Assembly: GCA_015492245.1 (NCBI GenBank)
Contig: WGFM01000009.1
Location: 1 to 59,558, forward strand
DNA from: Deltaproteobacteria bacterium
Lineage (GTDB): Bacteria; Desulfobacterota; GWC2-55-46; DRQE01
Direction: 5' to 3'
Length of the DNA: 59,558 nt
Positions 1-59,558 of this stretch are shown here, in pieces; positions within the stretch are counted from its first letter, which is position 1; each line of letters begins with the position of its first letter. The notes under the pieces were generated by a model. The model saw only the letters and a program-made list of their open reading frames with translations, was not told the origin of the DNA and did not search any database. A program made the position numbers and the translations under genes.

Positions 1-9
1 CAAGACAGG

Positions 10-86
10 GCGCCCGTAGCTCAACCGGATAGAGCGTTGGACTACGAATCCAAAGGTTGGGGGTTCGAGTCCCCCCGGGCGCTCCA
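10..86 (+). tRNA. tRNA-Arg (anticodon ACG)
   Basis: The sequence folds as a cloverleaf. The acceptor stem GCGCCCG (10-16) pairs with CGGGCGC (76-82). The anticodon stem TTGGA (37-41) pairs with TCCAA (49-53) around the loop CTACGAA, which gives anticodon ACG at 44-46. The T arm carries GTTCGAG. The CCA end is encoded at 84-86. It decodes CGN arginine codons after A-to-I editing. The gene borders an accessory-looking block, and tRNA genes often serve as integration sites, but I see no second copy of its 3' end in the window. Confidence 0.97.
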
Positions 87-161
87 TCTTTAAAATCCTT
101 TCTGTCAGAAAACACTATCCCCAAATACAATACAGGATAGCCTGTAGGAGTAATGGCACTG

Positions 162-491
162 CTACCTCACCATAGCCCTTACCACCTTTACCACGAGCTT
201 TAAAAGCTCTTCGTCCATATCTTTTACAAGCTCATTAAGGGTCTTTTTAAGCTCTCTTGGGTTTGATGCCTCTGGCAGAAAATCGAAGAGGTCTTTAAGC
301 TCAACCCCGAGCCTTTCGGAAAGCCTCAACAGTATCTCAACAGAGGGAAAATGCATGCCCACCTCTATCCTGCTCAGATACTTCGAGCTTATCCCACATG
401 CCTCTGCAAGCCCTTCCTGGGATACACCCACTTTCTTTCTTAGCTCCTTTATCCGTGCACCAAGAAGAAGCTTCGTGTCTCTATCCTTCAT
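162..491 (-). CDS. XRE-family helix-turn-helix regulator
   Basis: This 109-residue protein has a Cro/C1-type HTH over residues 12-66. The recognition part reads roughly [20 protein letters not shown], followed by the usual [15 protein letters not shown] helix. The C-terminal 40 residues are an acidic/basic helix, probably for dimerisation. A GAGAGGGGA Shine-Dalgarno lies about 8 bases before the ATG. The gene is divergent from the 646-1280 operon, and the 154-bp region between them carries a promoter with palindromes, so it probably represses that operon and perhaps itself. The family is certain; the target is inferred from position. Confidence 0.9.
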
Positions 492-553
492 CTATCAATC
501 CCCTCTCAACTCTATTGGTAGCAGAATAATTTGCAGATATGAACATACAGGCA

Positions 554-615
554 GGTAGAATTTTCTTGACATAGTATACCTTGTAGGTATAAAATCTACC
601 TCAAAAGTATATACT
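554..615 (+). promoter_or_regulatory. promoter with operator-like palindromes, divergent from XRE gene
   Basis: TTGACA (566-571), a 16-bp spacer and TATAAA (588-593) form a near-consensus sigma-70 promoter reading towards the peptide at 646. The perfect palindrome TACCT-TGT-AGGTA (577-589) fills the spacer and touches the -10 box. Outer arms GGTAGA (554-559) and TCTACC (595-600) are inverted. A second palindrome, AGTATATACT, lies at 606-615 just after the expected start. This layout suits a dimeric HTH repressor, most simply the divergent XRE protein. The assignment of the binder is inference. Confidence 0.7.
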
Positions 616-645
616 GCTTGAAACTTCTATCTCACAGGAGGAGAA

Positions 646-759
646 ATGAACAGTAGCGCCTATCAGATACTACTGTATCTTTTTTTGCTTATGGTAAGTC
701 CCCTGTGCTTGCTTTTTGTGTTTCTAAAAAATAAGTCCAGAAAGGAGGCAAAAAGATGA
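646..759 (+). CDS. 37-residue single-span membrane peptide
   Basis: A short reading frame starts at ATG 646 behind a full AGGAGG (636-641) and ends at TGA 757-759. That stop overlaps the ATG (756) of the next gene as ATGA, so the two are translationally coupled. The product has a polar start, a hydrophobic stretch over residues 6-27 (LLYLFLLMVSPLCLLFVF) and a basic tail (KNKSRKEAKR), so it looks like a single-span inner-membrane peptide. It lies directly under the XRE-flanked promoter. Its function is unknown; it could be a leader peptide for the lipoprotein or a small toxin-like peptide. Confidence 0.6.
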   Translation: MNSSAYQILLYLFLLMVSPLCLLFVFLKNKSRKEAKR

Positions 760-1280
760 AACAAACTCTTTCACTCTACGGGATACTTCTATTGTTCAGT
801 CTTGCCATCTTTGGTTGTGCCAGCATCATGGAGGGCGGAACCCAATCGCTCCCTATAGACTCTACCCCACCTGGAGCAAAGGTCAAGGTGGTAAACATTA
901 GAACCGGTGCGGTGGTATCAGAGGGCACAACCCCCTTAACCATAACCCTTGAGCGTGGGACAGGTTTTTTCAAGAAGGGAAAATACAAGGTAATCGTAGA
1001 GAAAGATGGCTATGAAAGAAAAGAGTTAGAGGTAAGGGGAGAGCCAAACCTCTGGTATATCGGTGGAAACCTTGTGTCTGGCGGTCTCATCGGGTGGTTG
1101 ATAATAGACCCCCTTACAGGTGCCATGTGGACACTCCAGCCCAAAGACATAGATGCGACTCTGGCCAAAAAAATCTCAGGGCTTGACAATAAAGGCCTGA
1201 CTATAATGCTCACAAGCGAGCTTCCACCACTGCCAGCAGAAGTAAAGGCAAAGTTCAGGCCCATCCCTGTAAAGAATTAA
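756..1280 (+). CDS. PEGA-domain lipoprotein
   Basis: This 174-residue protein has a lipoprotein signal: hydrophobic residues 5-20 and a lipobox IFGC, with the lipidated Cys at 21. Residues 30-85 resemble a PEGA domain (QSLPIDSTPPGAKVKV, then TPLTITLERG and GKYKVIVEKDGYE), a small beta-fold found in surface proteins. A second hydrophobic stretch (about 95-115, GGNLVSGGLIGWLIIDPLTG) follows, so the protein may touch the membrane twice. An AAAGGAGG Shine-Dalgarno lies inside the end of the preceding peptide gene, and the start overlaps that gene's stop. It is probably envelope-localised; the role is unknown. Confidence 0.8.
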   Translation: MKQTLSLYGILLLFSLAIFGCASIMEGGTQSLPIDSTPPGAKVKVVNIRTGAVVSEGTTPLTITLERGTGFFKKGKYKVIVEKDGYERKELEVRGEPNLWYIGGNLVSGGLIGWLIIDPLTGAMWTLQPKDIDATLAKKISGLDNKGLTIMLTSELPPLPAEVKAKFRPIPVKN

Positions 1281-1340
1281 GGGTCGAGCAAACAGGATTT
1301 TCAACATACGGTGCCAATCACGAAAGAAGGAGGATACAGC

Positions 1341-1910
1341 TTGAGGAAAAAACCTGTTGGAACAAAAATTATGGTTCCGCTGATTGCCTGCCTTATCCTA
1401 TCGGTGCACATGGCTGAAGATGCAGCCGCCTATGAACACGGAGAGGAAGGATATGGCTTTCTCGGAATCGGTATAGGTATTGGCTATCTAAGTGGTGGCT
1501 ATACAGACTTGGATAGAACTGGCTACCCATTCCTACTTACAGGCAAGTACTTCTTCGCAAACAACATAGGTCTCGGACTCTCTGTTACCGCAACCAATCG
1601 AGAAGGACTCGACGGACTAATGGAAAGCACAATAGCAATACGCACGCTTGATATCATGTACTCTTTAAATCCAACTTCTTCTGGTAGGGGCTATATTGTA
1701 GTTCCCATCGGTTCTGCAAAAGAAGAAGCATCCCTGGCGGGAATCTCATTAGGATCAGTCGAGACCACTGTCATAGGAATTGGTGCAGGCTGGCTCGAAG
1801 GCACTAAAGGGAGCTTCACTTGGGGTAGTGAGTTAAGATACCTATCTTTAGACGATTGGTTTGTAGATGGAGTAATACAGATGCTCCTGCAAGGTGGTAT
1901 GGCATTCTAA
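1341..1910 (+). CDS. predicted outer-membrane beta-barrel protein
   Basis: I start this gene at TTG 1341 (189 residues). GAAGGAGGA at 1326-1334 sits 6 bases before it, and the resulting N-terminus is a proper signal peptide (basic LRKKP, then a hydrophobic stretch, then an Ala-rich cleavage region). An upstream in-frame GTG at 1311 would bury that signal. The mature part alternates Gly/aromatic and polar residues (GIGIGYLSGGYTDLDRTGYP, KYFFANNIGLGLSV) and ends near a C-terminal Phe, as in 8-strand OmpA/OmpW-like barrels. No specific family is recognised. Confidence 0.75.
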   Translation: MRKKPVGTKIMVPLIACLILSVHMAEDAAAYEHGEEGYGFLGIGIGIGYLSGGYTDLDRTGYPFLLTGKYFFANNIGLGLSVTATNREGLDGLMESTIAIRTLDIMYSLNPTSSGRGYIVVPIGSAKEEASLAGISLGSVETTVIGIGAGWLEGTKGSFTWGSELRYLSLDDWFVDGVIQMLLQGGMAF

Positions 1911-2006
1911 AATATCAGAGGTTCTTACAACCTCCTCTCCTCAAAATGTGGCACAATATAGGGCATACATAATCTATGTAGCCCTGTCAAGCCAACCCTC
2001 GAGAAA

Positions 2007-2035
2007 GAGCGGGTTCTCACAGCCAGAACCCGCTC
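2007..2035. terminator. perfect 11-bp hairpin without T-run
   Basis: GAGCGGGTTCT (2007-2017) pairs perfectly with AGAACCCGCTC (2025-2035) across a 7-base loop. No T-rich tail follows on either strand, so it is not a standard intrinsic terminator. Its right arm is the part of the 33-bp repeat shared with 2910-2942, while the left arm is unique to this copy. It could end transcription from 1910, or be a scar of the rearrangement that made the repeat. Confidence 0.45.
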
Positions 2036-2051
2036 CTTGAGTATCTTTCAA
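2019..2051. repeat. 33-bp direct repeat, copy A
   Basis: These 33 bases match 2910-2942 with one mismatch (G2039 versus A2930). The two copies are 891 bp apart in the same orientation and enclose the MntA/HepT pair. Copy B is the last 11 codons and stop of the PD-(D/E)XK-like gene. Copy A is out of context and has no gene body behind it. Confidence 0.85.
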
Positions 2052-2222
2052 TGGGGCACCAAACGAAGAAAGCATCCTTCAAAACACAAAAACCAGCTCT
2101 TTATCAATAACCGCAGTCTTCAAAGCATACATCCCTATCGAAGAATTCGGCAAGCCTGTGGGCATGGCTTCTCAAAACTTTTGTCCTTGCAAGGAATACT
2201 ATTATCCATTAGACTTAAAAGT

Positions 2223-2540
2223 ATGAGGGGCAGAAGAGCAGACTCCATAAGCAGAGAAAATGAAATCCTCGAGATAAAGAGCCGCCTTGCAGAAGTGCTC
2301 GAAAGAAACGGTGTCAAGAGGGCAGCACTCTTTGGCTCCATCGTAAGGGGAGAGACTACTGAAAAGAGCGATATAGACCTTATCGTTGAATTCAGTGGCA
2401 GAAAGAGCCTTCTTGACCTTGTCGGCCTCAAGATGGAGGCAGAGCACGCACTGGGCAGAAAGGTGGATGTGATAACCTACAACTCCATACACCCTCTGCT
2501 CAAAGATAGAATACTGAATGAACAGATACCTATCCTATGA
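2223..2540 (+). CDS. mntA: MntA-type nucleotidyltransferase antitoxin
   Basis: This 105-residue protein belongs to the minimal nucleotidyltransferase family. It has the active-site pattern GS-x10-DxD (GSIVRGETTEKSDID, residues 40-54) and a following VEF strand that carries the third acidic residue. In characterised MntA-HepT pairs this enzyme adds AMP to a Tyr in the HepT toxin and silences it. The ATG at 2223 is chosen because the longer in-frame extension (from 2037) runs through the repeat and intergenic sequence. The stop overlaps the hepT start (ATGA), the typical coupled order. The symbol here is unrelated to manganese transport. Confidence 0.88.
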   Translation: MRGRRADSISRENEILEIKSRLAEVLERNGVKRAALFGSIVRGETTEKSDIDLIVEFSGRKSLLDLVGLKMEAEHALGRKVDVITYNSIHPLLKDRILNEQIPIL

Positions 2541-2877
2541 AGAAAGAGCCCACCACATATATAAAACACATCCTTGAATGCATAAGCCTCATAGAAGAAT
2601 ACACAGAAGATAAAACCATAGATGACTTTCTTGCATCTACACAGCTACAGGACGCCGTGATAAGGCGTATCGAAATATAGGTGAGGCGGCAAAAAATCTC
2701 CCCAGAGACTTCAGGGACAAATATTCTGATGTTCCCTGGAAGAAGATTGGTGGCATGCGCGATATACTGATACACGAATACTTCGGGGTTGACCTCAAAT
2801 TGACATGGGAGGTGGTCGCAAAAGACATACCACATCTGAAAGAACAGATACTACGAATACTTGAAGAGGAAGAGTGA
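2537..2877 (+). pseudogene. hepT: HepT-like RNase toxin, frameshifted
   Basis: The frame opens at ATG 2537 and runs 47 codons, then meets TAG at 2678. Continuing in the +1-shifted frame gives a typical HepT second half ([17 protein letters not shown]) with the catalytic and AMP-acceptor motif RDILIHEY (RX4HXY, 2758-2781), and ends at TGA 2875-2877. The whole span is 341 bases, one short of a multiple of three, so a single base is missing near 2675. The break separates the N-terminal helices from the active site, so no full toxin should be made unless this is a sequencing error. The antitoxin partner looks intact. Confidence 0.85.
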
Positions 2878-2907
2878 GCACACCTTTGCCGAACCCCAGG
2901 CTCTCCT

Positions 2908-3672
2908 TTACAGCCAGAACCCGCTCCTTAAGTATCTTTCAAGGCAGAACCCGAGGTTGGAGACAATATCGGGTGTGGAGTTGGTTATGAAGAGTCTGTC
3001 CCTTATGCCGAAAAGCTCACCCCTCAGCCTTTCCACCTCAAGCCCCCTGCCCTCAAGGTAGCCCTCGAAGAAGGGCACAATCTTGTCCTTCATCCTCAAG
3101 CGGGTATCATTGAGGAATATGGCAACATCTGGCCTCAAGGCCTCAATCCGTTTTATGAACTCAACCACACCTTCCTCCTCTATATTGCCTGGCGGAGAGG
3201 ATTTTACCTCCACATAGAGAAGCCTTCCCTCGAACCCTGCAATCACATCGAAGTCCCCACCACACTCGACCCCACCGAGCCTCACACCCCAGAGCGTGTG
3301 TGCACCGAACTCTCGCTCCATTATCATGGCCACAAACCACTCAAGGGTATCACCGAAGCTGAAGACCTGCTCCCTCTTGAGCCTGTACCTCCCTCCATCC
3401 ACCCTTTCTGCAAGTCCCCAGCCAACCAGCTCTTCCATATACCTTTCGACCCACTCCCGTGTGGAATACCTGACAAGCTCTTCCACACCGAAGGTGTGCC
3501 TTCTTTTTATCACATCCCTCAAGAACAGCCTGAAGGAGTACTTCTTCATCATCTCGTAGAAGGTGGCAATATCCTCGGGGTCCATATCTGGCGGGAACAG
3601 AAGGTATTCGGTGGGGTTCTCCTTCAGTATGGAAAAGCCCCTTCTTTTAAGCATCATCCTTAGTTCTTCCAC
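2908..3672 (-). CDS. PD-(D/E)XK nuclease-like protein with winged-helix-like N-terminal half
   Basis: This 254-residue protein was not matched to a named family. Residues about 55-105 look like a helix-turn-helix/winged-helix region (KRRHTFGVEELVRYSTREWV, then a G-rich YRL wing). Residues about 120-185 have the PD-(D/E)XK core: a Glu-bearing helix, GGDFDVIAGFEG with the metal-binding Asp, then the strand LLYVEVKSS with E-x-K. The start is GTG 3672 with GGGAG about 10 bases upstream; it overlaps the ADP-ribosylglycohydrolase by 26 bases, so it is the last gene of that operon. The last 11 codons are duplicated at 2019-2051. Nuclease activity is inferred from the motif only. Confidence 0.65.
   Translation of the reverse strand: MEELRMMLKRRGFSILKENPTEYLLFPPDMDPEDIATFYEMMKKYSFRLFLRDVIKRRHTFGVEELVRYSTREWVERYMEELVGWGLAERVDGGRYRLKREQVFSFGDTLEWFVAMIMEREFGAHTLWGVRLGGVECGGDFDVIAGFEGRLLYVEVKSSPPGNIEEEGVVEFIKRIEALRPDVAIFLNDTRLRMKDKIVPFFEGYLEGRGLEVERLRGELFGIRDRLFITNSTPDIVSNLGFCLERYLRSGFWL
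2910..2942. repeat. 33-bp direct repeat, copy B (in gene tail)
   Basis: This is the in-gene copy of the repeat at 2019-2051. It covers the codons for LERYLRSGFWL of the nuclease-like gene plus two bases of its TAA stop. Recombination between the copies would delete 891 bp containing mntA/hepT and leave this gene intact. Confidence 0.85.
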
Positions 3673-4669
3673 CTGAAAGCTCCCTTTTTACCTCCCACAC
3701 CCTGTGTGAAAGCCCCCTCAACTCCTGCCAGCCCCACTGGCCCTGGTCTGTAAGCCTCCCAGTGATTTCAGCTGGCAGTGCCTCCTCGCCAAGGTATGCC
3801 CCGCTTACAGAGCCTGCCATGGCAGAGGTGGAGTCCACATCGCCTCCGCAACTTATGGCCGTGTAGATGGTCTCAAGGTAGTCATCAGGGCTTCTCAAGA
3901 AACTATAGAGTGCCCACAGAACCGTTGGCACAACGAAGGGGGTAAGCCCTGTGGCTTTTACTCCTCCACCACCTTCGGCTGCTATAAGGGGCAGTGCCTT
4001 TTCTGGCTCGAGACACACATACTGCTTGAGCCTGAAAAGACTGCGGGCAAACCCGGGGGCCACCTGTTCTGCAAGCCCTGTGGCCTCGTCTACAAGCTCG
4101 GCCATCGAAAACCCCTTTCGTGTAAGCACGAAGCCTGTGGCAAATGCCACACATACAGAGCCTGCCTGTGCCCTCTCATCCCTGTGGGTTATCATGGACT
4201 GGGTTCGGGCAACCCTTAAGAGCTCTTCCGTATCGTCAAAGGAGACAATGCCCACCCCACCGCTTCTCATGGCACTGCCACAGCCGGCTGAAGGCTCTGG
4301 CTCCCCTGCCTCGTTCCATGGCACACCTTCCGAGAGCCTCTCTGCGCTCCCTGTGGTTGCCCCTCCCCAGCCAACAGCTCTACCCTCTTCAAAGAGCCTT
4401 CTCATATGCTCTGCATAGTGTGTGGGGTCGAACCCCTTTGTTTCCACATAGCTTAAAAGAAGCTCCCGTGTGAGCTGGGTATCGTCGGAATACTGGCCGA
4501 ACCGGTAGGGCTCACACCCTGCAAGCTCGAAACGGCGGGGGGTGAGCACCTCTTCTATGTAGTCGAGGCAGACCTTCCTGGGGCTACCCTCCACACAGAA
4601 GCCCAGGGCATCACCCACCGCGCAGCCACCGAGCATACCGCTGAAGTATCTCTTCTCTGGCATCCTCAT
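3647..4669 (-). CDS. ADP-ribosylglycohydrolase (DraG/ARH-type)
   Basis: This 340-residue protein is all-helical and of the family's usual length. Motifs include the N-terminal GCAVGDALGF, the metal site YSDDTQLT near residue 61, and the C-terminal GGDVDSTSAMAGSVSGAYLG near residue 275, which carries the DxD pair that binds the two magnesium ions. The family removes ADP-ribose from Arg, Ser or nucleic acids. The start codon overlaps the DUF763 stop (4666-4669) and the end overlaps the nuclease-like gene, so the three genes are coupled. DraG proper acts on nitrogenase reductase, but no nif or draT gene is in view, so a role in ADP-ribose removal from DNA or protein within this operon is more likely. 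That role is inference. Confidence 0.88.
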   Translation of the reverse strand: MRMPEKRYFSGMLGGCAVGDALGFCVEGSPRKVCLDYIEEVLTPRRFELAGCEPYRFGQYSDDTQLTRELLLSYVETKGFDPTHYAEHMRRLFEEGRAVGWGGATTGSAERLSEGVPWNEAGEPEPSAGCGSAMRSGGVGIVSFDDTEELLRVARTQSMITHRDERAQAGSVCVAFATGFVLTRKGFSMAELVDEATGLAEQVAPGFARSLFRLKQYVCLEPEKALPLIAAEGGGGVKATGLTPFVVPTVLWALYSFLRSPDDYLETIYTAISCGGDVDSTSAMAGSVSGAYLGEEALPAEITGRLTDQGQWGWQELRGLSHRVWEVKRELSGGRTKDDA

Positions 4670-5748
4670 CTCAAAAGCCTGGAGAGTTTCTTCAATGCCA
4701 CCGTCTTATCCTTATGGCCCAGCCTTGCCCGCTCCACCATGGTGTGGAGAAACTGGATGGTCTTCTGGTAGCCTGTTCTGTCCACAGGATAGGGATGACC
4801 ATCCTTACCACCATGGGCAAAGCCGAACCTTGCAGGGTCTTTCACAGAGTAGGGTGTGCCGTATATGAGTTCTGAAAGGAGTGCCAGTGCCCTTATGGTC
4901 TTTGCGCCCACGCCCTTGAGGGCCACAAGCCCCTCGAAGTCAACCGGCAGGCTCTCATAGGTCGAGATGAATATGCTCCTGAGCCTCTCTGGTTCTATGT
5001 CCCTTGCGAGCATGTGGTGTCGTGGTGGCAGGTTGAGTGTCTTTATGCGCTTGAGCTCTTCGAGGATTCTATCAGGGCCCAGGCGGGCAACCTCCACAGA
5101 GGCACTGCGCACATCCCCTCCTTCTTCTGCCACCATGTTGAGGATGACCCCCTTCCTGTCAGAACAGACCGCGCTGTGGGGCTCGCACACAAAGTCTCCA
5201 CCAAGGGGGAGTCTGCCTTTACCGAGCCAGTGGTAACGCCGTGCATAACGGCCCACGGGGTTCATCCCCTGCTGGATGACAGCCCAGCTGCCCTTTTTTG
5301 TAAACACAAAGGTGTGGTGGTAGAGCTCGAAACCATCCTGAAGACAGGAAGAATCTATCTTTGCAGAAAGGCGGCTTGAGTATATCAACGCCTCTGGCTC
5401 TATATCTATAAGTGTTGCCTTCTTTTCTATCTCCAGGGGTGTCTTCCGTGATGTTGCACCCTTTCCACCTGCGATAAATAGCCCGTAGGATCTTCCCCTT
5501 TCTTTCAGCGCCTCTTTGATGGCCCCACACACGGTGGTGGTGAGCCCGCTCGAGTGCCAGTCGAACCCCAGCACACAGCCGAAGGCCTGAAACCAGTAAG
5601 GGTCAGAAAGGCGGCGCAGGACCTCATCAGGGCCATGCTCAACTATCATGGCCTCGAGCACTACGGCCGAAAGCCTCTTCATCTTCTCGAAAAGCCATGG
5701 CGGCACCCTTCCAGAATGAAGAGGCAGATTTGCAACACCTGTCCTCAT
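4666..5748 (-). CDS. DUF763 family protein with helix-hairpin-helix
   Basis: This 360-residue protein matches DUF763, a family of unknown function found mainly in archaea and thermophilic bacteria. It begins with the hallmark MRTGVANLPLHSGRVPPWLF. Residues about 285-310 (LVALKGVGAKTIRALALLSE) form a clear helix-hairpin-helix, which usually binds DNA backbone. I start at ATG 5748, where the family begins, not at the ATG 7 codons upstream, because TATAAT (5763-5758) overlaps that stretch. It is first in the operon with the ADP-ribosylglycohydrolase and nuclease-like genes. Nucleic-acid binding is inferred. Confidence 0.85.
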   Translation of the reverse strand: MRTGVANLPLHSGRVPPWLFEKMKRLSAVVLEAMIVEHGPDEVLRRLSDPYWFQAFGCVLGFDWHSSGLTTTVCGAIKEALKERGRSYGLFIAGGKGATSRKTPLEIEKKATLIDIEPEALIYSSRLSAKIDSSCLQDGFELYHHTFVFTKKGSWAVIQQGMNPVGRYARRYHWLGKGRLPLGGDFVCEPHSAVCSDRKGVILNMVAEEGGDVRSASVEVARLGPDRILEELKRIKTLNLPPRHHMLARDIEPERLRSIFISTYESLPVDFEGLVALKGVGAKTIRALALLSELIYGTPYSVKDPARFGFAHGGKDGHPYPVDRTGYQKTIQFLHTMVERARLGHKDKTVALKKLSRLLR

Positions 5749-5757
5749 TATGGATAG

Positions 5758-5763
5758 ATTATA
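5758..5763 (-). promoter_or_regulatory. -10 box TATAAT of the DUF763 operon
   Basis: A perfect TATAAT on the minus strand ends 10 bases before the chosen ATG (5748). No good -35 is seen (TTTTAA at about 5781-5786) and no Shine-Dalgarno. Transcription would begin within about 3 bases of the start codon, which makes this a leaderless candidate. Confidence 0.5.
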
Positions 5764-5803
5764 CCCCATGGTGCCATCTTTTAAAACAGCTTAATCTTTT
5801 ACC

Positions 5804-5832
5804 TTGACACGGATGGTATCAGGGGTTAAGAT
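5804..5832 (+). promoter_or_regulatory. promoter of the radical SAM gene (leaderless)
   Basis: TTGACA (5804-5809), a 17-bp spacer and TAAGAT (5827-5832). The expected start of transcription, 7 bases after the -10 box, falls on the A of ATG 5839. There is no Shine-Dalgarno, so the message should be leaderless. Confidence 0.75.
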
Positions 5833-5838
5833 TGAGAC

Positions 5839-7335
5839 ATGAAAAAGATTGTCTTTATTGAGTCCCGTCCACCAGATTATCACATTTTCACATGGGCCCC
5901 GCTGCCCAGGCTGGGCACCATCATCCTCGGAACCATACTGAAGAACGCGGGCTATGAGGTCAAAAGCTACATAGAGACCATGAGCGATATAGATGTTAAA
6001 GACCTCCTGGATGCGGACATAATCGGCATATCCACCATTACATCCACCACCCCGAGGTCCTACGAGATAGCAACCCTCCTGAGGCAGGCAGGCAAAAAGG
6101 TCTTCATGGGCGGCCCCCATGTTACATACATGACAGAGGAGGCCCTCCAGTATGCAGACTATGTCATAAGGGGTGAGGCAGACGATATAATACTGGACTT
6201 CATAAAGGCCGTCGAGACAGGTGAAGGTATAGAGAAGATACCGGGGCTATCATACAGGGTGGATGGCAGGGTGGTCCACAACCCCGGGGTGTCCTACTGC
6301 AAGGATGTGGACACACTTCCCATACCGGATTTCTCCATCATAGGTGGGCTCGATGTGGACCCATACAAGAAACTCAACATAACGCCTGTTATGACATCGA
6401 GGGGTTGTCCCTATGACTGCAGCTTCTGCTCCGTTACGAAGATGTTCGGCCATAAATACAGGTTCCGTAGCAAGGACAGGGTAATAGAAGAATTGAGGCA
6501 TCATCAGAGCACGGAGTCCAACTGGGTGTTCTTCTATGACGACAACTTCACGGCAAACCCGAAGAGGTCTAAAGAACTGCTCCAGACCATGATAGAGGAA
6601 AAACTCACCCCCCACTGGACAGCTCAGGTGAGGGTTGAGGTTGCAAAGGACCCCGAACTGCTTGACCTTATGAAAAGGTCGGGCTGCCATACGGTATACA
6701 TCGGGTTCGAGTCCATAAACCCGGAGACACTCAAGGCATACAACAAGAAGCAATCCCTCGAGGATATAGAGAAGTGTATCCATATGCTCCATAAAAAGGG
6801 TATACGCATACACGGGATGTTTGTGTTCGGCTCTGACGAGGACACCATAGACACCATAGAGGAAACGGTAAGGTTCGCAAAGAAGAACAGGCTCGAGTCT
6901 GTACAGTTTCTCATACTCACACCGCTTCCTGGCACCAGGCTCTACTATGACTTCAAGAGGGACGACCGCATAATATCAGAGGACTGGAGTCTCTACGATG
7001 CCCATCATGTGGTCTTCAAGCCCAAGAGGATGAGCTACTATGAGCTACAGAGTGAGACACTCAGGGCAACCAAGAGCTTCTACTCCATAGGTGAGATGGT
7101 AAGAAGGCTTTTTTCCTTCGATCTGTTCAATGTCTCCATAACAGCCTATGGTAGAAGTGTTACCCGCAAGTGGATAAGGAACAACAGATACTTCATAGAC
7201 TACACCAAGGCATTGACAGAAGCAGGCCGAACCATAAAGCTTGCTGCCAGAGAGAGGGCTGCGGATGTAAAACATAGGTTCAGGGAACTGGGTATCTCCA
7301 CCACAATCCAGCCAGAAACAAGAAAATCCTTCTAA
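5839..7335 (+). CDS. B12-binding-domain radical SAM protein
   Basis: This 498-residue protein has an N-terminal cobalamin-binding Rossmann domain (residues about 1-140; GTIILGTILKNAGYEV, ADIIGISTITSTT, GGPHVT). It is followed by a radical SAM barrel whose iron-sulfur motif is CxxxCxxC at Cys190, Cys194 and Cys197 (RGCPYDCSFCSV). YIGFESINPETL and HGMFVFGSDEDT are typical barrel strands of this class. The last 100 residues are basic and helical. Such enzymes catalyse methylations or ring rearrangements on lipids, hopanoids, bacteriochlorophylls or peptides; the substrate cannot be read here. It stands at the head of a plus-strand run with mltD only 6 bases after it. Confidence 0.9.
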   Translation: MKKIVFIESRPPDYHIFTWAPLPRLGTIILGTILKNAGYEVKSYIETMSDIDVKDLLDADIIGISTITSTTPRSYEIATLLRQAGKKVFMGGPHVTYMTEEALQYADYVIRGEADDIILDFIKAVETGEGIEKIPGLSYRVDGRVVHNPGVSYCKDVDTLPIPDFSIIGGLDVDPYKKLNITPVMTSRGCPYDCSFCSVTKMFGHKYRFRSKDRVIEELRHHQSTESNWVFFYDDNFTANPKRSKELLQTMIEEKLTPHWTAQVRVEVAKDPELLDLMKRSGCHTVYIGFESINPETLKAYNKKQSLEDIEKCIHMLHKKGIRIHGMFVFGSDEDTIDTIEETVRFAKKNRLESVQFLILTPLPGTRLYYDFKRDDRIISEDWSLYDAHHVVFKPKRMSYYELQSETLRATKSFYSIGEMVRRLFSFDLFNVSITAYGRSVTRKWIRNNRYFIDYTKALTEAGRTIKLAARERAADVKHRFRELGISTTIQPETRKSF

Positions 7336-7341
7336 AAGAAG

Positions 7342-8673
7342 ATGAAAAAAACCCTTCTTCTACTCCTCATAGCCACACTACTGGCCACCCCTTCTTACGC
7401 AGAGATGCCCTTTGGCAAGAACAGAACCTTCGAATACACAATGTACTCCCACATACCCTACATAGAGGGCATACCAGACAAGGTTCTACCTGATACAGAA
7501 AGAAGGCCACCTCTGGTCTCTCATATACATGAGTATATAGTGTCTCCCGATGACAGTCCATTCAACGAGGTGCCTCCATTTCTTGAAAAGAGGGTAGAGT
7601 GGTTCATACGCTACTTTCAGACCACCGGCAGGCCACATTTTACACGGTGGCTCGAAAGAAGCTACCGCTATATACCATTCATAAAGGAAATATTGAGGGA
7701 GGAAGGCCTGCCAGAAGACCTTGCCTATCTTGCCCTCATAGAGAGCGGGTTCAATCCTCATGCGAAGTCTCCCAAGAATGCGGTGGGCATATGGCAGTTT
7801 CTTCCTGCCACAGGTAGAAGATACGGGCTCAGGATAGACTGGTGGGTGGATGAACGAAAGGACACGGAGAAGGCAACCCGTGCTGCGGCAACATACCTGC
7901 GGGCACTCTATGAAAGGTTTGGCTCCTGGTATCTTGCCATGGCAGGATACAACGCCGGTGAGGGCAGAATCTCGCGAGCAATAAGAAAACACAGAACAGT
8001 CAGGTTCGATAAGATAATCTCCAAAGGCCGCATAATAAAACGGGAGACCCGCAACTATATACCCAAATACATAGCCGCAACCATCATAGCAAAAGACCCT
8101 GAAAGGTTCGGCTTCGAGATACCAGAGGAGGTAACCCCCATTGCCTACGAGAAGGTAAAGATAAAGGGGTCCCTACCACTTTCCACCATTGCACGGGCCT
8201 GTGGAGTGAGTGTAAGGGAGATAAGACGGCTCAACCCCCATATTCGGCGCTGGTTCACACCACCTGATTACGCCATATACATACCCGAAGGCAGGGCACG
8301 GGAGTTTACAGACAAACTTGCAGAACTCGAGCCTGAAAGAATACATCTGCACAGGATAGGCCGTGGTGAGACCCTCTGGCAGATAGCAAGAACCTACAGG
8401 ATACCGGTAAGACCACTTCTTGTCGTCAACAACATAAAGAACCCGCGGCGCATAAGGGAAGGCACGGTTATAATGGTGCCCATAAGGGTTGCTCCAAAAC
8501 ACTCGAGAAGGACCTATATAATAAAGAAGGGGGATACCCTGTGGGATATATCGAGAAGGTTCGGCATAGAGGTGGAAGACATACTCAGATGGAACAGGCT
8601 ACCAAGTGCCGACATGATACGGCCAGGCCAGAAGCTATACATTGGAGGTATAGATAATGTTCACAACAGTTGA
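7342..8673 (+). CDS. mltD: MltD-like lytic murein transglycosylase with LysM domains
   Basis: This 443-residue protein has a signal peptide (KKTLLLLLIATLLATPSYA). Its SLT domain (residues about 110-250) has the catalytic Glu134 in ALIESGFNPHA, plus GIWQFLPATGRRYGL and MAGYNAGEGRI. Three LysM-like repeats follow: a degenerate one near 275-320, and clear ones near 331-375 (GETLWQIARTYRI) and 392-436 (GDTLWDISRRFGI). It cleaves peptidoglycan glycan strands with anhydro-muramic acid formation, bound to the wall through LysM. There is no lipobox, unlike E. coli MltD. Its end overlaps the mtnA start by 17 bases. Confidence 0.93.
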   Translation: MKKTLLLLLIATLLATPSYAEMPFGKNRTFEYTMYSHIPYIEGIPDKVLPDTERRPPLVSHIHEYIVSPDDSPFNEVPPFLEKRVEWFIRYFQTTGRPHFTRWLERSYRYIPFIKEILREEGLPEDLAYLALIESGFNPHAKSPKNAVGIWQFLPATGRRYGLRIDWWVDERKDTEKATRAAATYLRALYERFGSWYLAMAGYNAGEGRISRAIRKHRTVRFDKIISKGRIIKRETRNYIPKYIAATIIAKDPERFGFEIPEEVTPIAYEKVKIKGSLPLSTIARACGVSVREIRRLNPHIRRWFTPPDYAIYIPEGRAREFTDKLAELEPERIHLHRIGRGETLWQIARTYRIPVRPLLVVNNIKNPRRIREGTVIMVPIRVAPKHSRRTYIIKKGDTLWDISRRFGIEVEDILRWNRLPSADMIRPGQKLYIGGIDNVHNS

Positions 8674-9703
8674 CTGGAAAGATGATGCCGTGGTCATGCT
8701 TGATCAGACCCTGCTTCCTCAGAGGGTTGTCTACCGCAGGCTCAAAAGCTGGCAGGCAGTTGCCGATGCCATAAGGAGGCTTGTTGTAAGGGGTGCACCG
8801 GCCATAGGGGTGGCAGGTGCCATGGGCGTGGCCCTCGGGGCATCGCGGATAAGGAGGAAAGACCCTGAGGGCTTCAAGAAAGAGCTCAAGAAGGTAGTAA
8901 GAGGGCTTGCCAGAACACGGCCCACAGCGGTCAACCTGTTCTGGGCACTCGAAAGGATGGAGAAAATGATAGATGCCCACGCAGGCTCGAAAGATGAACT
9001 GACCGAAAGGCTCCTGGAGGAGGCAATAAGGATCAAGGATGAGGATATTGAGGTCTGCCGCAGGATAGGCCGCCATGGGGCAAGGCTTGTAAAGAAGAAT
9101 TACACCATCCTTACCCACTGCAATGCCGGTGGGCTTGCAACCGCAGGCTATGGCACAGCCCTGGGTGTTATAAGAAGGGCACACCAGGATGGTAAGAACA
9201 TCAAGGTCCTTGTGGACGAGACACGCCCTGTTCTGCAGGGTGCAAGGCTTACCATGTGGGAACTCCTCAAAGAAGGCATACCCGCAACCCTTATTACCGA
9301 CAACATGGCAGGCTACATGATGCAGCAGGGCATTGTTGACTGTGTAATCGTTGGGGCAGACCGCATAGCAGCAAACGGCGATGTGGCAAACAAGATTGGC
9401 ACCTACTCTGTTGCAACCCTTGCAAGGGCACACAGGTTGCCCTTTTATGTGGCGGCCCCGCTATCTACGATAGACATAAATATCCCCACAGGTGATGCAA
9501 TACCCATAGAGGAACGCTCGTCGAAAGAGGTTACCCATATAAAGAATATACGGGTTGCTCCAAGAGGAGCAGAGGCAAGAAACCCTGCCTTCGATGTAAC
9601 ACCGGCAAGGCTTGTAACAGCCATAATCACAGAGAAGGGAGTACTGAGGCCACCCTTTAGAAAGGCCGTAAAGGCTCTCTTCAAAGGAGCACAGAAAAGA
9701 TGA
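8657..9703 (+). CDS. mtnA: methylthioribose-1-phosphate isomerase
   Basis: This 348-residue protein matches the MtnA/eIF2B-alpha-like fold. It has RGAPAIGVAGAMGVALG near residue 50, the catalytic Cys155 in THCNAGGLATAGYGTALG, and Asp235 in VGADRIAANGDVANKIGTY. It converts 5-methylthioribose-1-phosphate to the ribulose form in methionine salvage, and homologues also act in the DHAP shunt. A GGAGG lies 8 bases before ATG 8657, inside the end of mltD. No other salvage gene is in the window. The stop overlaps the next start (ATGA). Confidence 0.95.
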   Translation: MFTTVDWKDDAVVMLDQTLLPQRVVYRRLKSWQAVADAIRRLVVRGAPAIGVAGAMGVALGASRIRRKDPEGFKKELKKVVRGLARTRPTAVNLFWALERMEKMIDAHAGSKDELTERLLEEAIRIKDEDIEVCRRIGRHGARLVKKNYTILTHCNAGGLATAGYGTALGVIRRAHQDGKNIKVLVDETRPVLQGARLTMWELLKEGIPATLITDNMAGYMMQQGIVDCVIVGADRIAANGDVANKIGTYSVATLARAHRLPFYVAAPLSTIDINIPTGDAIPIEERSSKEVTHIKNIRVAPRGAEARNPAFDVTPARLVTAIITEKGVLRPPFRKAVKALFKGAQKR

Positions 9704-9960
9704 GCATGGAGAGCTTCTTTCTTGTAGCAGCCATATTCATAGTGTTCATGCTCATCTACAGATACATAGATAGATGGGTGAGCACCCTGCCCGCAGAAAC
9801 GATAAAGACCGTAAACAGGGTGGGCTTCTGGTTTGCCCTTCTATCTGGCATATTGTGGTACATACTGAAGGATCCCATATACATGTTCCTTACACTCGCA
9901 GGGGTGGTGGTGTATTTTCTCTTCTATAGCTATGACAAGAAAGATAAAAAAGAAGACTGA
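9700..9960 (+). CDS. small membrane protein, three predicted helices
   Basis: This 86-residue protein has three hydrophobic segments (about 5-21, 43-58 and 61-78) and a charged tail (YDKKDKKED). It is coupled to mtnA by a 4-base ATGA overlap and lies before ntrB. It is not recognised. The position suggests only that it is co-transcribed with mtnA. Confidence 0.65.
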   Translation: MSMESFFLVAAIFIVFMLIYRYIDRWVSTLPAETIKTVNRVGFWFALLSGILWYILKDPIYMFLTLAGVVVYFLFYSYDKKDKKED

Positions 9961-9995
9961 CCCTTTCCAGCCCGAAAAATCGCCCTTCTTGTAAT

Positions 9996-11066
9996 ATGGA
10001 AAAGAGCCTTTACGAAAACATCATAGAGAGTATATCAGAAGCCCTGCTATGTGTGGATACAGAACTACGAATAGTTGCCATGAACCAGTCTGCGGAAAGG
10101 CTCCTTGAGGCCTCGAGGACACTGTGTGGAGGCAGATTGCTCGAAGAGGTATTCAAGAAGGACAAATGGTTCTCTGAGCTTCTTGAAAGAACCCTCAAAG
10201 AGGGTATTACATTTTCCGACTATGAGGGCACACTCCACCGCAGATTCTCAAGGCCCCTGCCGGTTGCCATATCCACAACCCCTCTTGTGGAGAAGGATGG
10301 CTCCCTCGGTGGGGTCATAGCCCTCATAAAAGATATGAGTGGGCTGAAGGCCCTCGAGGATGACCCGCAGAGGAAGGAACGCATCGCCTACATGGGCACA
10401 TTCGTCGCGACACTGGTGCACGAGATAAAGAACCCCCTTGCAGGCATAAGGGGATCTGCCCAGCTTCTGTCGAAAAGGCTCGAGGAAAAGGACGAGCTCC
10501 TTCCATACACCCATATAATCGTGAAAGAGGCCGACAGGCTGAACTCCATACTCAAGGGGCTGCTCGATTTTGCAAAACCACACAGGCTCAAAAAGAAGAA
10601 GATAAACCTGCACAGACTTCTTGACGATGTTATACTCCTTCTGGGAAGAGAAGAGAATGCTCCCACCATAGCAAAACACTATGACCCGAGCCTTCCCCCG
10701 ATAAAGGGAGACGAGGAGGAACTCATACAGGTCTTCATAAACATAATAAAGAACGCCATGGAGGCCACAGGGAAAAAGGGCGGCTCTGTAACCGTTACCA
10801 CCCGTATGGTTACAGAGTTTCACCTCATCGAGCATGGCTCGAAGGAGGCAAAGTTCGTGGAGGTGGAGGTTGAGGACACAGGCTGCGGCATACCACCTGA
10901 AAATCTCGAAAGCATCTTCAACCCATTTTTTACCACCAAGAAGGGTGGCAGTGGACTGGGGCTTCCTCTTTCGTATAAAATAATAGGGGAACACGGTGGG
11001 TTCCTGCGCATAGAATCGAGACCAAAGAAAGGAACAAGGGCACACATATACCTGCCAACAGGCTGA
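9996..11066 (+). CDS. NtrB-type PAS-containing sensor histidine kinase
   Basis: This 356-residue protein has an N-terminal PAS domain (residues about 1-115; ALLCVDTELRIVAMNQSAER), then a HisKA helix with the phosphorylated His142 in LVHEIKNPLAGIRGSAQLL. The HATPase domain has an N box (FINIIKNAMEAT), a G1 box (VEDTGCGIPPENL) and a G2 box (GGSGLGLPLSY). No membrane segment is present, so it is cytoplasmic like GlnL/NtrB. The NtrC-type regulator follows after 7 bases. A nitrogen role fits the amt/glnK cluster 5 kb away, but other cytoplasmic PAS kinases have the same plan. Confidence 0.85.
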   Translation: MEKSLYENIIESISEALLCVDTELRIVAMNQSAERLLEASRTLCGGRLLEEVFKKDKWFSELLERTLKEGITFSDYEGTLHRRFSRPLPVAISTTPLVEKDGSLGGVIALIKDMSGLKALEDDPQRKERIAYMGTFVATLVHEIKNPLAGIRGSAQLLSKRLEEKDELLPYTHIIVKEADRLNSILKGLLDFAKPHRLKKKKINLHRLLDDVILLLGREENAPTIAKHYDPSLPPIKGDEEELIQVFINIIKNAMEATGKKGGSVTVTTRMVTEFHLIEHGSKEAKFVEVEVEDTGCGIPPENLESIFNPFFTTKKGGSGLGLPLSYKIIGEHGGFLRIESRPKKGTRAHIYLPTG

Positions 11067-11073
11067 AGGGACT

Positions 11074-12498
11074 ATGAAAAAGAGGGTACTCATAGCAGAT
11101 GATGACAGGAGCCTACTCTGGGTGCTCGACAGGTTCTTCAGGGACAAACGGTTCCAACCCCTCTGTGCAACCGATGGCGGCCAGGCGCAGAACATCCTCG
11201 AGACCGAGAGGGTGGAGCTTGCCCTCATGGATATAAATATGCCAGGTAAGACGGGGCTGCAGATATTGAAGGAACTCAAGGGCTTGAAAGACCTGCCCCC
11301 TGTCATAATAATGACCGCTGAGGCAACCATGGAGAACACCATCGCCGCAATGAAACACGGAGCACTCGACTATATATCAAAACCCGTTGACCTCGATGAG
11401 CTCGAGATAATAGTGGGACGGGCAATGGAAAATGCCAGGCTCAGAAAGGAGATTTCCACACTCAAGAAAACCCTCGAGCAGAAGTGGGCCAGCGAGACCG
11501 TCTTTGTGGGCAGATCCAGGGCTGCTGAAAGGATATTCAAGACCATAGGAAGAATAGCCCCAAGGAATGTAACCGTGCTCATACAGGGTGAAAGTGGCAC
11601 GGGCAAAGAGATCGTCGCAAAGCTCATCCACTTCAACAGCCCCAGGCGTGAGGGCCCCTTTGTGGCCGTGAACTCGGCCGCGGTGCCACGGGAGCTCATG
11701 GAAAGCGAGCTGTTCGGCCACGAGAAGGGTGCCTTCACAGGGGCGACAGAGACACGAAAAGGCAGGTTCGAGCTGGCAGATGGAGGCACAATCTTCCTCG
11801 ACGAGATAGGAGACATGGATGTGGGGCTGCAGGCAAAACTGTTGAGGGTGTTGCAGGAGAAGGAATTCTATCGTATCGGTGGTAAGGAGCCCATACGGGT
11901 GGATGCAAGGATAATAGCTGCAACAAACCAGAACCTTGAAAAATGTGTTGAACAGGGCAGGTTCCGTGAAGACCTGTACTACAGGCTCAATGTGGTCAGC
12001 ATAAACATTCCCCCATTGAGAGAGCGAAAGGAGGACATTGTGCCCCTTTCGGAATACTTCCTTGAACGCTTCGTAGAGGAGATGGGCGTTGAAAGGAGGA
12101 TGCTCTCCAGGGAGGCACTTGCGGCACTGAAGAGTTACAACTGGCCGGGCAATGTGAGAGAGCTCGAGAATGTATTGAGAAGGGCTGTGCTTCTTTCATC
12201 AAGTGTGGTCATAACCCCTGAAGACCTGGCCCTCAGGGGCAGGAGGGAGAAGAAGGAATCCCTGGAGGCCATCATAGAAAGACGCCTCGCACCATTCATA
12301 GAGAAAACGAGCACAAGAGGAAGACAACACCTCTATGCAGACATACTGCCGCTTCTCGAACGCCCGCTTATAAGACTTGTGCTCAAAAAGACCCGGTTCA
12401 ACCAGCTGAGGGCAGCAGAACTGCTCGGTATAAACAGAAACACCCTGAGAAAGAAGATAAAAGAGCTCAATATAACCAGGAAAGACCTGTCCGATTGA
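11074..12498 (+). CDS. NtrC-type sigma-54-dependent response regulator
   Basis: This 474-residue protein has a receiver domain (1-120) with phosphoacceptor Asp53 in LMDINMPGK. Its AAA+ domain has Walker A GESGTGKE (172-179) and the sigma-54 contact loop GAFTGA (219-224). A C-terminal Fis-type HTH (RAAELLGINRNTLRKKIKEL) ends the protein. It activates sigma-54 promoters when phosphorylated by its kinase partner, here the gene just upstream. A sigma-54-like site lies before the ANTAR regulator at 20738-20752. Its last bases overlap a possible start of the methyltransferase gene. Confidence 0.92.
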   Translation: MKKRVLIADDDRSLLWVLDRFFRDKRFQPLCATDGGQAQNILETERVELALMDINMPGKTGLQILKELKGLKDLPPVIIMTAEATMENTIAAMKHGALDYISKPVDLDELEIIVGRAMENARLRKEISTLKKTLEQKWASETVFVGRSRAAERIFKTIGRIAPRNVTVLIQGESGTGKEIVAKLIHFNSPRREGPFVAVNSAAVPRELMESELFGHEKGAFTGATETRKGRFELADGGTIFLDEIGDMDVGLQAKLLRVLQEKEFYRIGGKEPIRVDARIIAATNQNLEKCVEQGRFREDLYYRLNVVSINIPPLRERKEDIVPLSEYFLERFVEEMGVERRMLSREALAALKSYNWPGNVRELENVLRRAVLLSSSVVITPEDLALRGRREKKESLEAIIERRLAPFIEKTSTRGRQHLYADILPLLERPLIRLVLKKTRFNQLRAAELLGINRNTLRKKIKELNITRKDLSD

Positions 12499-13979
12499 GC
12501 CTTCATGTGATGAGAAGAAAGAACAAGACATATCCGAGGCTTGTGTGGAACCAGAAAGATGGCACAGGCCATCTTACCCCACCTCTGCAGAGACTCAAAG
12601 AATACATCCATACACACAATGGACAGGAAGAGCTGGCCAACCGAATTATCCATGGTAACAACCTTTCTGCAATGGAACTCCTCCTCGAAGAGGGATACAG
12701 AGAGCAGGTGAAACTCATCTACATGGACCCACCCTTTCTCTCTGACTCTCGCTATTACAGAAAGATAAGGCTTAAGGAAGGTTTATCCATAAAGGAGACA
12801 ACCTACCCTGATACCTCAGATATGTGCTCCTACCTGGACATGCTCAAAGAGAGGCTCGTTGCTGCAAGAAGGCTTCTCAGAGAGGATGGCCTCATATTCG
12901 TCCACTGCGACTGGCGTGCCAACTCCTACATAAGAGTACTCATGGACGAGGTGTTTGGACACCCCAACTTCCTCAACGAGATTGTCTGGCACTACGGTGG
13001 CAGGGGTGCAAAGCATGTATCAGCCCAGTTCCCCAGAAACCACGATACCATATATGTATACAGAAAGAGCAACAAGGGCTCGCTTAAAAAACTCCACACC
13101 GAAGTGCTGATACCACTGGAGGAGGCACTTTCGCGTGGCTACAGGCTCGATGAGGCCGGAAGGGTCTTCAAAACGGCACCACGGGGCGATTACACTGAAG
13201 AGAGCATAAAAAGACTTGCCCGTGAGGACAGGGTTTACATAACAAAGAGAGGCAATGTGAGGATAAAATACTTCCTCCAGGTGCGTGATGGATATGTGGT
13301 GGAAAGGCCCCTCCTTGGTGATGTATGGGACGACATACCCGATGCCATGCATACTCCTTATGAGGAGAGGACAGGTTATGCAACCCAGAAGCCCCTGAGT
13401 CTTATTGAGCGCATAATAGGATGCGCCTCAGAAGAGGGTGATCTTGTGCTCGACCCCTTCGGAGGCTCTGGCACCACCGCCGTGGCATCAGAAAGGCTGG
13501 GGCGCCGCTGGATACTATGCGAGAAAAGTCCTCATGGAATAGGTGTTACGAGAAAAAGGCTTGTGGCCATGGGAGCAGGCCCCTTTGTTGTGGAAAGGCT
13601 CGTTGAAGACGGCCACCAGCAGGGTGCCACCGCTGATGCCTCCTTTCTTGTGCCACCAGTTGTAAGAGAGCTCGATGGAGAAAGACTCGAAGTATCCATA
13701 GGGCTTAATGGCTACAGAAAGGAGGAGGCGCTTCCAGAGGGGCTTTCAGAAAAGGAGGCACACCTTACAGTAGACTACTGGGCTGTTGACTGGAACCACG
13801 ATGGAAAAAGATTCAGAACAGGATGGTTATCGTTGCGTGAAGACAGGGGCACCATAAAACCTGTTGAAAAGAGGGCCACAGGGGTGGTAAAAAAGAATAC
13901 AGAACGGATTGCCATAAAGGTGGTAGATGTCTTCGGCAACGAGACAGACTGGGTGCTAAACCTCAAGGAAGCCACATGA
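12495..13979 (+). CDS. Mod-like DNA methyltransferase (beta class), no nuclease partner seen
   Basis: This 494-residue protein has catalytic motif IV DPPF (residues 78-81) before the SAM-binding motif DPFGGSGTT (320-328), the beta-class order of type III Mod and N4C/N6A methylases. A target-recognition segment lies between them. The C-terminal 120 residues (VDYWAVDWNHDGKRFRTGW) form a separate extension. The start is uncertain: TTG 12495 overlaps the ntrC stop, and ATG 12510 is the alternative. No res or restriction gene is adjacent, so it may be a solitary epigenetic methylase. Its stop overlaps the RNA ligase partner start (ATGA). Confidence 0.87.
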   Translation: MSLHVMRRKNKTYPRLVWNQKDGTGHLTPPLQRLKEYIHTHNGQEELANRIIHGNNLSAMELLLEEGYREQVKLIYMDPPFLSDSRYYRKIRLKEGLSIKETTYPDTSDMCSYLDMLKERLVAARRLLREDGLIFVHCDWRANSYIRVLMDEVFGHPNFLNEIVWHYGGRGAKHVSAQFPRNHDTIYVYRKSNKGSLKKLHTEVLIPLEEALSRGYRLDEAGRVFKTAPRGDYTEESIKRLAREDRVYITKRGNVRIKYFLQVRDGYVVERPLLGDVWDDIPDAMHTPYEERTGYATQKPLSLIERIIGCASEEGDLVLDPFGGSGTTAVASERLGRRWILCEKSPHGIGVTRKRLVAMGAGPFVVERLVEDGHQQGATADASFLVPPVVRELDGERLEVSIGLNGYRKEEALPEGLSEKEAHLTVDYWAVDWNHDGKRFRTGWLSLREDRGTIKPVEKRATGVVKKNTERIAIKVVDVFGNETDWVLNLKEAT

Positions 13980-14605
13980 AAAAAAGACTATCCATTGAGG
14001 AAGGTAGGGAGTTTCCCCTCCGATTCATACTCGATACCAGCATATTCACCAATCCCGAGGTCTACACACACTTTGGCACCAGCCCCGCAGAAAGCCTGAA
14101 CACCTTCCTTCTTCTTGCAGAGGAGATAGAGGGGGCAGAGTTCTTCATGCCACCTTCCATTTACAAGGAGCTCACCCACTTCATAAACCCCCGTGATATT
14201 CCTGCAAGGTTTCAGATAGTGGTGAACAGGAAGGCCCCGAGAAAGCATGAGCTTAGGGTGCCAGCCTTTCTCCTCTATGAGCTTATAGATGATGTTAGAA
14301 AACGGGTGGATAGAGGCCTGAGGGTTGCCGAAGAGATAGTGGAGAAGGTCAAACGAGACCCCCATCCCGAGGATATGACCAAACTCAGGAGAAAATACCG
14401 CGAGGCCCTGCGCGAAGGCATTATAGACAGCAAAGAGGATGTGGAATTGATACTTCTCGCCCTCGAGCTTGAAGGAGTTGTGGTTACTGCTGACAAGGGC
14501 ATAGTGAACTGGGCAGAAAAACTGGGTATAAGATGGATAGAGTCCGTAAGATTCAGAGATGTGATAGACTCTTTAATCGACAAAGGTGGCACCCCCCAGG
14601 CTTGA
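13976..14605 (+). CDS. RNA ligase partner protein, PIN-like
   Basis: This 209-residue protein resembles the RNA ligase partner family that co-occurs with Rnl3-type ligases. It has a PIN-like layout: FILDTSIFTNPEVY with the first acidic residue, ELIDDVRKR in the middle, and SKEDVELILLALELEGVVVTAD, where the remaining acidic residues of a metal site would sit. The real ligase lies just downstream on the opposite strand, and the two genes overlap by 33 bases at their 3' ends. RNase activity is a family-level suggestion. Confidence 0.85.
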   Translation: MKKRLSIEEGREFPLRFILDTSIFTNPEVYTHFGTSPAESLNTFLLLAEEIEGAEFFMPPSIYKELTHFINPRDIPARFQIVVNRKAPRKHELRVPAFLLYELIDDVRKRVDRGLRVAEEIVEKVKRDPHPEDMTKLRRKYREALREGIIDSKEDVELILLALELEGVVVTADKGIVNWAEKLGIRWIESVRFRDVIDSLIDKGGTPQA

Positions 14606-15718
14606 GCTTATAAAGGCAGTAGTTCTGCGGTATATCCTCTCGAATCTAACCCTTATGTAGCCATCAAGGGTTTGCTCCCCTGTTATTCTTACATCCACAG
14701 GGGCCTTTTTGAAAAGAGAGAAGAAGCGTGTCATGTTCTCTCTTTTTCTGAACCGCACCTGGAAGTGCTCTGCAATCTCTTTACCTGATAGCACAAGTTC
14801 CTGGGCATCCTTTATGGAACCGGTAAAGACATCTCCCAGAAGGCGTGCCCTTTCTCTATCTCCTCCAACCTCGAGCTCTTCCAGAGCAAAGCCCAGCATG
14901 AGTATCCTTTTAAGGTAGAACCCACATGGCATATCTTTTACCAGTATGGCCGTTGCCCTAATATCGTTTATGTGCGATGATGGCACCGTGTATTTAAGAT
15001 ACCTTCCCTCCTTCTGGGGCTTCAGGACCATGCCCTCAAGCCCTTCCCTGTCCATCTCCCTTGCTATATCCAGGACTTCTTCCGCATCATCTGGCAGAAA
15101 GCTTCCATATACCCTGACCGATGGAAGCCCGTATCTTTTCACAAGCCTGTATCTCTCTTCGGGCAGGAGCACCTGTCCACCCTTTCTCATCATGTCGAAC
15201 ACGAAGAGCCTTACATCCTCTTTTATGTATGGAGGGCTCTCTGTGTTGTAGGGGCTTTCAGGGCCTGCGACTTCACAGCAGAGGACAAGATCAGGATTTC
15301 CTCTAAAAAAGGGTCCATAATCCAGAAGGTCATCGAGCCTGTCGGTTGTGAAGGGGCATACATATCCGCCACGGCTCAAGGCGACAACCTTTCCCCCAAC
15401 CTGTGCAACCCTCACATTGTAGCCGTCAACCTTCTCCTCCACATAGAAGGCGGCAGGAAGGTTCCTCCTTATCCCGTTGGCAAGGTTTATTATCCTTCTT
15501 ATGCGGGGATACCCATTTATGATGCCTTCTTCAGACAGTATGGTACCCCGTTCAAGAGAGTGGACAGGTTTGTCGAGCCTCAGAAAGGTTATATCCTCCC
15601 ACTGTTCGGTTCTTATCTTGTGTTTACCGAGTGCCTCCTGCCATATGGTGGGGGTGTCTTTCCTGAAGCTGTAAAGCCTTGAGAGTCTTTCCACAAGGTC
15701 TTCCATCCTATGGGCCAC
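14573..15718 (-). CDS. ATP-dependent RNA ligase, Rnl3/Pab1020 family
   Basis: This 381-residue protein has the nucleotidyltransferase motif K96-V-D-G (EEKVDGYNVR), where Lys96 takes the AMP. Further motifs are LSRGGYVCPFTTDR, LVLCCEVAGPESPYN and the EGMVLKP motif near residue 228. The C-terminal dimerisation part is typical of the archaeal-type family (TIGR01209) that joins or circularises RNA ends. It is divergent from thiE and runs tail-to-tail into its partner gene. Length is normal. ATG 15718 is used; ATG 15706 is also possible. In vivo substrates are unknown for bacterial members. Confidence 0.92.
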   Translation of the reverse strand: MAHRMEDLVERLSRLYSFRKDTPTIWQEALGKHKIRTEQWEDITFLRLDKPVHSLERGTILSEEGIINGYPRIRRIINLANGIRRNLPAAFYVEEKVDGYNVRVAQVGGKVVALSRGGYVCPFTTDRLDDLLDYGPFFRGNPDLVLCCEVAGPESPYNTESPPYIKEDVRLFVFDMMRKGGQVLLPEERYRLVKRYGLPSVRVYGSFLPDDAEEVLDIAREMDREGLEGMVLKPQKEGRYLKYTVPSSHINDIRATAILVKDMPCGFYLKRILMLGFALEELEVGGDRERARLLGDVFTGSIKDAQELVLSGKEIAEHFQVRFRKRENMTRFFSLFKKAPVDVRITGEQTLDGYIRVRFERIYRRTTAFISSSLGGATFVD

Positions 15719-15742
15719 CTTTCCTTATTCTCTGAAATATTA

Positions 15743-15748
15743 TATCAT
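15743..15748 (+). promoter_or_regulatory. -10 box TATCAT of thiE (leaderless candidate)
   Basis: TATCAT ends exactly 7 bases before ATG 15755, and no Shine-Dalgarno is present. The -35 region (about 15720-15726) is poor. The spacing equals that of the radical SAM and rarA promoters. Confidence 0.4.
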
Positions 15749-15754
15749 AATGGT

Positions 15755-16396
15755 ATGGATATTAAAGCGCACATGAAGAGGCTGTATCCCATAGTTGATG
15801 TCTCCATGGTGGAGCCTACTGGTGTGCCCTCTGTTACAGAGCGTATAATACAGGGTGGTGCGGGTATAGTTCAGTTGCGGATGAAGTCAGACGATACAGG
15901 AAAGTTCCTTGAGCTTGCCCGCAGGCTCAGAGATATAACAGAAAAGAGTGGGGTCATCCTTATTGTCAACGATAGGGTGGATATTGCCCTTCTGAGTAGA
16001 GCCGATGGCGTGCACCTTGGCATGGAGGACATACCTCCCCGGGGGGCACGAAGACTTCTTGGCCCAGGGGCAGTCATAGGGCTTTCTACCCACACACCCC
16101 GGGAGCTTAAGGAGGCAGACGGGCTTTTCAGGGAGGGCCTTGTAGACTACATCTCCTTTGGTCCCATCTTTCCCACAGACACAAAAAAAGATGCCCGCCC
16201 TGCTGTTGGAACCTCCATGTTAAGGCTTGCAAGAGAGCTCACCACCGCACCAATAGTTGCAATAGGCGGCATAACAGAGGAGAACCTCAAGGAGGTCATC
16301 AACAGCGGGGCAGACGCCGTAAGCATTGTGTCGGCTATTCTCAACTCTTCCTGTATAGAGGAGAAGGTCTCCTCCATACTCAGGCTTGCCTCATGA
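15755..16396 (+). CDS. thiE: thiamine-phosphate synthase
   Basis: This 213-residue TIM barrel joins HMP-pyrophosphate to THZ-phosphate. Motifs include GGAGIVQLRMK, LIVNDRVDIALLSRADGVHLG, the catalytic region GLSTHTPRELKEA, DYISFGPIFPTDTKKD and the phosphate-binding VAIGGITEENL. I start at ATG 15755 from the -10 box just upstream; ATG 15773 (MKRLYPIVD) is also possible, while the ATG at 15710 would precede the promoter. No other thiamine biosynthesis gene is near. It is convergent with amt, with 3 bases between the ends. Confidence 0.93.
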   Translation: MDIKAHMKRLYPIVDVSMVEPTGVPSVTERIIQGGAGIVQLRMKSDDTGKFLELARRLRDITEKSGVILIVNDRVDIALLSRADGVHLGMEDIPPRGARRLLGPGAVIGLSTHTPRELKEADGLFREGLVDYISFGPIFPTDTKKDARPAVGTSMLRLARELTTAPIVAIGGITEENLKEVINSGADAVSIVSAILNSSCIEEKVSSILRLAS

Positions 16397-16399
16397 GTT

Positions 16400-17668
16400 C
16401 TACAGGTTGTATCCGCTCTCACCGTGCTGGGAGAGGTCAAGCCCTTCCACCTCTTCTTCTTCTGTAACCCTGAGTCCTGTTATCAGATCTGTAATCTTGA
16501 GTATCACAAATGTTGCCACCGTAGCGAGCACCACGGTTGCCAGAACCCCTACAATCTGTATGCCCACCTGTGAGGCATTTCCGAAGAACAGCCCCTGTGC
16601 CCCTACCGAGGCAAAGAGCCCAGTGGCCACAGCACCCCACATACCACCGACTCCGTGTATGCCGAACACATCGAGTGAGTCATCGTAGCCCAGGCGTGGT
16701 TTGAGTATACTTACGGCTATGTAGCAGAAAACCCCTGCGCCTGCACCTATGAGTATGGAGGAGACGGGCCCAACAAACCCTGCCGCCGGTGTTATGGCAA
16801 CAAGGCCTGCCACGGCCCCTGATGCCCCTCCAAGAAGTGTTGGTTTGCCCCTGTGTGCCCACTCGACGAATATCCACACAAGTGCTGCGGCCGCAGTTGC
16901 CGTGTTGGTTGCAACAAATGCCACCGCTGCAATGCCGTCTGCAGCAAGGGCACTACCTGCATTGAAACCAAACCAGCCGAACCACAGAAGCGCCGTGCCA
17001 AGCAGTGTGTAGCCCAGATTATGTGGTGGCATGGGCTCTCTTGGGTAACCCCGTCTCCTTCCAATAACCATGGCTGCAACAAGTGCAGATACACCACTGC
17101 TTATATGCACCACTGTTCCACCTGCAAAGTCCAGTGCACCGAGATCACCAAGCCAGCCACCGCCCCATACCCAGTGGCACAACGGGTCGTACACTATGGT
17201 TGCCCAGAGAAGACTGAATATCAAAAGTGCCGAGAATTTTAGCCTCTCTGCAAACGCCCCTGTTATGAGGGCCACAGTTATTATGGCAAACATGCCCTGA
17301 AACATCATGAACGCAAGGTGTGGTATGGTGCCGTTGGGCTCCTGTCCCACACCGTTGAGTCCCAGGTAGTCCAGCCCACCTACTATGCCACCTATATCGG
17401 GTCCAAATGCAAGGCTGTATCCCCACAGAACCCACTGCACACTTATAAGACACAGTATGAAGAAGCTGTGCATCATGGTGCCCAGAACATTCTTTCTTCT
17501 GACCATACCTCCGTAGAAGAAGGCAAGCCCCGGGGTCATGAGCATAACCAGTGCGGTTGATACCAGAATCCATGCGGTATCCCCTTTATCTATGCCGCCC
17601 TCTTCTGCGTAAGCAGACAGAGGAAGCAGCACAAAACCAAGAAGCAGTGCCAGTATCCTTATCTTCAT
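16400..17668 (-). CDS. amt: ammonium transporter
   Basis: This 422-residue protein starts with a cleavable-looking signal (ILALLLGFVLLPLSAYA), as AmtB does, then 11 membrane segments. Family motifs include TPGLAFFYGGMVRRKNVLGT, FMMFQGMFAIITVALITGAF, DFAGGTVVHISSGVSALVAA and DDSLDVFGIHGVGGMWGA, the last carrying a pore His. It passes NH4+/NH3 through the inner membrane and is blocked by unmodified PII. It follows glnK on the same strand after 27 bases, with a GGAGGGATAAAGG Shine-Dalgarno, the classic glnK-amtB operon. Confidence 0.96.
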   Translation of the reverse strand: MKIRILALLLGFVLLPLSAYAEEGGIDKGDTAWILVSTALVMLMTPGLAFFYGGMVRRKNVLGTMMHSFFILCLISVQWVLWGYSLAFGPDIGGIVGGLDYLGLNGVGQEPNGTIPHLAFMMFQGMFAIITVALITGAFAERLKFSALLIFSLLWATIVYDPLCHWVWGGGWLGDLGALDFAGGTVVHISSGVSALVAAMVIGRRRGYPREPMPPHNLGYTLLGTALLWFGWFGFNAGSALAADGIAAVAFVATNTATAAAALVWIFVEWAHRGKPTLLGGASGAVAGLVAITPAAGFVGPVSSILIGAGAGVFCYIAVSILKPRLGYDDSLDVFGIHGVGGMWGAVATGLFASVGAQGLFFGNASQVGIQIVGVLATVVLATVATFVILKITDLITGLRVTEEEEVEGLDLSQHGESGYNL

Positions 17669-17695
17669 CCTTTATCCCTCCTTTAGATTTGGGTT

Positions 17696-18569
<874 letters not shown>

Positions 18570-18603
18570 ATCTCTACCTCCTCTATATCGTCATTGATAA
18601 GGT

Positions 18604-18627
18604 GGTGCGGGCCTCCCTGCCCGCACC
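18604..18627 (-). promoter_or_regulatory. hexaloop hairpin, candidate ANTAR-type RNA target
   Basis: On the minus strand GGTGCGGGC and GCCCGCACC form a perfect 9-bp stem around the 6-base loop AGGGAG. A at loop position 1 and G at position 4 fit the known ANTAR-binding rule. It lies in the 84-base gap between the porin and the amt remnant, in the leader of the latter. CCTCC just upstream could pair with GGAGG of the loop and stem, a possible alternative fold. No T-run follows. An ANTAR protein is encoded 1.5 kb upstream in the same run. Confidence 0.4.
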
Positions 18628-18653
18628 CTGTTCAGGCGGAGGTTGGTACTTAC

Positions 18654-19397
18654 CTAAAACTCCATGCTGAAACCAACACCTCCGTAGAGGACATCTGTCT
18701 CTGTACCACTGCTTGTTGCCATGTATGTATTCTCGTTCACAGCCCTTATGGCATCCTCACCGTCGCCAAGGGCGAAACTGTAGGCAAGCTTGGGGCTGAC
18801 GGTTATCTCACCCCAGGGAATATCCATAGAGAGGTTCAGCTCTCCATAGTAAAGCCCTGTGAAGGTATCGCCTTTGTCGTCGTAACCCATCACCTCGTCA
18901 TCGAAGTTTATGCCCACAGATGCCCCACAGTTTACCGTGTAGCCCGAAACATCCATGCTGTGGCCAGCACCTACCACCACGAAGGCACCATCACCCTCGT
19001 CAAAATCGTAATAGATGGTTACAGAGGGTGAGAGTATGGTGTCGTAAGCGAGTGAAAGATATATCTCCTGCGTATCCACTGAGTTTATGAGAGCATAGTG
19101 TATGTAGCCTATCTCGTAGGAGAGTTTGTCAGCAGAACCGCTGTAGCTCACTGTGAGGTCTGTCTCCGTGTTCTCACCAGAGTCTGTAGAGTAGTTTGCC
19201 CAGAACCCTATGGCTATGTTATCCTTCTCAAGCCCCACTGCGGGCTGTATGACCACCCCATCGTTTACAAGGTTCTGCCCCCTCCATACATAGTTGCTCA
19301 TAACATCCACCGATGCACTTCCACCTGCCATGCCTGGCTTTGGCACCATGAAGAGCATAATCGCTACAAGTATTAGCTTTGCAAGTTTTCTAACCAC
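18654..19397 (-). CDS. TorF-like outer-membrane porin
   Basis: This 247-residue protein has a signal peptide (LILVAIMLFMVPKPGMAGG), then a beta-rich barrel of the TIGR02001 type: SVDVMSNYVWRGQNLVNDG at the start, repeated aromatic strands and a terminal Phe (GVGFSMEF). Members are often found in nitrogen-regulated loci, and here it lies between the amidotransferase gene and amt/glnK. It probably lets small nitrogen compounds through the outer membrane, which is inference from context. Confidence 0.8.
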   Translation of the reverse strand: MVRKLAKLILVAIMLFMVPKPGMAGGSASVDVMSNYVWRGQNLVNDGVVIQPAVGLEKDNIAIGFWANYSTDSGENTETDLTVSYSGSADKLSYEIGYIHYALINSVDTQEIYLSLAYDTILSPSVTIYYDFDEGDGAFVVVGAGHSMDVSGYTVNCGASVGINFDDEVMGYDDKGDTFTGLYYGELNLSMDIPWGEITVSPKLAYSFALGDGEDAIRAVNENTYMATSSGTETDVLYGGVGFSMEF

Positions 19398-19445
19398 CTC
19401 TTTCCTCCTTTCTTCTCTTGGTTGTTTTGTTTATGTTAAAGCCTG

Positions 19446-20165
19446 TCAGAGCCTTAAAAACCTTGTGAAGAATGTAGTGCCGTATCTACCGAGCCTCTCG
19501 ATGCAGAGTTCTGTATCCTCGAGTAACCTGTCCCTCAACAGCCCTTCCTCTTCGAGCTCTTCAAGGTTTTCCTCCAGCCCAAGCCATTCAACTACCATCT
19601 TCTCTGTAACCTCCATGTGGAACTGCATGGCATACCAGCCTCTACCCATCCTTACGAGCTGGTTCTCAAAGAGCTTGCTTCTTGCAAGAAGTGTCGAGCC
19701 AGCTGGCAGTTCGAATGTATCGCCATGCCAGTGGAAGACGGTAAATCTTTCAGGGAATCCCAGAAGCAACCCATCCTTTCTGCCCTCTTCTGTAAGCTCT
19801 ATGTCATACCAGCCAATCTCCTTACATTCTCCCTTGTAAACCCTGCACCCAAGGGCCCTTGCCATAAGCTGTGCACCAAGACATATGCCAAGGGTCTTTG
19901 TGCCCCTTCTGAAGGCCCTTTCAAGAAGCCTCAGTTCATCTTTTATAAATGGATGGCTCTTCTCATCATACACGCCCATGGGTCCACCCATGATTATGAG
20001 GATGGTCCTGTCATCTGTATCCTGCGGGAGCCTGTCTCCCCTCCACAGCCTTACGGTAGAGGGACTTATATTGAAACTCTTCAATATGGAGCTTATTGTG
20101 CCAGCTGTCTCGTGTGGCACATGCTCTATAACGAGTGCCTCAGTTTGCTCTCTTTTCCAGGGCAA
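19446..20165 (-). CDS. class I glutamine amidotransferase-like protein
   Basis: This 239-residue protein has a GATase fold: IMGGPMGVYDEKSHPF, nucleophile Cys95 in LGICLGAQLMARALG, and the catalytic His-Glu pair in QFHMEVTE. It resembles stand-alone GMP-synthase-like amidotransferases, which hydrolyse glutamine or gamma-glutamyl compounds. The ATG at 20165 overlaps the ANTAR gene end by 26 bases and no later start exists. Its place in the amt/glnK/porin run suggests nitrogen scavenging. The specific substrate is unknown. Confidence 0.88.
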   Translation of the reverse strand: MPWKREQTEALVIEHVPHETAGTISSILKSFNISPSTVRLWRGDRLPQDTDDRTILIIMGGPMGVYDEKSHPFIKDELRLLERAFRRGTKTLGICLGAQLMARALGCRVYKGECKEIGWYDIELTEEGRKDGLLLGFPERFTVFHWHGDTFELPAGSTLLARSKLFENQLVRMGRGWYAMQFHMEVTEKMVVEWLGLEENLEELEEEGLLRDRLLEDTELCIERLGRYGTTFFTRFLRL

Positions 20166-20721
20166 GTATTATCACCTCCGCCACATCCTTCATGGGTTTT
20201 CTCTTGTCCATGCTTATCTTTCTTATCCTTGAGAAGGCCTCTGCCTCTGTAATGCCCTCTTTTTCCATAAGAAGCCCCTTTGCCTTCTCTATGAGCTTTC
20301 TTGCCTCAAGGGTCTTCTTAAGGTCTTCGTTCTCTCTTTTGAGTCTCTCGAACTCTCTGAACCTCGAGATGGCAAGCTCTATGGCACCGAGCAGTTCCTC
20401 TTTTCTTACAGGTTTGGTGAGATAGGCCATAACACCTGCTGCTATGGCCTCTTTGATCTCCTCTTCTTCCCTGCAACCCTCTGCCAGGAGCACTATGGCA
20501 GAGGGACAATCCCTTGTCATGCATCTTGAGGCAAGCACACTCTTTACCCCGGGTGTGGAGGTATCCATTATCACGATATCCGGCCTTTCCTTCCTGCAGA
20601 GTTCCACCGCCTCGTTGCCATCACCACACTCTGCCACCACCATGTAGCCCTTCTCCCTGAGGAAACCCTCAAGCTCTGCAAATTCGCCTGGTTTGCCCTC
20701 TATGACCACAACCCTCTTCAT
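20140..20721 (-). CDS. ANTAR-domain response regulator
   Basis: This 193-residue protein has a receiver domain (1-120) with Asp53 in VIMDTSTPG and YLTKPV near the end. Next come a coiled-coil linker (REFERLKRENEDLKKTLEAR) and an ANTAR domain (LIEKAKGLLMEKEGITEAEAFSRIRK). ANTAR proteins bind paired hexaloop RNA hairpins and prevent termination, as in NasR/AmiR. The acidic pocket that normally reads D-D is Glu8-Gly9 here, so phosphorylation may be weak or absent. I start at ATG 20721 where the receiver fold begins. The likely targets are leaders within this nitrogen cluster. Confidence 0.9.
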   Translation of the reverse strand: MKRVVVIEGKPGEFAELEGFLREKGYMVVAECGDGNEAVELCRKERPDIVIMDTSTPGVKSVLASRCMTRDCPSAIVLLAEGCREEEEIKEAIAAGVMAYLTKPVRKEELLGAIELAISRFREFERLKRENEDLKKTLEARKLIEKAKGLLMEKEGITEAEAFSRIRKISMDKRKPMKDVAEVIILALEKRAN

Positions 20722-20737
20722 GCCCCTATTCCTTGAA

Positions 20738-20752
20738 GCAAATACCATGCCA
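20738..20752 (-). promoter_or_regulatory. sigma-54 (-24/-12) promoter-like site before ANTAR gene
   Basis: On the minus strand the sequence TGGCATGGTATTTGCT matches the consensus TGGCACGNNNNTTGCW at all but one fixed position and has the correct GG-to-GC spacing. Transcription would begin about 12 bases downstream, only about 5 bases before ATG 20721, so the message would be nearly leaderless. An NtrC-type activator is encoded in the window. A chance match is possible. Confidence 0.45.
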
Positions 20753-20826
20753 GAAATAAGGTATTTATTTTTCACCATATTGTGGGGTTGAGCAGGAAGA
20801 ACTGTTTCTTTTGAAGGCAGAGCTGC

Positions 20827-22302
20827 CTAATCTTTGTGCAGCTCTGTGGATGAAATCTCGCCCCTCTTTGTGTTCACGGCGAGTCTGTATATGGAGAGGT
20901 ATTTGGTGGCAGAGCGGTGCCAGGAGAAATCCTCTCTCATGGCCCTTTTCTGGAGGGCCTGCCACCTCTTTTTATTGCTGTAGAGCCCTATTGCCTCTTT
21001 GACCTTTTCAACCAGTGCCCCGGGGCTGTATTCTGAGAACTTGAAGCCGTTGCCATCTTTTCTGCTGTAGTCTCTTATTGTGTCATCGAGCCCACCCGTT
21101 GCCCTCACTATGGGTATGGTGCCGTAGCGCAGGCTGTATATCTGGTTGAGCCCACAGGGCTCGTAACGCGATGGCATGAGCAGAAAATCGCAGCCAGCCT
21201 CCAGCTTGTGGGCAAGCGCCTCGTCGAAGGTTATCTTCACAGAGAGTTTACCCGGATAACGACGGGCGAGTTCCCTGAAAAGTGTCTGGTATCTCTTCTC
21301 CCCTGTGCCGAGGACCACGACGGCGAGCCTGAGTTTCACAAGCTCCTCCATGGCCTCGCTCAGTATGTCGAACCCCTTCTGCTCCGCAAACCTGGATATG
21401 ATACCTATGAGCGGGATGGAGGGGTCTACATCGAGGGAGTATTCTCTCAAGAGATCCTCCTTACAGAGGGCCTTGCCGGAGAGGTCCTTCTCGCTATAGT
21501 GGGCCTTTATGTATCTATCTGTCCGGGGGTTCCATTGCGAGTAGTCAACACCGTTGAGAACCCCGAAGAGCCTGTCCTTCCTCTTCTTGAGCACCCCTTC
21601 GAGCCCATAGCCGTACTCGGGGGTCTGGATTTCCTTACTGTATCTTTCGCTTACAGTTGTTACAACATCAGAGCATACTATCCCTGCCTTGAGCAGGTTT
21701 ATCTTGCCCCAGAACTCTATACCCTCCATGTTATACATCTGGTGGGGTAGTCCTGTAATATCGAACAATGTGGCTGGAAAGAGCCCCTGATATGCTATGT
21801 TGTGTATGGTAAAGACTGTGGCGGTATCCTGGAAGTGTGCCGCGTATATGCTTCTTGTGTAGGCAGGGATGAGCCCCGTCTGCCAGTCGTTACAGTGGAT
21901 CACATCTGGTATCTCCTTCAGAGCCAGAAGGCTCTCCACCACCGCCCTTGAGAAGAGGGTAAAACGCTCGAGGTTGTCGAAGTAGTCTCCTTCTGGTGTG
22001 GCATAGAGGTATGTCCTGTCGTAATACTCATCTCTTTTCAGAAGATACACGGGCACCCCTGCGGGGGTCGTGCAGCGGTAGATACCCACGGTAATGGTTC
22101 TTCTGTCCATGGGCACAGCCACATCCACATCGAGCTTTTCTGCCTCCATACCCCTCTGCCAGACCTCCCTGTAATAGGGCAGGAACACCATGACCCGGCA
22201 CCCCATGCTTCTGAGCACATGGGAGAGGGTGCCCGTAACATCGGCAAGTCCCCCTGTCTTTGCGAAGGGTGCAACCTCCGAGGACACTATGGCAACCTTC
22301 AT
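20827..22302 (-). CDS. glgA: glycogen/starch synthase (ADP-glucose type)
   Basis: This protein of about 491 residues is a GT5 glycosyltransferase that extends alpha-1,4-glucan from ADP-glucose. The N-terminus MKVAIVSSEVAPFAKTGGLADV carries the KxGGL substrate motif. VIHCNDWQTGLIPAY and the C-terminal FLLMPSRYEPCGLNQIYSLRYG with its ATGGLDDT loop are all present. I use ATG 22302, where the family begins; ATG 22317 is an alternative. No other glycogen gene is nearby. It is divergent from pcrA. Confidence 0.95.
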   Translation of the reverse strand: MKVAIVSSEVAPFAKTGGLADVTGTLSHVLRSMGCRVMVFLPYYREVWQRGMEAEKLDVDVAVPMDRRTITVGIYRCTTPAGVPVYLLKRDEYYDRTYLYATPEGDYFDNLERFTLFSRAVVESLLALKEIPDVIHCNDWQTGLIPAYTRSIYAAHFQDTATVFTIHNIAYQGLFPATLFDITGLPHQMYNMEGIEFWGKINLLKAGIVCSDVVTTVSERYSKEIQTPEYGYGLEGVLKKRKDRLFGVLNGVDYSQWNPRTDRYIKAHYSEKDLSGKALCKEDLLREYSLDVDPSIPLIGIISRFAEQKGFDILSEAMEELVKLRLAVVVLGTGEKRYQTLFRELARRYPGKLSVKITFDEALAHKLEAGCDFLLMPSRYEPCGLNQIYSLRYGTIPIVRATGGLDDTIRDYSRKDGNGFKFSEYSPGALVEKVKEAIGLYSNKKRWQALQKRAMREDFSWHRSATKYLSIYRLAVNTKRGEISSTELHKD

Positions 22303-22431
22303 GGCCATAACGAACATTCAAACTTTAGCAGAACTTTAGGCCCACCGCAACACATGTGGAATGATTTAATTTGCCAGTCCCTGCCATTTTATGTTAAATT
22401 TTTTGTATTACCATATGGAGGAAGATAACCC

Positions 22432-24546
22432 ATGCACATACTGGAAGGGCTGAATCCTGGACAGAAAGATGCTGCCACGACCGAGGGCGGGCCCGTGCTG
22501 GTTGTTGCAGGTGCAGGCAGTGGAAAGACACGGGTTCTGACCGTACGCATAGCACATCTTGTTGAAAACCTTGGTGTGCTGCCTGAAAGGATACTCGCAG
22601 TAACATTTACCAACAAGGCCGCAGAACAGATGCGCAAAAGACTTGCCCATTATATAGGCAGGGACTCGGAGAGGGTATGGCTCGGCACATTCCATTCCGT
22701 GGGTCTCAAGATACTGAAAAGAGAGGGCTATCTTCTGGGTATCCCGCCAGAACCGGTGATATACGACAACGAGGACCAGCTAAAGCTCATAAAGGAGTGC
22801 ATGGAGGAGCTCAACATAAGCGAGCGCGTGTTTCCACCAAGGCGCCTGCTATCCATGATAAACCATGCAAAGAACGAAAACCTGCTGCCCCAGGACTACC
22901 CCACCGAGGGCAACCCGATAAAGGAGCTCTTTGCAAGGCTCTATGCCCTGTATCAGGAAAGGCTTGGCCATATGCACGCCCTCGATTTTGGGGACCTCAT
23001 CTGCCAGCCCATAAGGCTTCTCAAGAAGCATCCCCATATCTTAAAGGCCTATCGGGAAGGCTTCCTGCACATACTCATAGACGAGTACCAGGACACCAAC
23101 CGTGCCCAGCACATACTGGTGAACCTTCTTGCGGGCAGATGGCAGAACATCTTCGCCGTGGGAGACCCGGATCAATCCATATACACATGGCGTGGTGCGG
23201 ATATACGAAACATACTGGAGTTCGAAAAGGACTGGCAGGGTGCAACCATAATAAGGCTGGAGCAGAACTACCGCTCCACAAGGTGCATACTTGCCGCAGC
23301 AAACGAGGTCATAAGGAACAACAGAAGACGCTACGAGAAGAACCTCTGGACAGAAAACAACGAGGGCAGCCCCCCTCTCTTCTTCGAATGTGAGGACGAG
23401 CACCAGGAGGCAAAGAGCATACTCCACTGGACAGAACGCCTGAAGGAGGAAGACCCCTCCCTTGCATACCGCGATGTGGCCATATTCTACCGCACCAATG
23501 CACAGTCCAGGGTCTTCGAGGAATGGTGCATGCGCAAGAACATACCCTACAGGATAGTGGGTGGTGTAAGGTTCTACGAAAGAAGAGAGATAAAGGACAC
23601 CATGGCGTATCTGCGCCTTATAGCCAACCCACGGGACTCTCTGAGTCTCAAACGGATAGTCAATGTGCCATCGAGGGGTATAGGGGTTGTTACCATCAAA
23701 GAGATGGAAAGGAGGGCAAAAAAAGAGGGAGTCCCCCTCTATGATGCCTTCAGAGAGGCTGTGGCCAATGGCACACTGAAGAGGGCAGACCAGACAGGTT
23801 TTTTCCAGCTAATAGAGGATATAAGAAAGAACCTCGAGAGCACAAGCCTTCAGGATGTGGCCCTAAGGGTGCTTGAAGAAACAGGCTACATGCGCGCACT
23901 CGAAGAGGAGGGCACAGAGGAGGCCTTCTCGAGGCTCGAGAACCTCCATGAGTTCATCTCTGCCATAGCCGATTCAGGTGCCACCAGCCTTGCAGAGTTT
24001 CTCGAGGGCATAAGCCTTGTAAGCGATGTGGATACATACAACCCGGATGAAGACAGCCTCACACTCATGACCATACACTCTGCAAAGGGGCTCGAGTTCG
24101 ATGTGGTATTCATTGCAGGACTCGAAGAGGGTCTCTTTCCACATGCAAACAGCCTCAACGATGAGGACCGACTCGAAGAAGAGAGAAGGCTCTGCTATGT
24201 GGCGATGACAAGGGCAAGAAAAAGGCTCTTTCTTTTCTGTGCCTCCCGGAGAAGGCACTTCGGCGAGAGCCGATATGCCCCACCGTCGAGGTTTGTCCAG
24301 GAGATACCACCCCACCTGCTGGATATATACGGTGGAAAAGAATGTACTGAAAAACAGGGGGTCGCCTCTGTCTCAAAAGAGCCCTGGCATATAGGCATGA
24401 AGGTGGTGCATCCAAGCTTCGGTGTGGGCATAATCAGGGCAAAGGAAGGTATGGGGGAGGATGCAAAGCTCACAGTAAGGTTCAGAAACGGCGAGGCAAA
24501 AAAACTCGTTGTAAAGTATGCCAACCTTATACCGGTACAGCTCTGA
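22432..24546 (+). CDS. pcrA: UvrD/PcrA-type ATP-dependent DNA helicase
   Basis: This 704-residue SF1 helicase unwinds DNA 3'-5' in repair and replication-fork clearing. It has Q motif LNPGQKDAATT, Walker A AGAGSGKTR (about residues 24-32), motif II LIDEYQDTNRAQ, GDPDQSIYTWRGAD, LEQNYRST, and motifs V/VI LMTIHSAKGLEFDVVF and YVAMTRARKRL. The C-terminal Tudor-like tail (MKVVHPSFGVGIIRAKEG) is the RNA-polymerase-binding part seen in PcrA. It has a good Shine-Dalgarno (GGAGGAAG). Confidence 0.95.
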   Translation: MHILEGLNPGQKDAATTEGGPVLVVAGAGSGKTRVLTVRIAHLVENLGVLPERILAVTFTNKAAEQMRKRLAHYIGRDSERVWLGTFHSVGLKILKREGYLLGIPPEPVIYDNEDQLKLIKECMEELNISERVFPPRRLLSMINHAKNENLLPQDYPTEGNPIKELFARLYALYQERLGHMHALDFGDLICQPIRLLKKHPHILKAYREGFLHILIDEYQDTNRAQHILVNLLAGRWQNIFAVGDPDQSIYTWRGADIRNILEFEKDWQGATIIRLEQNYRSTRCILAAANEVIRNNRRRYEKNLWTENNEGSPPLFFECEDEHQEAKSILHWTERLKEEDPSLAYRDVAIFYRTNAQSRVFEEWCMRKNIPYRIVGGVRFYERREIKDTMAYLRLIANPRDSLSLKRIVNVPSRGIGVVTIKEMERRAKKEGVPLYDAFREAVANGTLKRADQTGFFQLIEDIRKNLESTSLQDVALRVLEETGYMRALEEEGTEEAFSRLENLHEFISAIADSGATSLAEFLEGISLVSDVDTYNPDEDSLTLMTIHSAKGLEFDVVFIAGLEEGLFPHANSLNDEDRLEEERRLCYVAMTRARKRLFLFCASRRRHFGESRYAPPSRFVQEIPPHLLDIYGGKECTEKQGVASVSKEPWHIGMKVVHPSFGVGIIRAKEGMGEDAKLTVRFRNGEAKKLVVKYANLIPVQL

Positions 24547-24577
24547 GGATGGGATGGCCCATGTTCTCTGAACAAAG

Positions 24578-25159
24578 ATGAACGCCCTTCTTGAAAGGTT
24601 ATCATATATATCTATACCACTGCTTGTAGCCTTTCTAATATCTTCCTCTCCAGCCTTTCCGGAAGACCCGGAAGATGAGCTGCCGCCTGTAGTGGACACC
24701 ATCGAAAAACTCTACCGTGATTACAAAGAGATAGATGAAAAGATGAGGGAACTCAGACAGGACCTGGAAGGTCAGACCCCCTCCTCCCTCCTTACCCCCC
24801 TTACCATCACCATAAAGAAGGACAGGGGCTTTACACTCATCAGTGTAGAACTCGCGATGGACGACAGATACCTGTTGAGCCACCTTTACAGCACCACAGA
24901 GAACATGGCCATGGAACAGGGCGGCAGACACCTTCTTTACAACGGAGCCCTCGAGAAGGGCATCCACCGTATATCCGTAACATACAGCTACAGGGTCTCC
25001 CATGACCCGAAGGAACACTCCACAGGATGGACCATAGAACTACAGGATGAACCCTTCATACTGGAGATCTTCTTCAAGAAAGCCGATAAGGATAGTATAA
25101 AGGTGGTGCCGGCAAGGGTTTATCTTGTAGATGAGAAAGGACACCAGGACAAACAGTAA
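24578..25159 (+). CDS. unrecognised exported protein with coiled coil
   Basis: This 193-residue protein was not matched to a family. It has an N-terminal hydrophobic signal (about 9-28, ending SSPAF), a short coiled coil (about 42-66, TIEKLYRDYKEIDEKMRELR) and a beta-rich domain (about 75-190; LTITIKKDRGFTLISVEL, ISVTYSYRVS, FILEIFFKK). The 3' end overlaps the next gene by 29 bases, so the two are likely co-translated and act together in the periplasm. Confidence 0.65.
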   Translation: MNALLERLSYISIPLLVAFLISSSPAFPEDPEDELPPVVDTIEKLYRDYKEIDEKMRELRQDLEGQTPSSLLTPLTITIKKDRGFTLISVELAMDDRYLLSHLYSTTENMAMEQGGRHLLYNGALEKGIHRISVTYSYRVSHDPKEHSTGWTIELQDEPFILEIFFKKADKDSIKVVPARVYLVDEKGHQDKQ

Positions 25160-26732
25160 GAGATGGGCCACACTGCTCCTTCTACACATTGTTTTGGCCC
25201 TCAACTGTGATGCCACTGTGCATGCAGCATGGAAGGAGGTTAGGGTAAGCAGAACCGAATTCTACATGGAAAGGCTCAAGTTCTTCTATCTTACAGAGGA
25301 TTATGTAGATTCATCGATACTTACAGAAGAGCTCCTCTCAGAGAATCCAGCCCAGTACGACAACAGAAAGTTCTTGCTCTTGAAACATCTTATCTCCCCG
25401 GGGCTTGAAGGACAATCCTCCTCCCTCCGTATACAGGATAAGGGCTATATGGCCACCATCAGCCCGGGCTACAATGATCCCACCCGTGAGGTCTTCCTGC
25501 TGCCCTTTCTTGCCGGCATCGCCATGGCCAATGGCGACATGGGTTCTGCAGAATCCTTTATGAGAACGCTCTTTGCCTCCATTAGAGCATCCTCTGGTGC
25601 AGACCTCGCAGCCTCCATGAGAACGCTATATCCTGACCTTGAAGAGGCCATAATAAAGACAGCCCTGTGGCATGTAGAAGAGAGAAGGTATCAGAATGCC
25701 CTCTCCTTCATCGATGAGGGCAGGCCCTTTCTTTCCCCCTCAGGGCTCATAGAGGGAGCACTTGTTGAAGTCCACTCCCTTATGAGGCTTGGAAGAAGGG
25801 AAGAGGCGCTCGAGGTATTAGGGCGCACCATGGGGCTTGTAGACTCCCTCAGGGAGACCCACAGAGAGATACTCGAAGGAAGGGCTGAAAAAGACTCAAA
25901 ACAGATACCTTCCCACAGCAAGGCCATTGCAAGGCTCAACAGGCTTCATGCCACACTCGAATCTCTCGATTCTCTATACAGGGCAAGACTTGAAGAGGCG
26001 GTTACACTCTATACCACCACCGCAGAAAGGCTTCTTGCAAGGAAGAACACCCTCGAAGAGATAGAGCAGGCGATGGTGCGGGCAGCGGGGCGGATTCAAA
26101 GGCTGTCAGGGCTTCTTGCGGTCAGGTATCACGCCACCACAGATGTACTCGAAACCCATTCAAACACGATAACACGGCGATGGCAGAAACTTCTAAACCG
26201 AAGACTCACAGACACGGAGAAGACCATACTCTACATGACACTTCTCGATGGCAAGGAGGCCCTCTGGTATCTCGACAACACCATGTACTGCCAGCTTCTC
26301 TACTTTATGGCCATGGAGGACAATAGAATTAGCAGACAGAGCCCAGCCATATTCGAAACCCTCATGGTAGACCTTGAGTCCACGGCAAACAACAGACCCA
26401 CTGGATTTTCAAAGAGACTTGAACCCCTGAAGGACCTTACCGTGGAAGCCACAAAGAGGGATGCCCAACTCCTCAACGATATAAACAGGATTATAGACTC
26501 TATAGAACTATCCTTGAGGATCATAGAGAAGAAGAAGGAGGACATTAACAGACTGTATGTAAGGCTTTCTGTGGGATATGTGCGGGAGGAGCTCGGAAGG
26601 CTCGATGCCCTCAAGGAAAGGCTGGAAGAACTTGCGGAACTTCTAAACAGAGGGGGCCAGACCGAAGAGCCCGAGGCAGCATATCTTCTAAGGCTTATCT
26701 CCCCCCACCTGTTTGGACATTCCAGCACTTGA
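25131..26732 (+). CDS. unrecognised exported helical-repeat/coiled-coil protein
   Basis: This 533-residue protein was not matched to a family. It has a signal peptide (WATLLLLHIVLALNCDATVHA), then an alpha-helical body resembling TPR-like repeats (FFYLTEDYVDSSILTEELLS; ALSFIDEGRPFL; RREEALEVLGRTMG), long coiled coils (about 230-310 and 440-500) and a Leu/Glu-rich end. It overlaps the exported protein before it. Secreted TPR/coiled-coil pairs of this type often form envelope scaffolds. Its tail carries the -35 box of menA. Confidence 0.65.
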   Translation: MRKDTRTNSKRWATLLLLHIVLALNCDATVHAAWKEVRVSRTEFYMERLKFFYLTEDYVDSSILTEELLSENPAQYDNRKFLLLKHLISPGLEGQSSSLRIQDKGYMATISPGYNDPTREVFLLPFLAGIAMANGDMGSAESFMRTLFASIRASSGADLAASMRTLYPDLEEAIIKTALWHVEERRYQNALSFIDEGRPFLSPSGLIEGALVEVHSLMRLGRREEALEVLGRTMGLVDSLRETHREILEGRAEKDSKQIPSHSKAIARLNRLHATLESLDSLYRARLEEAVTLYTTTAERLLARKNTLEEIEQAMVRAAGRIQRLSGLLAVRYHATTDVLETHSNTITRRWQKLLNRRLTDTEKTILYMTLLDGKEALWYLDNTMYCQLLYFMAMEDNRISRQSPAIFETLMVDLESTANNRPTGFSKRLEPLKDLTVEATKRDAQLLNDINRIIDSIELSLRIIEKKKEDINRLYVRLSVGYVREELGRLDALKERLEELAELLNRGGQTEEPEAAYLLRLISPHLFGHSST

Positions 26733-26757
26733 CACACCCACCCCTGGGATATATAAG
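26729..26757 (+). promoter_or_regulatory. promoter of menA (leaderless)
   Basis: TTGACA (26729-26734), a 17-bp spacer and TATAAG (26752-26757). The A of ATG 26765 is 8 bases after the -10 box and no Shine-Dalgarno precedes it. This fixes the start of menA at 26765; the in-frame start at 26729 is inside the -35 box. Confidence 0.8.
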
Positions 26758-26764
26758 TGTTAGT

Positions 26765-27679
26765 ATGGGTCCTGTGGCAACCTATCTGAGAGCCATGCGT
26801 CCGCAGTTCTTTCCTGCTGTGGTTGTCCCCATAGTGTTTGGCACATCTTATGGGTGGTACAGAGAGGGTGTATTCCATCTGGAACTATTCGTACTCTCTC
26901 TTGTTGCCGGCATCCTCTACCATGGTGGATTGAACCTTCTTAACGATTACTTCGATCACCTTGGTGGCACAGACGACATGAATCCCAATCCGCTCACCCC
27001 TTATGCCGGTGGAAGCAGGGTTATACAGGACGGCCTGATACCGCCTCGAAGACTGCTGATATTCTCGATAACACTTCTTGTGGCAGGCTCCACCGTGGGG
27101 CTGTATCTCACATCCATGAGGGGTGCGGGCCTTTTCCTTATAGGGGTTGTGGGGCTTTTTCTTGGTATCTTCTACTCTGCACCTCCTCTTAAGCTTGCCT
27201 CACGGGGGCTTGGAGAGGTGGTGGTTGCCCTCAACTTCGGGGTTCTGACCGTGGGAGGCTCATACCTCGTCCAGACAGGCAGGCTTACGGCTGAGGCCAT
27301 AGTCGTCTCCCTTCCCATAGCCTTCCTGGTCGTTGCCATACTCTATATAAACGAGTTTCCCGATTATGCTGCAGACAGCCGGTGTGGAAAACGAAACCTC
27401 GTTGTCAGGATAGGCCCTTCGAGGGGAAGGTGGGGACTCCTCATAATAACCGCACTGTCCCATGCAAGCCTTGTCTTCTCTGTGGCCATGGGGTACATGC
27501 CAGCCCTCTCGCTTCTTGCCCTTCTCACACTGCCTGTGTCCATAAGGGCATCCTTAGGGCTCATAGAGAACTATGACAAACCATATGGGCTCCTTCCATC
27601 TATAAAGTCCACCATATCGGCACACTTTCTTACCGGTATGCTTCTCATAATCACTCAACTGTTTTCCACCCCTGCTTGA
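26765..27679 (+). CDS. menA: UbiA-family prenyltransferase, MenA-like
   Basis: This 304-residue integral membrane protein has eight or nine hydrophobic segments. It carries the two Asp-rich motifs of the UbiA superfamily: NDYFDHLGGTDDMN near residue 60 and EFPDYAADSRCGKRNLVVRIG near 200. It probably transfers a polyprenyl chain to 1,4-dihydroxy-2-naphthoate in menaquinone synthesis, and the second motif fits MenA better than UbiA. No other men or mqn gene is in the window. The start is chosen from the leaderless promoter. Confidence 0.85.
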   Translation: MGPVATYLRAMRPQFFPAVVVPIVFGTSYGWYREGVFHLELFVLSLVAGILYHGGLNLLNDYFDHLGGTDDMNPNPLTPYAGGSRVIQDGLIPPRRLLIFSITLLVAGSTVGLYLTSMRGAGLFLIGVVGLFLGIFYSAPPLKLASRGLGEVVVALNFGVLTVGGSYLVQTGRLTAEAIVVSLPIAFLVVAILYINEFPDYAADSRCGKRNLVVRIGPSRGRWGLLIITALSHASLVFSVAMGYMPALSLLALLTLPVSIRASLGLIENYDKPYGLLPSIKSTISAHFLTGMLLIITQLFSTPA

Positions 27680-27704
27680 CAAACCACACAGTGGCACCTA
27701 TATT
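27676..27704 (+). promoter_or_regulatory. hsp20 promoter
   Basis: TTGACA (27676-27681), 17 bp, TATATT (27699-27704). The -35 box overlaps the menA stop. The transcript start would fall near 27711, giving a 35-base leader with GGAGGTG before ATG 27746. This is a vegetative-type promoter; I see no CIRCE element. Confidence 0.75.
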
Positions 27705-27745
27705 TTTATTGAAAGTCATTCCCTGAACGAAAGGAGGTGTCTGGT

Positions 27746-28207
27746 ATGTCCATACAGAAGTGGCATCCCTTCTCAGAGCTTGACAGCCTGCGCAAGGAGA
27801 TGGAACGGCTCATAGACGAGTTCTTTCCGGCAAAGGGCTTATATACAGGGCCTGTATGGAGAAAGGGCGCAGAGGATATAGCCGTGCCATCGGTGGACAT
27901 GGTGGACAGGGACGAAGAGATACTGGTCTCAGTGGAGATGCCAGGCGTTGAGAAGGACAACATAGAGGTCTCTCTTGAGGGAGACACTCTCACCGTAAGG
28001 GGCACAGTGAAGAAGGAGAGTGAGGAGAAGGAAGAAGACTACATAAAGCGTGAGAGAACCTACAGCTCTTTCGAGAGAGCGCTCAGGGTGCCGGTAAAGA
28101 TAGACCCGGAGAAGATAAAGGCTGTGCTCAGAAATGGCATACTCTACATACACCTGCCAAAGGCCGAAGAGGTAAAACCCAGGAAGATAAAGATAGATAT
28201 TTCCTGA
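27746..28207 (+). CDS. small heat-shock protein (Hsp20/alpha-crystallin)
   Basis: This 153-residue protein has an N-terminal arm (WHPFSELDSLRKEMERLIDEFF), an alpha-crystallin domain (about 48-140; MPGVEKDNIEVSLEGDTLTVRG, FERALRVPVKID, NGILYIHLPKA) and a C-terminal I-x-I-type motif (KIKIDIS) used for oligomer assembly. It holds unfolding proteins without ATP. ATG 27746 is chosen from the Shine-Dalgarno at 27733. It is monocistronic between its own promoter and a hairpin terminator. Confidence 0.95.
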   Translation: MSIQKWHPFSELDSLRKEMERLIDEFFPAKGLYTGPVWRKGAEDIAVPSVDMVDRDEEILVSVEMPGVEKDNIEVSLEGDTLTVRGTVKKESEEKEEDYIKRERTYSSFERALRVPVKIDPEKIKAVLRNGILYIHLPKAEEVKPRKIKIDIS

Positions 28208-28221
28208 CCACTGGCCACACC

Positions 28222-28259
28222 GAAGAGGGCATCGGGGCTTATGCCTTTATGCCCTCTTC
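28222..28259. terminator. bidirectional hairpin between hsp20 and cstA
   Basis: GAAGAGGGCAT (28222-28232) and ATGCCCTCTTC (28249-28259) form a perfect 11-bp stem with a 16-base loop, placed exactly between convergent hsp20 and cstA. T-rich stretches are short, but position and symmetry support a shared terminator. Confidence 0.7.
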
Positions 28260-28260
28260 A

Positions 28261-29958
28261 TTACTCTTCTTCTTCCAGAAGATAGGCAGGCAGTCCATCA
28301 GGGCTTTTCTCCCGCAGGGTTCTGAACACCCCTACGGCCTCCACCACAAGCCACACCTCGAGTGCAAGTATCATGGCACCAACTGTTAGAAGAAGGTAGT
28401 TGCCCTCGTCGAAGAACTTCACGAGGTTTGTTGTCATCGCAAGGGCACTCATTGCGAGCATGAAGGCCATGGGCAACAATGTGTAATAGACGGGTTTCTT
28501 CAGTCTTACAAGGTACATCGTAACGGTAAGGAGGGCCAGCCCACCCATAAGCTGGTTCACTGTGCCAAAAAGTGGCCATAGTATGAGCCCACCCTTGCCC
28601 CACTTGAGCATGCTCAAAAAGAAGGCACTCGATACGGCAACCATGGTTGCAGGGTGTCTGCCCGTAAGGGGCCTCATCTTCATATCCTCTGCAAGCTCTG
28701 CTATCACATAACGCTGGATTCGGGTTGCCGTATCGAGCGTGGTTGCAGCAAAGCTTATTACAAATACCGCCACGATGGACCTTCCAAACTCCTGTGGTAT
28801 ACCCACATAGGAGAGAAACGCCGCACCACCCTCGACAAAGGCACCCACCTTTGCGCCCAGGCCCTGTGCGGTGTTCCAGTCTGCATAGTGCTGTGTCCAT
28901 GCGGCAAGGGATGGAAACCCTGCGGTGCATGCCAGTATCACAAGGGTTGCAAGCACCCCTTCTATGAGCATGGAGCCATAGCCTATGAAGGGCATGTCCC
29001 GTTCGTTATCGAGCTGCTTTACCGTGGTGCCAGACGAGACGAGCGAGTGAAAGCCTGATATTGCCCCACACGCCACCGTTATAAAGAGGAATGGCAGCAT
29101 CGATGGAGCACCAGAAGGTGTGGAATTTATCGCAGGGGCAACAACCTGTGGCATACCCACGAACAATCCCAGATAAAGGAGACCCAGCCCCACAAAGAGC
29201 TGATGGGAGTTTATATAGTCCCTCGGCTGAAGCAGAACCCACACGGGCAGAATCGAGGCCACATAGGCGTAAAGGAGCAGAACCACGACCCATGTGAGTA
29301 TCTCGTTACCCATTATAAAGGGCGGAAGTCTTAACGGATAGAGTATGCCAAGATACATGAATCCATAGAGCAGTGCCAGTGCCACAAGGCTTGGCACAAG
29401 GGGGTTGCCCCTGAACCTGTATATATAAAAGCCCAGGGCCACGGCCACAGGTATCTGCAGCCACACCGGGAGCACAGTTTCCGGATACATCATAAACAGC
29501 ACCCCTATGACAAGGGCAAACACTGCGAGCACTATGAGGAGGGCGAAGAATATGAAGAGAAGAAACAGTGTTCTTGCCCTCGGGCCTATGAGCTCTCTGG
29601 TAATCTCCCCTATGGACTTACCCCTGTGCCTTGCAGAGACCACGAGGGCTCCAAAGTCGTGCACCGCACCCATGAATATGGAGCCGACCACCACCCACAC
29701 AAGGGCAGGAACCCAGCCCCATATGACGGCTATCGCAGGCCCCACTATTGGGCCTGCCCCTGCAATGGATGTGAAGTGGTGTCCAAACAGTATGGACCTT
29801 CTGGTTGGAACGAAGTCTATACCATCTCTGTAGCGATGTGCTGGGGTGATCCTCTGCGGGTCTATGCCGAATATCCTCTTCGAGAGGAACCTGCAGTAGA
29901 ACCTGTAGGCAAGTATATATGCGATGAATACAAGTATGGCTATAAGGACAGAGTTCAT
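28261..29958 (-). CDS. cstA: carbon starvation protein A (peptide/pyruvate transporter family)
   Basis: This 565-residue, highly hydrophobic CstA-family protein has about 15 membrane segments. Family signatures are HHFTSIAGAGPIVGPAIAVIWG near residue 60, a DFGALVVSARHRGKSIGEI loop, and SFAATTLDTATRIQRYVI near 400. The family imports peptides or pyruvate. Length is near the shorter CstA members. It has its own promoter and terminates against hsp20. Confidence 0.94.
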   Translation of the reverse strand: MNSVLIAILVFIAYILAYRFYCRFLSKRIFGIDPQRITPAHRYRDGIDFVPTRRSILFGHHFTSIAGAGPIVGPAIAVIWGWVPALVWVVVGSIFMGAVHDFGALVVSARHRGKSIGEITRELIGPRARTLFLLFIFFALLIVLAVFALVIGVLFMMYPETVLPVWLQIPVAVALGFYIYRFRGNPLVPSLVALALLYGFMYLGILYPLRLPPFIMGNEILTWVVVLLLYAYVASILPVWVLLQPRDYINSHQLFVGLGLLYLGLFVGMPQVVAPAINSTPSGAPSMLPFLFITVACGAISGFHSLVSSGTTVKQLDNERDMPFIGYGSMLIEGVLATLVILACTAGFPSLAAWTQHYADWNTAQGLGAKVGAFVEGGAAFLSYVGIPQEFGRSIVAVFVISFAATTLDTATRIQRYVIAELAEDMKMRPLTGRHPATMVAVSSAFFLSMLKWGKGGLILWPLFGTVNQLMGGLALLTVTMYLVRLKKPVYYTLLPMAFMLAMSALAMTTNLVKFFDEGNYLLLTVGAMILALEVWLVVEAVGVFRTLREKSPDGLPAYLLEEEE

Positions 29959-29995
29959 CTCTCAGGCCACTCCATATTCTGTGCTGTATTTTATT

Positions 29996-30025
29996 ATTTT
30001 ACATCAAAGAGGCGGGAATATTCAA
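29996..30025 (-). promoter_or_regulatory. cstA promoter
   Basis: On the minus strand TTGAAT (30025-30020), an 18-bp spacer and TAAAAT (30001-29996). The leader before ATG 29958 is about 30 bases and includes GGAG about 12 bases upstream of the start. Confidence 0.55.
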
Positions 30026-30044
30026 ACCCTGAAAGAGTGTGGAC

Positions 30045-31433
30045 TCATCCCTTTACTGCCCCACCCACCACTATCTCTGGTATCCTGAGTGTTGGCTGTG
30101 CATCTGAGACAGGCACCCCCTGACCATCCTTTCCACAGGTGCCTATGCCAAAGCCAAGGTCAGCTGCCACCATGTCTATAATCTTTATAACCTCTGGCCC
30201 CGAGCCCGTGAGGGTTGCCCCCCTTACGGGCTCTCCTATCCTGCCCTTCTCTATGAGGTAGCCCTCGGAGACCTCGAAGACGAAGTCTCCATTGACGGTA
30301 TTCACCTGTCCGCCGCCCATCTTCTTAACGAACAGTCCCCTTTCTACAGAGCCTACTATCTCTTCAGGGTCAGATGAGCCAGGGGCTATCATGGTGTTCG
30401 TCATGCGTGGTATGGGACGATGTCTGTAGGATTCTCTCCTGCCATTGCCTGTGGACTCTCTGCCATCCTTCATTGCAGAGAGCCTGTCATACATGTAGCT
30501 TTTGAGTATGCCCTTCTCTATGAGCACCGTCCTCTGCGTAGGGGTGCCCTCGTCATCGAACCTTGCAGAGCCTCGTTTGTAGGGTATGGTGCCATCGTCT
30601 ATCACGGTTATGAGCACAGAGGCGACCTCTGCGCCAAGTTTTCCAGTATATACAGAGAGTCCTTCCTGTGCCAGGTCTGCCTCAAGGCCGTGTCCCACTG
30701 CCTCGTGTATCATGGTGCCTCCTGCAGAGCTTGAGAGCACAACAGGCAATCTGCCTCCAGGGGCAGGCCTTGCAGCAAGCATCATCACAGCCCTTTTTGC
30801 AGCCATCTCTGCCACCACCTCTGGTGGGCTCTCTTCAAAGAGTTCAAGCCCTGTGCATCCACCCACGGGCTCATAACCTGTCTGGAGGATGTCCCCCTCA
30901 GCGGCAACCACATGAATGGCATATACAAGATAGGTGTTTCTGTCTTCCACCCACTCACCAAGGGAGTTGACCACAAGACCTCTCTTTACGGCATCCCTGT
31001 AGTTCACCTTTACCTGCCTGATCCTTCTATCCACCTTTCTTGCCGTATCGTTGCCCTGCCATACGAGAGAGACCTTTTCTGAAAGACTTTCGTCTTCAGG
31101 CCTCCTCTTTATATGGAACCCATGGGATTCGGTCTTCCTCGTAAGGGCTATGTCCTCTGTATGCCCATCTTTGAGGGCTGCTGCCACAAGGTCTGCAACC
31201 TCGAGAAGAGAGCTCTCTGTAAGATCGTTGGTGTAGGCATAGTAGGTCTTGTGGTCTGCTATGACCCTTATGCCACATCCGGCATCCCTTCCTGTGCTGA
31301 CCCGCTCTATTCTGTCTTCCTCGCAGGAGATAGAGCTGGTTCTTGTGTCCTCCATATAGAGGTCGCAGAAATCTCCGCCATTCTTCAGGGCATGTCTTAT
31401 TATCCTGAGTGGGTCGAACCTGAGGTCTTCCAC
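30045..31433 (-). CDS. tldD: TldD-family metalloprotease
   Basis: This 462-residue protein has the zinc motif HEAVGHGLEADL, the GGTMIHEAVG approach, and the C-terminal Gly-rich GGGQVNTVNGDFVFEVSEG. TldD normally works with TldE on microcin precursors and antitoxins; no tldE is in the window. I start at GTG 31433 because a strong promoter (TTGATA-17-TATACT) overlaps the first bases of the longer frame that opens at 31505, and AAGGAG lies 12 bases before the GTG. It is divergent from the permease gene. Confidence 0.92.
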   Translation of the reverse strand: MEDLRFDPLRIIRHALKNGGDFCDLYMEDTRTSSISCEEDRIERVSTGRDAGCGIRVIADHKTYYAYTNDLTESSLLEVADLVAAALKDGHTEDIALTRKTESHGFHIKRRPEDESLSEKVSLVWQGNDTARKVDRRIRQVKVNYRDAVKRGLVVNSLGEWVEDRNTYLVYAIHVVAAEGDILQTGYEPVGGCTGLELFEESPPEVVAEMAAKRAVMMLAARPAPGGRLPVVLSSSAGGTMIHEAVGHGLEADLAQEGLSVYTGKLGAEVASVLITVIDDGTIPYKRGSARFDDEGTPTQRTVLIEKGILKSYMYDRLSAMKDGRESTGNGRRESYRHRPIPRMTNTMIAPGSSDPEEIVGSVERGLFVKKMGGGQVNTVNGDFVFEVSEGYLIEKGRIGEPVRGATLTGSGPEVIKIIDMVAADLGFGIGTCGKDGQGVPVSDAQPTLRIPEIVVGGAVKG

Positions 31434-31476
31434 CTTTATGAAGTGCTCCTTTCTGTTTGTATATTCCAGCTGAAAG

Positions 31477-31505
31477 AGTATAGCAACGCCAGAGGCTTTT
31501 ATCAA
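31477..31505 (-). promoter_or_regulatory. tldD promoter
   Basis: On the minus strand TTGATA (31505-31500), a 17-bp spacer and TATACT (31482-31477). Transcription would begin near 31470, downstream of the longest possible tldD start and upstream of the GTG with a Shine-Dalgarno at 31433. Confidence 0.75.
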
Positions 31506-31516
31506 CCCCGTAGGAT

Positions 31517-31545
31517 TTGAATTCTCCTCTCTACTCTGTTAATAT
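31517..31545 (+). promoter_or_regulatory. permease promoter (leaderless candidate)
   Basis: TTGAAT (31517-31522), 17 bp, TAATAT (31540-31545). The ATG at 31554 is 9 bases after the -10 box and no Shine-Dalgarno is present. It is back to back with the tldD promoter, the two -35 boxes being 11 bases apart. Confidence 0.6.
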
Positions 31546-31553
31546 CCACTGCT

Positions 31554-32882
31554 ATGGGGTTTTTAGAGCGTCTTTTCGGGCTCAGAGAGGCGGGCACGAC
31601 CCCCTCACGGGAGTTCGTTGCAGGGGCCACCACCTTTGCAACCATGAGCTATATAGTCTTTGTCCAGCCTGCCGTCCTTGGTGCGGCAGGCATGCCACAG
31701 GGCTCTGTCATGGTTGCAACCTGCATTGCCAGTGCTGTTGGAACCCTTCTTATGGCACTACTTGCTAACTACCCTGTAGCCCTTGCACCTGCCATGGGGC
31801 ACAACTTCTTCTTTGCCTACACGGTGGTCCTTGCCATGGGTATACCCTGGCAAGTAGCCCTTGGGGCCGTGTTCATATCAGGCACACTCTTCGTTCTTCT
31901 TTCCACCGTTGGTCTCAGAGAAAAGATAATAGAGGCGGTGCCTGCTTCTCTGAAGCATGCCATTGCCTGCGGTATAGGGCTACTCATAGCCCTCATAGGG
32001 CTCGAGTGGGCTGGCATCGTTGTAAGCAAACCCGGCACATTCATAGGCCTTGGCACACTATCTGCCACACCCACGGTTGTGGCGATAACAGGCTTTATGG
32101 TTACCGCCATACTCATGGCCTTGAGGTTCAGGTGTGCCATACTGGTGGGAATAGGGGTAAGCGCCATCGTGGGGCTGTCTACAGGTGTGGTGAGTTACGC
32201 AGGGATTGTAAGCCCGCCACCCTCACTTGCACCCACACTCTTAAGGCTCGATATAATGGGGGCATTGGGACAGGGACTTCTTACTGTAATATTCGTCTTC
32301 TTCCTCCTTGACCTTTTCGATACCGTCGGCACCCTCATAGGTGTGGCAGAAGAGGGAGGGTTCATGAAGGATGGCAGGCTACCCAGGGCACGGGAGGCAC
32401 TCCTTGCAGATGCCATAGGCACGGTTACAGGCTCTCTTCTTGGCACCTCCACCGTAACAAGCTACATAGAGAGTGCCTCTGGTATAGGCGCAGGCGGCAG
32501 AACAGGGCTTACATCAGTCGTTGTGGCAGCTCTTTTCCTTCTGGCCCTTTTCTTCTCACCCCTTGTGGAGATGATAGGCAGTGGCTACCATGAAGGCAAC
32601 ACGGTGCTCTACCCTGTAATAGCACCTGCCCTGGTTGTGGTGGGTAGCCTCATGCTCCGTGGCATAAGGCTCATAGACTGGGATGAGCCCACAGAGAGTA
32701 TTCCTGCATTTATCACCCTTATAACCATACCTGTAACATTCTCCATAACAGATGGGCTGGGGTTCGGCTTCATAACCTACACCACACTCAAGCTCTTTAC
32801 GGGCAGACTCAGGGAGGGCTCCCTGCTTGTGCACATAATATCTGTGCTCTTTGTTGTGAGGTATCTGTTCTTCATGGAATAG
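31554..32882 (+). CDS. NCS2-family purine permease (AzgA/PbuG-like)
   Basis: This 442-residue membrane protein has about 13 segments. Signatures are EFVAGATTFATMSYIVFVQP at the start, ANYPVALAPAMGHNFFFAYT, the FFLLDLFDTVGTLIGVAEEG loop near residue 250, and GTSTVTSYIESASGIGAGGRTG near 300. These match proton-coupled adenine/guanine/hypoxanthine transporters of the AzgA group better than uracil or xanthine types. Exact purine specificity cannot be read. It is transcribed separately from rarA. Confidence 0.9.
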   Translation: MGFLERLFGLREAGTTPSREFVAGATTFATMSYIVFVQPAVLGAAGMPQGSVMVATCIASAVGTLLMALLANYPVALAPAMGHNFFFAYTVVLAMGIPWQVALGAVFISGTLFVLLSTVGLREKIIEAVPASLKHAIACGIGLLIALIGLEWAGIVVSKPGTFIGLGTLSATPTVVAITGFMVTAILMALRFRCAILVGIGVSAIVGLSTGVVSYAGIVSPPPSLAPTLLRLDIMGALGQGLLTVIFVFFLLDLFDTVGTLIGVAEEGGFMKDGRLPRAREALLADAIGTVTGSLLGTSTVTSYIESASGIGAGGRTGLTSVVVAALFLLALFFSPLVEMIGSGYHEGNTVLYPVIAPALVVVGSLMLRGIRLIDWDEPTESIPAFITLITIPVTFSITDGLGFGFITYTTLKLFTGRLREGSLLVHIISVLFVVRYLFFME

Positions 32883-32893
32883 CCCTGTGGGGA

Positions 32894-32923
32894 TTGCCTG
32901 CAGGGGTCCTTCTGTAGTAAGAT
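32894..32923 (+). promoter_or_regulatory. rarA promoter (leaderless)
   Basis: TTGCCT (32894-32899), an 18-bp spacer and TAAGAT (32918-32923). The A of ATG 32930 is exactly 7 bases after the -10 box and no Shine-Dalgarno is present. Confidence 0.6.
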
Positions 32924-32929
32924 AGATAC

Positions 32930-34168
32930 ATGGAGCTATTCTCTCAGGATACAACCAGTGGCAGGAAACCCCTTGCTGTGAGGATGCGCCCCTCCACACT
33001 CAAGGAGTTTGTGGGGCAGAGGCATATACTCGGTGAGGGAAGATTCCTCGAAAGGCTTGTAAGGCAGGGTGAGCTACCCTCTCTTATATTCTGGGGCCCC
33101 CCTGGCTCCGGCAAGACCACCCTTTCACGCCTTATCGCCCAGCAGATGAAGGCAGATTTCGTGGAGTTCTCTGCGGTAATATCCGGCATTCAGGACATAA
33201 AGAGGGTTGTGGAGCGTGCAAAGACCAACAGGCTTTACGGTAGAAGAACCATCCTCTTTGTGGACGAAATCCACCGGTTCAACAGAGTCCAGCAGGATGC
33301 ATTCCTGCCCCACCTGGAAGAGGGCACCATAACCCTTATAGGTGCAACCACAGAGAACCCCTCCTTCGAGGTTACCTCGCCACTTCTCTCACGCTGCAAG
33401 GTGCTCACCCTCGAGCCCCTCTCAAAGGAGGAGATAAGGAAGATACTCCTTCGTGCCCTCGAAGATAAGGAGCGTGGGCTTGGCTCTCTACAGATAGAGG
33501 TGGATGAAGACGCCCTGTCTCTTCTCTGTGAATACAGCTGGGGTGATGCAAGAAAGGCCCTCAATCTGCTCGAGGCATCCACCATGCTCGGGGAGAAGAG
33601 GATAACCAGAGAGGTGGTAAAAGAGGCCCTTCAGAAAGAGACCCTCCTCTATGACAAACAGGGCGAGGAGCACTACAACCTCATCTCTGCCTTCATAAAG
33701 AGCATGCGTGGTTCCGATGTGGATGCCACGGTATACTGGCTCTGCCGTATGCTCGAGGCAGGTGAAGACCCCCTCTTCATAGCCCGAAGGATGGTTATAT
33801 TCGCCTCTGAAGATGTGGGCAACGAAGACCCCCAGGCACTGCCCCTTGCCATAGCCACAAAGGAGGCGGTGGACTTTGTTGGCATGCCCGAGGGCTGGAT
33901 ACCACTTGCACACTGTGCCACATATCTTGCAAGGGCACCAAAGTCCAATGCCTCCTACAGGGCATACCTTCTGGCAAAAGAGGATGTGAAAAGATATGGG
34001 CACCTGCCAGTCCCACTCCACTTAAGATGTGCTCCGACAGAGCTTATGGAAAGACTGGGCTATGGCAAAGGCTACAAATACCCCCACGACTACAAAGACA
34101 AGAAGCCTGATCAACAGTATCTCCCGGATAGACTCAGGGGTAGAAAATACTACCATGATGAGGATTGA
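32930..34168 (+). CDS. rarA: replication-associated recombination protein A
   Basis: This 412-residue AAA+ protein is of the RarA/MgsA/WRNIP1 family. It has RMRPSTLKEFVGQRHILG at the N-terminus, Walker A GPPGSGKTT, Walker B LFVDEIHRFNRVQQD, sensor 1 GATTENPSFEV, an SRC Arg finger region, and the C-terminal tetramerisation part (FIARRMVIFASEDVGNEDPQ). It acts at stalled replication forks and single-strand/double-strand junctions. Length is usual. It is convergent with the tRNA nucleotidyltransferase gene. Confidence 0.95.
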   Translation: MELFSQDTTSGRKPLAVRMRPSTLKEFVGQRHILGEGRFLERLVRQGELPSLIFWGPPGSGKTTLSRLIAQQMKADFVEFSAVISGIQDIKRVVERAKTNRLYGRRTILFVDEIHRFNRVQQDAFLPHLEEGTITLIGATTENPSFEVTSPLLSRCKVLTLEPLSKEEIRKILLRALEDKERGLGSLQIEVDEDALSLLCEYSWGDARKALNLLEASTMLGEKRITREVVKEALQKETLLYDKQGEEHYNLISAFIKSMRGSDVDATVYWLCRMLEAGEDPLFIARRMVIFASEDVGNEDPQALPLAIATKEAVDFVGMPEGWIPLAHCATYLARAPKSNASYRAYLLAKEDVKRYGHLPVPLHLRCAPTELMERLGYGKGYKYPHDYKDKKPDQQYLPDRLRGRKYYHDED

Positions 34169-34212
34169 AACACCGTCACCAAACCACTCTGCATATGGTA
34201 TGAGGCCATCAA

Positions 34213-34232
34213 TACAGGCTCTTCTGCCTGTA
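34213..34232. terminator. short hairpin between convergent rarA and tRNA nucleotidyltransferase genes
   Basis: TACAGGC (34213-34219) and GCCTGTA (34226-34232) form a perfect 7-bp stem with a 6-base loop in the 81-bp gap between two convergent genes. No clear T-run follows on either strand, so function as a terminator is uncertain. Confidence 0.4.
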
Positions 34233-34249
34233 GAAATAGTAATCTTGCC

Positions 34250-35533
34250 TCACCCCTTCTCTATGAGGTCTTTTACGAAACGGAGCTCATCCTCGAGGGT
34301 CTGTAGCCTTCCCTCGAGCTTTTCTCTGAAGACAAGCCTTAATATCTCGCCCATGCGCGGGCCTTCGGCAAGCCCCAGCCCCTTGAGCTCTCTGCCTGTC
34401 AGAATGGGCCTTACATCCATGAGCTCTTCTATATAGAGCCTTACGGCACCTTCCACAACAGGCGAGCCCCTTGCAGCAATATAGAGCACAAGCTCCAGTG
34501 GACAGGATGAAAAGACCTCGTATATTCCGACCCTGTCTTCGGGATCCTTTTCTATGGCCTCAAGGGCCCCTATGGCCTCATCCCTCTTTTCTATTGCAAG
34601 AAGCCTTCTCTTACCCCCCACATCGAGCCAGCAGGAGAGCTTCCTTAAGGCGTCTCCTTCAAGGCTATCCGTGAGGCATAGAAAGTAGACAAACCACTGT
34701 TCCACCTCTTCTTCTTTTCTGATTCCTTCATACCAGCCCAATATGGCCTCGCCCTTTCTGAGGATGGACAGGGTGCCCTCTGGGTTGTCGAACCCATCGA
34801 CCAGGGCATTGAAGAGACCGGCATCGAAGAGTCTTTCCACTATCTGCCAGCGTCTCTCCTCTTCGAATATGTTTACAAGCTCATCGAGCATCCTTCTGCC
34901 AGATGCCTCTCTGGGGGCACCCCCTTCTATCGCCTCAACCATAAGGGCCTCTGTGGCCTCCTCTATCCTGAAGCCGAACCTCAGTGCAAACCTCACAGCC
35001 CTGGGTATCCTTACAGGGTCTTCTGTGAAGCTCTCTTTATGCAATACCCTTATAATGCCTGCCTCAAGGTCCTTCAGCCCGCCACAGAGGTCAACTACCG
35101 TGCCGAACCGTTCGGGATCGAGACATACCGCAAGGGTGTTTATGGTAAAGTCCCTTCTTGAAAGGTCTTCCCTGAGGGTTGCAGGCACAACCTGTGGCAG
35201 ACTTGCCCTGGGGTATTCCTCCTTCCTTGTGGTTGCAATGTCTATTCTGTAGGAATCGAGATAAAGTTCTGCGGTAAGAAACCTTTCATGGCGGATGACC
35301 TCCATGAGGCCATACCTCTCCATGAGTCCATCAACCACAGGATAGCACTCCCCTTCCACCACTATATCGACATCGAGGTTCTTTCTGCCAAGAAGTGTAT
35401 CCCTCACGAACCCACCCACCCCGTAGGCCTTGAGCCCGAGGGTGGATGCAATTCTACCTGTATCCACCAGTATGTTGAACAGTATGGGTGGAAGGCTGGC
35501 CTCAAGGGTCTTAAGGATATTCTTCTCTGGCAT
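34250..35533 (-). CDS. tRNA nucleotidyltransferase/poly(A) polymerase family protein
   Basis: This 427-residue class II protein has the catalytic block GVGGFVRDTLLGRKNLDVDIVVEG (DxD metal site), the second acidic strand with RIDIATTRKEEY, the RRDFTINTLAVCLD motif and the RIPRAVRFALRFGF motif. The C-terminal HD-like helical part completes it. It adds CCA (or only CC or A) to tRNA 3' ends; the sequence alone does not say which. At least one tRNA in the window (Arg) has an encoded CCA, so repair may be the main role. It is 19 bases after larE on the same strand. Confidence 0.9.
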   Translation of the reverse strand: MPEKNILKTLEASLPPILFNILVDTGRIASTLGLKAYGVGGFVRDTLLGRKNLDVDIVVEGECYPVVDGLMERYGLMEVIRHERFLTAELYLDSYRIDIATTRKEEYPRASLPQVVPATLREDLSRRDFTINTLAVCLDPERFGTVVDLCGGLKDLEAGIIRVLHKESFTEDPVRIPRAVRFALRFGFRIEEATEALMVEAIEGGAPREASGRRMLDELVNIFEEERRWQIVERLFDAGLFNALVDGFDNPEGTLSILRKGEAILGWYEGIRKEEEVEQWFVYFLCLTDSLEGDALRKLSCWLDVGGKRRLLAIEKRDEAIGALEAIEKDPEDRVGIYEVFSSCPLELVLYIAARGSPVVEGAVRLYIEELMDVRPILTGRELKGLGLAEGPRMGEILRLVFREKLEGRLQTLEDELRFVKDLIEKG

Positions 35534-35552
35534 AGTCTTTTGAAGGCAGGCT

Positions 35553-36407
35553 TCAGGCTATTCTGGCCTCTTTGAGGGCCTCGTTCATCGAGCCGGTCCT
35601 GTAGCCCTCGAGGTCCACCGTTACATAGGTAAACCCGAGTTCTACAAACCTCCGGGCTATCTTTTCTCTCAGAGAGTTCTCCATAAGATGGCATATCTCC
35701 TCTGGGGCAAGCTCTATACGGGCTATCTCGTTGTGGAATCTTACCCTCACCTGCGAGAAGCCCAGCTGGTGGAGATATTCCTCGCAGTGCTTTATCCTCT
35801 CGAGACTCTCCTCCGTTATCTCCACCCCATAGGGAAACCTTGAAGAAAGGCAGGCGAGGTTTGGTTTCTTCCAGGTGCGTAGCCCGAGCCTCTGGCTGAG
35901 TAGCCTTATCTCTCTTTTTGTAAGCCCTGCCTCTTCGAGTGGGCTCCTTACGCCATGCTCTCTTGCCGCAACCCTTCCGGGCCTGTGGTCTCCCCTGTCA
36001 TCGAGGTTTGCCCCATCGAGTATGTATGAAAGCCCGAGCCTCTGTGCATGGCCCCTGCAGATGGTAAAGAGCTCTGTTTTACAGTAGAAGCAGCGGTTCT
36101 CCGGGTTCTTTCTGAACCCTGGTATCTCCAGCTCGTTGGACTCAACCACTATGTGTCTTACCCCCATCTCCCCTGCCAGCTCTCTTGCCTCCCTGAGCTC
36201 TCCATCTGGATATGTGGGCGAGGTGGCGGTAAGGGCTGCCACATTGTCTCTGCCCAGGGTATCTGCCGCCACCCTGACAAGGAAGGTGGAGTCCACCCCG
36301 GCAGAGAATGCAACGAGCACGCTTCCCATCTCTTCAAGAAGCCCTTTCAGAGCAGCCAGTTTTGCCTGTGCCCTGTCCAGCTCCGCCTCTGTGGGTCTTA
36401 ACTGCAT
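35553..36407 (-). CDS. larE: LarE-type ATP-dependent sacrificial sulfur transferase
   Basis: This 284-residue PP-loop protein has VAFSAGVDSTFLVRVAAD (the SGGxDS-like loop reads SAGVDS) and the hallmark PENRCFYCKTELF, whose Cys donates sulfur to the nickel-pincer cofactor precursor. LDGANLDDRGDHRPGRVAA is also typical. LarE makes the cofactor of lactate racemase and related enzymes with LarB and LarC, neither of which is in view. The start overlaps the end of the ThiI-like gene by 10 bases. Confidence 0.92.
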   Translation of the reverse strand: MQLRPTEAELDRAQAKLAALKGLLEEMGSVLVAFSAGVDSTFLVRVAADTLGRDNVAALTATSPTYPDGELREARELAGEMGVRHIVVESNELEIPGFRKNPENRCFYCKTELFTICRGHAQRLGLSYILDGANLDDRGDHRPGRVAAREHGVRSPLEEAGLTKREIRLLSQRLGLRTWKKPNLACLSSRFPYGVEITEESLERIKHCEEYLHQLGFSQVRVRFHNEIARIELAPEEICHLMENSLREKIARRFVELGFTYVTVDLEGYRTGSMNEALKEARIA

Positions 36408-37438
36408 ACCCTGAGCTCCTTTACCATCTGTTCCGTGGCAGGCTCTGCCACCTCCATGAGCCTTTCACCCTCGGGTGAGACCACCTTCAGGGTATTTCCA
36501 TCCCCTCTTTTCTTCGCATATCTCAAGACGAGGCGGGCACATACCTCTATCGAGCCGTTCTCACCACCACCGCACACCACCCCCACAGGGCCTGGAAAAC
36601 CGACAGGCTCGACCACCGTATCCTCCGCCCTTACAATCCCCTTGAGCCTCTGGTTTTCAGACTCATTGCGGCTTATAACGAGCTTTGTAGAGTTATAACG
36701 AAAGTGTCTGCCCACCTTGAGGATCTGAAGGTCCCTTGTGGTTATATCCTTCTTGTGCTCGAAGAGGTCTCTCACCTTTCTGGCAAATATCTTGTCTGTA
36801 AGCAAACACCCCCCTGACGGGCATGGATAATCATCCAGATTGAACTCCTCTGCAAGGTGCATCTGTGGTTTGCGGGTTCTACCCACCATGTCGAGAAGCT
36901 TAGACCTATCCACCATACCCTCTTTTTCCGGTATGGTGGGCTCAAGGTGTTTGGCACACAGGGGCCTCAAGATTCTACCCTCAAGCCCGCTCTCCTGCTC
37001 TATTGTCCTGAAGGTGTCCCTACGCTGGCTCATGGGCCTCTGGCCAAGCACCTCTCCTGTTATGACGAAGTCTGCCCCTATCTCTTCCATATACTGCCTT
37101 GCCAGTTTGAACATGTAGATTCTACAGTCCACACAGGGGTTTACACCCTTTCCATAGCCGTACCTGGGGTTTCTCACAATATCTATGTAATCGAGTCCCT
37201 TTACCATCACCTTTACAGGTATGCCGAACTTTTCGGCAACCCTTCTTGCCTCACTCTTGCATCCACCGCCCTGATGTGCCCTGTCCTTGTGTTTGCTTCC
37301 AGAGTTACATGTGCAGAAGGCAGAGGTGAAGTTAAGGGCATAAACCTCTATACCCTGCTCGAGTATGAGCCTTACAGCAAGTGTTGAGTCGAGCCCACCT
37401 GAAAGAAGGGCAACGGCCTTCCTCTTTTTCACAGCCAT
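36398..37438 (-). CDS. ThiI-like PP-loop sulfurtransferase/tRNA thiolation protein
   Basis: This 346-residue protein has the PP-loop VALLSGGLDSTLAVRLILEQG, followed by a Cys-rich insert (FCTCNSGSKHKDRAHQGGGC), GVNPCVDCRIYMFKLA, ITGEVLGQRPMSQRRDTF and PCPSGGCLLTDKIFARKV. This matches ThiI/TrmU-like proteins of deltaproteobacteria, Aquificae and archaea that lack the THUMP and rhodanese domains of E. coli ThiI. It probably thiolates tRNA or takes part in sulfur relay. It is coupled to larE, another sulfur-transfer PP-loop protein. Confidence 0.8.
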   Translation of the reverse strand: MAVKKRKAVALLSGGLDSTLAVRLILEQGIEVYALNFTSAFCTCNSGSKHKDRAHQGGGCKSEARRVAEKFGIPVKVMVKGLDYIDIVRNPRYGYGKGVNPCVDCRIYMFKLARQYMEEIGADFVITGEVLGQRPMSQRRDTFRTIEQESGLEGRILRPLCAKHLEPTIPEKEGMVDRSKLLDMVGRTRKPQMHLAEEFNLDDYPCPSGGCLLTDKIFARKVRDLFEHKKDITTRDLQILKVGRHFRYNSTKLVISRNESENQRLKGIVRAEDTVVEPVGFPGPVGVVCGGGENGSIEVCARLVLRYAKKRGDGNTLKVVSPEGERLMEVAEPATEQMVKELRVCS

Positions 37439-37530
37439 TATACCTCCCTGATGACAAAAGTTCTTGTAATCTCCCGAAATACTATTATACTGGGTAAGTC
37501 TACTCCATGTAAAGTCCCAAAAAAGACCCT

Positions 37531-38373
37531 ATGAGACGCAAAGGCATGATAGTTCCTCTCGTACTGTTTGTCCTCACAGTGCTGACCACCATGACAGCCG
37601 GTGCCCTCTATGAGGGGGCTCACATACTGGAAGACCCATGGCAGCTCCTTGTGGGGCTACCCTTTTCGGCCTCACTGCTTTTCATCCTTGGCACACACGA
37701 GCTGGGGCACTACTTTGCGGCAAGATACCACAGGGTGGATGTAACCCCGCCGTTTTTCATACCTGCCCCACCCATACCCCCCATGATAGGCACCTTCGGT
37801 GCCGTCATAAAGATGCGCTCCCCTATAGCCACAAAACAGGCACTTGTGGACATAGGGGCAGCAGGCCCGCTTACAGGCTTTCTTGCCGCAATGGTGATAA
37901 CCCTTGTAGGGCTTTCCCTATCACAGACGATGCCAGCCCCAGAAGAGCCCGCCCTTGGGCTGGGCTCGTCTTTGATATTCGAGCTACTGGGACGCCTTGT
38001 GGTGGGCAGGCTCCCCGAGGGCTATGAGCTCTACCTTCATCCCGTTGCCTTTGCAGGCTGGATAGGCTTCTTCGTAACATCTCTGAACCTCCTGCCCATA
38101 GGCCAGCTCGATGGCGGACACCTCATATACGCACTCTTTGGCAGGACCCACTTTGCCATCTCAAGGCTGACGACGGTGGCACTGGTTGCCCTGGGGCTTC
38201 TCACATGGCATGGCTGGATACTCTGGGCAGTGCTGGTAACCATCATAGGGGTGTGGCATCCACCTGTTGCAGACCCCTATGAGCCCCTCGACAGAAGAAG
38301 ACTCTCTGTAAGCATGTTCACAATAGCTGTATTTGTGTTGACATTCACCCCCTATCCGTTTTATATTTTATAA
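37531..38373 (+). CDS. M50-family membrane metalloprotease (site-2-protease-like)
   Basis: This 280-residue protein has about six hydrophobic segments. The zinc motif is HELGH in FILGTHELGHYFAARYH, and the second metal ligand lies in NLLPIGQLDGGHLIYALFG. The family cuts other proteins within the membrane, often releasing anti-sigma factors or activating precursors. FIPAPPIPPMIGTFGAVIKM is typical of the plant EGY/archaeal-like subgroup. There is no PDZ domain. Its 3' end carries the promoter of the cytochrome b5-like gene. Confidence 0.9.
   Translation: MRRKGMIVPLVLFVLTVLTTMTAGALYEGAHILEDPWQLLVGLPFSASLLFILGTHELGHYFAARYHRVDVTPPFFIPAPPIPPMIGTFGAVIKMRSPIATKQALVDIGAAGPLTGFLAAMVITLVGLSLSQTMPAPEEPALGLGSSLIFELLGRLVVGRLPEGYELYLHPVAFAGWIGFFVTSLNLLPIGQLDGGHLIYALFGRTHFAISRLTTVALVALGLLTWHGWILWAVLVTIIGVWHPPVADPYEPLDRRRLSVSMFTIAVFVLTFTPYPFYIL
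38338..38367 (+). promoter_or_regulatory. promoter inside M50 gene end, for cytochrome b5-like gene (leaderless candidate)
   Basis: TTGACA (38338-38343), an 18-bp spacer and TATATT (38362-38367). The ATG at 38376 is 9 bases after the -10 box with no Shine-Dalgarno. Read-through from the M50 gene remains possible since the genes are 2 bases apart. Confidence 0.55.
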
Positions 38374-38375
38374 CC

Positions 38376-38609
38376 ATGAAGAAGTTCACCAGAGAAGAAC
38401 TGGAACAGTACAACGGTAGTGATCCCTCTAAGCCTGTATACTTTGCGTACAGGGGCAAGGTGTATAACGCCACGGAAAGCCCTCTGTTCACAGAGGGTAT
38501 GCACTTTGAACACCCCACAGGGTGTGATCTTACCGAGCACCTCGACGATGCACCCCATGGCGAGGAGGTGCTCGGAGAACTTCCTGTGGTTGGTGAATAC
38601 GAAGAATAG
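38376..38609 (+). CDS. cytochrome b5-like heme/steroid-binding domain protein
   Basis: This 77-residue protein begins KKFTREELEQYNGSDPSKPVYFAYRGKVYNAT and continues with HFEHPTGCDLTEHLDDAPHG. The pattern matches short bacterial cytochrome b5-like domains, with two His as possible heme ligands. It has no signal or membrane segment, so it is soluble. Its redox partner is unknown. It lies 15 bases before the hydrolase gene. Confidence 0.85.
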   Translation: MKKFTREELEQYNGSDPSKPVYFAYRGKVYNATESPLFTEGMHFEHPTGCDLTEHLDDAPHGEEVLGELPVVGEYEE

Positions 38610-38624
38610 TGGCAAACCCCACCT

Positions 38625-39383
38625 ATGAGGATAACCATACTCGGCTGTGGCACCTCCACGGGGGTGCCTGTTATAGGTTGTCGGTGTGGTGTGTGCACCT
38701 CCAATGACCCGCGAAACAGGCGCACAAGGACATCGGCCCTCTTTCGGGCAAGGGGATGCAACATCCTTGTGGATACCTCGACGGACCTGAGGGCACAGTG
38801 CCTTGCCAACCATATAGAGCGGATAGACGCCGTCCTCTTTACCCATCCACATGCAGACCACATACACGGTATAGACGAACTCAGGATATTCAACCTCCTG
38901 CAGCGCTCTTCCATACCATGCTACGGAAACGAAGAGACCATAAAGAGGATAAGGGGGATGTTCCGCTACATATTCTCGGAAGATGACAACAGCAGCTGGA
39001 AACCACGGCTCACTCTCAACATCATGGACTCTCCCCAGAGAATCATGGACACAGAGGTTATCCCCATAAGGATTTTCCACGGCAGACTCTCCATCCTTGG
39101 CTACAGGATAGAGGATGCCGCCTATCTTACAGACTGTAGCGAGGTGCCTCCTGACTCCCTGGGGCTTCTCGATGGCATAGAGCTCCTTATAATCGGTGCC
39201 CTCCGTGAGAAGCCACATCCAACGCACTTCACCATAAGGCAGGCCATAGAGCTTTCGGAAAGGCTCGGGCCACAGAGAACGGTGCTGACCCACCTCAGCC
39301 ACTCTGTGGACTACCCACTCCACTCGAAAGACCTTCCAGATGGTGTGGAGTTTGCCTACGATGGTATGGAGATAGAGTTCTAA
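38625..39383 (+). CDS. PhnP-like metallo-beta-lactamase-fold hydrolase
   Basis: This 252-residue protein has the N-terminal ITILGCGTSTGVPVIGCRCGVC, where the Cys cluster is the PhnP-type structural zinc site. It then has the MBL metal motif FTHPHADHIHGIDELR and later Asp/His ligands (AYLTDCSEVP, LTHLSHSVDYP). PhnP proteins are cyclic phosphodiesterases, and relatives act on lipoate or nucleotide phosphodiesters. No phosphonate genes are nearby, so the substrate is open. Confidence 0.88.
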   Translation: MRITILGCGTSTGVPVIGCRCGVCTSNDPRNRRTRTSALFRARGCNILVDTSTDLRAQCLANHIERIDAVLFTHPHADHIHGIDELRIFNLLQRSSIPCYGNEETIKRIRGMFRYIFSEDDNSSWKPRLTLNIMDSPQRIMDTEVIPIRIFHGRLSILGYRIEDAAYLTDCSEVPPDSLGLLDGIELLIIGALREKPHPTHFTIRQAIELSERLGPQRTVLTHLSHSVDYPLHSKDLPDGVEFAYDGMEIEF

Positions 39384-39397
39384 CCATTTCTGATGGC

Positions 39398-39426
39398 TTG
39401 ACTTTCCACTGTTATGTGTCATTAAT
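39398..39426 (+). promoter_or_regulatory. possible promoter of the Cys-rich peptide gene
   Basis: TTGACT (39398-39403), a 17-bp spacer and ATTAAT (39421-39426). The -10 box is poor. It precedes an 85-bp gap and a gene with two strong Shine-Dalgarno sequences. Confidence 0.35.
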
Positions 39427-39468
39427 CTATTGAAAGTTGTGGATACACACCAGAGGAGGTGAAAGGAG

Positions 39469-39573
39469 ATGTGCCAGAGCTGTGGATGTGAACCCTGCAA
39501 GAAGTGTGGTGGCCCCATAGAGAAGGGTGTATGCAAGGGTTGTGGCAAGCCATCTTCAGAGTGCACATGCTGA
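39469..39573 (+). CDS. 34-residue Cys-rich zinc-ribbon/metallothionein-like protein
   Basis: A short frame opens at ATG 39469 behind GAGGAGG and a second AAAGGAG, both ideally placed. The 34 residues include nine Cys in CxxC and CxC pairs (positions 2, 5, 7, 10, 13, 22, 25, 32, 34). The beginning MCQSCGC resembles the nickel-binding N-terminus of HypB, and KCGGPI and KGCGKP look like zinc-ribbon knuckles. It is probably a metal-binding peptide. It is convergent with arcC. Confidence 0.75.
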   Translation: MCQSCGCEPCKKCGGPIEKGVCKGCGKPSSECTC

Positions 39574-39578
39574 TTTTA

Positions 39579-40520
39579 TCAGGGGATTATCCTTGTCCCC
39601 GAGACCCCTGATAGTGCAGCCCCTACCGACTGTGGGGAGGTTATGAGCACCTCCCTGCCACCTGCATCTACGAACTCGATGGCGCTTTCTATCTTTGGTG
39701 CCATGCTTCCTGGTTGAAACTCACCCTTTTTAAGATACTCTTCGGCCTTCTCTACGGTCATGATGTCTATCCTTCGCTGCTCCGGGCCTCCGAAGTCAAG
39801 ATAGACCGCATCTACCTGGGTTATGTTTATTATACGCTCTGCACCTATGGCGTTCGCAATGAGGGTTGTGGTGTGGTCCTTGTCCACAACGGCATCCACA
39901 CCTTTAAGGATTCCATCCTCTTCTACCACAGGCACCCCACCGCCACCGCCACATATGGCTATAATATTCTCTTCAACGAGCCTCTTTATCGTCTCCATCT
40001 CCACCACCTTATGGGGCAGTGGCGATGGCACCACCCTTCTATGTCCCCCGTGGCTGTCCTCTCGCATCTGCCAGCCCCACTCATTTGCGAGCCTCTGGGC
40101 CTCGGCCCTCGAGTAAAAAAGCCCTATGGGTTTTTCAGGGCTCAGGAACGAAGGGTCATTCCTGTCGACCACAACCTGTGTTACAACCGTGGCACTCTCT
40201 CTTCTCACCCCTATTCTGGCAAGCTCGTTATGGAGTGTCTGTTGAACAAGAAGACCCACCTCTGCCTGGCTATGGGCACCACACATATACAGTGGTAGTG
40301 GTGGAACCCTCTCTTTCGAGAGCTCGCTTCTTAACAGTATCTCGCCCACCATGGGGCCATTGCCATGGGTTATGAGGAGGGCACAATCGGTTATATAATA
40401 GACGAGTTCACCGAACAGGAGCCTTAAGTTTTCGAGCTCCTCATCTGTTGAGCCTTCGTCGCCTCTCTTTATTATGGCGTTCCCGCCTATGGTTACAACC
40501 AGTGGTCCCTGAAGTGGCAT
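39579..40520 (-). CDS. arcC: carbamate kinase
   Basis: This 313-residue protein of the amino-acid kinase fold has VVTIGGNAIIKRGDEG, LLITHGNGPMVGEILLRSE, GGGGGVPVVEEDG with VDKDHTTTLIANAIGAE, and a C-terminal SAVEFVDAGG-like block (ESAIEFVDAGGREVLITS). It makes ATP from carbamoyl phosphate and ADP, usually in arginine, agmatine or allantoin breakdown. None of those genes is here. It is the last gene of the long minus-strand run, 3 bases after trxB. Confidence 0.95.
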   Translation of the reverse strand: MPLQGPLVVTIGGNAIIKRGDEGSTDEELENLRLLFGELVYYITDCALLITHGNGPMVGEILLRSELSKERVPPLPLYMCGAHSQAEVGLLVQQTLHNELARIGVRRESATVVTQVVVDRNDPSFLSPEKPIGLFYSRAEAQRLANEWGWQMREDSHGGHRRVVPSPLPHKVVEMETIKRLVEENIIAICGGGGGVPVVEEDGILKGVDAVVDKDHTTTLIANAIGAERIINITQVDAVYLDFGGPEQRRIDIMTVEKAEEYLKKGEFQPGSMAPKIESAIEFVDAGGREVLITSPQSVGAALSGVSGTRIIP

Positions 40521-40523
40521 ATC

Positions 40524-41432
40524 CTATGCCCCCAGCTCTTCGATGTATTTTTCTGCCTCATAGGCTGCTATGGCACCATTTCCAACTGCCGTTGCAACCT
40601 GAAGCAATGGGGTGGTGGTGCAATCGCCTGCTGCAAATACCCCTGGATGGGAGGTCTCCATACGGGCTGTGGTCTTTATAAAACCCCGCTCGTCCTTTTC
40701 CACATCTATGAAGTCTGTGGTGGGGTTTATTCCCACAAAGATGAAGACACCCTCTGCCTTTACTGTCTTGAGCGTGCCTGTTCCGAGCTCTTCCACCATC
40801 ACATCTTCCACGAACTTCTCTCCCCTTATCTCCTTGAGGACATGGCTCCAGAGAAACTCTATGTTCTCCGTGTTGAAAGCCCTCTCCTGGAGTATCTTTT
40901 CTGCACGCAGCTTGTCCCTGCGGTGTGCCACATAGACCTTTCTTGCAAGCTTCGATAGAAACACGGCCTCCTTTATGGCCGTATCTCCCCCACCTACAAC
41001 CATGACATCTCTGCCGCGGAAGAAGGGGCCATCACATGTGGCACAGTATGAGACCCCCTTGCCAGTAAACTCCTTTTCACCAGGCACCCCCAGCCTTCTT
41101 GGTCTGGCACCTGTTGCCACCACGATGGCCTTTGCAGGATAGTCCCCCTTCGATGTTTTCACCACCTTGATCTCTTCCTGGAAGGTTACATCCCTGACCT
41201 CTGCGAGCACTATCTCGAGGCCCAGGCCCCTTGCGTGTTCCTCGAACCTCTGCATAAGCTCCATCCCGCTTATGGATGGAAACCCTGGGTAATTCTCTAT
41301 CACATCACTGAGTGCTATCTGTCCGCCCACCATCTCTCGCTCGAAGAGTGTGGTCTTAAGCCTTGCCCTCTTGGCGTATATACCTGCCGTAAGCCCTGCT
41401 GGACCCCCACCTATGATTACAAGGTCATCCAT
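40524..41432 (-). CDS. trxB: thioredoxin reductase
   Basis: This 302-residue FAD/NADPH oxidoreductase has IIGGGPAGLTAGIYAKRA at the N-terminus and the redox-active CATC in SYCATCDGPFFRGRDV. It also has the NADPH-binding VVGGGDTAIKEAVFLSKLA and the FAD-binding FAAGDCTTTPLLQVATAVGNG. It reduces thioredoxin, or alternatively a related disulfide protein. No thioredoxin gene is adjacent. It is downstream of trkH by 24 bases. Confidence 0.95.
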   Translation of the reverse strand: MDDLVIIGGGPAGLTAGIYAKRARLKTTLFEREMVGGQIALSDVIENYPGFPSISGMELMQRFEEHARGLGLEIVLAEVRDVTFQEEIKVVKTSKGDYPAKAIVVATGARPRRLGVPGEKEFTGKGVSYCATCDGPFFRGRDVMVVGGGDTAIKEAVFLSKLARKVYVAHRRDKLRAEKILQERAFNTENIEFLWSHVLKEIRGEKFVEDVMVEELGTGTLKTVKAEGVFIFVGINPTTDFIDVEKDERGFIKTTARMETSHPGVFAAGDCTTTPLLQVATAVGNGAIAAYEAEKYIEELGA

Positions 41433-41456
41433 ACCAAAAAACCTCCTTCGTGTTTT

Positions 41457-42911
41457 TTATCCCCTCCAGAAAGCAGGAAAGAGCAATATAACAAGGGTGT
41501 ATATCTCGAGCCTTCCAAGTATCATGTTGAGTATAAGTATCCACTTCGCACCATCTGGCATCTCTCCGTAACCCACCACAGGCCCTACCATACCGAGGGC
41601 AGGCCCCACATTTCCAAGTGTTGCAGCAGCAGCGGATATGGAGGTTACAAGGTCAAGCCCAAACATCGCAAGCACCCCGGCAGACAATACAAAGACCAGG
41701 AAGAAAAGGAATGTAAACCCTGCCACACTGCGCATTATCTCCGGAGGGATAACCCTACCGTTGAGCTTCACAGGGGTTACCGCATGGGGGTGTATGAGGC
41801 GGTAGACCTCCTTGTAGAGAAGTTTCAGCAGCACAACAACCCTGACACACTTTATGGCACCTGTGGTAGAACCTGCAGAGCCTCCTATGAACATGAGAAC
41901 AAGCAACACAAGCTGTGAGAAGAATGGCCAGAGACTGAAATCTGCCGTGGTATAGCCTGTTGTAGTCGTGATGGAGACCACCTGGAAGAATGCATACCTG
42001 AATGCCGATGCCACGCCATCGTAGTACTCTACCCACAGGTTCATGGTAACCAATATGGTTGCCACCACCATTATGAACACATAGAACCTGAACTCTTCAT
42101 TCTTGACATATGCCTTTATTCCCATCCTGTAGAAGTCATAGTGGAGGGCAAAGTTGGTTGCACCAAGTATCATGAATATTATTATTATCCATTCGGCGTT
42201 TATATTGCCATAGGCCCCGATACTCGCATTCTTCATGGAGAATCCACCTGTGGAAATACAGCCAACGGTATGTATGAATGCATCGAAGAGTGGCATACCT
42301 GATATAAGTAGCATGGTCATCATAACGAACGAGAGGAAGAGATATATCAGCACGAGTATCTTTGCCATCTCCTGTATCCTGGGCACGAACTTTTCCCCTG
42401 AGATGCTCGATGCCTCGGCCTTGTAGAGCTGCATCCCGCCAACACCCAGGAATGGCATGACCGCCACACTCAGGACCACTATGCCCATTCCACCGAGCCA
42501 GTGCGTAACAGAGCGCCATACAAGTAGCCCGCTGGGAAGACCCTCTATATCCGTGAATATGGTTGCCCCTGTTGTGGTAATGCCAGAGGTGGCCTCGAAC
42601 ATGGCATCCACCACAGATGGAACCACCCCGGACAGCAGATATGGCAGGGAGCTGAAAAAGACCGCATTTATCCAGGATATGGCAACCACTATGAAGCCCT
42701 CCCTGTGGCTTACATCCATGTTGACCCTGGTTGTGGCAAGAAAGAGTATGAGCCCGCTGCCTCCTGTAACGATGATGGATATAAGGAAGGGATAGATGTC
42801 TGCCTCTCCATATATGAGAGCCACCAGGAGAGGCAGGAGCATGGCAACCGCAAGGATGATGTTTATCATCCCTGCTATACGCATGGCAACAGCGATTCTT
42901 ATCATAGGCAC
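41457..42911 (-). CDS. trkH: Trk-type potassium uptake protein, membrane subunit
   Basis: This 484-residue integral membrane protein is of the TrkH/KtrB group. Four pore-loop repeats can be seen, each with a filter Gly: ATSGITTTGATIFTD, VGCISTGGFSMKN, VSITTTTGYTTADF and AATLGNVGPALG. LVLLVLMFIGGSAGSTTGAIKCVR is a family hallmark. It works with the cytoplasmic TrkA protein encoded 4 bases upstream. Confidence 0.95.
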   Translation of the reverse strand: MPMIRIAVAMRIAGMINIILAVAMLLPLLVALIYGEADIYPFLISIIVTGGSGLILFLATTRVNMDVSHREGFIVVAISWINAVFFSSLPYLLSGVVPSVVDAMFEATSGITTTGATIFTDIEGLPSGLLVWRSVTHWLGGMGIVVLSVAVMPFLGVGGMQLYKAEASSISGEKFVPRIQEMAKILVLIYLFLSFVMMTMLLISGMPLFDAFIHTVGCISTGGFSMKNASIGAYGNINAEWIIIIFMILGATNFALHYDFYRMGIKAYVKNEEFRFYVFIMVVATILVTMNLWVEYYDGVASAFRYAFFQVVSITTTTGYTTADFSLWPFFSQLVLLVLMFIGGSAGSTTGAIKCVRVVVLLKLLYKEVYRLIHPHAVTPVKLNGRVIPPEIMRSVAGFTFLFFLVFVLSAGVLAMFGLDLVTSISAAAATLGNVGPALGMVGPVVGYGEMPDGAKWILILNMILGRLEIYTLVILLFPAFWRG

Positions 42912-42915
42912 ATAT

Positions 42916-44283
42916 TCAGAAGTACTCGGGCTTTACCATGAGGATTTTTTCCACCTTGGGCACCGTCTTCCTGTGGGTAAAGATGAGCACCCTGTCTCCA
43001 TGGTTTATGACAGTATCTCCATCTGGAAGCATCACCTTCTCTTCCCTCTCTATGGCCCCTATCACAGAGCCCTGGGGAAGCTTAAGCTCCTTTATGGGTC
43101 TGTCCACTATGTCTGAAGTCTTCAGTGCTATCGTCTCGATAGCCTCTACCCTTCCTCCCATAAGTGTCTTCACTGAGACCACCTTGCCCCTTCTTACAAA
43201 CTGCAGTATATCGCTTACAGAGGCAAGCCTCGGAGATACGGCAACATCTATCCCTATGGTGGAGACCATGGAAAGATACTCTGGCTTGTCTATCAGTGCT
43301 ATGGCCCGTTTTGCACCAAGTCTTTTTGCAAGAAGAGATGTGAGTATGTTTGCCTCTTCGTCGTTTGTTACGGCCACCAGCGTATCGGTCTCCCTTATGT
43401 TCTCTTCCCTGAGGAGTTCCCTGTCCGTCCCATCGCCTGCTATCACTATGGTTCTATCGAGCCGTTCGGCAAGAAAGTTGCACCTCTCCTCATCCCTCTC
43501 TATAATCTTTACCTGATAGCCAAGTTCTTCCATTGGGCTTGCAAGGTAATATCCCACATCTCCTCCACCCACTATTATACACCTGTTGGTTGGCACCTCT
43601 TCACCTCTGCCAAACAGGGCCACCACCCTGTTCGCCCTGTCAGGCAGTGTAAGTGCAAACACCATATCCGCTGCCCTGAACACGGTATCTCCCGATGGCA
43701 GTATGGTCTCGTCCCCCCTGTATATGGAGGCCACAATCATGTCCACATCCGTGTAGAGACCTCTCAGGTCGTCTATCTTCTTGCCCACAAGGCCCGAGCC
43801 ACTGTCGAGCCTGCATCCAACGAGCTTTAGCCGTCCCTCCATAAAGTCCATCACATCTATCGCACCAGGCACCTCTATTATCTTCAGTATCCTCTCTGCG
43901 GCAACCTTCTCAGGGTTTATTATGAGGTCCAGATCAAGTGAGTCCTTGTCGAATATCTTTGTATACTCCAGGTAATCTGGATTCCTTATCCTTGCTATCT
44001 TCTTGGGCACCTTTGACTGTGTATCGGCTATGAGGCAGGCTATCATGTTCACCTCATCACTGTCGGTTACGGCTATGACCATGTCTGACTTCTCTATGCC
44101 TGCCTCCATGAGAACATGGGGGCTCGAGCCACTGCCATGGACAATCCTTACATCGAGGCTTTCCTTTACCTCCTTTATGCGTTTTTCCTCTTTCTCTATG
44201 AGGGTTATATCCTGTCCCTCCTTCGAGAACTTCTCTGCTATGGTATAGCCCACCACACCCGCACCTATTATGATGACCCTCAT
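42916..44283 (-). CDS. trkA: Trk potassium transport regulatory protein
   Basis: This 455-residue protein has two tandem RCK units. Each has a Rossmann fold (MRVIIIGAGVVGYTIAEKFSKEG at 1; CIIVGGGDVGYYLASPMEELG near 235) and a TrkA-C domain. NAD(H)/ATP binding gates TrkH. The C-terminal TrkA-C (VIGAIEREEKVMLPDGDTVI) is complete. Its ATG overlaps the nfo stop by 4 bases. Confidence 0.95.
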   Translation of the reverse strand: MRVIIIGAGVVGYTIAEKFSKEGQDITLIEKEEKRIKEVKESLDVRIVHGSGSSPHVLMEAGIEKSDMVIAVTDSDEVNMIACLIADTQSKVPKKIARIRNPDYLEYTKIFDKDSLDLDLIINPEKVAAERILKIIEVPGAIDVMDFMEGRLKLVGCRLDSGSGLVGKKIDDLRGLYTDVDMIVASIYRGDETILPSGDTVFRAADMVFALTLPDRANRVVALFGRGEEVPTNRCIIVGGGDVGYYLASPMEELGYQVKIIERDEERCNFLAERLDRTIVIAGDGTDRELLREENIRETDTLVAVTNDEEANILTSLLAKRLGAKRAIALIDKPEYLSMVSTIGIDVAVSPRLASVSDILQFVRRGKVVSVKTLMGGRVEAIETIALKTSDIVDRPIKELKLPQGSVIGAIEREEKVMLPDGDTVINHGDRVLIFTHRKTVPKVEKILMVKPEYF

Positions 44284-45122
44284 CTCTGTATCATCTCCTT
44301 TACCCTGTCGAGGTTCATAATATCATCCTTGAGCCCCCTTTTCTTCGGGGTCTCCAGTATAAGGGGTTTGTCTCTGAAGAGAGGGGCATTGACAACCGCT
44401 TTCAGTCCATCGGTGCCTATCGTTCCAGCACCTATGTGCTCGTGTCTATCCACAAGGCTGCCACAATCTGCCTTCGAGTCGTTAAGATGAACCAGCTCAA
44501 GCCTTTCGGCAAGCCCTGCATTCTCCATAAGAGTTGAAAGTGCTTCTACCTCTTTGGTATTCTTCATACTGTAGCCTGCACTGAACCCGTGGGCTGTATC
44601 GAAGCAGAACCCTGTGTTGTAATTGTAGCTTTCCTCGAGGATAGATGCTATATCTTCAAGGCTTGCGCCCAGCTGTGTGCCAGAGCCTGCGGTATTCTCC
44701 ATGAGTATCTCTACTTCCATTCCAGCCCTCTTCCTTGCCCGTTTTATGGCCTCTACGGCCCTCTTTATCCCATTTTTATGTCCCTTTCTGCCACAACTTC
44801 CCGGATGCAGCACAAGATAATGGGCATCGAGCCTCTGTGCCACCTCTATCTCCCTGCACAGAAGCCCTATGGACTTCTCATACAATCCATCATCTGGTGA
44901 GGCCATGTTTATGAGATAAGATGCGTGTATCACCACAGGCTCGAGTGCAACACCTTTTCTCATCGTCTCAAACTTTTCCATGTCTTCTTTCAACGCCCTT
45001 TTCATCCTCCAGCTTCTCGGGTTGTGCGAGAAGAACTGCACACACTGGCAACCCAGCCTCATTGCCTCTTTCAGTGCTCCTGCAAGGCCATCTTTTATGG
45101 AGGTATGCACACCAAGGGGCAT
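44280..45122 (-). CDS. nfo: endonuclease IV (AP endonuclease)
   Basis: This 280-residue TIM-barrel enzyme has three zinc sites: GVHTSIKDG, VIHASYLINMASP, YLVLHPGSCG, ILMENTAGSGTQLG, FCFDTAHGFSAGY, LVHLNDSKADCGSLVDRHEHIGAG and LILETPK. It cuts DNA at abasic sites. The start is ATG 45122, in a TGATG overlap with the stop of the preceding gene. A longer in-frame extension upstream lies wholly inside that gene and is a shadow. Length now equals the family norm. Confidence 0.95.
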   Translation of the reverse strand: MPLGVHTSIKDGLAGALKEAMRLGCQCVQFFSHNPRSWRMKRALKEDMEKFETMRKGVALEPVVIHASYLINMASPDDGLYEKSIGLLCREIEVAQRLDAHYLVLHPGSCGRKGHKNGIKRAVEAIKRARKRAGMEVEILMENTAGSGTQLGASLEDIASILEESYNYNTGFCFDTAHGFSAGYSMKNTKEVEALSTLMENAGLAERLELVHLNDSKADCGSLVDRHEHIGAGTIGTDGLKAVVNAPLFRDKPLILETPKKRGLKDDIMNLDRVKEMIQR

Positions 45123-46036
45123 CAGCGTTTCTGTTTGCCCTCCAGAACCTTTCTTGCGGCCACTGCGAGTGCACTGGGTATGCTCTTGCTCTTTGCGAGC
45201 TTCTGAAGATCCTTCTCGAAAAGATGGCTCATAAGCCTCATGGATAGGTGGAGTGGTGTCTTCGGGTTGGTAACCAGGTTGTATTTTATCCTGTAGTTCT
45301 TCAACCACTCCTTGTTTCGTGCCACCTCCCGCAGGAGTTCATCGGGTGTGGACTTGGATGCAGTAAGCTTTATCACCTCGTCCTCGGTTATCCTTGGGTT
45401 TTTGAGCACACTCATGGACACCATCTTGTTCGAGTCCTTTATGAGCACCTCACGGGCCTCCTTGCCGCCTGTGAGGGCGAGCTTTATCTTCTCTGCCACT
45501 GTCATGCGGACTATCTGTTGCTGCACGGAGCCGGCTTCGAGGACATCTTCCTCGGTGCCCTCTTCTTGAGGGGTGGACTCCTCTTCTACATCCCCTTCGG
45601 CCTCGGGCAGGCTTTCCTCTATGAACTCCTCAAGAAGAGGGTTCTGCCCAAGAAGGCTTTCTTCTTTTTTCAGACCCTTTATGAACCCCTTTGGGGCCAC
45701 CCTTGCCACCTCCTCGAACACCTCTCTGGTGGCAGAGGGATTTGCCAGTATTAGCCTCAGGACTGCCTCCTCGTTGCGGTGTAGATGTGAAAGCTTCTTG
45801 AGTATAACAGGCTCAACGGGTTCAAGCAGTGCCTTGAGGAGTTCCCTGTGGGGAAACCCTGCAAAGTTCTCCCTTGCCGTGGTCCTCACCTCTTCGTCCT
45901 TGTCGAAGGAGAGTATAAAGAGGGTGGTAAGCCTTTCGACAGGTGTGAGCTCTTCCAGTCCTGCTGCTGCACGGAGCCTTTCCTCCTTTGGAGCCTCTGG
46001 ACCAACAAAGGCATATAATCTTTTAGATACCCTCAT
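45122..46036 (-). CDS. helical-repeat protein of unknown function
   Basis: This 304-residue protein has an N-terminal HEAT-like half (EELTPVERLTTLFILSFDKD; ILKKLSHLHRNEEAVLRLIL), a Glu-rich linker (about 140-170) and a C-terminal repeat half (MVSMSVLKNPRITEDEVIKL; LLREVARNKEWLKNYRIKY; LVTNPKTPLHLSMRLMSHL). Similar uncharacterised proteins occur in deltaproteobacteria and related lineages. The start overlaps the EF-G-like stop by one base (TAATG) and the end overlaps nfo. Confidence 0.7.
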   Translation of the reverse strand: MRVSKRLYAFVGPEAPKEERLRAAAGLEELTPVERLTTLFILSFDKDEEVRTTARENFAGFPHRELLKALLEPVEPVILKKLSHLHRNEEAVLRLILANPSATREVFEEVARVAPKGFIKGLKKEESLLGQNPLLEEFIEESLPEAEGDVEEESTPQEEGTEEDVLEAGSVQQQIVRMTVAEKIKLALTGGKEAREVLIKDSNKMVSMSVLKNPRITEDEVIKLTASKSTPDELLREVARNKEWLKNYRIKYNLVTNPKTPLHLSMRLMSHLFEKDLQKLAKSKSIPSALAVAARKVLEGKQKR

Positions 46037-48111
46037 TATCTTTCCTTTACTGCTGCCGCCTTCACCTTTTCTGCTATATGTGGTGGCACATCCTGGTAGT
46101 GTGAGAAGGCCATGGTAAATGTGCCCTTGTCCGATGTCATACCCTTGAGATCACTCGCATAATCTATCACCTCTGCCATGGGCACCAGCGCCTTTACCGT
46201 TGTATAGCCTGCCCGTTTGGATTCCACACCCTGTATTCTACCCCTTCTTGCGTTTATATCTCCCATTATATCACCCATATTCTCTTCTGGCACCACTATC
46301 TCCATCTTCATTACTGGTTCCAGAAGGACAGGGTCTGCGGCCTCCATAGCCTTCTTGAAACCCATGGAGGCTGCTATCTTGAAGGCCATATCAGAGGAAT
46401 CCACGCTGTGGTGAGAACCGTCGTAGAGCCTTACCTTCACATCCACCACTGGGTAGCCTGCCACAACCCCTGTCAGCATCGCCTCCTTTATGCCCTTCTC
46501 CACGGCTGGTATGTACTGGCGGGGTATGACACCACCAACTATGTTGTCCACGAACTCGAACCCCTCTCCCCTGGGCAGTGGGGATACCTCGAGCCAGGTA
46601 TCTCCATACTGCCCCCTTCCGCCGGACTGTTTCTTGTATCTACCCTGTGCCTTCGCACCCGAGCGTATGGTCTCCTTGTAGGGTATCTTTGGTCTCTGAA
46701 GCTCCACCTCGCAACCATACTTTCTCTTAAGACGCTCCACTATGACCTCAAGATGTGTCTGTCCGTAGCCTGATATGAGGAACTCCTTGGTCTCATCGTC
46801 TCTGCGGAACTCAACCCCCGGGTCCTCTTCCATGAGCTTCTCCATCGCTGCATGGAGTTTTTCCTCGTCCCCCTTTGTCTTTGGTGTAACTGCATAGGAC
46901 AGTACTGCCGGTATATGCTCCGGGGGGACAAATACCACCTTTACCTCCCCTGTAACGAGTGTGTCCCCTGTGTGTGTATCCTTGAGCTTGGCTGTTGCCA
47001 CAATGTCTCCTGCAGAGGCGGCCTCAACCTCTGTGGTCTTGCCACCCTCCATCACATAAAGGTGAGAGAGCTTTTCCTTAGCCCCCCTTGTGGTGTTGAA
47101 GACCGTGGTATCTGCACTTACTGTGCCAGAATATACCCTCAAGAGCGAGAGCCTTCCTGCAAAGGGTTCTATTATGGTCTTGAATACGAAGGCCACAAAG
47201 GGTGGGTCATCTTCCGACTCTTCAGCCCTTATCTCATTGCCAGAAGCATCCATGCCGAAGACCTCTCTATCCAGTGGCGATGGCATACAGAGGTTTATGG
47301 CATCCATAAGAAGGTTTATCCCCACATTCTTCAATGCGGACCCGCACATAACAGGCACGAACATGTCCTTCTGCACGGCCATCCTTAATGCCCTTCTTAT
47401 CTCTTCTATAGTAAGTTCCTCTCCTTCGAGATAGCGTTCTGTAAGTCCATCGTCTGCCTCCACCACCGCCTCTATGAGTGCCTCTCTTCTTATGCTTGCC
47501 TCTTCTTTGATCTCATCATCGCATTCTGTCTTTGTAAACCTTCCAGAGCCATCGTCGTCATATACGAATGCCTTCATCGTGAGAAGGTCTACTACACCCC
47601 TGAACCCGTCTCTCTCTCCCATTGGTATGGAAAGGGGCAGCAAGTTCTTCCCGAACACCTCTTCCGCCTCTTTAAGACGCAAAGAGAAGTCGGCCCTTTC
47701 GTGGTCCATCTTGTTCAGGAATACTATCTTCTTAAGCCCTTTCTTTTCGGTATATTCCCATGCCCTCTCTGTGCCAACCTTTATTCCACCTGCAGAGCTT
47801 ACCACCACCACCGCACCTTCTGCCACATCCATCGCCCCTATGGCCTCATGGAAGAAATTGGAATAGCCTGGCGTGTCCATAATATTCACATGGAAGTTGT
47901 CCCATCTGTAATGATGAAGCGATGAAGAAAGGGTCATCTTCCGTCGTTTCTCCTCCGGGGTGCTGTCCAGAACGGAACTTTCTCCATCCACACTTCCCCT
48001 CCTATCTGTCATGCCTGCATTGAACAACATGGACTCTGCAAGGGTAGTCTTGCCAGAGCCGTTGTGCGAGGTAAAGAGGATATTCCTCTTTCTCTCTATG
48101 GGGATATCCAT
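46036..48111 (-). CDS. EF-G-like translational GTPase (EF-G2 type)
   Basis: This 691-residue protein has the EF-G domain plan: G1 SHNGSGKTTLAESMLF, G3 MDTPGYSNF, G4 FLNKMDHERADF, and domains II-V ending in FSHYQDVPPHIAEKV. The first P-loop residue is Ser where Gly or Ala is usual. In many bacteria this second EF-G acts in special conditions or has no essential elongation role. No ribosomal protein or EF-Tu genes are nearby, as expected for the paralogue. Confidence 0.9.
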   Translation of the reverse strand: MDIPIERKRNILFTSHNGSGKTTLAESMLFNAGMTDRRGSVDGESSVLDSTPEEKRRKMTLSSSLHHYRWDNFHVNIMDTPGYSNFFHEAIGAMDVAEGAVVVVSSAGGIKVGTERAWEYTEKKGLKKIVFLNKMDHERADFSLRLKEAEEVFGKNLLPLSIPMGERDGFRGVVDLLTMKAFVYDDDGSGRFTKTECDDEIKEEASIRREALIEAVVEADDGLTERYLEGEELTIEEIRRALRMAVQKDMFVPVMCGSALKNVGINLLMDAINLCMPSPLDREVFGMDASGNEIRAEESEDDPPFVAFVFKTIIEPFAGRLSLLRVYSGTVSADTTVFNTTRGAKEKLSHLYVMEGGKTTEVEAASAGDIVATAKLKDTHTGDTLVTGEVKVVFVPPEHIPAVLSYAVTPKTKGDEEKLHAAMEKLMEEDPGVEFRRDDETKEFLISGYGQTHLEVIVERLKRKYGCEVELQRPKIPYKETIRSGAKAQGRYKKQSGGRGQYGDTWLEVSPLPRGEGFEFVDNIVGGVIPRQYIPAVEKGIKEAMLTGVVAGYPVVDVKVRLYDGSHHSVDSSDMAFKIAASMGFKKAMEAADPVLLEPVMKMEIVVPEENMGDIMGDINARRGRIQGVESKRAGYTTVKALVPMAEVIDYASDLKGMTSDKGTFTMAFSHYQDVPPHIAEKVKAAAVKER

Positions 48112-48257
48112 CTGCCACCTCCCTTCTGGATACCCCGCTTTTTACCCCCTGCCAGGTAGCTAATCCGACAGGGACAAAAAGGGGTGGTTAATACTGTCGA
48201 CCCTCTTCTCTCTACATGGGCTGGCCTTTCTCCAGTGGACTTCACCTCCTTTATCTT

Positions 48258-48734
48258 TCAGCCTTTTGGTGGACCCTTCTTCCTTAAAAGGTTTGGCAGT
48301 GTTCGTCTGAAGAATATACCAAGATATTTATTCAGCGGGTTTGATCTTTTGAGGAAAGGTATTATTGGTCTTTTCCTTATACCGAGTTGAATCATCATCT
48401 CGTTTATGTCTTCGTTGTCGGGGTCGAACCTCAACCCCTTCTTGAAGGCGGTGATGGCACCCTTTTTGTTGTCCGCTGCAAGGTACACCTTGCCCAGGTT
48501 GAGGTAGTACTCCGCCTTGAAGAACTCCTTCTTTATGGCCTTTGTGCACAGCTCGAGGCCGAGTCCAATCTTGCCCCACTTGAGGGCCGCACACATTCCG
48601 TAGTAGCTCATGTAGGCCGGGTTGTCCCTGTCGTGGCCATAGGCCTTCTCGAAGGCCTTTGCGGCCTCCTCAAGGTCTCCTCTCCTGAGAAGGCTCAATC
48701 CTTCTTTGAAAAGCTCCTGTGGGCCCTCTGTCAT
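48258..48734 (-). CDS. TPR-repeat protein
   Basis: This 158-residue protein contains three TPR units (about 5-40, GLSLLRRGDLEEAAKAFEKA; 45-75; 80-112, YYLNLGKVYLAADNKKGAIT) and a basic tail with KRPIIPFLKRSNPLNKYLG. It has no signal peptide. It overlaps coaX by 4 bases (ATGA) and is followed by a 146-bp gap before the EF-G-like gene. Its partner is unknown. Confidence 0.85.
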   Translation of the reverse strand: MTEGPQELFKEGLSLLRRGDLEEAAKAFEKAYGHDRDNPAYMSYYGMCAALKWGKIGLGLELCTKAIKKEFFKAEYYLNLGKVYLAADNKKGAITAFKKGLRFDPDNEDINEMMIQLGIRKRPIIPFLKRSNPLNKYLGIFFRRTLPNLLRKKGPPKG

Positions 48735-49495
48735 CTGTTCACCTCGTAGAGTATCCTGAGTCCCTTGAGCACCAGGAACTCCTCAACCTCTTCAATGGCC
48801 CTTATCTCTTCTGCCATACCCTCTGAATAACCACCTGTTGCTATCACCCTTGGAGATGTGCGGAGTTCTTTCTTCATCCGTTCTATAATACCCTCGACAA
48901 GCCCCACAAACCCATAGAACATACCTGCCCTTATACACTCTACCGTGTTTTTTCCCACAACTGTCTTTGGTCTTGATATGTCCACCCGTGGAAGTCTTGA
49001 TGCCCGCTTGAAGAGGGCATCTGCAGAAACCCCTATCCCCGGGGCTATCACCCCACCCCTGTATTTACCCCTGTCGGTTATGTAGTCGAATGTTATGGCT
49101 GTGCCGAAGTCCACTATTATTATGTTTCCTCCGTAGAGATGATAGCCCGCCACAGCGTTTACTATTCTATCTGCTCCCACCTCCCTGGGGTCATCCACAG
49201 ATATGGATATACCCGTTTTTATTCCAGGCTCAACAACAATGGGTCTTACACCCAGAAATCCCTTTATGGCAGAAACGAATACCTCTCTTAACGATGGCAC
49301 CACACACGATATTATGGCCCCATCTATCGCGTCAGGCCTGATGGAGCTATTGAGAAGCAGCCCCTTAAGTGTCAGCCCGTATTCATCGCTCGTCTTCTCC
49401 CTTACCGTATAGAGGCGCCAGTGGGCACGAAGCTCTTCCTTATCGAATATACCTGCCACCGTGGTGGTGTTGCCTATATCCACTGTAAGTATCAT
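48731..49495 (-). CDS. coaX: type III pantothenate kinase
   Basis: This 254-residue ASKHA-fold kinase carries out the first step of CoA synthesis. It has MILTVDIGNTTTVAGIFD at the N-terminus, GADRIVNAVAGYHLYGG, IIVDFGTAITFDYI and GVIAPGIGVSADALFKRAS. ATG 49495 is chosen because the family begins at this Met; 8 further upstream codons would overlap birA. It is 7 bases after the birA stop. BirA-CoaX adjacency is common in bacteria. Confidence 0.95.
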   Translation of the reverse strand: MILTVDIGNTTTVAGIFDKEELRAHWRLYTVREKTSDEYGLTLKGLLLNSSIRPDAIDGAIISCVVPSLREVFVSAIKGFLGVRPIVVEPGIKTGISISVDDPREVGADRIVNAVAGYHLYGGNIIIVDFGTAITFDYITDRGKYRGGVIAPGIGVSADALFKRASRLPRVDISRPKTVVGKNTVECIRAGMFYGFVGLVEGIIERMKKELRTSPRVIATGGYSEGMAEEIRAIEEVEEFLVLKGLRILYEVNR

Positions 49496-49502
49496 CGTCT
49501 TT

Positions 49503-50486
49503 TTATCCTGCAATCTCAAGGTCTCCTGCCATAACCTTCCTCGAGACTCCTGAAGGAAGAGCTACCACGAGCGCCCCATCTCCATCCACCCCCATACACA
49601 CACCTTCCACTATCTCTCTACCCTTCACCACTATCCTTCTGCCTTCGAACCCGAAGTAGTCCTTCCACCTTTTGAGCACCCCTTCGAACCCCTCTTCCAG
49701 GAATCTCTTATACCATTTTTCCAGAGAGGAATAAAGCCCTGCCACAACATGCACCCTTGAGAGCTCTTTTCCACAGACCTCCTTCAAAGATGTCGCGATA
49801 CTCTCTACATCTTCTGGTAGCCCCCTTGTATCCATATTGACATTGAGCCCTATTCCCACAACGATAAAGTTTATCCTGTCTGCCTCTGAGGAGAGCTCTG
49901 TAAGTATTCCACCAAGTTTTCTGCCCTCTACGAGTATATCATTGGGCCACTTGAGCTCTACCCTTACAGGGCACCACTCCTCCACCGCCTCTGCAACGGC
50001 CACACCGGCAAGGAATGTGAGTTTATGTGCCTCCTGTGGTGGAAGATCGGGTCTAAGTATTATGGAGGTGTAGAGGTTCACCCCTTCCGGTGAATACCAT
50101 CTCCTGCCAAGCCTTCCCCTGCCACCCTTTTGTGAGTCTGCCACCACCGCGGTGCCCTCCTGGGCACCATCCTTTGCGAGTGCGGTTGCAACGGTGTTTG
50201 TAGAATCCACAGAGTCATGGAAATGGAGGGTTCTGCCCACAAGCTCTGTCTCAAGGAGGCCCTTTATCTCGTAGGCATTGAATGGCTGGAAGTCGGGGTT
50301 GAGTCTGTAGCCTTTCTTTGGACTACTCTCTATATGGTAGCCTGCCTTTCTTATTGCCTGTATATGTTTCCATACGGCTGTTCTCGATATGCCGAGCCTG
50401 TGGCTTATGGACTCACCTGAGAGATAGCCATCCCGGGCCTCTTTGAGAAGCCTCAGGATGAGCAGTTCTTTTCTGTGGGGTTCCAT
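49503..50486 (-). CDS. birA: bifunctional biotin-protein ligase/biotin repressor
   Basis: This 327-residue protein has an N-terminal HTH (about 15-65; SGESISHRLGISRTAVWKHI), then the ligase core with GGRGRLGRRWYSPEGVNLY and the biotinyl-AMP loop, LKWPNDILVEGRKLGGIL, and a C-terminal SH3-like domain. It attaches biotin to carboxylase carrier proteins and probably represses biotin genes. No bio genes or carboxylases are in the window. It lies 4 bases after nadC. Confidence 0.94.
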   Translation of the reverse strand: MEPHRKELLILRLLKEARDGYLSGESISHRLGISRTAVWKHIQAIRKAGYHIESSPKKGYRLNPDFQPFNAYEIKGLLETELVGRTLHFHDSVDSTNTVATALAKDGAQEGTAVVADSQKGGRGRLGRRWYSPEGVNLYTSIILRPDLPPQEAHKLTFLAGVAVAEAVEEWCPVRVELKWPNDILVEGRKLGGILTELSSEADRINFIVVGIGLNVNMDTRGLPEDVESIATSLKEVCGKELSRVHVVAGLYSSLEKWYKRFLEEGFEGVLKRWKDYFGFEGRRIVVKGREIVEGVCMGVDGDGALVVALPSGVSRKVMAGDLEIAG

Positions 50487-50490
50487 CTTC

Positions 50491-51336
50491 TCACTCTATC
50501 TCGATGCTTATATCCACGGCCCCTGCAGAGTGTGTAAGGGCACCGATGGAGATGTACCTGACACCTGTTCCTGCAAACTCCTCTATATTGTCGAGGCTAA
50601 CCCCGCCTGAGACCTCTGCCACCGCCTTTCCGGATATTATCCTGAGCGCCTTCTTCACCTTTTCGGGGTTCATGTTATCGAGCATTATAATGTCTGCCCC
50701 GCTTTTGAGTGCCTCTTTTACCTCTTTGAGGTTCTTTACCTCCACCTCTATGGACCTGTCTTTTCCGTATCTTCTTCTGACCTTCCTTACTGCCCTCTCT
50801 ATGCTGCCCGCAACGGCTATGTGGTTGTCCTTTACGAGTATGGCATCGAAGAGGCCGAAGCGGTGGTTCAGTCCTCCGCCAACCCTTACGGCGTATTTTT
50901 CGAGGAACCTCATACAGGGGGTGGTCTTTCTTGTATCGAGTATGTTTACCTCCTTGCCTCTGACCTTTTCCACAAACCTTCTTGTAAGTGTGGCTATGCC
51001 GCTGAGCCTCTGGAGAAAATTGAGTGCCACCCTCTCTGCCGTAAGTATGGACTTGACCCTACCCCTTATTGTGGCTATGGTTCGGCCCCCTCTTATGTAT
51101 GCTCCCTCTTTTACCTCTCTCTTGAACTCAAGGCTGTCATCCACCGTCTTGAAGACAAGCTCCATCACATCGAGGCCTGCCACAACCATCCTTTCGCCTG
51201 CTATAACCCTTGCCCTTGCCTGCCTCCGTTCCGGCACTATTGCATCGGTGGTTATGTCCCCTGTGCCTATGTCTTCGGCAAGGGATGCCCTTACAAGCTG
51301 CTCTATGTAATCTGTAAGGTTCTCCTTTTCGGCCAT
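50491..51336 (-). CDS. nadC: nicotinate-nucleotide pyrophosphorylase (carboxylating)
   Basis: This 281-residue QPRTase makes nicotinate mononucleotide from quinolinate. It has LAEDIGTGDITTDAIVPE, LNFLQRLSGIATLTRRFVE, ILDTRKTTPCMRFLEKYAV, GGLNHRFGLFDAILVKDNH, IEVEVKNLKEV, IIMLDNMNPEKV and EVSGGVSLDNI. All the substrate-binding basic residues of the family are visible. It follows valS directly (1 base). Confidence 0.96.
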   Translation of the reverse strand: MAEKENLTDYIEQLVRASLAEDIGTGDITTDAIVPERRQARARVIAGERMVVAGLDVMELVFKTVDDSLEFKREVKEGAYIRGGRTIATIRGRVKSILTAERVALNFLQRLSGIATLTRRFVEKVRGKEVNILDTRKTTPCMRFLEKYAVRVGGGLNHRFGLFDAILVKDNHIAVAGSIERAVRKVRRRYGKDRSIEVEVKNLKEVKEALKSGADIIMLDNMNPEKVKKALRIISGKAVAEVSGGVSLDNIEEFAGTGVRYISIGALTHSAGAVDISIEIE

Positions 51337-51337
51337 C

Positions 51338-53992
51338 CTACAGAGCCCTCACCCTTTCAAGCCCTTTAAGGAGTCTTTCTCTTCTCTCTTCAAGCTCTCT
51401 CGAGCGCCCTCTCTCTTTTTCAACCACCTCTGGGGGAGCCTTCTTAAGAAAGTTCTCCTTCGAAAGCCTCTTCTTTACTGCCGAAAGCTCTCTTTCCACC
51501 TTTTCAAGCTCCCGCTCAAGCCTTCCAAGTTCTGCCTCCACATCCACATAGCCCCTTATGGGCACGAAGACCTCCACCGTATCACCTTCGACCCCCCTTG
51601 CCACATTGAACACACCCTTCCGGGGTCTTTCCTCTTCCGTGATAAAGCCAACCTCTTTCACTCCTGAAAGCGCCTTTATGTAGTGTGCGCCCTCTTCTAT
51701 GGCCCTCTTTGTGGCCTCCTTTCTGGTCAGCACCACACACTCGAGCTCTGCCCTGTTGGGTATATTGAACTCCACCCTTATGTTACGCACACACCTTATA
51801 ACATCCATAACCGTTTCCATATTCGAGGCCTCTTCGGGGTAGCTCTCTGGTGGCTGTGGAAAGCCCTCCTTGACAAGGCTCTCTTCTCTTTCTGATATGT
51901 AGGAGTGTATCTCATCTGTTATAAAGGGCATGAAGGGGTGTAGAAGCTTGAGGGTATCTGCCAGCACAGTAAGGAGCACCCCTGTGGAGGTCTTCTTTCT
52001 TGTCTCTCCCTTTTCTCCCTTAAGGTCGGGCTTTATGGCCTCCACATACCAGTCGCACAGTTCATGCCATACGAACCCGTAGAGGGACTTTGCTGCCACA
52101 TCGAACTGGTATGCATCGAGGGCACTGGCAACCTGCCCTCTACATGCCTTGAACCTTGTAAGAATCCATTTATCTGCCACGGAATAGTCATCTGGCCGTG
52201 GGCTCTCTGCTGGTTTGTCTTCAAGGTGCATCATCGTAAACCTTGCAAGGTTCCAGAGTTTGTTGGCAAAGTTACGGTAGCCCTCGATCCTCTCTTCTGC
52301 AAGCTTTATGTCTCTACCCTGTGCAGCAAGCACCGCAAGGGTGAACCTCAGGGCATCTGTCCCATAGCGCTCCATCATCACAAGGGGGTCTATCACATTA
52401 CCCTTCGATTTACTCATCTTCTGCCCCTGTGCATCCCTTATGAGGGCATGTATGTATACATCCCTGAATGGGACATCTTCCATGAACTTAAGCCCCATCA
52501 TTATCATCCTTGCGACCCAGAAGAATATTATATCGAAGCTGGTAAAGAGTGCGGAGGTTGGGTAGAACACCCTCAACTCCTCTGTATCCTCTGGCCAGCC
52601 AAGGGTTGAGAATGGCCACAGTGCAGAGGAGAACCATGTATCGAGCACATCAGGGTCCTGCTCTATGTCTTTCGAGCCACAGCCCTCGCACCCCTCTGGT
52701 GTGGTGGTGGCAACGGTTATGTGCGGGCAATCCTTACAGTGCCATGCAGGGATGCGGTGGCCCCACCATATCTGCCTGGATATACACCAGTCCCTTATGT
52801 TGCGCATCCATTCGAAGTATGTCTTCTCCCAGCTCTTTGGCACAAACCTCAAGGCACCTTCCTCCACAGCCTTTATCGCGGGCCTGCTCAAAGGCCCTGT
52901 TCTCACAAACCACTGCTTCGATACCATCGGCTCCACCACTGTCCTGCACCTGTAGCAGGTGCCCACCGAGAGCCTGTAGTCTTCCACACGCTCGATGAGT
53001 CCCTTCTCTTTAAGCTCCTCCACCATCTTCTTTCTCGCCTCGAAGCGGTCGAGCCCCCTGTAAGGGCCTGCGTTCTCGTTCATCCCTGCCCTTTCGTCCA
53101 TAACGGCAACCGAAGGGAGACTGTGTCTTCGGGCAACCTCGAAGTCGTTGAAGTCATGTGCAGGGGTTATCTTCACCGCCCCTGTGCCGAACTCTCTATC
53201 CACTGCAGGGTCTTCTATGATGGGTATCTCTCGCTCCACTATGGGGAGCACAAGGGTCTTGCCCCGTAGCTTGCTGTATCTTTCATCCTCCGGGTTTACT
53301 GCCACCGCCACATCGCCGAGCATGGTCTCTGGCCTTGTGGTGGCAACGGTTATGGACCCTGTGCCATCTTTCAGGGGGTATTTCAGGTAATAGAGGCTGC
53401 CGCTCTTCTCCTCATGCTCCACCTCAAGGTCTGAGAGTGCGGTCATACACCTGGGGCACCAGTTTATTATGTAGTCTCCACGGTATATGAGCCCCTCTCT
53501 GTAGAGCCTTACGAAGACCTCTCTTACCGCCATGGAGAGGCCCTCGTCCATGGTGAACCTGAGCCTTGTCCAGTCGCAGGATGCGCCCAGGCGCTTGAGC
53601 TGGCCTATTATGGTATCCCCACTCTCTTCCTTCCACTGCCACACCCGTTTTACGAACTCTTCTCTTCCCAGCTCCTCTCTTGATAGCCCCTCGGCCAAGA
53701 GCTTCTTTTCCACCACATTCTGTGTGGCAATCCCTGCATGGTCTATACCCGGCAGCCACAGCACATTGTAGCCCTCCATCCTCCTGAACCTTGCCATTAT
53801 GTCCTGCAGGGTGTTGTTGAGGGCGTGCCCCAGATGGAGGGAGCCCGTTATATTGGGTGGTGGTATGACCATGGAGAAGGGAGGCTTTCCTGAATGTGGG
53901 TCTGCTGTAAAATAACCCCTTTCTATCCAGAGGCCTGCCCATTTCTCTTCCACCTTAGATGGCTCGTATACTTTCGAAAGTGTTCTTTTCAT
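51338..53992 (-). CDS. valS: valyl-tRNA synthetase
   Basis: This 884-residue class I synthetase has the HIGH-type motif HLGH (residues 53-56) in PPPNITGSLHLGHALN and KMSKS near residue 525. It also has the editing domain (TTRPETMLGDVAVAVNP), the IDHAGIATQ signature and a C-terminal coiled coil (LGRLERELEKVERELSAVKK). It heads the long minus-strand run that ends with arcC. The upstream TTTACA/TAAAAG elements are weak; the ATG has no clear Shine-Dalgarno. Confidence 0.97.
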   Translation of the reverse strand: MKRTLSKVYEPSKVEEKWAGLWIERGYFTADPHSGKPPFSMVIPPPNITGSLHLGHALNNTLQDIMARFRRMEGYNVLWLPGIDHAGIATQNVVEKKLLAEGLSREELGREEFVKRVWQWKEESGDTIIGQLKRLGASCDWTRLRFTMDEGLSMAVREVFVRLYREGLIYRGDYIINWCPRCMTALSDLEVEHEEKSGSLYYLKYPLKDGTGSITVATTRPETMLGDVAVAVNPEDERYSKLRGKTLVLPIVEREIPIIEDPAVDREFGTGAVKITPAHDFNDFEVARRHSLPSVAVMDERAGMNENAGPYRGLDRFEARKKMVEELKEKGLIERVEDYRLSVGTCYRCRTVVEPMVSKQWFVRTGPLSRPAIKAVEEGALRFVPKSWEKTYFEWMRNIRDWCISRQIWWGHRIPAWHCKDCPHITVATTTPEGCEGCGSKDIEQDPDVLDTWFSSALWPFSTLGWPEDTEELRVFYPTSALFTSFDIIFFWVARMIMMGLKFMEDVPFRDVYIHALIRDAQGQKMSKSKGNVIDPLVMMERYGTDALRFTLAVLAAQGRDIKLAEERIEGYRNFANKLWNLARFTMMHLEDKPAESPRPDDYSVADKWILTRFKACRGQVASALDAYQFDVAAKSLYGFVWHELCDWYVEAIKPDLKGEKGETRKKTSTGVLLTVLADTLKLLHPFMPFITDEIHSYISEREESLVKEGFPQPPESYPEEASNMETVMDVIRCVRNIRVEFNIPNRAELECVVLTRKEATKRAIEEGAHYIKALSGVKEVGFITEEERPRKGVFNVARGVEGDTVEVFVPIRGYVDVEAELGRLERELEKVERELSAVKKRLSKENFLKKAPPEVVEKERGRSRELEERRERLLKGLERVRAL

Positions 53993-54060
53993 AAAAGAAG
54001 CCTTTTAAGAATCGGGATTCTTCTGTAAAGAGATTAGCAGAACATCTGAAGGCAAGTCTT

Positions 54061-54102
54061 TAAAAAATCAAAAGGGGAAGTGCCACTTTAGAGAACTTCC
54101 CC
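54061..54102 (-). terminator. intrinsic terminator of the response regulator gene
   Basis: On the minus strand GGGGAAGT (54102-54095) and ACTTCCCC (54081-54074) form a perfect 8-bp stem with a 13-base loop, followed by TTTTGATTTTTT. It lies 22 bases after the stop at 54125 and separates that gene from valS. Confidence 0.9.
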
Positions 54103-54124
54103 ACCTCGTTTCAATGGCAAGGGG

Positions 54125-55237
54125 TCATTTCAGTTTGGAGATAGCGTCTTTCAGTTTATTTATAATCTCTTTCTTTATGTACTCTTCTGCAAGCTCTGGC
54201 ACCACATCCCATGCCACCTCTTCTATGACCTTGCGCGCCACATCTCTGACTATCTTCTCGACCTTCTCTGGCGGTAGAAGGGCTGAGAGTTTTTCCTCTG
54301 TAAGCTCCTCTTCCTTCACTTCAGAGGGCCTGGGGGCGGCTTCCTGTGCTGGCACCTCCTCTGCCGCGAATGCCTCGAAGGTGGGCTCCCTGACAGGTTC
54401 TGTAAAGGGCTGGGCCTCCTCTGTTCCAGGGGCCTCTTCTATCACAGGTGTGGTTAGCTCGGTTATCTCATCTATAACAGGTTCTTCTTCCTCTTCTTTC
54501 ACAGGCTCTGCCCCTGAGGGCTCTTCCTCTGAAGGAAGAGGTTCCTCCGGCCTTTCCGGGGTGGTCTCTGCCTCATCCTCTGCAAGGCTGAGATCGAAGA
54601 ACTCTTCCTCTCCGCCCGCCTCTTCCGAAGCGGCCTCCTGTGGCTGGGGTTTTTCTTCACCCCTGGCCTCTATGAAGTCCTCGGGCTCCCATATATCTTC
54701 AGAAAGTGTGAGTTCCTCCTTCCCCTCTTCTTCCCTGATAGATACCGGCTCTTCGGGCCCCTTTGCAGCCACAACAGGCTCTTCACCAAAGGATGGCACC
54801 GGCTCTTCCCGAAGGGTAACCTCTTCTGGCTGTGGTTCTTCTACCGGGCCCTCTGCGACCGCCTTCGGTGGGCGTGAAAGGAGATCCTTTATATGTGCTA
54901 TGAGCTCTTCCGATTCGAAGGGTTTTACCATGTGTCCATCAGCCCCCACTCTTTCGGCCTTCTCCTCGTCTATTGCCTCAAATGTGCTGGCAAGAAGCAT
55001 CACAGGGATGGCTGCAAGCTCTTCATCCCTCTTTATGGCCTCGCAGAGCTCATAGCCGTTCATCCCTGGCATGGAGATGTCTGCTATGATAAGCTCGGGC
55101 CTTATCTCTCTGGCCTTCTCCAGGGCCGAGTCTCCATCACCAACTATTAGTAGCTCATAGTCCTCGCTGGCAAGTGTGAGGGATACAACCTTCTGGATGG
55201 TGATACTGTCGTCTGCAAGGAGTATCTTTTTGGACAT
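54125..55237 (-). CDS. response regulator with long acidic tail
   Basis: This 370-residue protein has an N-terminal receiver domain (1-120; LLADDSITIQKVVSLTL, IIADISMPGMNGYELCEAI with the phosphoacceptor Asp, HMVKPF). A disordered Glu/Pro-rich stretch (about 125-300) follows. A conserved helical end (about 310-370; KIVRDVARKVIEEVAWDVVPELAEEYIKKEI) completes it. There is no DNA-binding domain. The layout recalls deltaproteobacterial receiver proteins such as RomR and FrzS-like regulators of polarity and motility, but no specific orthologue is assigned. Confidence 0.85.
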   Translation of the reverse strand: MSKKILLADDSITIQKVVSLTLASEDYELLIVGDGDSALEKAREIRPELIIADISMPGMNGYELCEAIKRDEELAAIPVMLLASTFEAIDEEKAERVGADGHMVKPFESEELIAHIKDLLSRPPKAVAEGPVEEPQPEEVTLREEPVPSFGEEPVVAAKGPEEPVSIREEEGKEELTLSEDIWEPEDFIEARGEEKPQPQEAASEEAGGEEEFFDLSLAEDEAETTPERPEEPLPSEEEPSGAEPVKEEEEEPVIDEITELTTPVIEEAPGTEEAQPFTEPVREPTFEAFAAEEVPAQEAAPRPSEVKEEELTEEKLSALLPPEKVEKIVRDVARKVIEEVAWDVVPELAEEYIKKEIINKLKDAISKLK

Positions 55238-55268
55238 AGGGTTACACTCCTACCTCATTCTGTTACAA

Positions 55269-55296
55269 ATTATCATTTAAATGCAAGTTAAGTCAA
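55269..55296 (-). promoter_or_regulatory. promoter of the response regulator gene
   Basis: On the minus strand TTGACT (55296-55291), a 16-bp spacer and GATAAT (55274-55269). The leader before ATG 55237 is about 25 bases and contains GGAG. Confidence 0.7.
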
Positions 55297-55415
55297 GGAT
55301 TTTTTGCTTCACCAACCGTCATGCAGGACGAGGCCCCACTGTCCTTCGTGGTGGTATGGGGTCCTGTGCTCGCCATCCATCCTCTGCGGCAGATAGACCT
55401 TGTGCCTTCTGTTCT

Positions 55416-57761
55416 TCAGTAATCGTAGGTTGCGTATGTATCGAAGGAGCCACCACTGTTATTGGTGCAGTCGTTGAAGTTCGAGTTGCCGCCGTTCTTT
55501 CCACATCTACCCCTTCCGGCGGTGGAACCGAACCTCACCCCGTCCCATGCCGTTCCGTTGATGAGTCTGTTGCTCGATGGCGTTATTATGGAGACATCGT
55601 AGCTGAAACCAGGTGCCCCGTTGTTTCCGTGTATACCCCCGACTGTGCCACCACCATGGCATCTCATGCACACGATACCCCTGGGTGAGTCTCCGGCGGA
55701 CCTGCTCACATCGGCCGAGGCAAAGCTCAGCCCCCTTCCTTCCATACCCATACCTCCACAGTCTCCATCGGCGGGATGGGGCTGGCGTGAAAGGTAGCGG
55801 TAGCGTGGATACCTGTCGTCTCCACAGTTCCAGCTGCCCGTTGTACTGCCCTGGTCGAGGAAACCATAGACATCTGCCCTGTGGCAGTTGAGACACAGGT
55901 TGTTCGGATCGAACTGTCCAAGGTTAACGCATTGCACGCCGTAAGAATCCGTTGTGGATGACGCCCATGCCTGGTCAAAGCATGAATAGCTCACCGTGTA
56001 AGGGCCTGTACCATTTCCATCGTAGCCGTCGTCCAGTATGGTGTATGTTATTGAGGTATCAAGTTTTCTCAGTATAAAGGGCTGTGCCGAGCCATGTGGT
56101 CCACGGGGGTCGGTCTCGTTTTCGCTTTCATGGCAGTCCACGCAGGTAACAAAGTTGTCATGTCTCCATGGTGGAACGAATGTGTTGGCAAAACCGATGG
56201 TGGTATCGATCACCCCTGTGGGACGATTCGAGTCCTCACTACCACCGCTCACAGGGGTACAGGTGCTATCGAGCCTTGTCCTCGTCCATCGACAGTTGGC
56301 GTTCGATGGCGGCTGGTTTCTTCCAGGACCGAACACAGGGTGATAACCCTTTGGGGGCGTATCTCCCGTGGTCATCGCAAAGTCCTGTGCCACATCGGTA
56401 AGGTACATCGGCTGGGTATCACCTATGGAGAAGTGGTAGTCATCGGCATCACCTGCGCTGCCATCTGTGGCATCCCATCTCCTGCGATTCTCCCATGAAG
56501 GTGCAAGCCTTGTTGTAATAGCAGAGTCTCCAAAGCTGGAATGGCACTTGAGGCACAACTCATAGAGGTATACACTCGAGTAGCTCTGTGTGGAAGAGGA
56601 TGTGTCGTCAACCCTGCCTGTGATAGTGCCTGTTACAGTATCAACACTCACTCCCCATACCCCCTTGTTTGCACCACCCGCGTATATGCCATCGGTGCCC
56701 GCAACCCTGTCAGGATTGATCGTTGTGGTGCCACTTTCCTGAAACACCGTGCCAGATTGGGCTACATGTGGATTGTGGCAATCAACACACTCCACATGGC
56801 GAAGATCAGGATATGCATTCCACCCCTGAGCCGGACTCTCCTCGTTCTTGAGCGAGTGCCTGCCAGAGAAGGGATTGGTGGTGCCACCAAGTTGATCCAC
56901 ATCGTGCACAGGATGTCCACTGCCTGTAACACCGTATGCACCCTCAAGTTTTGCAAGCTGTGTCCTTATATCGAGTGCCTGGGAAAGTCCACCCTCTCCG
57001 ACAGCCCTGTGGCAATTCTCACACAATGCCTCCTCCCAGGCTATAAGCTGGCGAGGAATGAGATAATCCTTCGAAACATCGGGATTGTTCGTAGAAAGGT
57101 GTTTTGTGGCAGGCACAGCCCAGGTATCATATTCACCTCCTGGGGTCTCCAGTATGCCATGGGGAGTATGACAATTCAGACAGTGGCCAGCTGTTATGGT
57201 ATTCGTCCTGTCTGTCCTTGGCCATGGGGAGCCAGCCCCATAGCCAGGATTCTTCATGGTGGTGTTCAAGTAATGTCCACTCTGTTCGTAATGGGCCTTA
57301 CCCTGATAGAAACTGAACCTCCCATAGCCTTGTGGGCTTCCCGAGCCTCCTATGTTTGCCAGGCTCTCATGGCAGAACCAGCAGGCATTCGGATTGTCAT
57401 CGGATAGCACAAGATAGGGATTGGGCCCACCCCCCACATCTCCATCTACACCGGAGTTCGGGGCCGGCTCTGAGCCACCGAAGCTTGCATGGGGCTCATG
57501 GCAGTGGACACACTCACCACCCCTGTATTTGCCACCCTCCACCGTTGCATCGTTGTAATAGTTTGTAAAGGCAGGGTTTACTGATCTGTCCACCCCGGGC
57601 CCATTTCCAGCGTCATAGGGAAGAGCACCATCGGTGGTGCCACCACCGTGCTTGGTGAAAGGAAAGGCCCCACCTGTGGCGTATACAAAGAAAGAAGTTC
57701 CCACCAGATAGACGAAGAGGGAGATAATCAGCGCTCTTCTGAAAACATTCTTCAGTCCCAT
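55416..57761 (-). CDS. secreted nonaheme c-type cytochrome
   Basis: This 781-residue protein has a signal peptide (LKNVFRRALIISLFVYLVGTSFFVYA). ATG 57761 is chosen because 25 upstream in-frame codons have no signal character and overlap the promoter. I count nine CxxCH heme sites: CVHCH, CWFCH, CLNCH, CENCH, CVDCH, CLKCH, CVDCH, CLNCH and CMRCH. Most are followed by Pro-His or a second His nearby, as in doubled-CxxCH proteins. Long Gly/Asn/Thr-rich linkers lie between them. It probably sits in the periplasm or on the outer surface and takes part in electron transfer to an external acceptor. Confidence 0.92.
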   Translation of the reverse strand: MGLKNVFRRALIISLFVYLVGTSFFVYATGGAFPFTKHGGGTTDGALPYDAGNGPGVDRSVNPAFTNYYNDATVEGGKYRGGECVHCHEPHASFGGSEPAPNSGVDGDVGGGPNPYLVLSDDNPNACWFCHESLANIGGSGSPQGYGRFSFYQGKAHYEQSGHYLNTTMKNPGYGAGSPWPRTDRTNTITAGHCLNCHTPHGILETPGGEYDTWAVPATKHLSTNNPDVSKDYLIPRQLIAWEEALCENCHRAVGEGGLSQALDIRTQLAKLEGAYGVTGSGHPVHDVDQLGGTTNPFSGRHSLKNEESPAQGWNAYPDLRHVECVDCHNPHVAQSGTVFQESGTTTINPDRVAGTDGIYAGGANKGVWGVSVDTVTGTITGRVDDTSSSTQSYSSVYLYELCLKCHSSFGDSAITTRLAPSWENRRRWDATDGSAGDADDYHFSIGDTQPMYLTDVAQDFAMTTGDTPPKGYHPVFGPGRNQPPSNANCRWTRTRLDSTCTPVSGGSEDSNRPTGVIDTTIGFANTFVPPWRHDNFVTCVDCHESENETDPRGPHGSAQPFILRKLDTSITYTILDDGYDGNGTGPYTVSYSCFDQAWASSTTDSYGVQCVNLGQFDPNNLCLNCHRADVYGFLDQGSTTGSWNCGDDRYPRYRYLSRQPHPADGDCGGMGMEGRGLSFASADVSRSAGDSPRGIVCMRCHGGGTVGGIHGNNGAPGFSYDVSIITPSSNRLINGTAWDGVRFGSTAGRGRCGKNGGNSNFNDCTNNSGGSFDTYATYDY

Positions 57762-57803
57762 AAATCCAGGCACCCCCTCCAGGGATAGATGGTTCACAAG
57801 AGT

Positions 57804-57832
57804 ATTATATATCTTAACAAAACTTATGTCTA
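57804..57832 (-). promoter_or_regulatory. promoter of the nonaheme cytochrome gene
   Basis: On the minus strand TAGACA (57832-57827), a 17-bp spacer and a perfect TATAAT (57809-57804). The leader to ATG 57761 is about 36 bases and includes GGAGGGGG. Confidence 0.75.
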
Positions 57833-57905
57833 CCATATATTACCCAAATGGACAAGACATCATGGATTCGACAACATATCCATAAGGGCAATCAATTTCT
57901 TCTTG

Positions 57906-57911
57906 TATAAT
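57906..57911 (+). promoter_or_regulatory. -10 box TATAAT of the 57918 gene (leaderless)
   Basis: A perfect TATAAT, with TG directly before it, ends exactly 7 bases before ATG 57918. No -35 box is convincing and there is no Shine-Dalgarno. Confidence 0.55.
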
Positions 57912-57917
57912 TGAGAG

Positions 57918-58115
57918 ATGGGGCAGATAATCAAAGATGTCATCCTCGGTGATCAAGATGGGCTGCTGTGGGTTTCCTGTTGGACGGAAAGGGAGCTTAC
58001 CAGCTTTATCGACACCGCAGGCCCCACCTGCTTTATGTTCAACAATCTCTACATGTTTGAAGACGCCGCAAGGTTCATGGAACACCTCCGTTCCGTAAGG
58101 AATATAAATATATAA
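57918..58115 (+). CDS. 65-residue hypothetical protein
   Basis: This short protein is aromatic-rich (LLWVSCWTERELTSFIDTAG, FMFNNLYMFEDAARFMEHLR) with no signal or membrane segment. It is not recognised. It lies between the cytochrome gene (divergent) and the tRNA-Phe fragment. The perfectly spaced -10 box upstream supports expression as a leaderless message. Confidence 0.55.
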   Translation: MGQIIKDVILGDQDGLLWVSCWTERELTSFIDTAGPTCFMFNNLYMFEDAARFMEHLRSVRNINI

Positions 58116-58165
58116 AGACAAGAAAAAAGGTTACTCCAGAAGATGGGTAACCCTCCTTAACCCTC

Positions 58166-58210
58166 TGGTGCCCAGGGACGGAATCGAACCGCCGACACGA
58201 GGATTTTCAG
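58166..58210 (-). repeat. 3' fragment of tRNA-Phe (attachment-site remnant)
   Basis: Read on the minus strand, these 45 bases match the tRNA-Phe 3' half from the anticodon loop (CTGAAAA, anticodon GAA) through GTTCGATTC to the encoded CCA. The 5' half is absent: the bases before CTGAAAA cannot pair with the TCCTC anticodon stem. This is the scar left when an element integrates into a tRNA gene by recombination in the anticodon region. The intact tRNA-Phe should stand at the other end of the element, outside the window. Confidence 0.88.
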
Positions 58211-58298
58211 CTCGGAAAGACAAAAAATCATAAGGGCTCTGTTTTCGGTCTGGCTTCCTCTTTTTCTTTTAAAATAAATAAGTTATGGGCTTTCCAAT

Positions 58299-58330
58299 GA
58301 TTCCACCTGTTCCTATGGATTCCATCTATT
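58299..58330. repeat. two 13-bp direct repeats near the att fragment
   Basis: GATTCCACCTGTT (58299-58311) and GATTCCATCTATT (58318-58330) agree at 11 of 13 positions and are spaced 19 bp apart. Directly repeated short sites beside a tRNA att core are typical recombinase arm-binding sites, which is the likely role here. Confidence 0.45.
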
Positions 58331-58341
58331 TTGATGGTTTC

Positions 58342-58359
58342 TGGCACAATTTTGGCACA
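58342..58359. repeat. tandem TGGCACA repeats, 11 bp apart
   Basis: TGGCACA occurs at 58342-58348 and again at 58353-58359, spaced one helical turn apart. It may be a further recombinase or excisionase arm site. It also resembles a sigma-54 element (TGGCAC to GC spacing) by chance. Confidence 0.4.
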
Positions 58360-58415
58360 GTTGGGTGGGGTGCAGTCCTCTGTGGAGACAGTCTGGATTG
58401 TTGCACAGGTGCTTC

Positions 58416-58460
58416 TTGACAGAGACATCTTGTGGTGATACAATGTCTATACAAAGTATA
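58416..58460 (+). promoter_or_regulatory. promoter and operator-like palindrome of the AbrB/Doc pair
   Basis: TTGACA (58416-58421), a 17-bp spacer and TACAAT (58439-58444), close to consensus. The perfect palindrome TATAC-AAA-GTATA (58448-58460) covers the expected transcription start. Antitoxins of the AbrB/MazE fold bind such sites, so autorepression is likely. Confidence 0.75.
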
Positions 58461-58476
58461 CCTATCGGGGACTACC

Positions 58477-58704
58477 ATGATAAAAAAGCTGACCAAACAC
58501 GGCAACTCTCTGGCGCTTGTAATAGACAAAGCGGTGCTCGAGCTTCTCGATATTGATGAGAAAACTCCTCTTGATATTTCAACAGATGGCAGGATACTCC
58601 TGATCTCACCTGTAAGGGACAGGAAAAGACAGAAGAAGTTTCAGGAAGCACTCGAGAAGGCCAACAAAAGATACGGCCGTGCACTGAAGAGGCTTGCGGA
58701 TTGA
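58477..58704 (+). CDS. AbrB/MazE-fold antitoxin
   Basis: This 75-residue protein has an N-terminal swapped-hairpin DNA-binding domain (IKKLTKHGNSLALVIDKAVL, then LDISTDGRILLISPV) and a basic helical tail (about 45-75) that should wrap the toxin. I start at ATG 58477, where the family begins, and the palindrome lies just upstream. The stop overlaps the toxin start (TTGA). It pairs an AbrB-type antitoxin with a Doc toxin in place of Phd, a combination known in other bacteria. Confidence 0.88.
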   Translation: MIKKLTKHGNSLALVIDKAVLELLDIDEKTPLDISTDGRILLISPVRDRKRQKKFQEALEKANKRYGRALKRLAD

Positions 58705-59099
58705 AGGAGCCTGTCTTTCTCAGTCTCGACGAGGTCATCCATATCCATCGCGACCAGATAGAACGGTATGGTGGCGAGCCTGGCATTCGCGATATGGAGT
58801 TGTTGCAATCTGCTGTGGCAATGCCCGGGGCTGGCGTTGGCAAAGAGTATGTCCATACAGATATCTACGAGATGGCCGCCGCATATCTATTCCACATCAT
58901 AGGGAACCATCCATTCATTGACGGGAATAAACGGACTGGCGCTGTAGCAACGGTGGTGTTTCTTATGATGAATGGGATAGAGCTCCGTGCAGACGAAAGA
59001 GGCTTCGAGGCCATGGTGCGTTCTGTAGCAGAAGGCAGGATGAAGAAGACAGAGATTGCCGAATTCCTGAGAAAACACTCTACAAAGATCAAGGAATAG
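58701..59099 (+). CDS. doc: Doc-type Fic-domain toxin
   Basis: This 132-residue protein has the Fic/Doc active site HPFIDGNKRTG, with the catalytic His and the phosphate-binding GNKR, preceded by AAAYLFHIIGN. The N-terminus LSLDEVIHIHRDQIERYGGE is typical of death-on-curing proteins. Doc phosphorylates EF-Tu in characterised cases, and other Fic proteins add AMP. The start is TTG 58701, overlapping the antitoxin stop. Full length, no damage seen. Confidence 0.92.
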   Translation: MKEPVFLSLDEVIHIHRDQIERYGGEPGIRDMELLQSAVAMPGAGVGKEYVHTDIYEMAAAYLFHIIGNHPFIDGNKRTGAVATVVFLMMNGIELRADERGFEAMVRSVAEGRMKKTEIAEFLRKHSTKIKE

Positions 59100-59297
59100 G
59101 AGGATTACCTTCTGGACTGCATCAGATGCAAATTATGATAAAGGGTTTCAAACACCCTTCAAAAGGCAGGGCTTGTGGAACTAAAAACGGTAAAGGCAGA
59201 AAAAGAGACCATCCCCTCTGTTAACAACGATAACATCAAATTGATATTGCAGAAAAGCCTAACCTGATATGACAACCATCCATCTTGAGTAAAAAAC
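59100..59297. other. 198-bp region with possible remnant coding sequence
   Basis: A plus-strand frame of about 40 codons (TLQKAGLVELKTVKAEKETI) ends at a TGA near 59268 but has no good start and no recognised family. It is probably residue of the same decaying element. Confidence 0.3.
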
Positions 59298-59558
59298 ATG
59301 GATAGGAAAACACGCCGTATGGGCACAGGAAAACTGGTTAAGGGAATAAAGATTACAAGACAGATGCATGAGCGGGCACCGAATGTGCACTTTATCCCAT
59401 ATGGTTCAGATAAAACAAGTGCACATCTGCGAACCTGGTAGCTGTCGCCTAACCTCTATAAGGTCCAGAGGTTCCTTGGGCACAAGACCCCTGTTATGAC
59501 CCAGCGATATGCCCATCACTATTCAGAAAGTCTCAGGGATGGGGTTGAGGCTTTAGAG
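59298..59558 (+). pseudogene. tyrosine recombinase (integrase) C-terminal remnant, runs off the window
   Basis: A frame from ATG 59298 has an in-frame TAG at 59439-59441 and then continues to the window end. After the stop it reads LYKVQRFLGHKTPVMTQRYAHHYSES, the core of the phage-integrase catalytic domain, with LGHK and, in MTQRYAHHY, the catalytic Tyr. The upstream box that should read HDLRHT is degraded (SDKTSAHLRTW). The N-terminal domains are missing. It matches the tRNA-Phe fragment as the former integrase of this element, now inactive. Confidence 0.82.

Follow-up and report, generated by a model that had tools for sequence, protein, structure and literature searches.

A probable deletion relic of a tRNA-targeting integrative element, with an open mazE-doc pair, beside tRNA-Phe in a deltaproteobacterium

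What lies at the end of this contig: the edge of an island that runs on into other sequence, or something small and nearly complete? An initial annotation described the end of a tRNA-Phe-integrated island that continues past the available sequence, with a toxin-antitoxin pair and a dead integrase. Here we follow the locus across the contig end, into related genomes, and through its individual features, and then weigh what kind of element it represents.

Extent of the element and its empty site

The window, meaning the whole stretch of DNA analysed (59,558 nucleotides), is the whole of contig C9 in a 1.88 Mb genome of 35 contigs, with completeness given as 100. The terminal 151 bases of C9 are the terminal 151 bases of contig C16, reversed; this stretch is present at these two ends only, with no other copy in the genome. 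All 35 contigs (70 ends) were compared with one another by their terminal 600 bases, with a ceiling of 500 bases on the overlap. Below that ceiling there are 14 overlapping pairs, and 11 of the 14 overlap by exactly 151 bases—hence 151 is the overlap between neighbouring contigs in this assembly (contig C18 with itself forms a fifteenth row, at the ceiling, outside the count of 14). The junction from C12 to C5 has two alternatives, through C10 or C11; at the C9-C16 junction, neither contig has another exact end partner in the 35-contig comparison. The join of C9 and C16 thus rests on contig-end overlap.

In the joined sequence, an intact tRNA-Phe(gaa) is found by ARAGORN at 59647-59722 on the minus strand, on C16; it was predicted to lie on the far side, and it is there past the contig end with the same 3' 47 bases. 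The exact direct repeat (47/47 identical) occupies 58164-58210 and joined 59645-59691, the latter inside the intact tRNA-Phe. The tRNA-Phe fragment is bounded in the anticodon loop, as first described; its exact copy measures 47 bp, not the 45 bp originally given. The repeat-to-repeat distance is 1,481 bp and the interior is 1,434 bp, of which 86 bp extend beyond the window edge. The view that only the end of a longer island had been captured is not supported: nearly the whole element is in the window, the second repeat follows 86 bp on, and the total is 1,481 bp. The interior has a G+C content of 46%, against 52% in the 8 kb to the left of the element. Just left of the element, beyond one small frame, lies a gene for an 806-aa protein with many CxxCH motifs (55416-57836, minus strand), which we take from the motif to be a multihaem cytochrome.

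An empty site is found in G001, the sole same-genus genome compared (92% complete). Its contig C168, with the left-flank gene at the end, stops 30 bases past a 78%-identical copy of the element's left-flank stretch; its contig C45 starts, reading inward, 34 bases before tRNA-Phe and continues into the aconitase-like gene that is found on C16 here. The two contig ends overlap by 27 identical bases, unique to those ends. In G001 the left-flank gene therefore stands directly beside tRNA-Phe with no insert, a result that rests on the short 27-bp end overlap, and the genome has no Doc match, no integrase-tail match, and no separate tRNA-Phe fragment. Integration at tRNA-Phe, as originally proposed, is borne out by the 47-bp repeats, the intact tRNA-Phe, and this same-genus genome, which lacks the fragment. 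Joined in this way, both genomes have the same neighbours at tRNA-Phe, and this supports the join of C9 and C16.

Element ends and the integrase remnant

The features at the two ends of the element are as follows.

58164-58210, minus strand: tRNA-Phe 3' part in displaced position, forming the tRNA-distal attachment site; exact repeat of joined 59645-59691
58211-58360, plus strand: conserved element end, resembling the ends at a tRNA-Phe in genome G005 and at a tRNA-Met-like fragment on contig C35
58342-58359, plus strand: arm-type box pair TGGCACA, with boxes at 58342 and 58353, 11 bp apart
59100-59441, no strand assigned: degenerate stretch with stops in every forward frame, ending in TAG at 59439-59441
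59442-59558, plus strand: C-terminal remnant of a tyrosine integrase; the frame runs past the window to about joined 59639

Beginning with the tRNA-Phe fragment, the sequence of this end resembles a stretch of G005 that likewise starts with a tRNA-Phe fragment (75% identity over 197 bp), and a stretch of contig C35 in the same genome as the window, next to a tRNA-Met-like fragment (71% identity over 154 bp). This second copy (L007 5891-6029) is an element end of the same family, and the tRNA-Met-like fragment beside it is degenerate. The arm-like direct repeats of the initial annotation were recovered as two TGGCACA boxes with 11-bp spacing; the pair (TGGCACA-4-TGGCACA) lies 131 bases after the tRNA-Phe fragment. 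We surveyed ten tRNA-Phe 3' fragments, which come from 5 of the 39 genomes searched. Four of the ten (one each in the window's genome, G013, and G017, and G005a) carry an arm pair on the same strand, at 131 or 132 bases from the fragment; this arm pair is absent from the remaining six, which have different ends. As a background rate, 3.1% of random 260-bp windows contain a loose form of the pair somewhere along their length.

Four fragments have an element side without the CACA arm pair: L122 8623-8666, L136 1082-1125, L137 3092-3135, and L131 9229-9275. The first three, all from G005, have in common a different end with ACTATAC repeats, and this makes it probable that tRNA-Phe is also the target of a second type of integrase. 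Locus L122 (contig C79 of G005) holds tandem elements at one tRNA—tRNA-Phe 3' fragments at 873-916 and 8623-8666 precede an intact tRNA-Phe at 13581-13656. With genes named by eye, its 7.75 kb segment contains response regulators, a large repeat protein, an excisionase-like gene, and an integrase tail, and its 4.96 kb segment contains ABC exporter-like genes.

The integrase had been described as carrying a stop codon and a damaged catalytic box, but it is not a near-complete gene with such defects. A profile built from seven longer frames of related integrases, searched against 59100-59642, matches only at positions 310-355 of 363 (61.6 bits). The part in which most of the active site would lie is therefore gone, not merely damaged, and the remaining integrase consists of the last ~65 codons. 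An integrase interrupted by a single stop was rejected, as the profile search recovers the C-terminal tail alone. The stretch before the TAG had also been considered as an N-terminal integrase segment on a weak pairwise match (E 0.014), and this failed in the profile search, which gives -2.7 bits for the 59 residues that precede the TAG and up to 3.8 for shuffled versions. That the integrase is dead was correctly recognised—no sequence ahead of the TAG at 59439-59441 gives an integrase score. As to its source, the degenerate stretch (59100-59441) has no match among the fetched loci except itself and the shared contig-end overlap. With C-terminal profile positions only, the element has no complete integrase gene, and it therefore reads as a relic and not as a working element.

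Of the 39 genomes, 20 contain a match to the 39-aa tail after the TAG, the window's own genome among them. We compared it with the tails of 13 other loci, a subset of 40 rows of tail matches, and identities are 64-75%. An intact tRNA (Met, Asn, Ala, Leu, Gly, or Arg) lies near the tail at 11 of these 13 loci, its 3' end 72-115 bases from the end of the tail match, and at the other two (L122 and L192) a tRNA fragment comes next; the corresponding distance to the tRNA 3' end in the window element is 89 bases. Locus L191, fetched as the fourteenth, shows a weaker tail match without a tRNA and is outside the counts of 13. A box pair with 11-bp spacing is found at the end of the integrase gene, in the strict pattern in 7 of 14 tails (the window's included) and, by eye, as looser boxes with the same spacing in the other 7; the arm boxes are thus written into the last integrase codons. 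In the window element this second arm pair lies inside the remnant frame, at joined 59561. The same genome contains further integrase-tail remnants at L190 7232-7363 (contig C8), beside tRNA-Gly, and at L191 6714-6794 (contig C4), as well as a longer related integrase frame of 381 aa beside tRNA-Leu (L189, contig C21).

The mazE-doc pair and its relatives

The interior of the element is occupied by the following features.

58416-58444, plus strand: sigma-70-type promoter TTGACA-17-TACAAT, matching at 11 of 12 positions, with TG before the second hexamer
58438-58459, plus strand: 11-bp direct repeat, a possible operator, overlapping the -10 hexamer
58477-58704, plus strand: MazE/AbrB-type antitoxin (PF04014, TIGR02609), 75 aa from the ATG at 58477
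58701-59099, plus strand: Doc toxin, 132 aa, with a TTG start that overlaps the antitoxin stop and an intact HPFIDGNKR motif

The antitoxin scores 26.0 bits with PF04014, just above the cut-off of 24.7, and 33.9 bits with TIGR02609, below the cut-off of 55.9. The toxin scores 71.3 bits with TIGR01550 (cut-off 38.65), and its HPFIDGNKR is an intact Fic/Doc motif. The AbrB/Doc pair was therefore rightly named, with PF04014 and TIGR01550 above their cut-offs; both frames are open, and the pair is best read from its sequence as the sole intact cargo of the element, of a known toxin-antitoxin type. The consensus promoter reported for the pair is also present. The palindrome reported with it is weak (TATAC-AAA-GTATA, by eye) and is not conserved in relatives, and a search for inverted repeats of at least 8 bp gave none. 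The 11-bp direct repeat is the clearer feature, and it may serve as the operator. The -10 region is common to six of the eight pairs; the pairs of G016 and G027 do not have it.

Doc matches occur in 12 of 39 genomes, and in eight of these, the window's included, the match is at least 65% identical and has MazE directly upstream. The gene order is the same in the seven relatives, where the overlap of stop and start codons was seen by eye; there is no second Doc copy in the window's own genome. Named genomes with the nearest Doc relatives include those of Candidatus Magnetobacterium, Nitrospira, and a Thermodesulfovibrionales bacterium, alongside deltaproteobacteria and others. Against the seven relatives, pN/pS is 0.15-0.25 for MazE and 0.19-0.32 for Doc; since synonymous sites are saturated in most pairs and the history compared is mostly older than the relic, these values show descent from functional genes more than present selection.

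We also considered a recurrent "toxin-antitoxin at tRNA" element and rejected it, finding no such rule across the seven other genomes with close pairs. In G016, a close mazE-doc relative lies 271 bases past tRNA-Gln (L127 4965-5038 and 5309-5907), and a tRNA repeat on both sides of the pair was looked for without success. In G027, the pair lies 254 bases past a 21-base tRNA-Gln 3' match (L126 7554-7574 and 7828-8444). No tRNA 3' sequence was seen directly beside the pair in the other five genomes; a tRNA-Val lies ~1.3 kb from the pair in G007. Contig ends cut through several of the loci compared.

Origin of the relic and its place among known systems

The exact repeats, the intact tRNA, the empty site, the homologous ends and integrase tails elsewhere, and the open frames establish that an element of the arm-site type inserted at tRNA-Phe and that its integrase has been lost. 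By far the most probable account is that a tRNA-targeting integrative element has been reduced by deletion to a relic of 1,481 bp that resembles a cis-mobilizable element (CIME). A tyrosine integrase would have recombined the attachment site of the element with the 3' half of tRNA-Phe, restoring the tRNA at one end and displacing the original 3' half to the other (58164-58210). Later deletions would then have removed nearly all of the integrase and the cargo, leaving both attachment sites, both arm regions, ~65 integrase codons, and the mazE-doc pair. No larger version of the same element was seen, and so deletion, as opposed to arrival at a small size, is what we infer. The course of the deletions and any activity of the pair would have to be read in the same conditional way; with the integrase reduced to its C-terminal tail, the element could presumably no longer move by itself, in line with the initial annotation.

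It is improbable that this is instead a minimal non-autonomous element, still mobile through a related integrase acting in trans and with the pair as its sole cargo, even though the 47-bp repeats are identical, both arm pairs are present, and contig C21 carries the 381-aa integrase frame. Mobilisation by that frame was judged unlikely because the tRNA and the arm boxes differ—the C21 integrase is at tRNA-Leu with TATCACA boxes, and the element is at tRNA-Phe with TGGCACA boxes—and the genome has no second Doc copy; a recent insertion, with selection on the tRNA that one repeat belongs to, may be enough to explain the repeat identity. Were this unlikely version true, a 1.4-kb mobile cassette of two attachment sites, two arm pairs, and an addiction pair would be moved by integrases in trans and kept by its toxin, and the contig break in the integrase tail would mean that members of the population carry a different version. 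The break also bears on size: an assembler usually breaks where a k-mer also joins elsewhere, so a variant or a longer collapsed island has to be reckoned with. The 151-bp overlap would then hide two integrase-tail copies that flank a missing contig, and the element would be much larger, as in G005, where the repeats of tandem elements at this tRNA are spaced by 7.75 and 4.96 kb. We give this only a slight chance, given that the 151-base stretch is confined to two contig ends, that neither C9 nor C16 has another exact end partner at the junction, and that completeness is given as 100. Least credible by a wide margin is a tRNA fragment duplicated by chance or recombination beside an ordinary chromosomal toxin-antitoxin module: close relatives of the pair do lie away from tRNA 3' ends in five of the seven other genomes, but the exact 47-bp repeat, the empty site in G001, and an integrase tail and two arm pairs positioned as in other elements all stand against it, and the conserved arm-to-fragment spacing already disfavours it.

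The deletion relic is ordinary in kind, and nothing about it is categorically new. It illustrates cleanly how much an integrated element can lose while its toxin-antitoxin pair is still open, and a sister genome supplies the empty site. More widely, it suggests that one bacterial order carries a family of tRNA-targeting elements whose end structure is fixed: at one end an arm pair lies 131-132 bp from the tRNA fragment, and at the other an arm pair is contained in the last integrase codons. Remnants of the family should therefore be easy to find.

Among known systems, CIMEs, as characterised in PMC5704250, have lost their integration and transfer genes and kept attL and attR. The window element likewise keeps both attachment sites and has lost its integrase, and its position is the 3' end of a tRNA at which related elements stand in tandem in G005. 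It differs from CIMEs in measuring only 1.48 kb, and any CIME-style mobility would be putative here; the open frames of the 1,434-bp interior include no transfer genes, and the ancestry could be phage or island. The pair itself resembles TasA-TasB, presented in PMC1626090 as a composite mazE-doc toxin-antitoxin system, in joining a MazE/AbrB-type antitoxin to a Doc-like toxin; that system was described from a plasmid, whereas the window pair lies in a chromosomal relic and its toxicity is predicted. By its arrangement, the locus also recalls SXT, whose MosAT pair, according to the account in PMC2654960, promotes maintenance of the element when SXT is excised: in both cases a toxin-antitoxin pair lies within a site-specifically integrated element. 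Growth arrest of cells that lose the element may be a reason for the persistence of the pair here; SXT excises, however, and excision of the relic is improbable, so that a role of this kind may be idle, and the pair may now be domesticated or may protect only against deletion of its own DNA.
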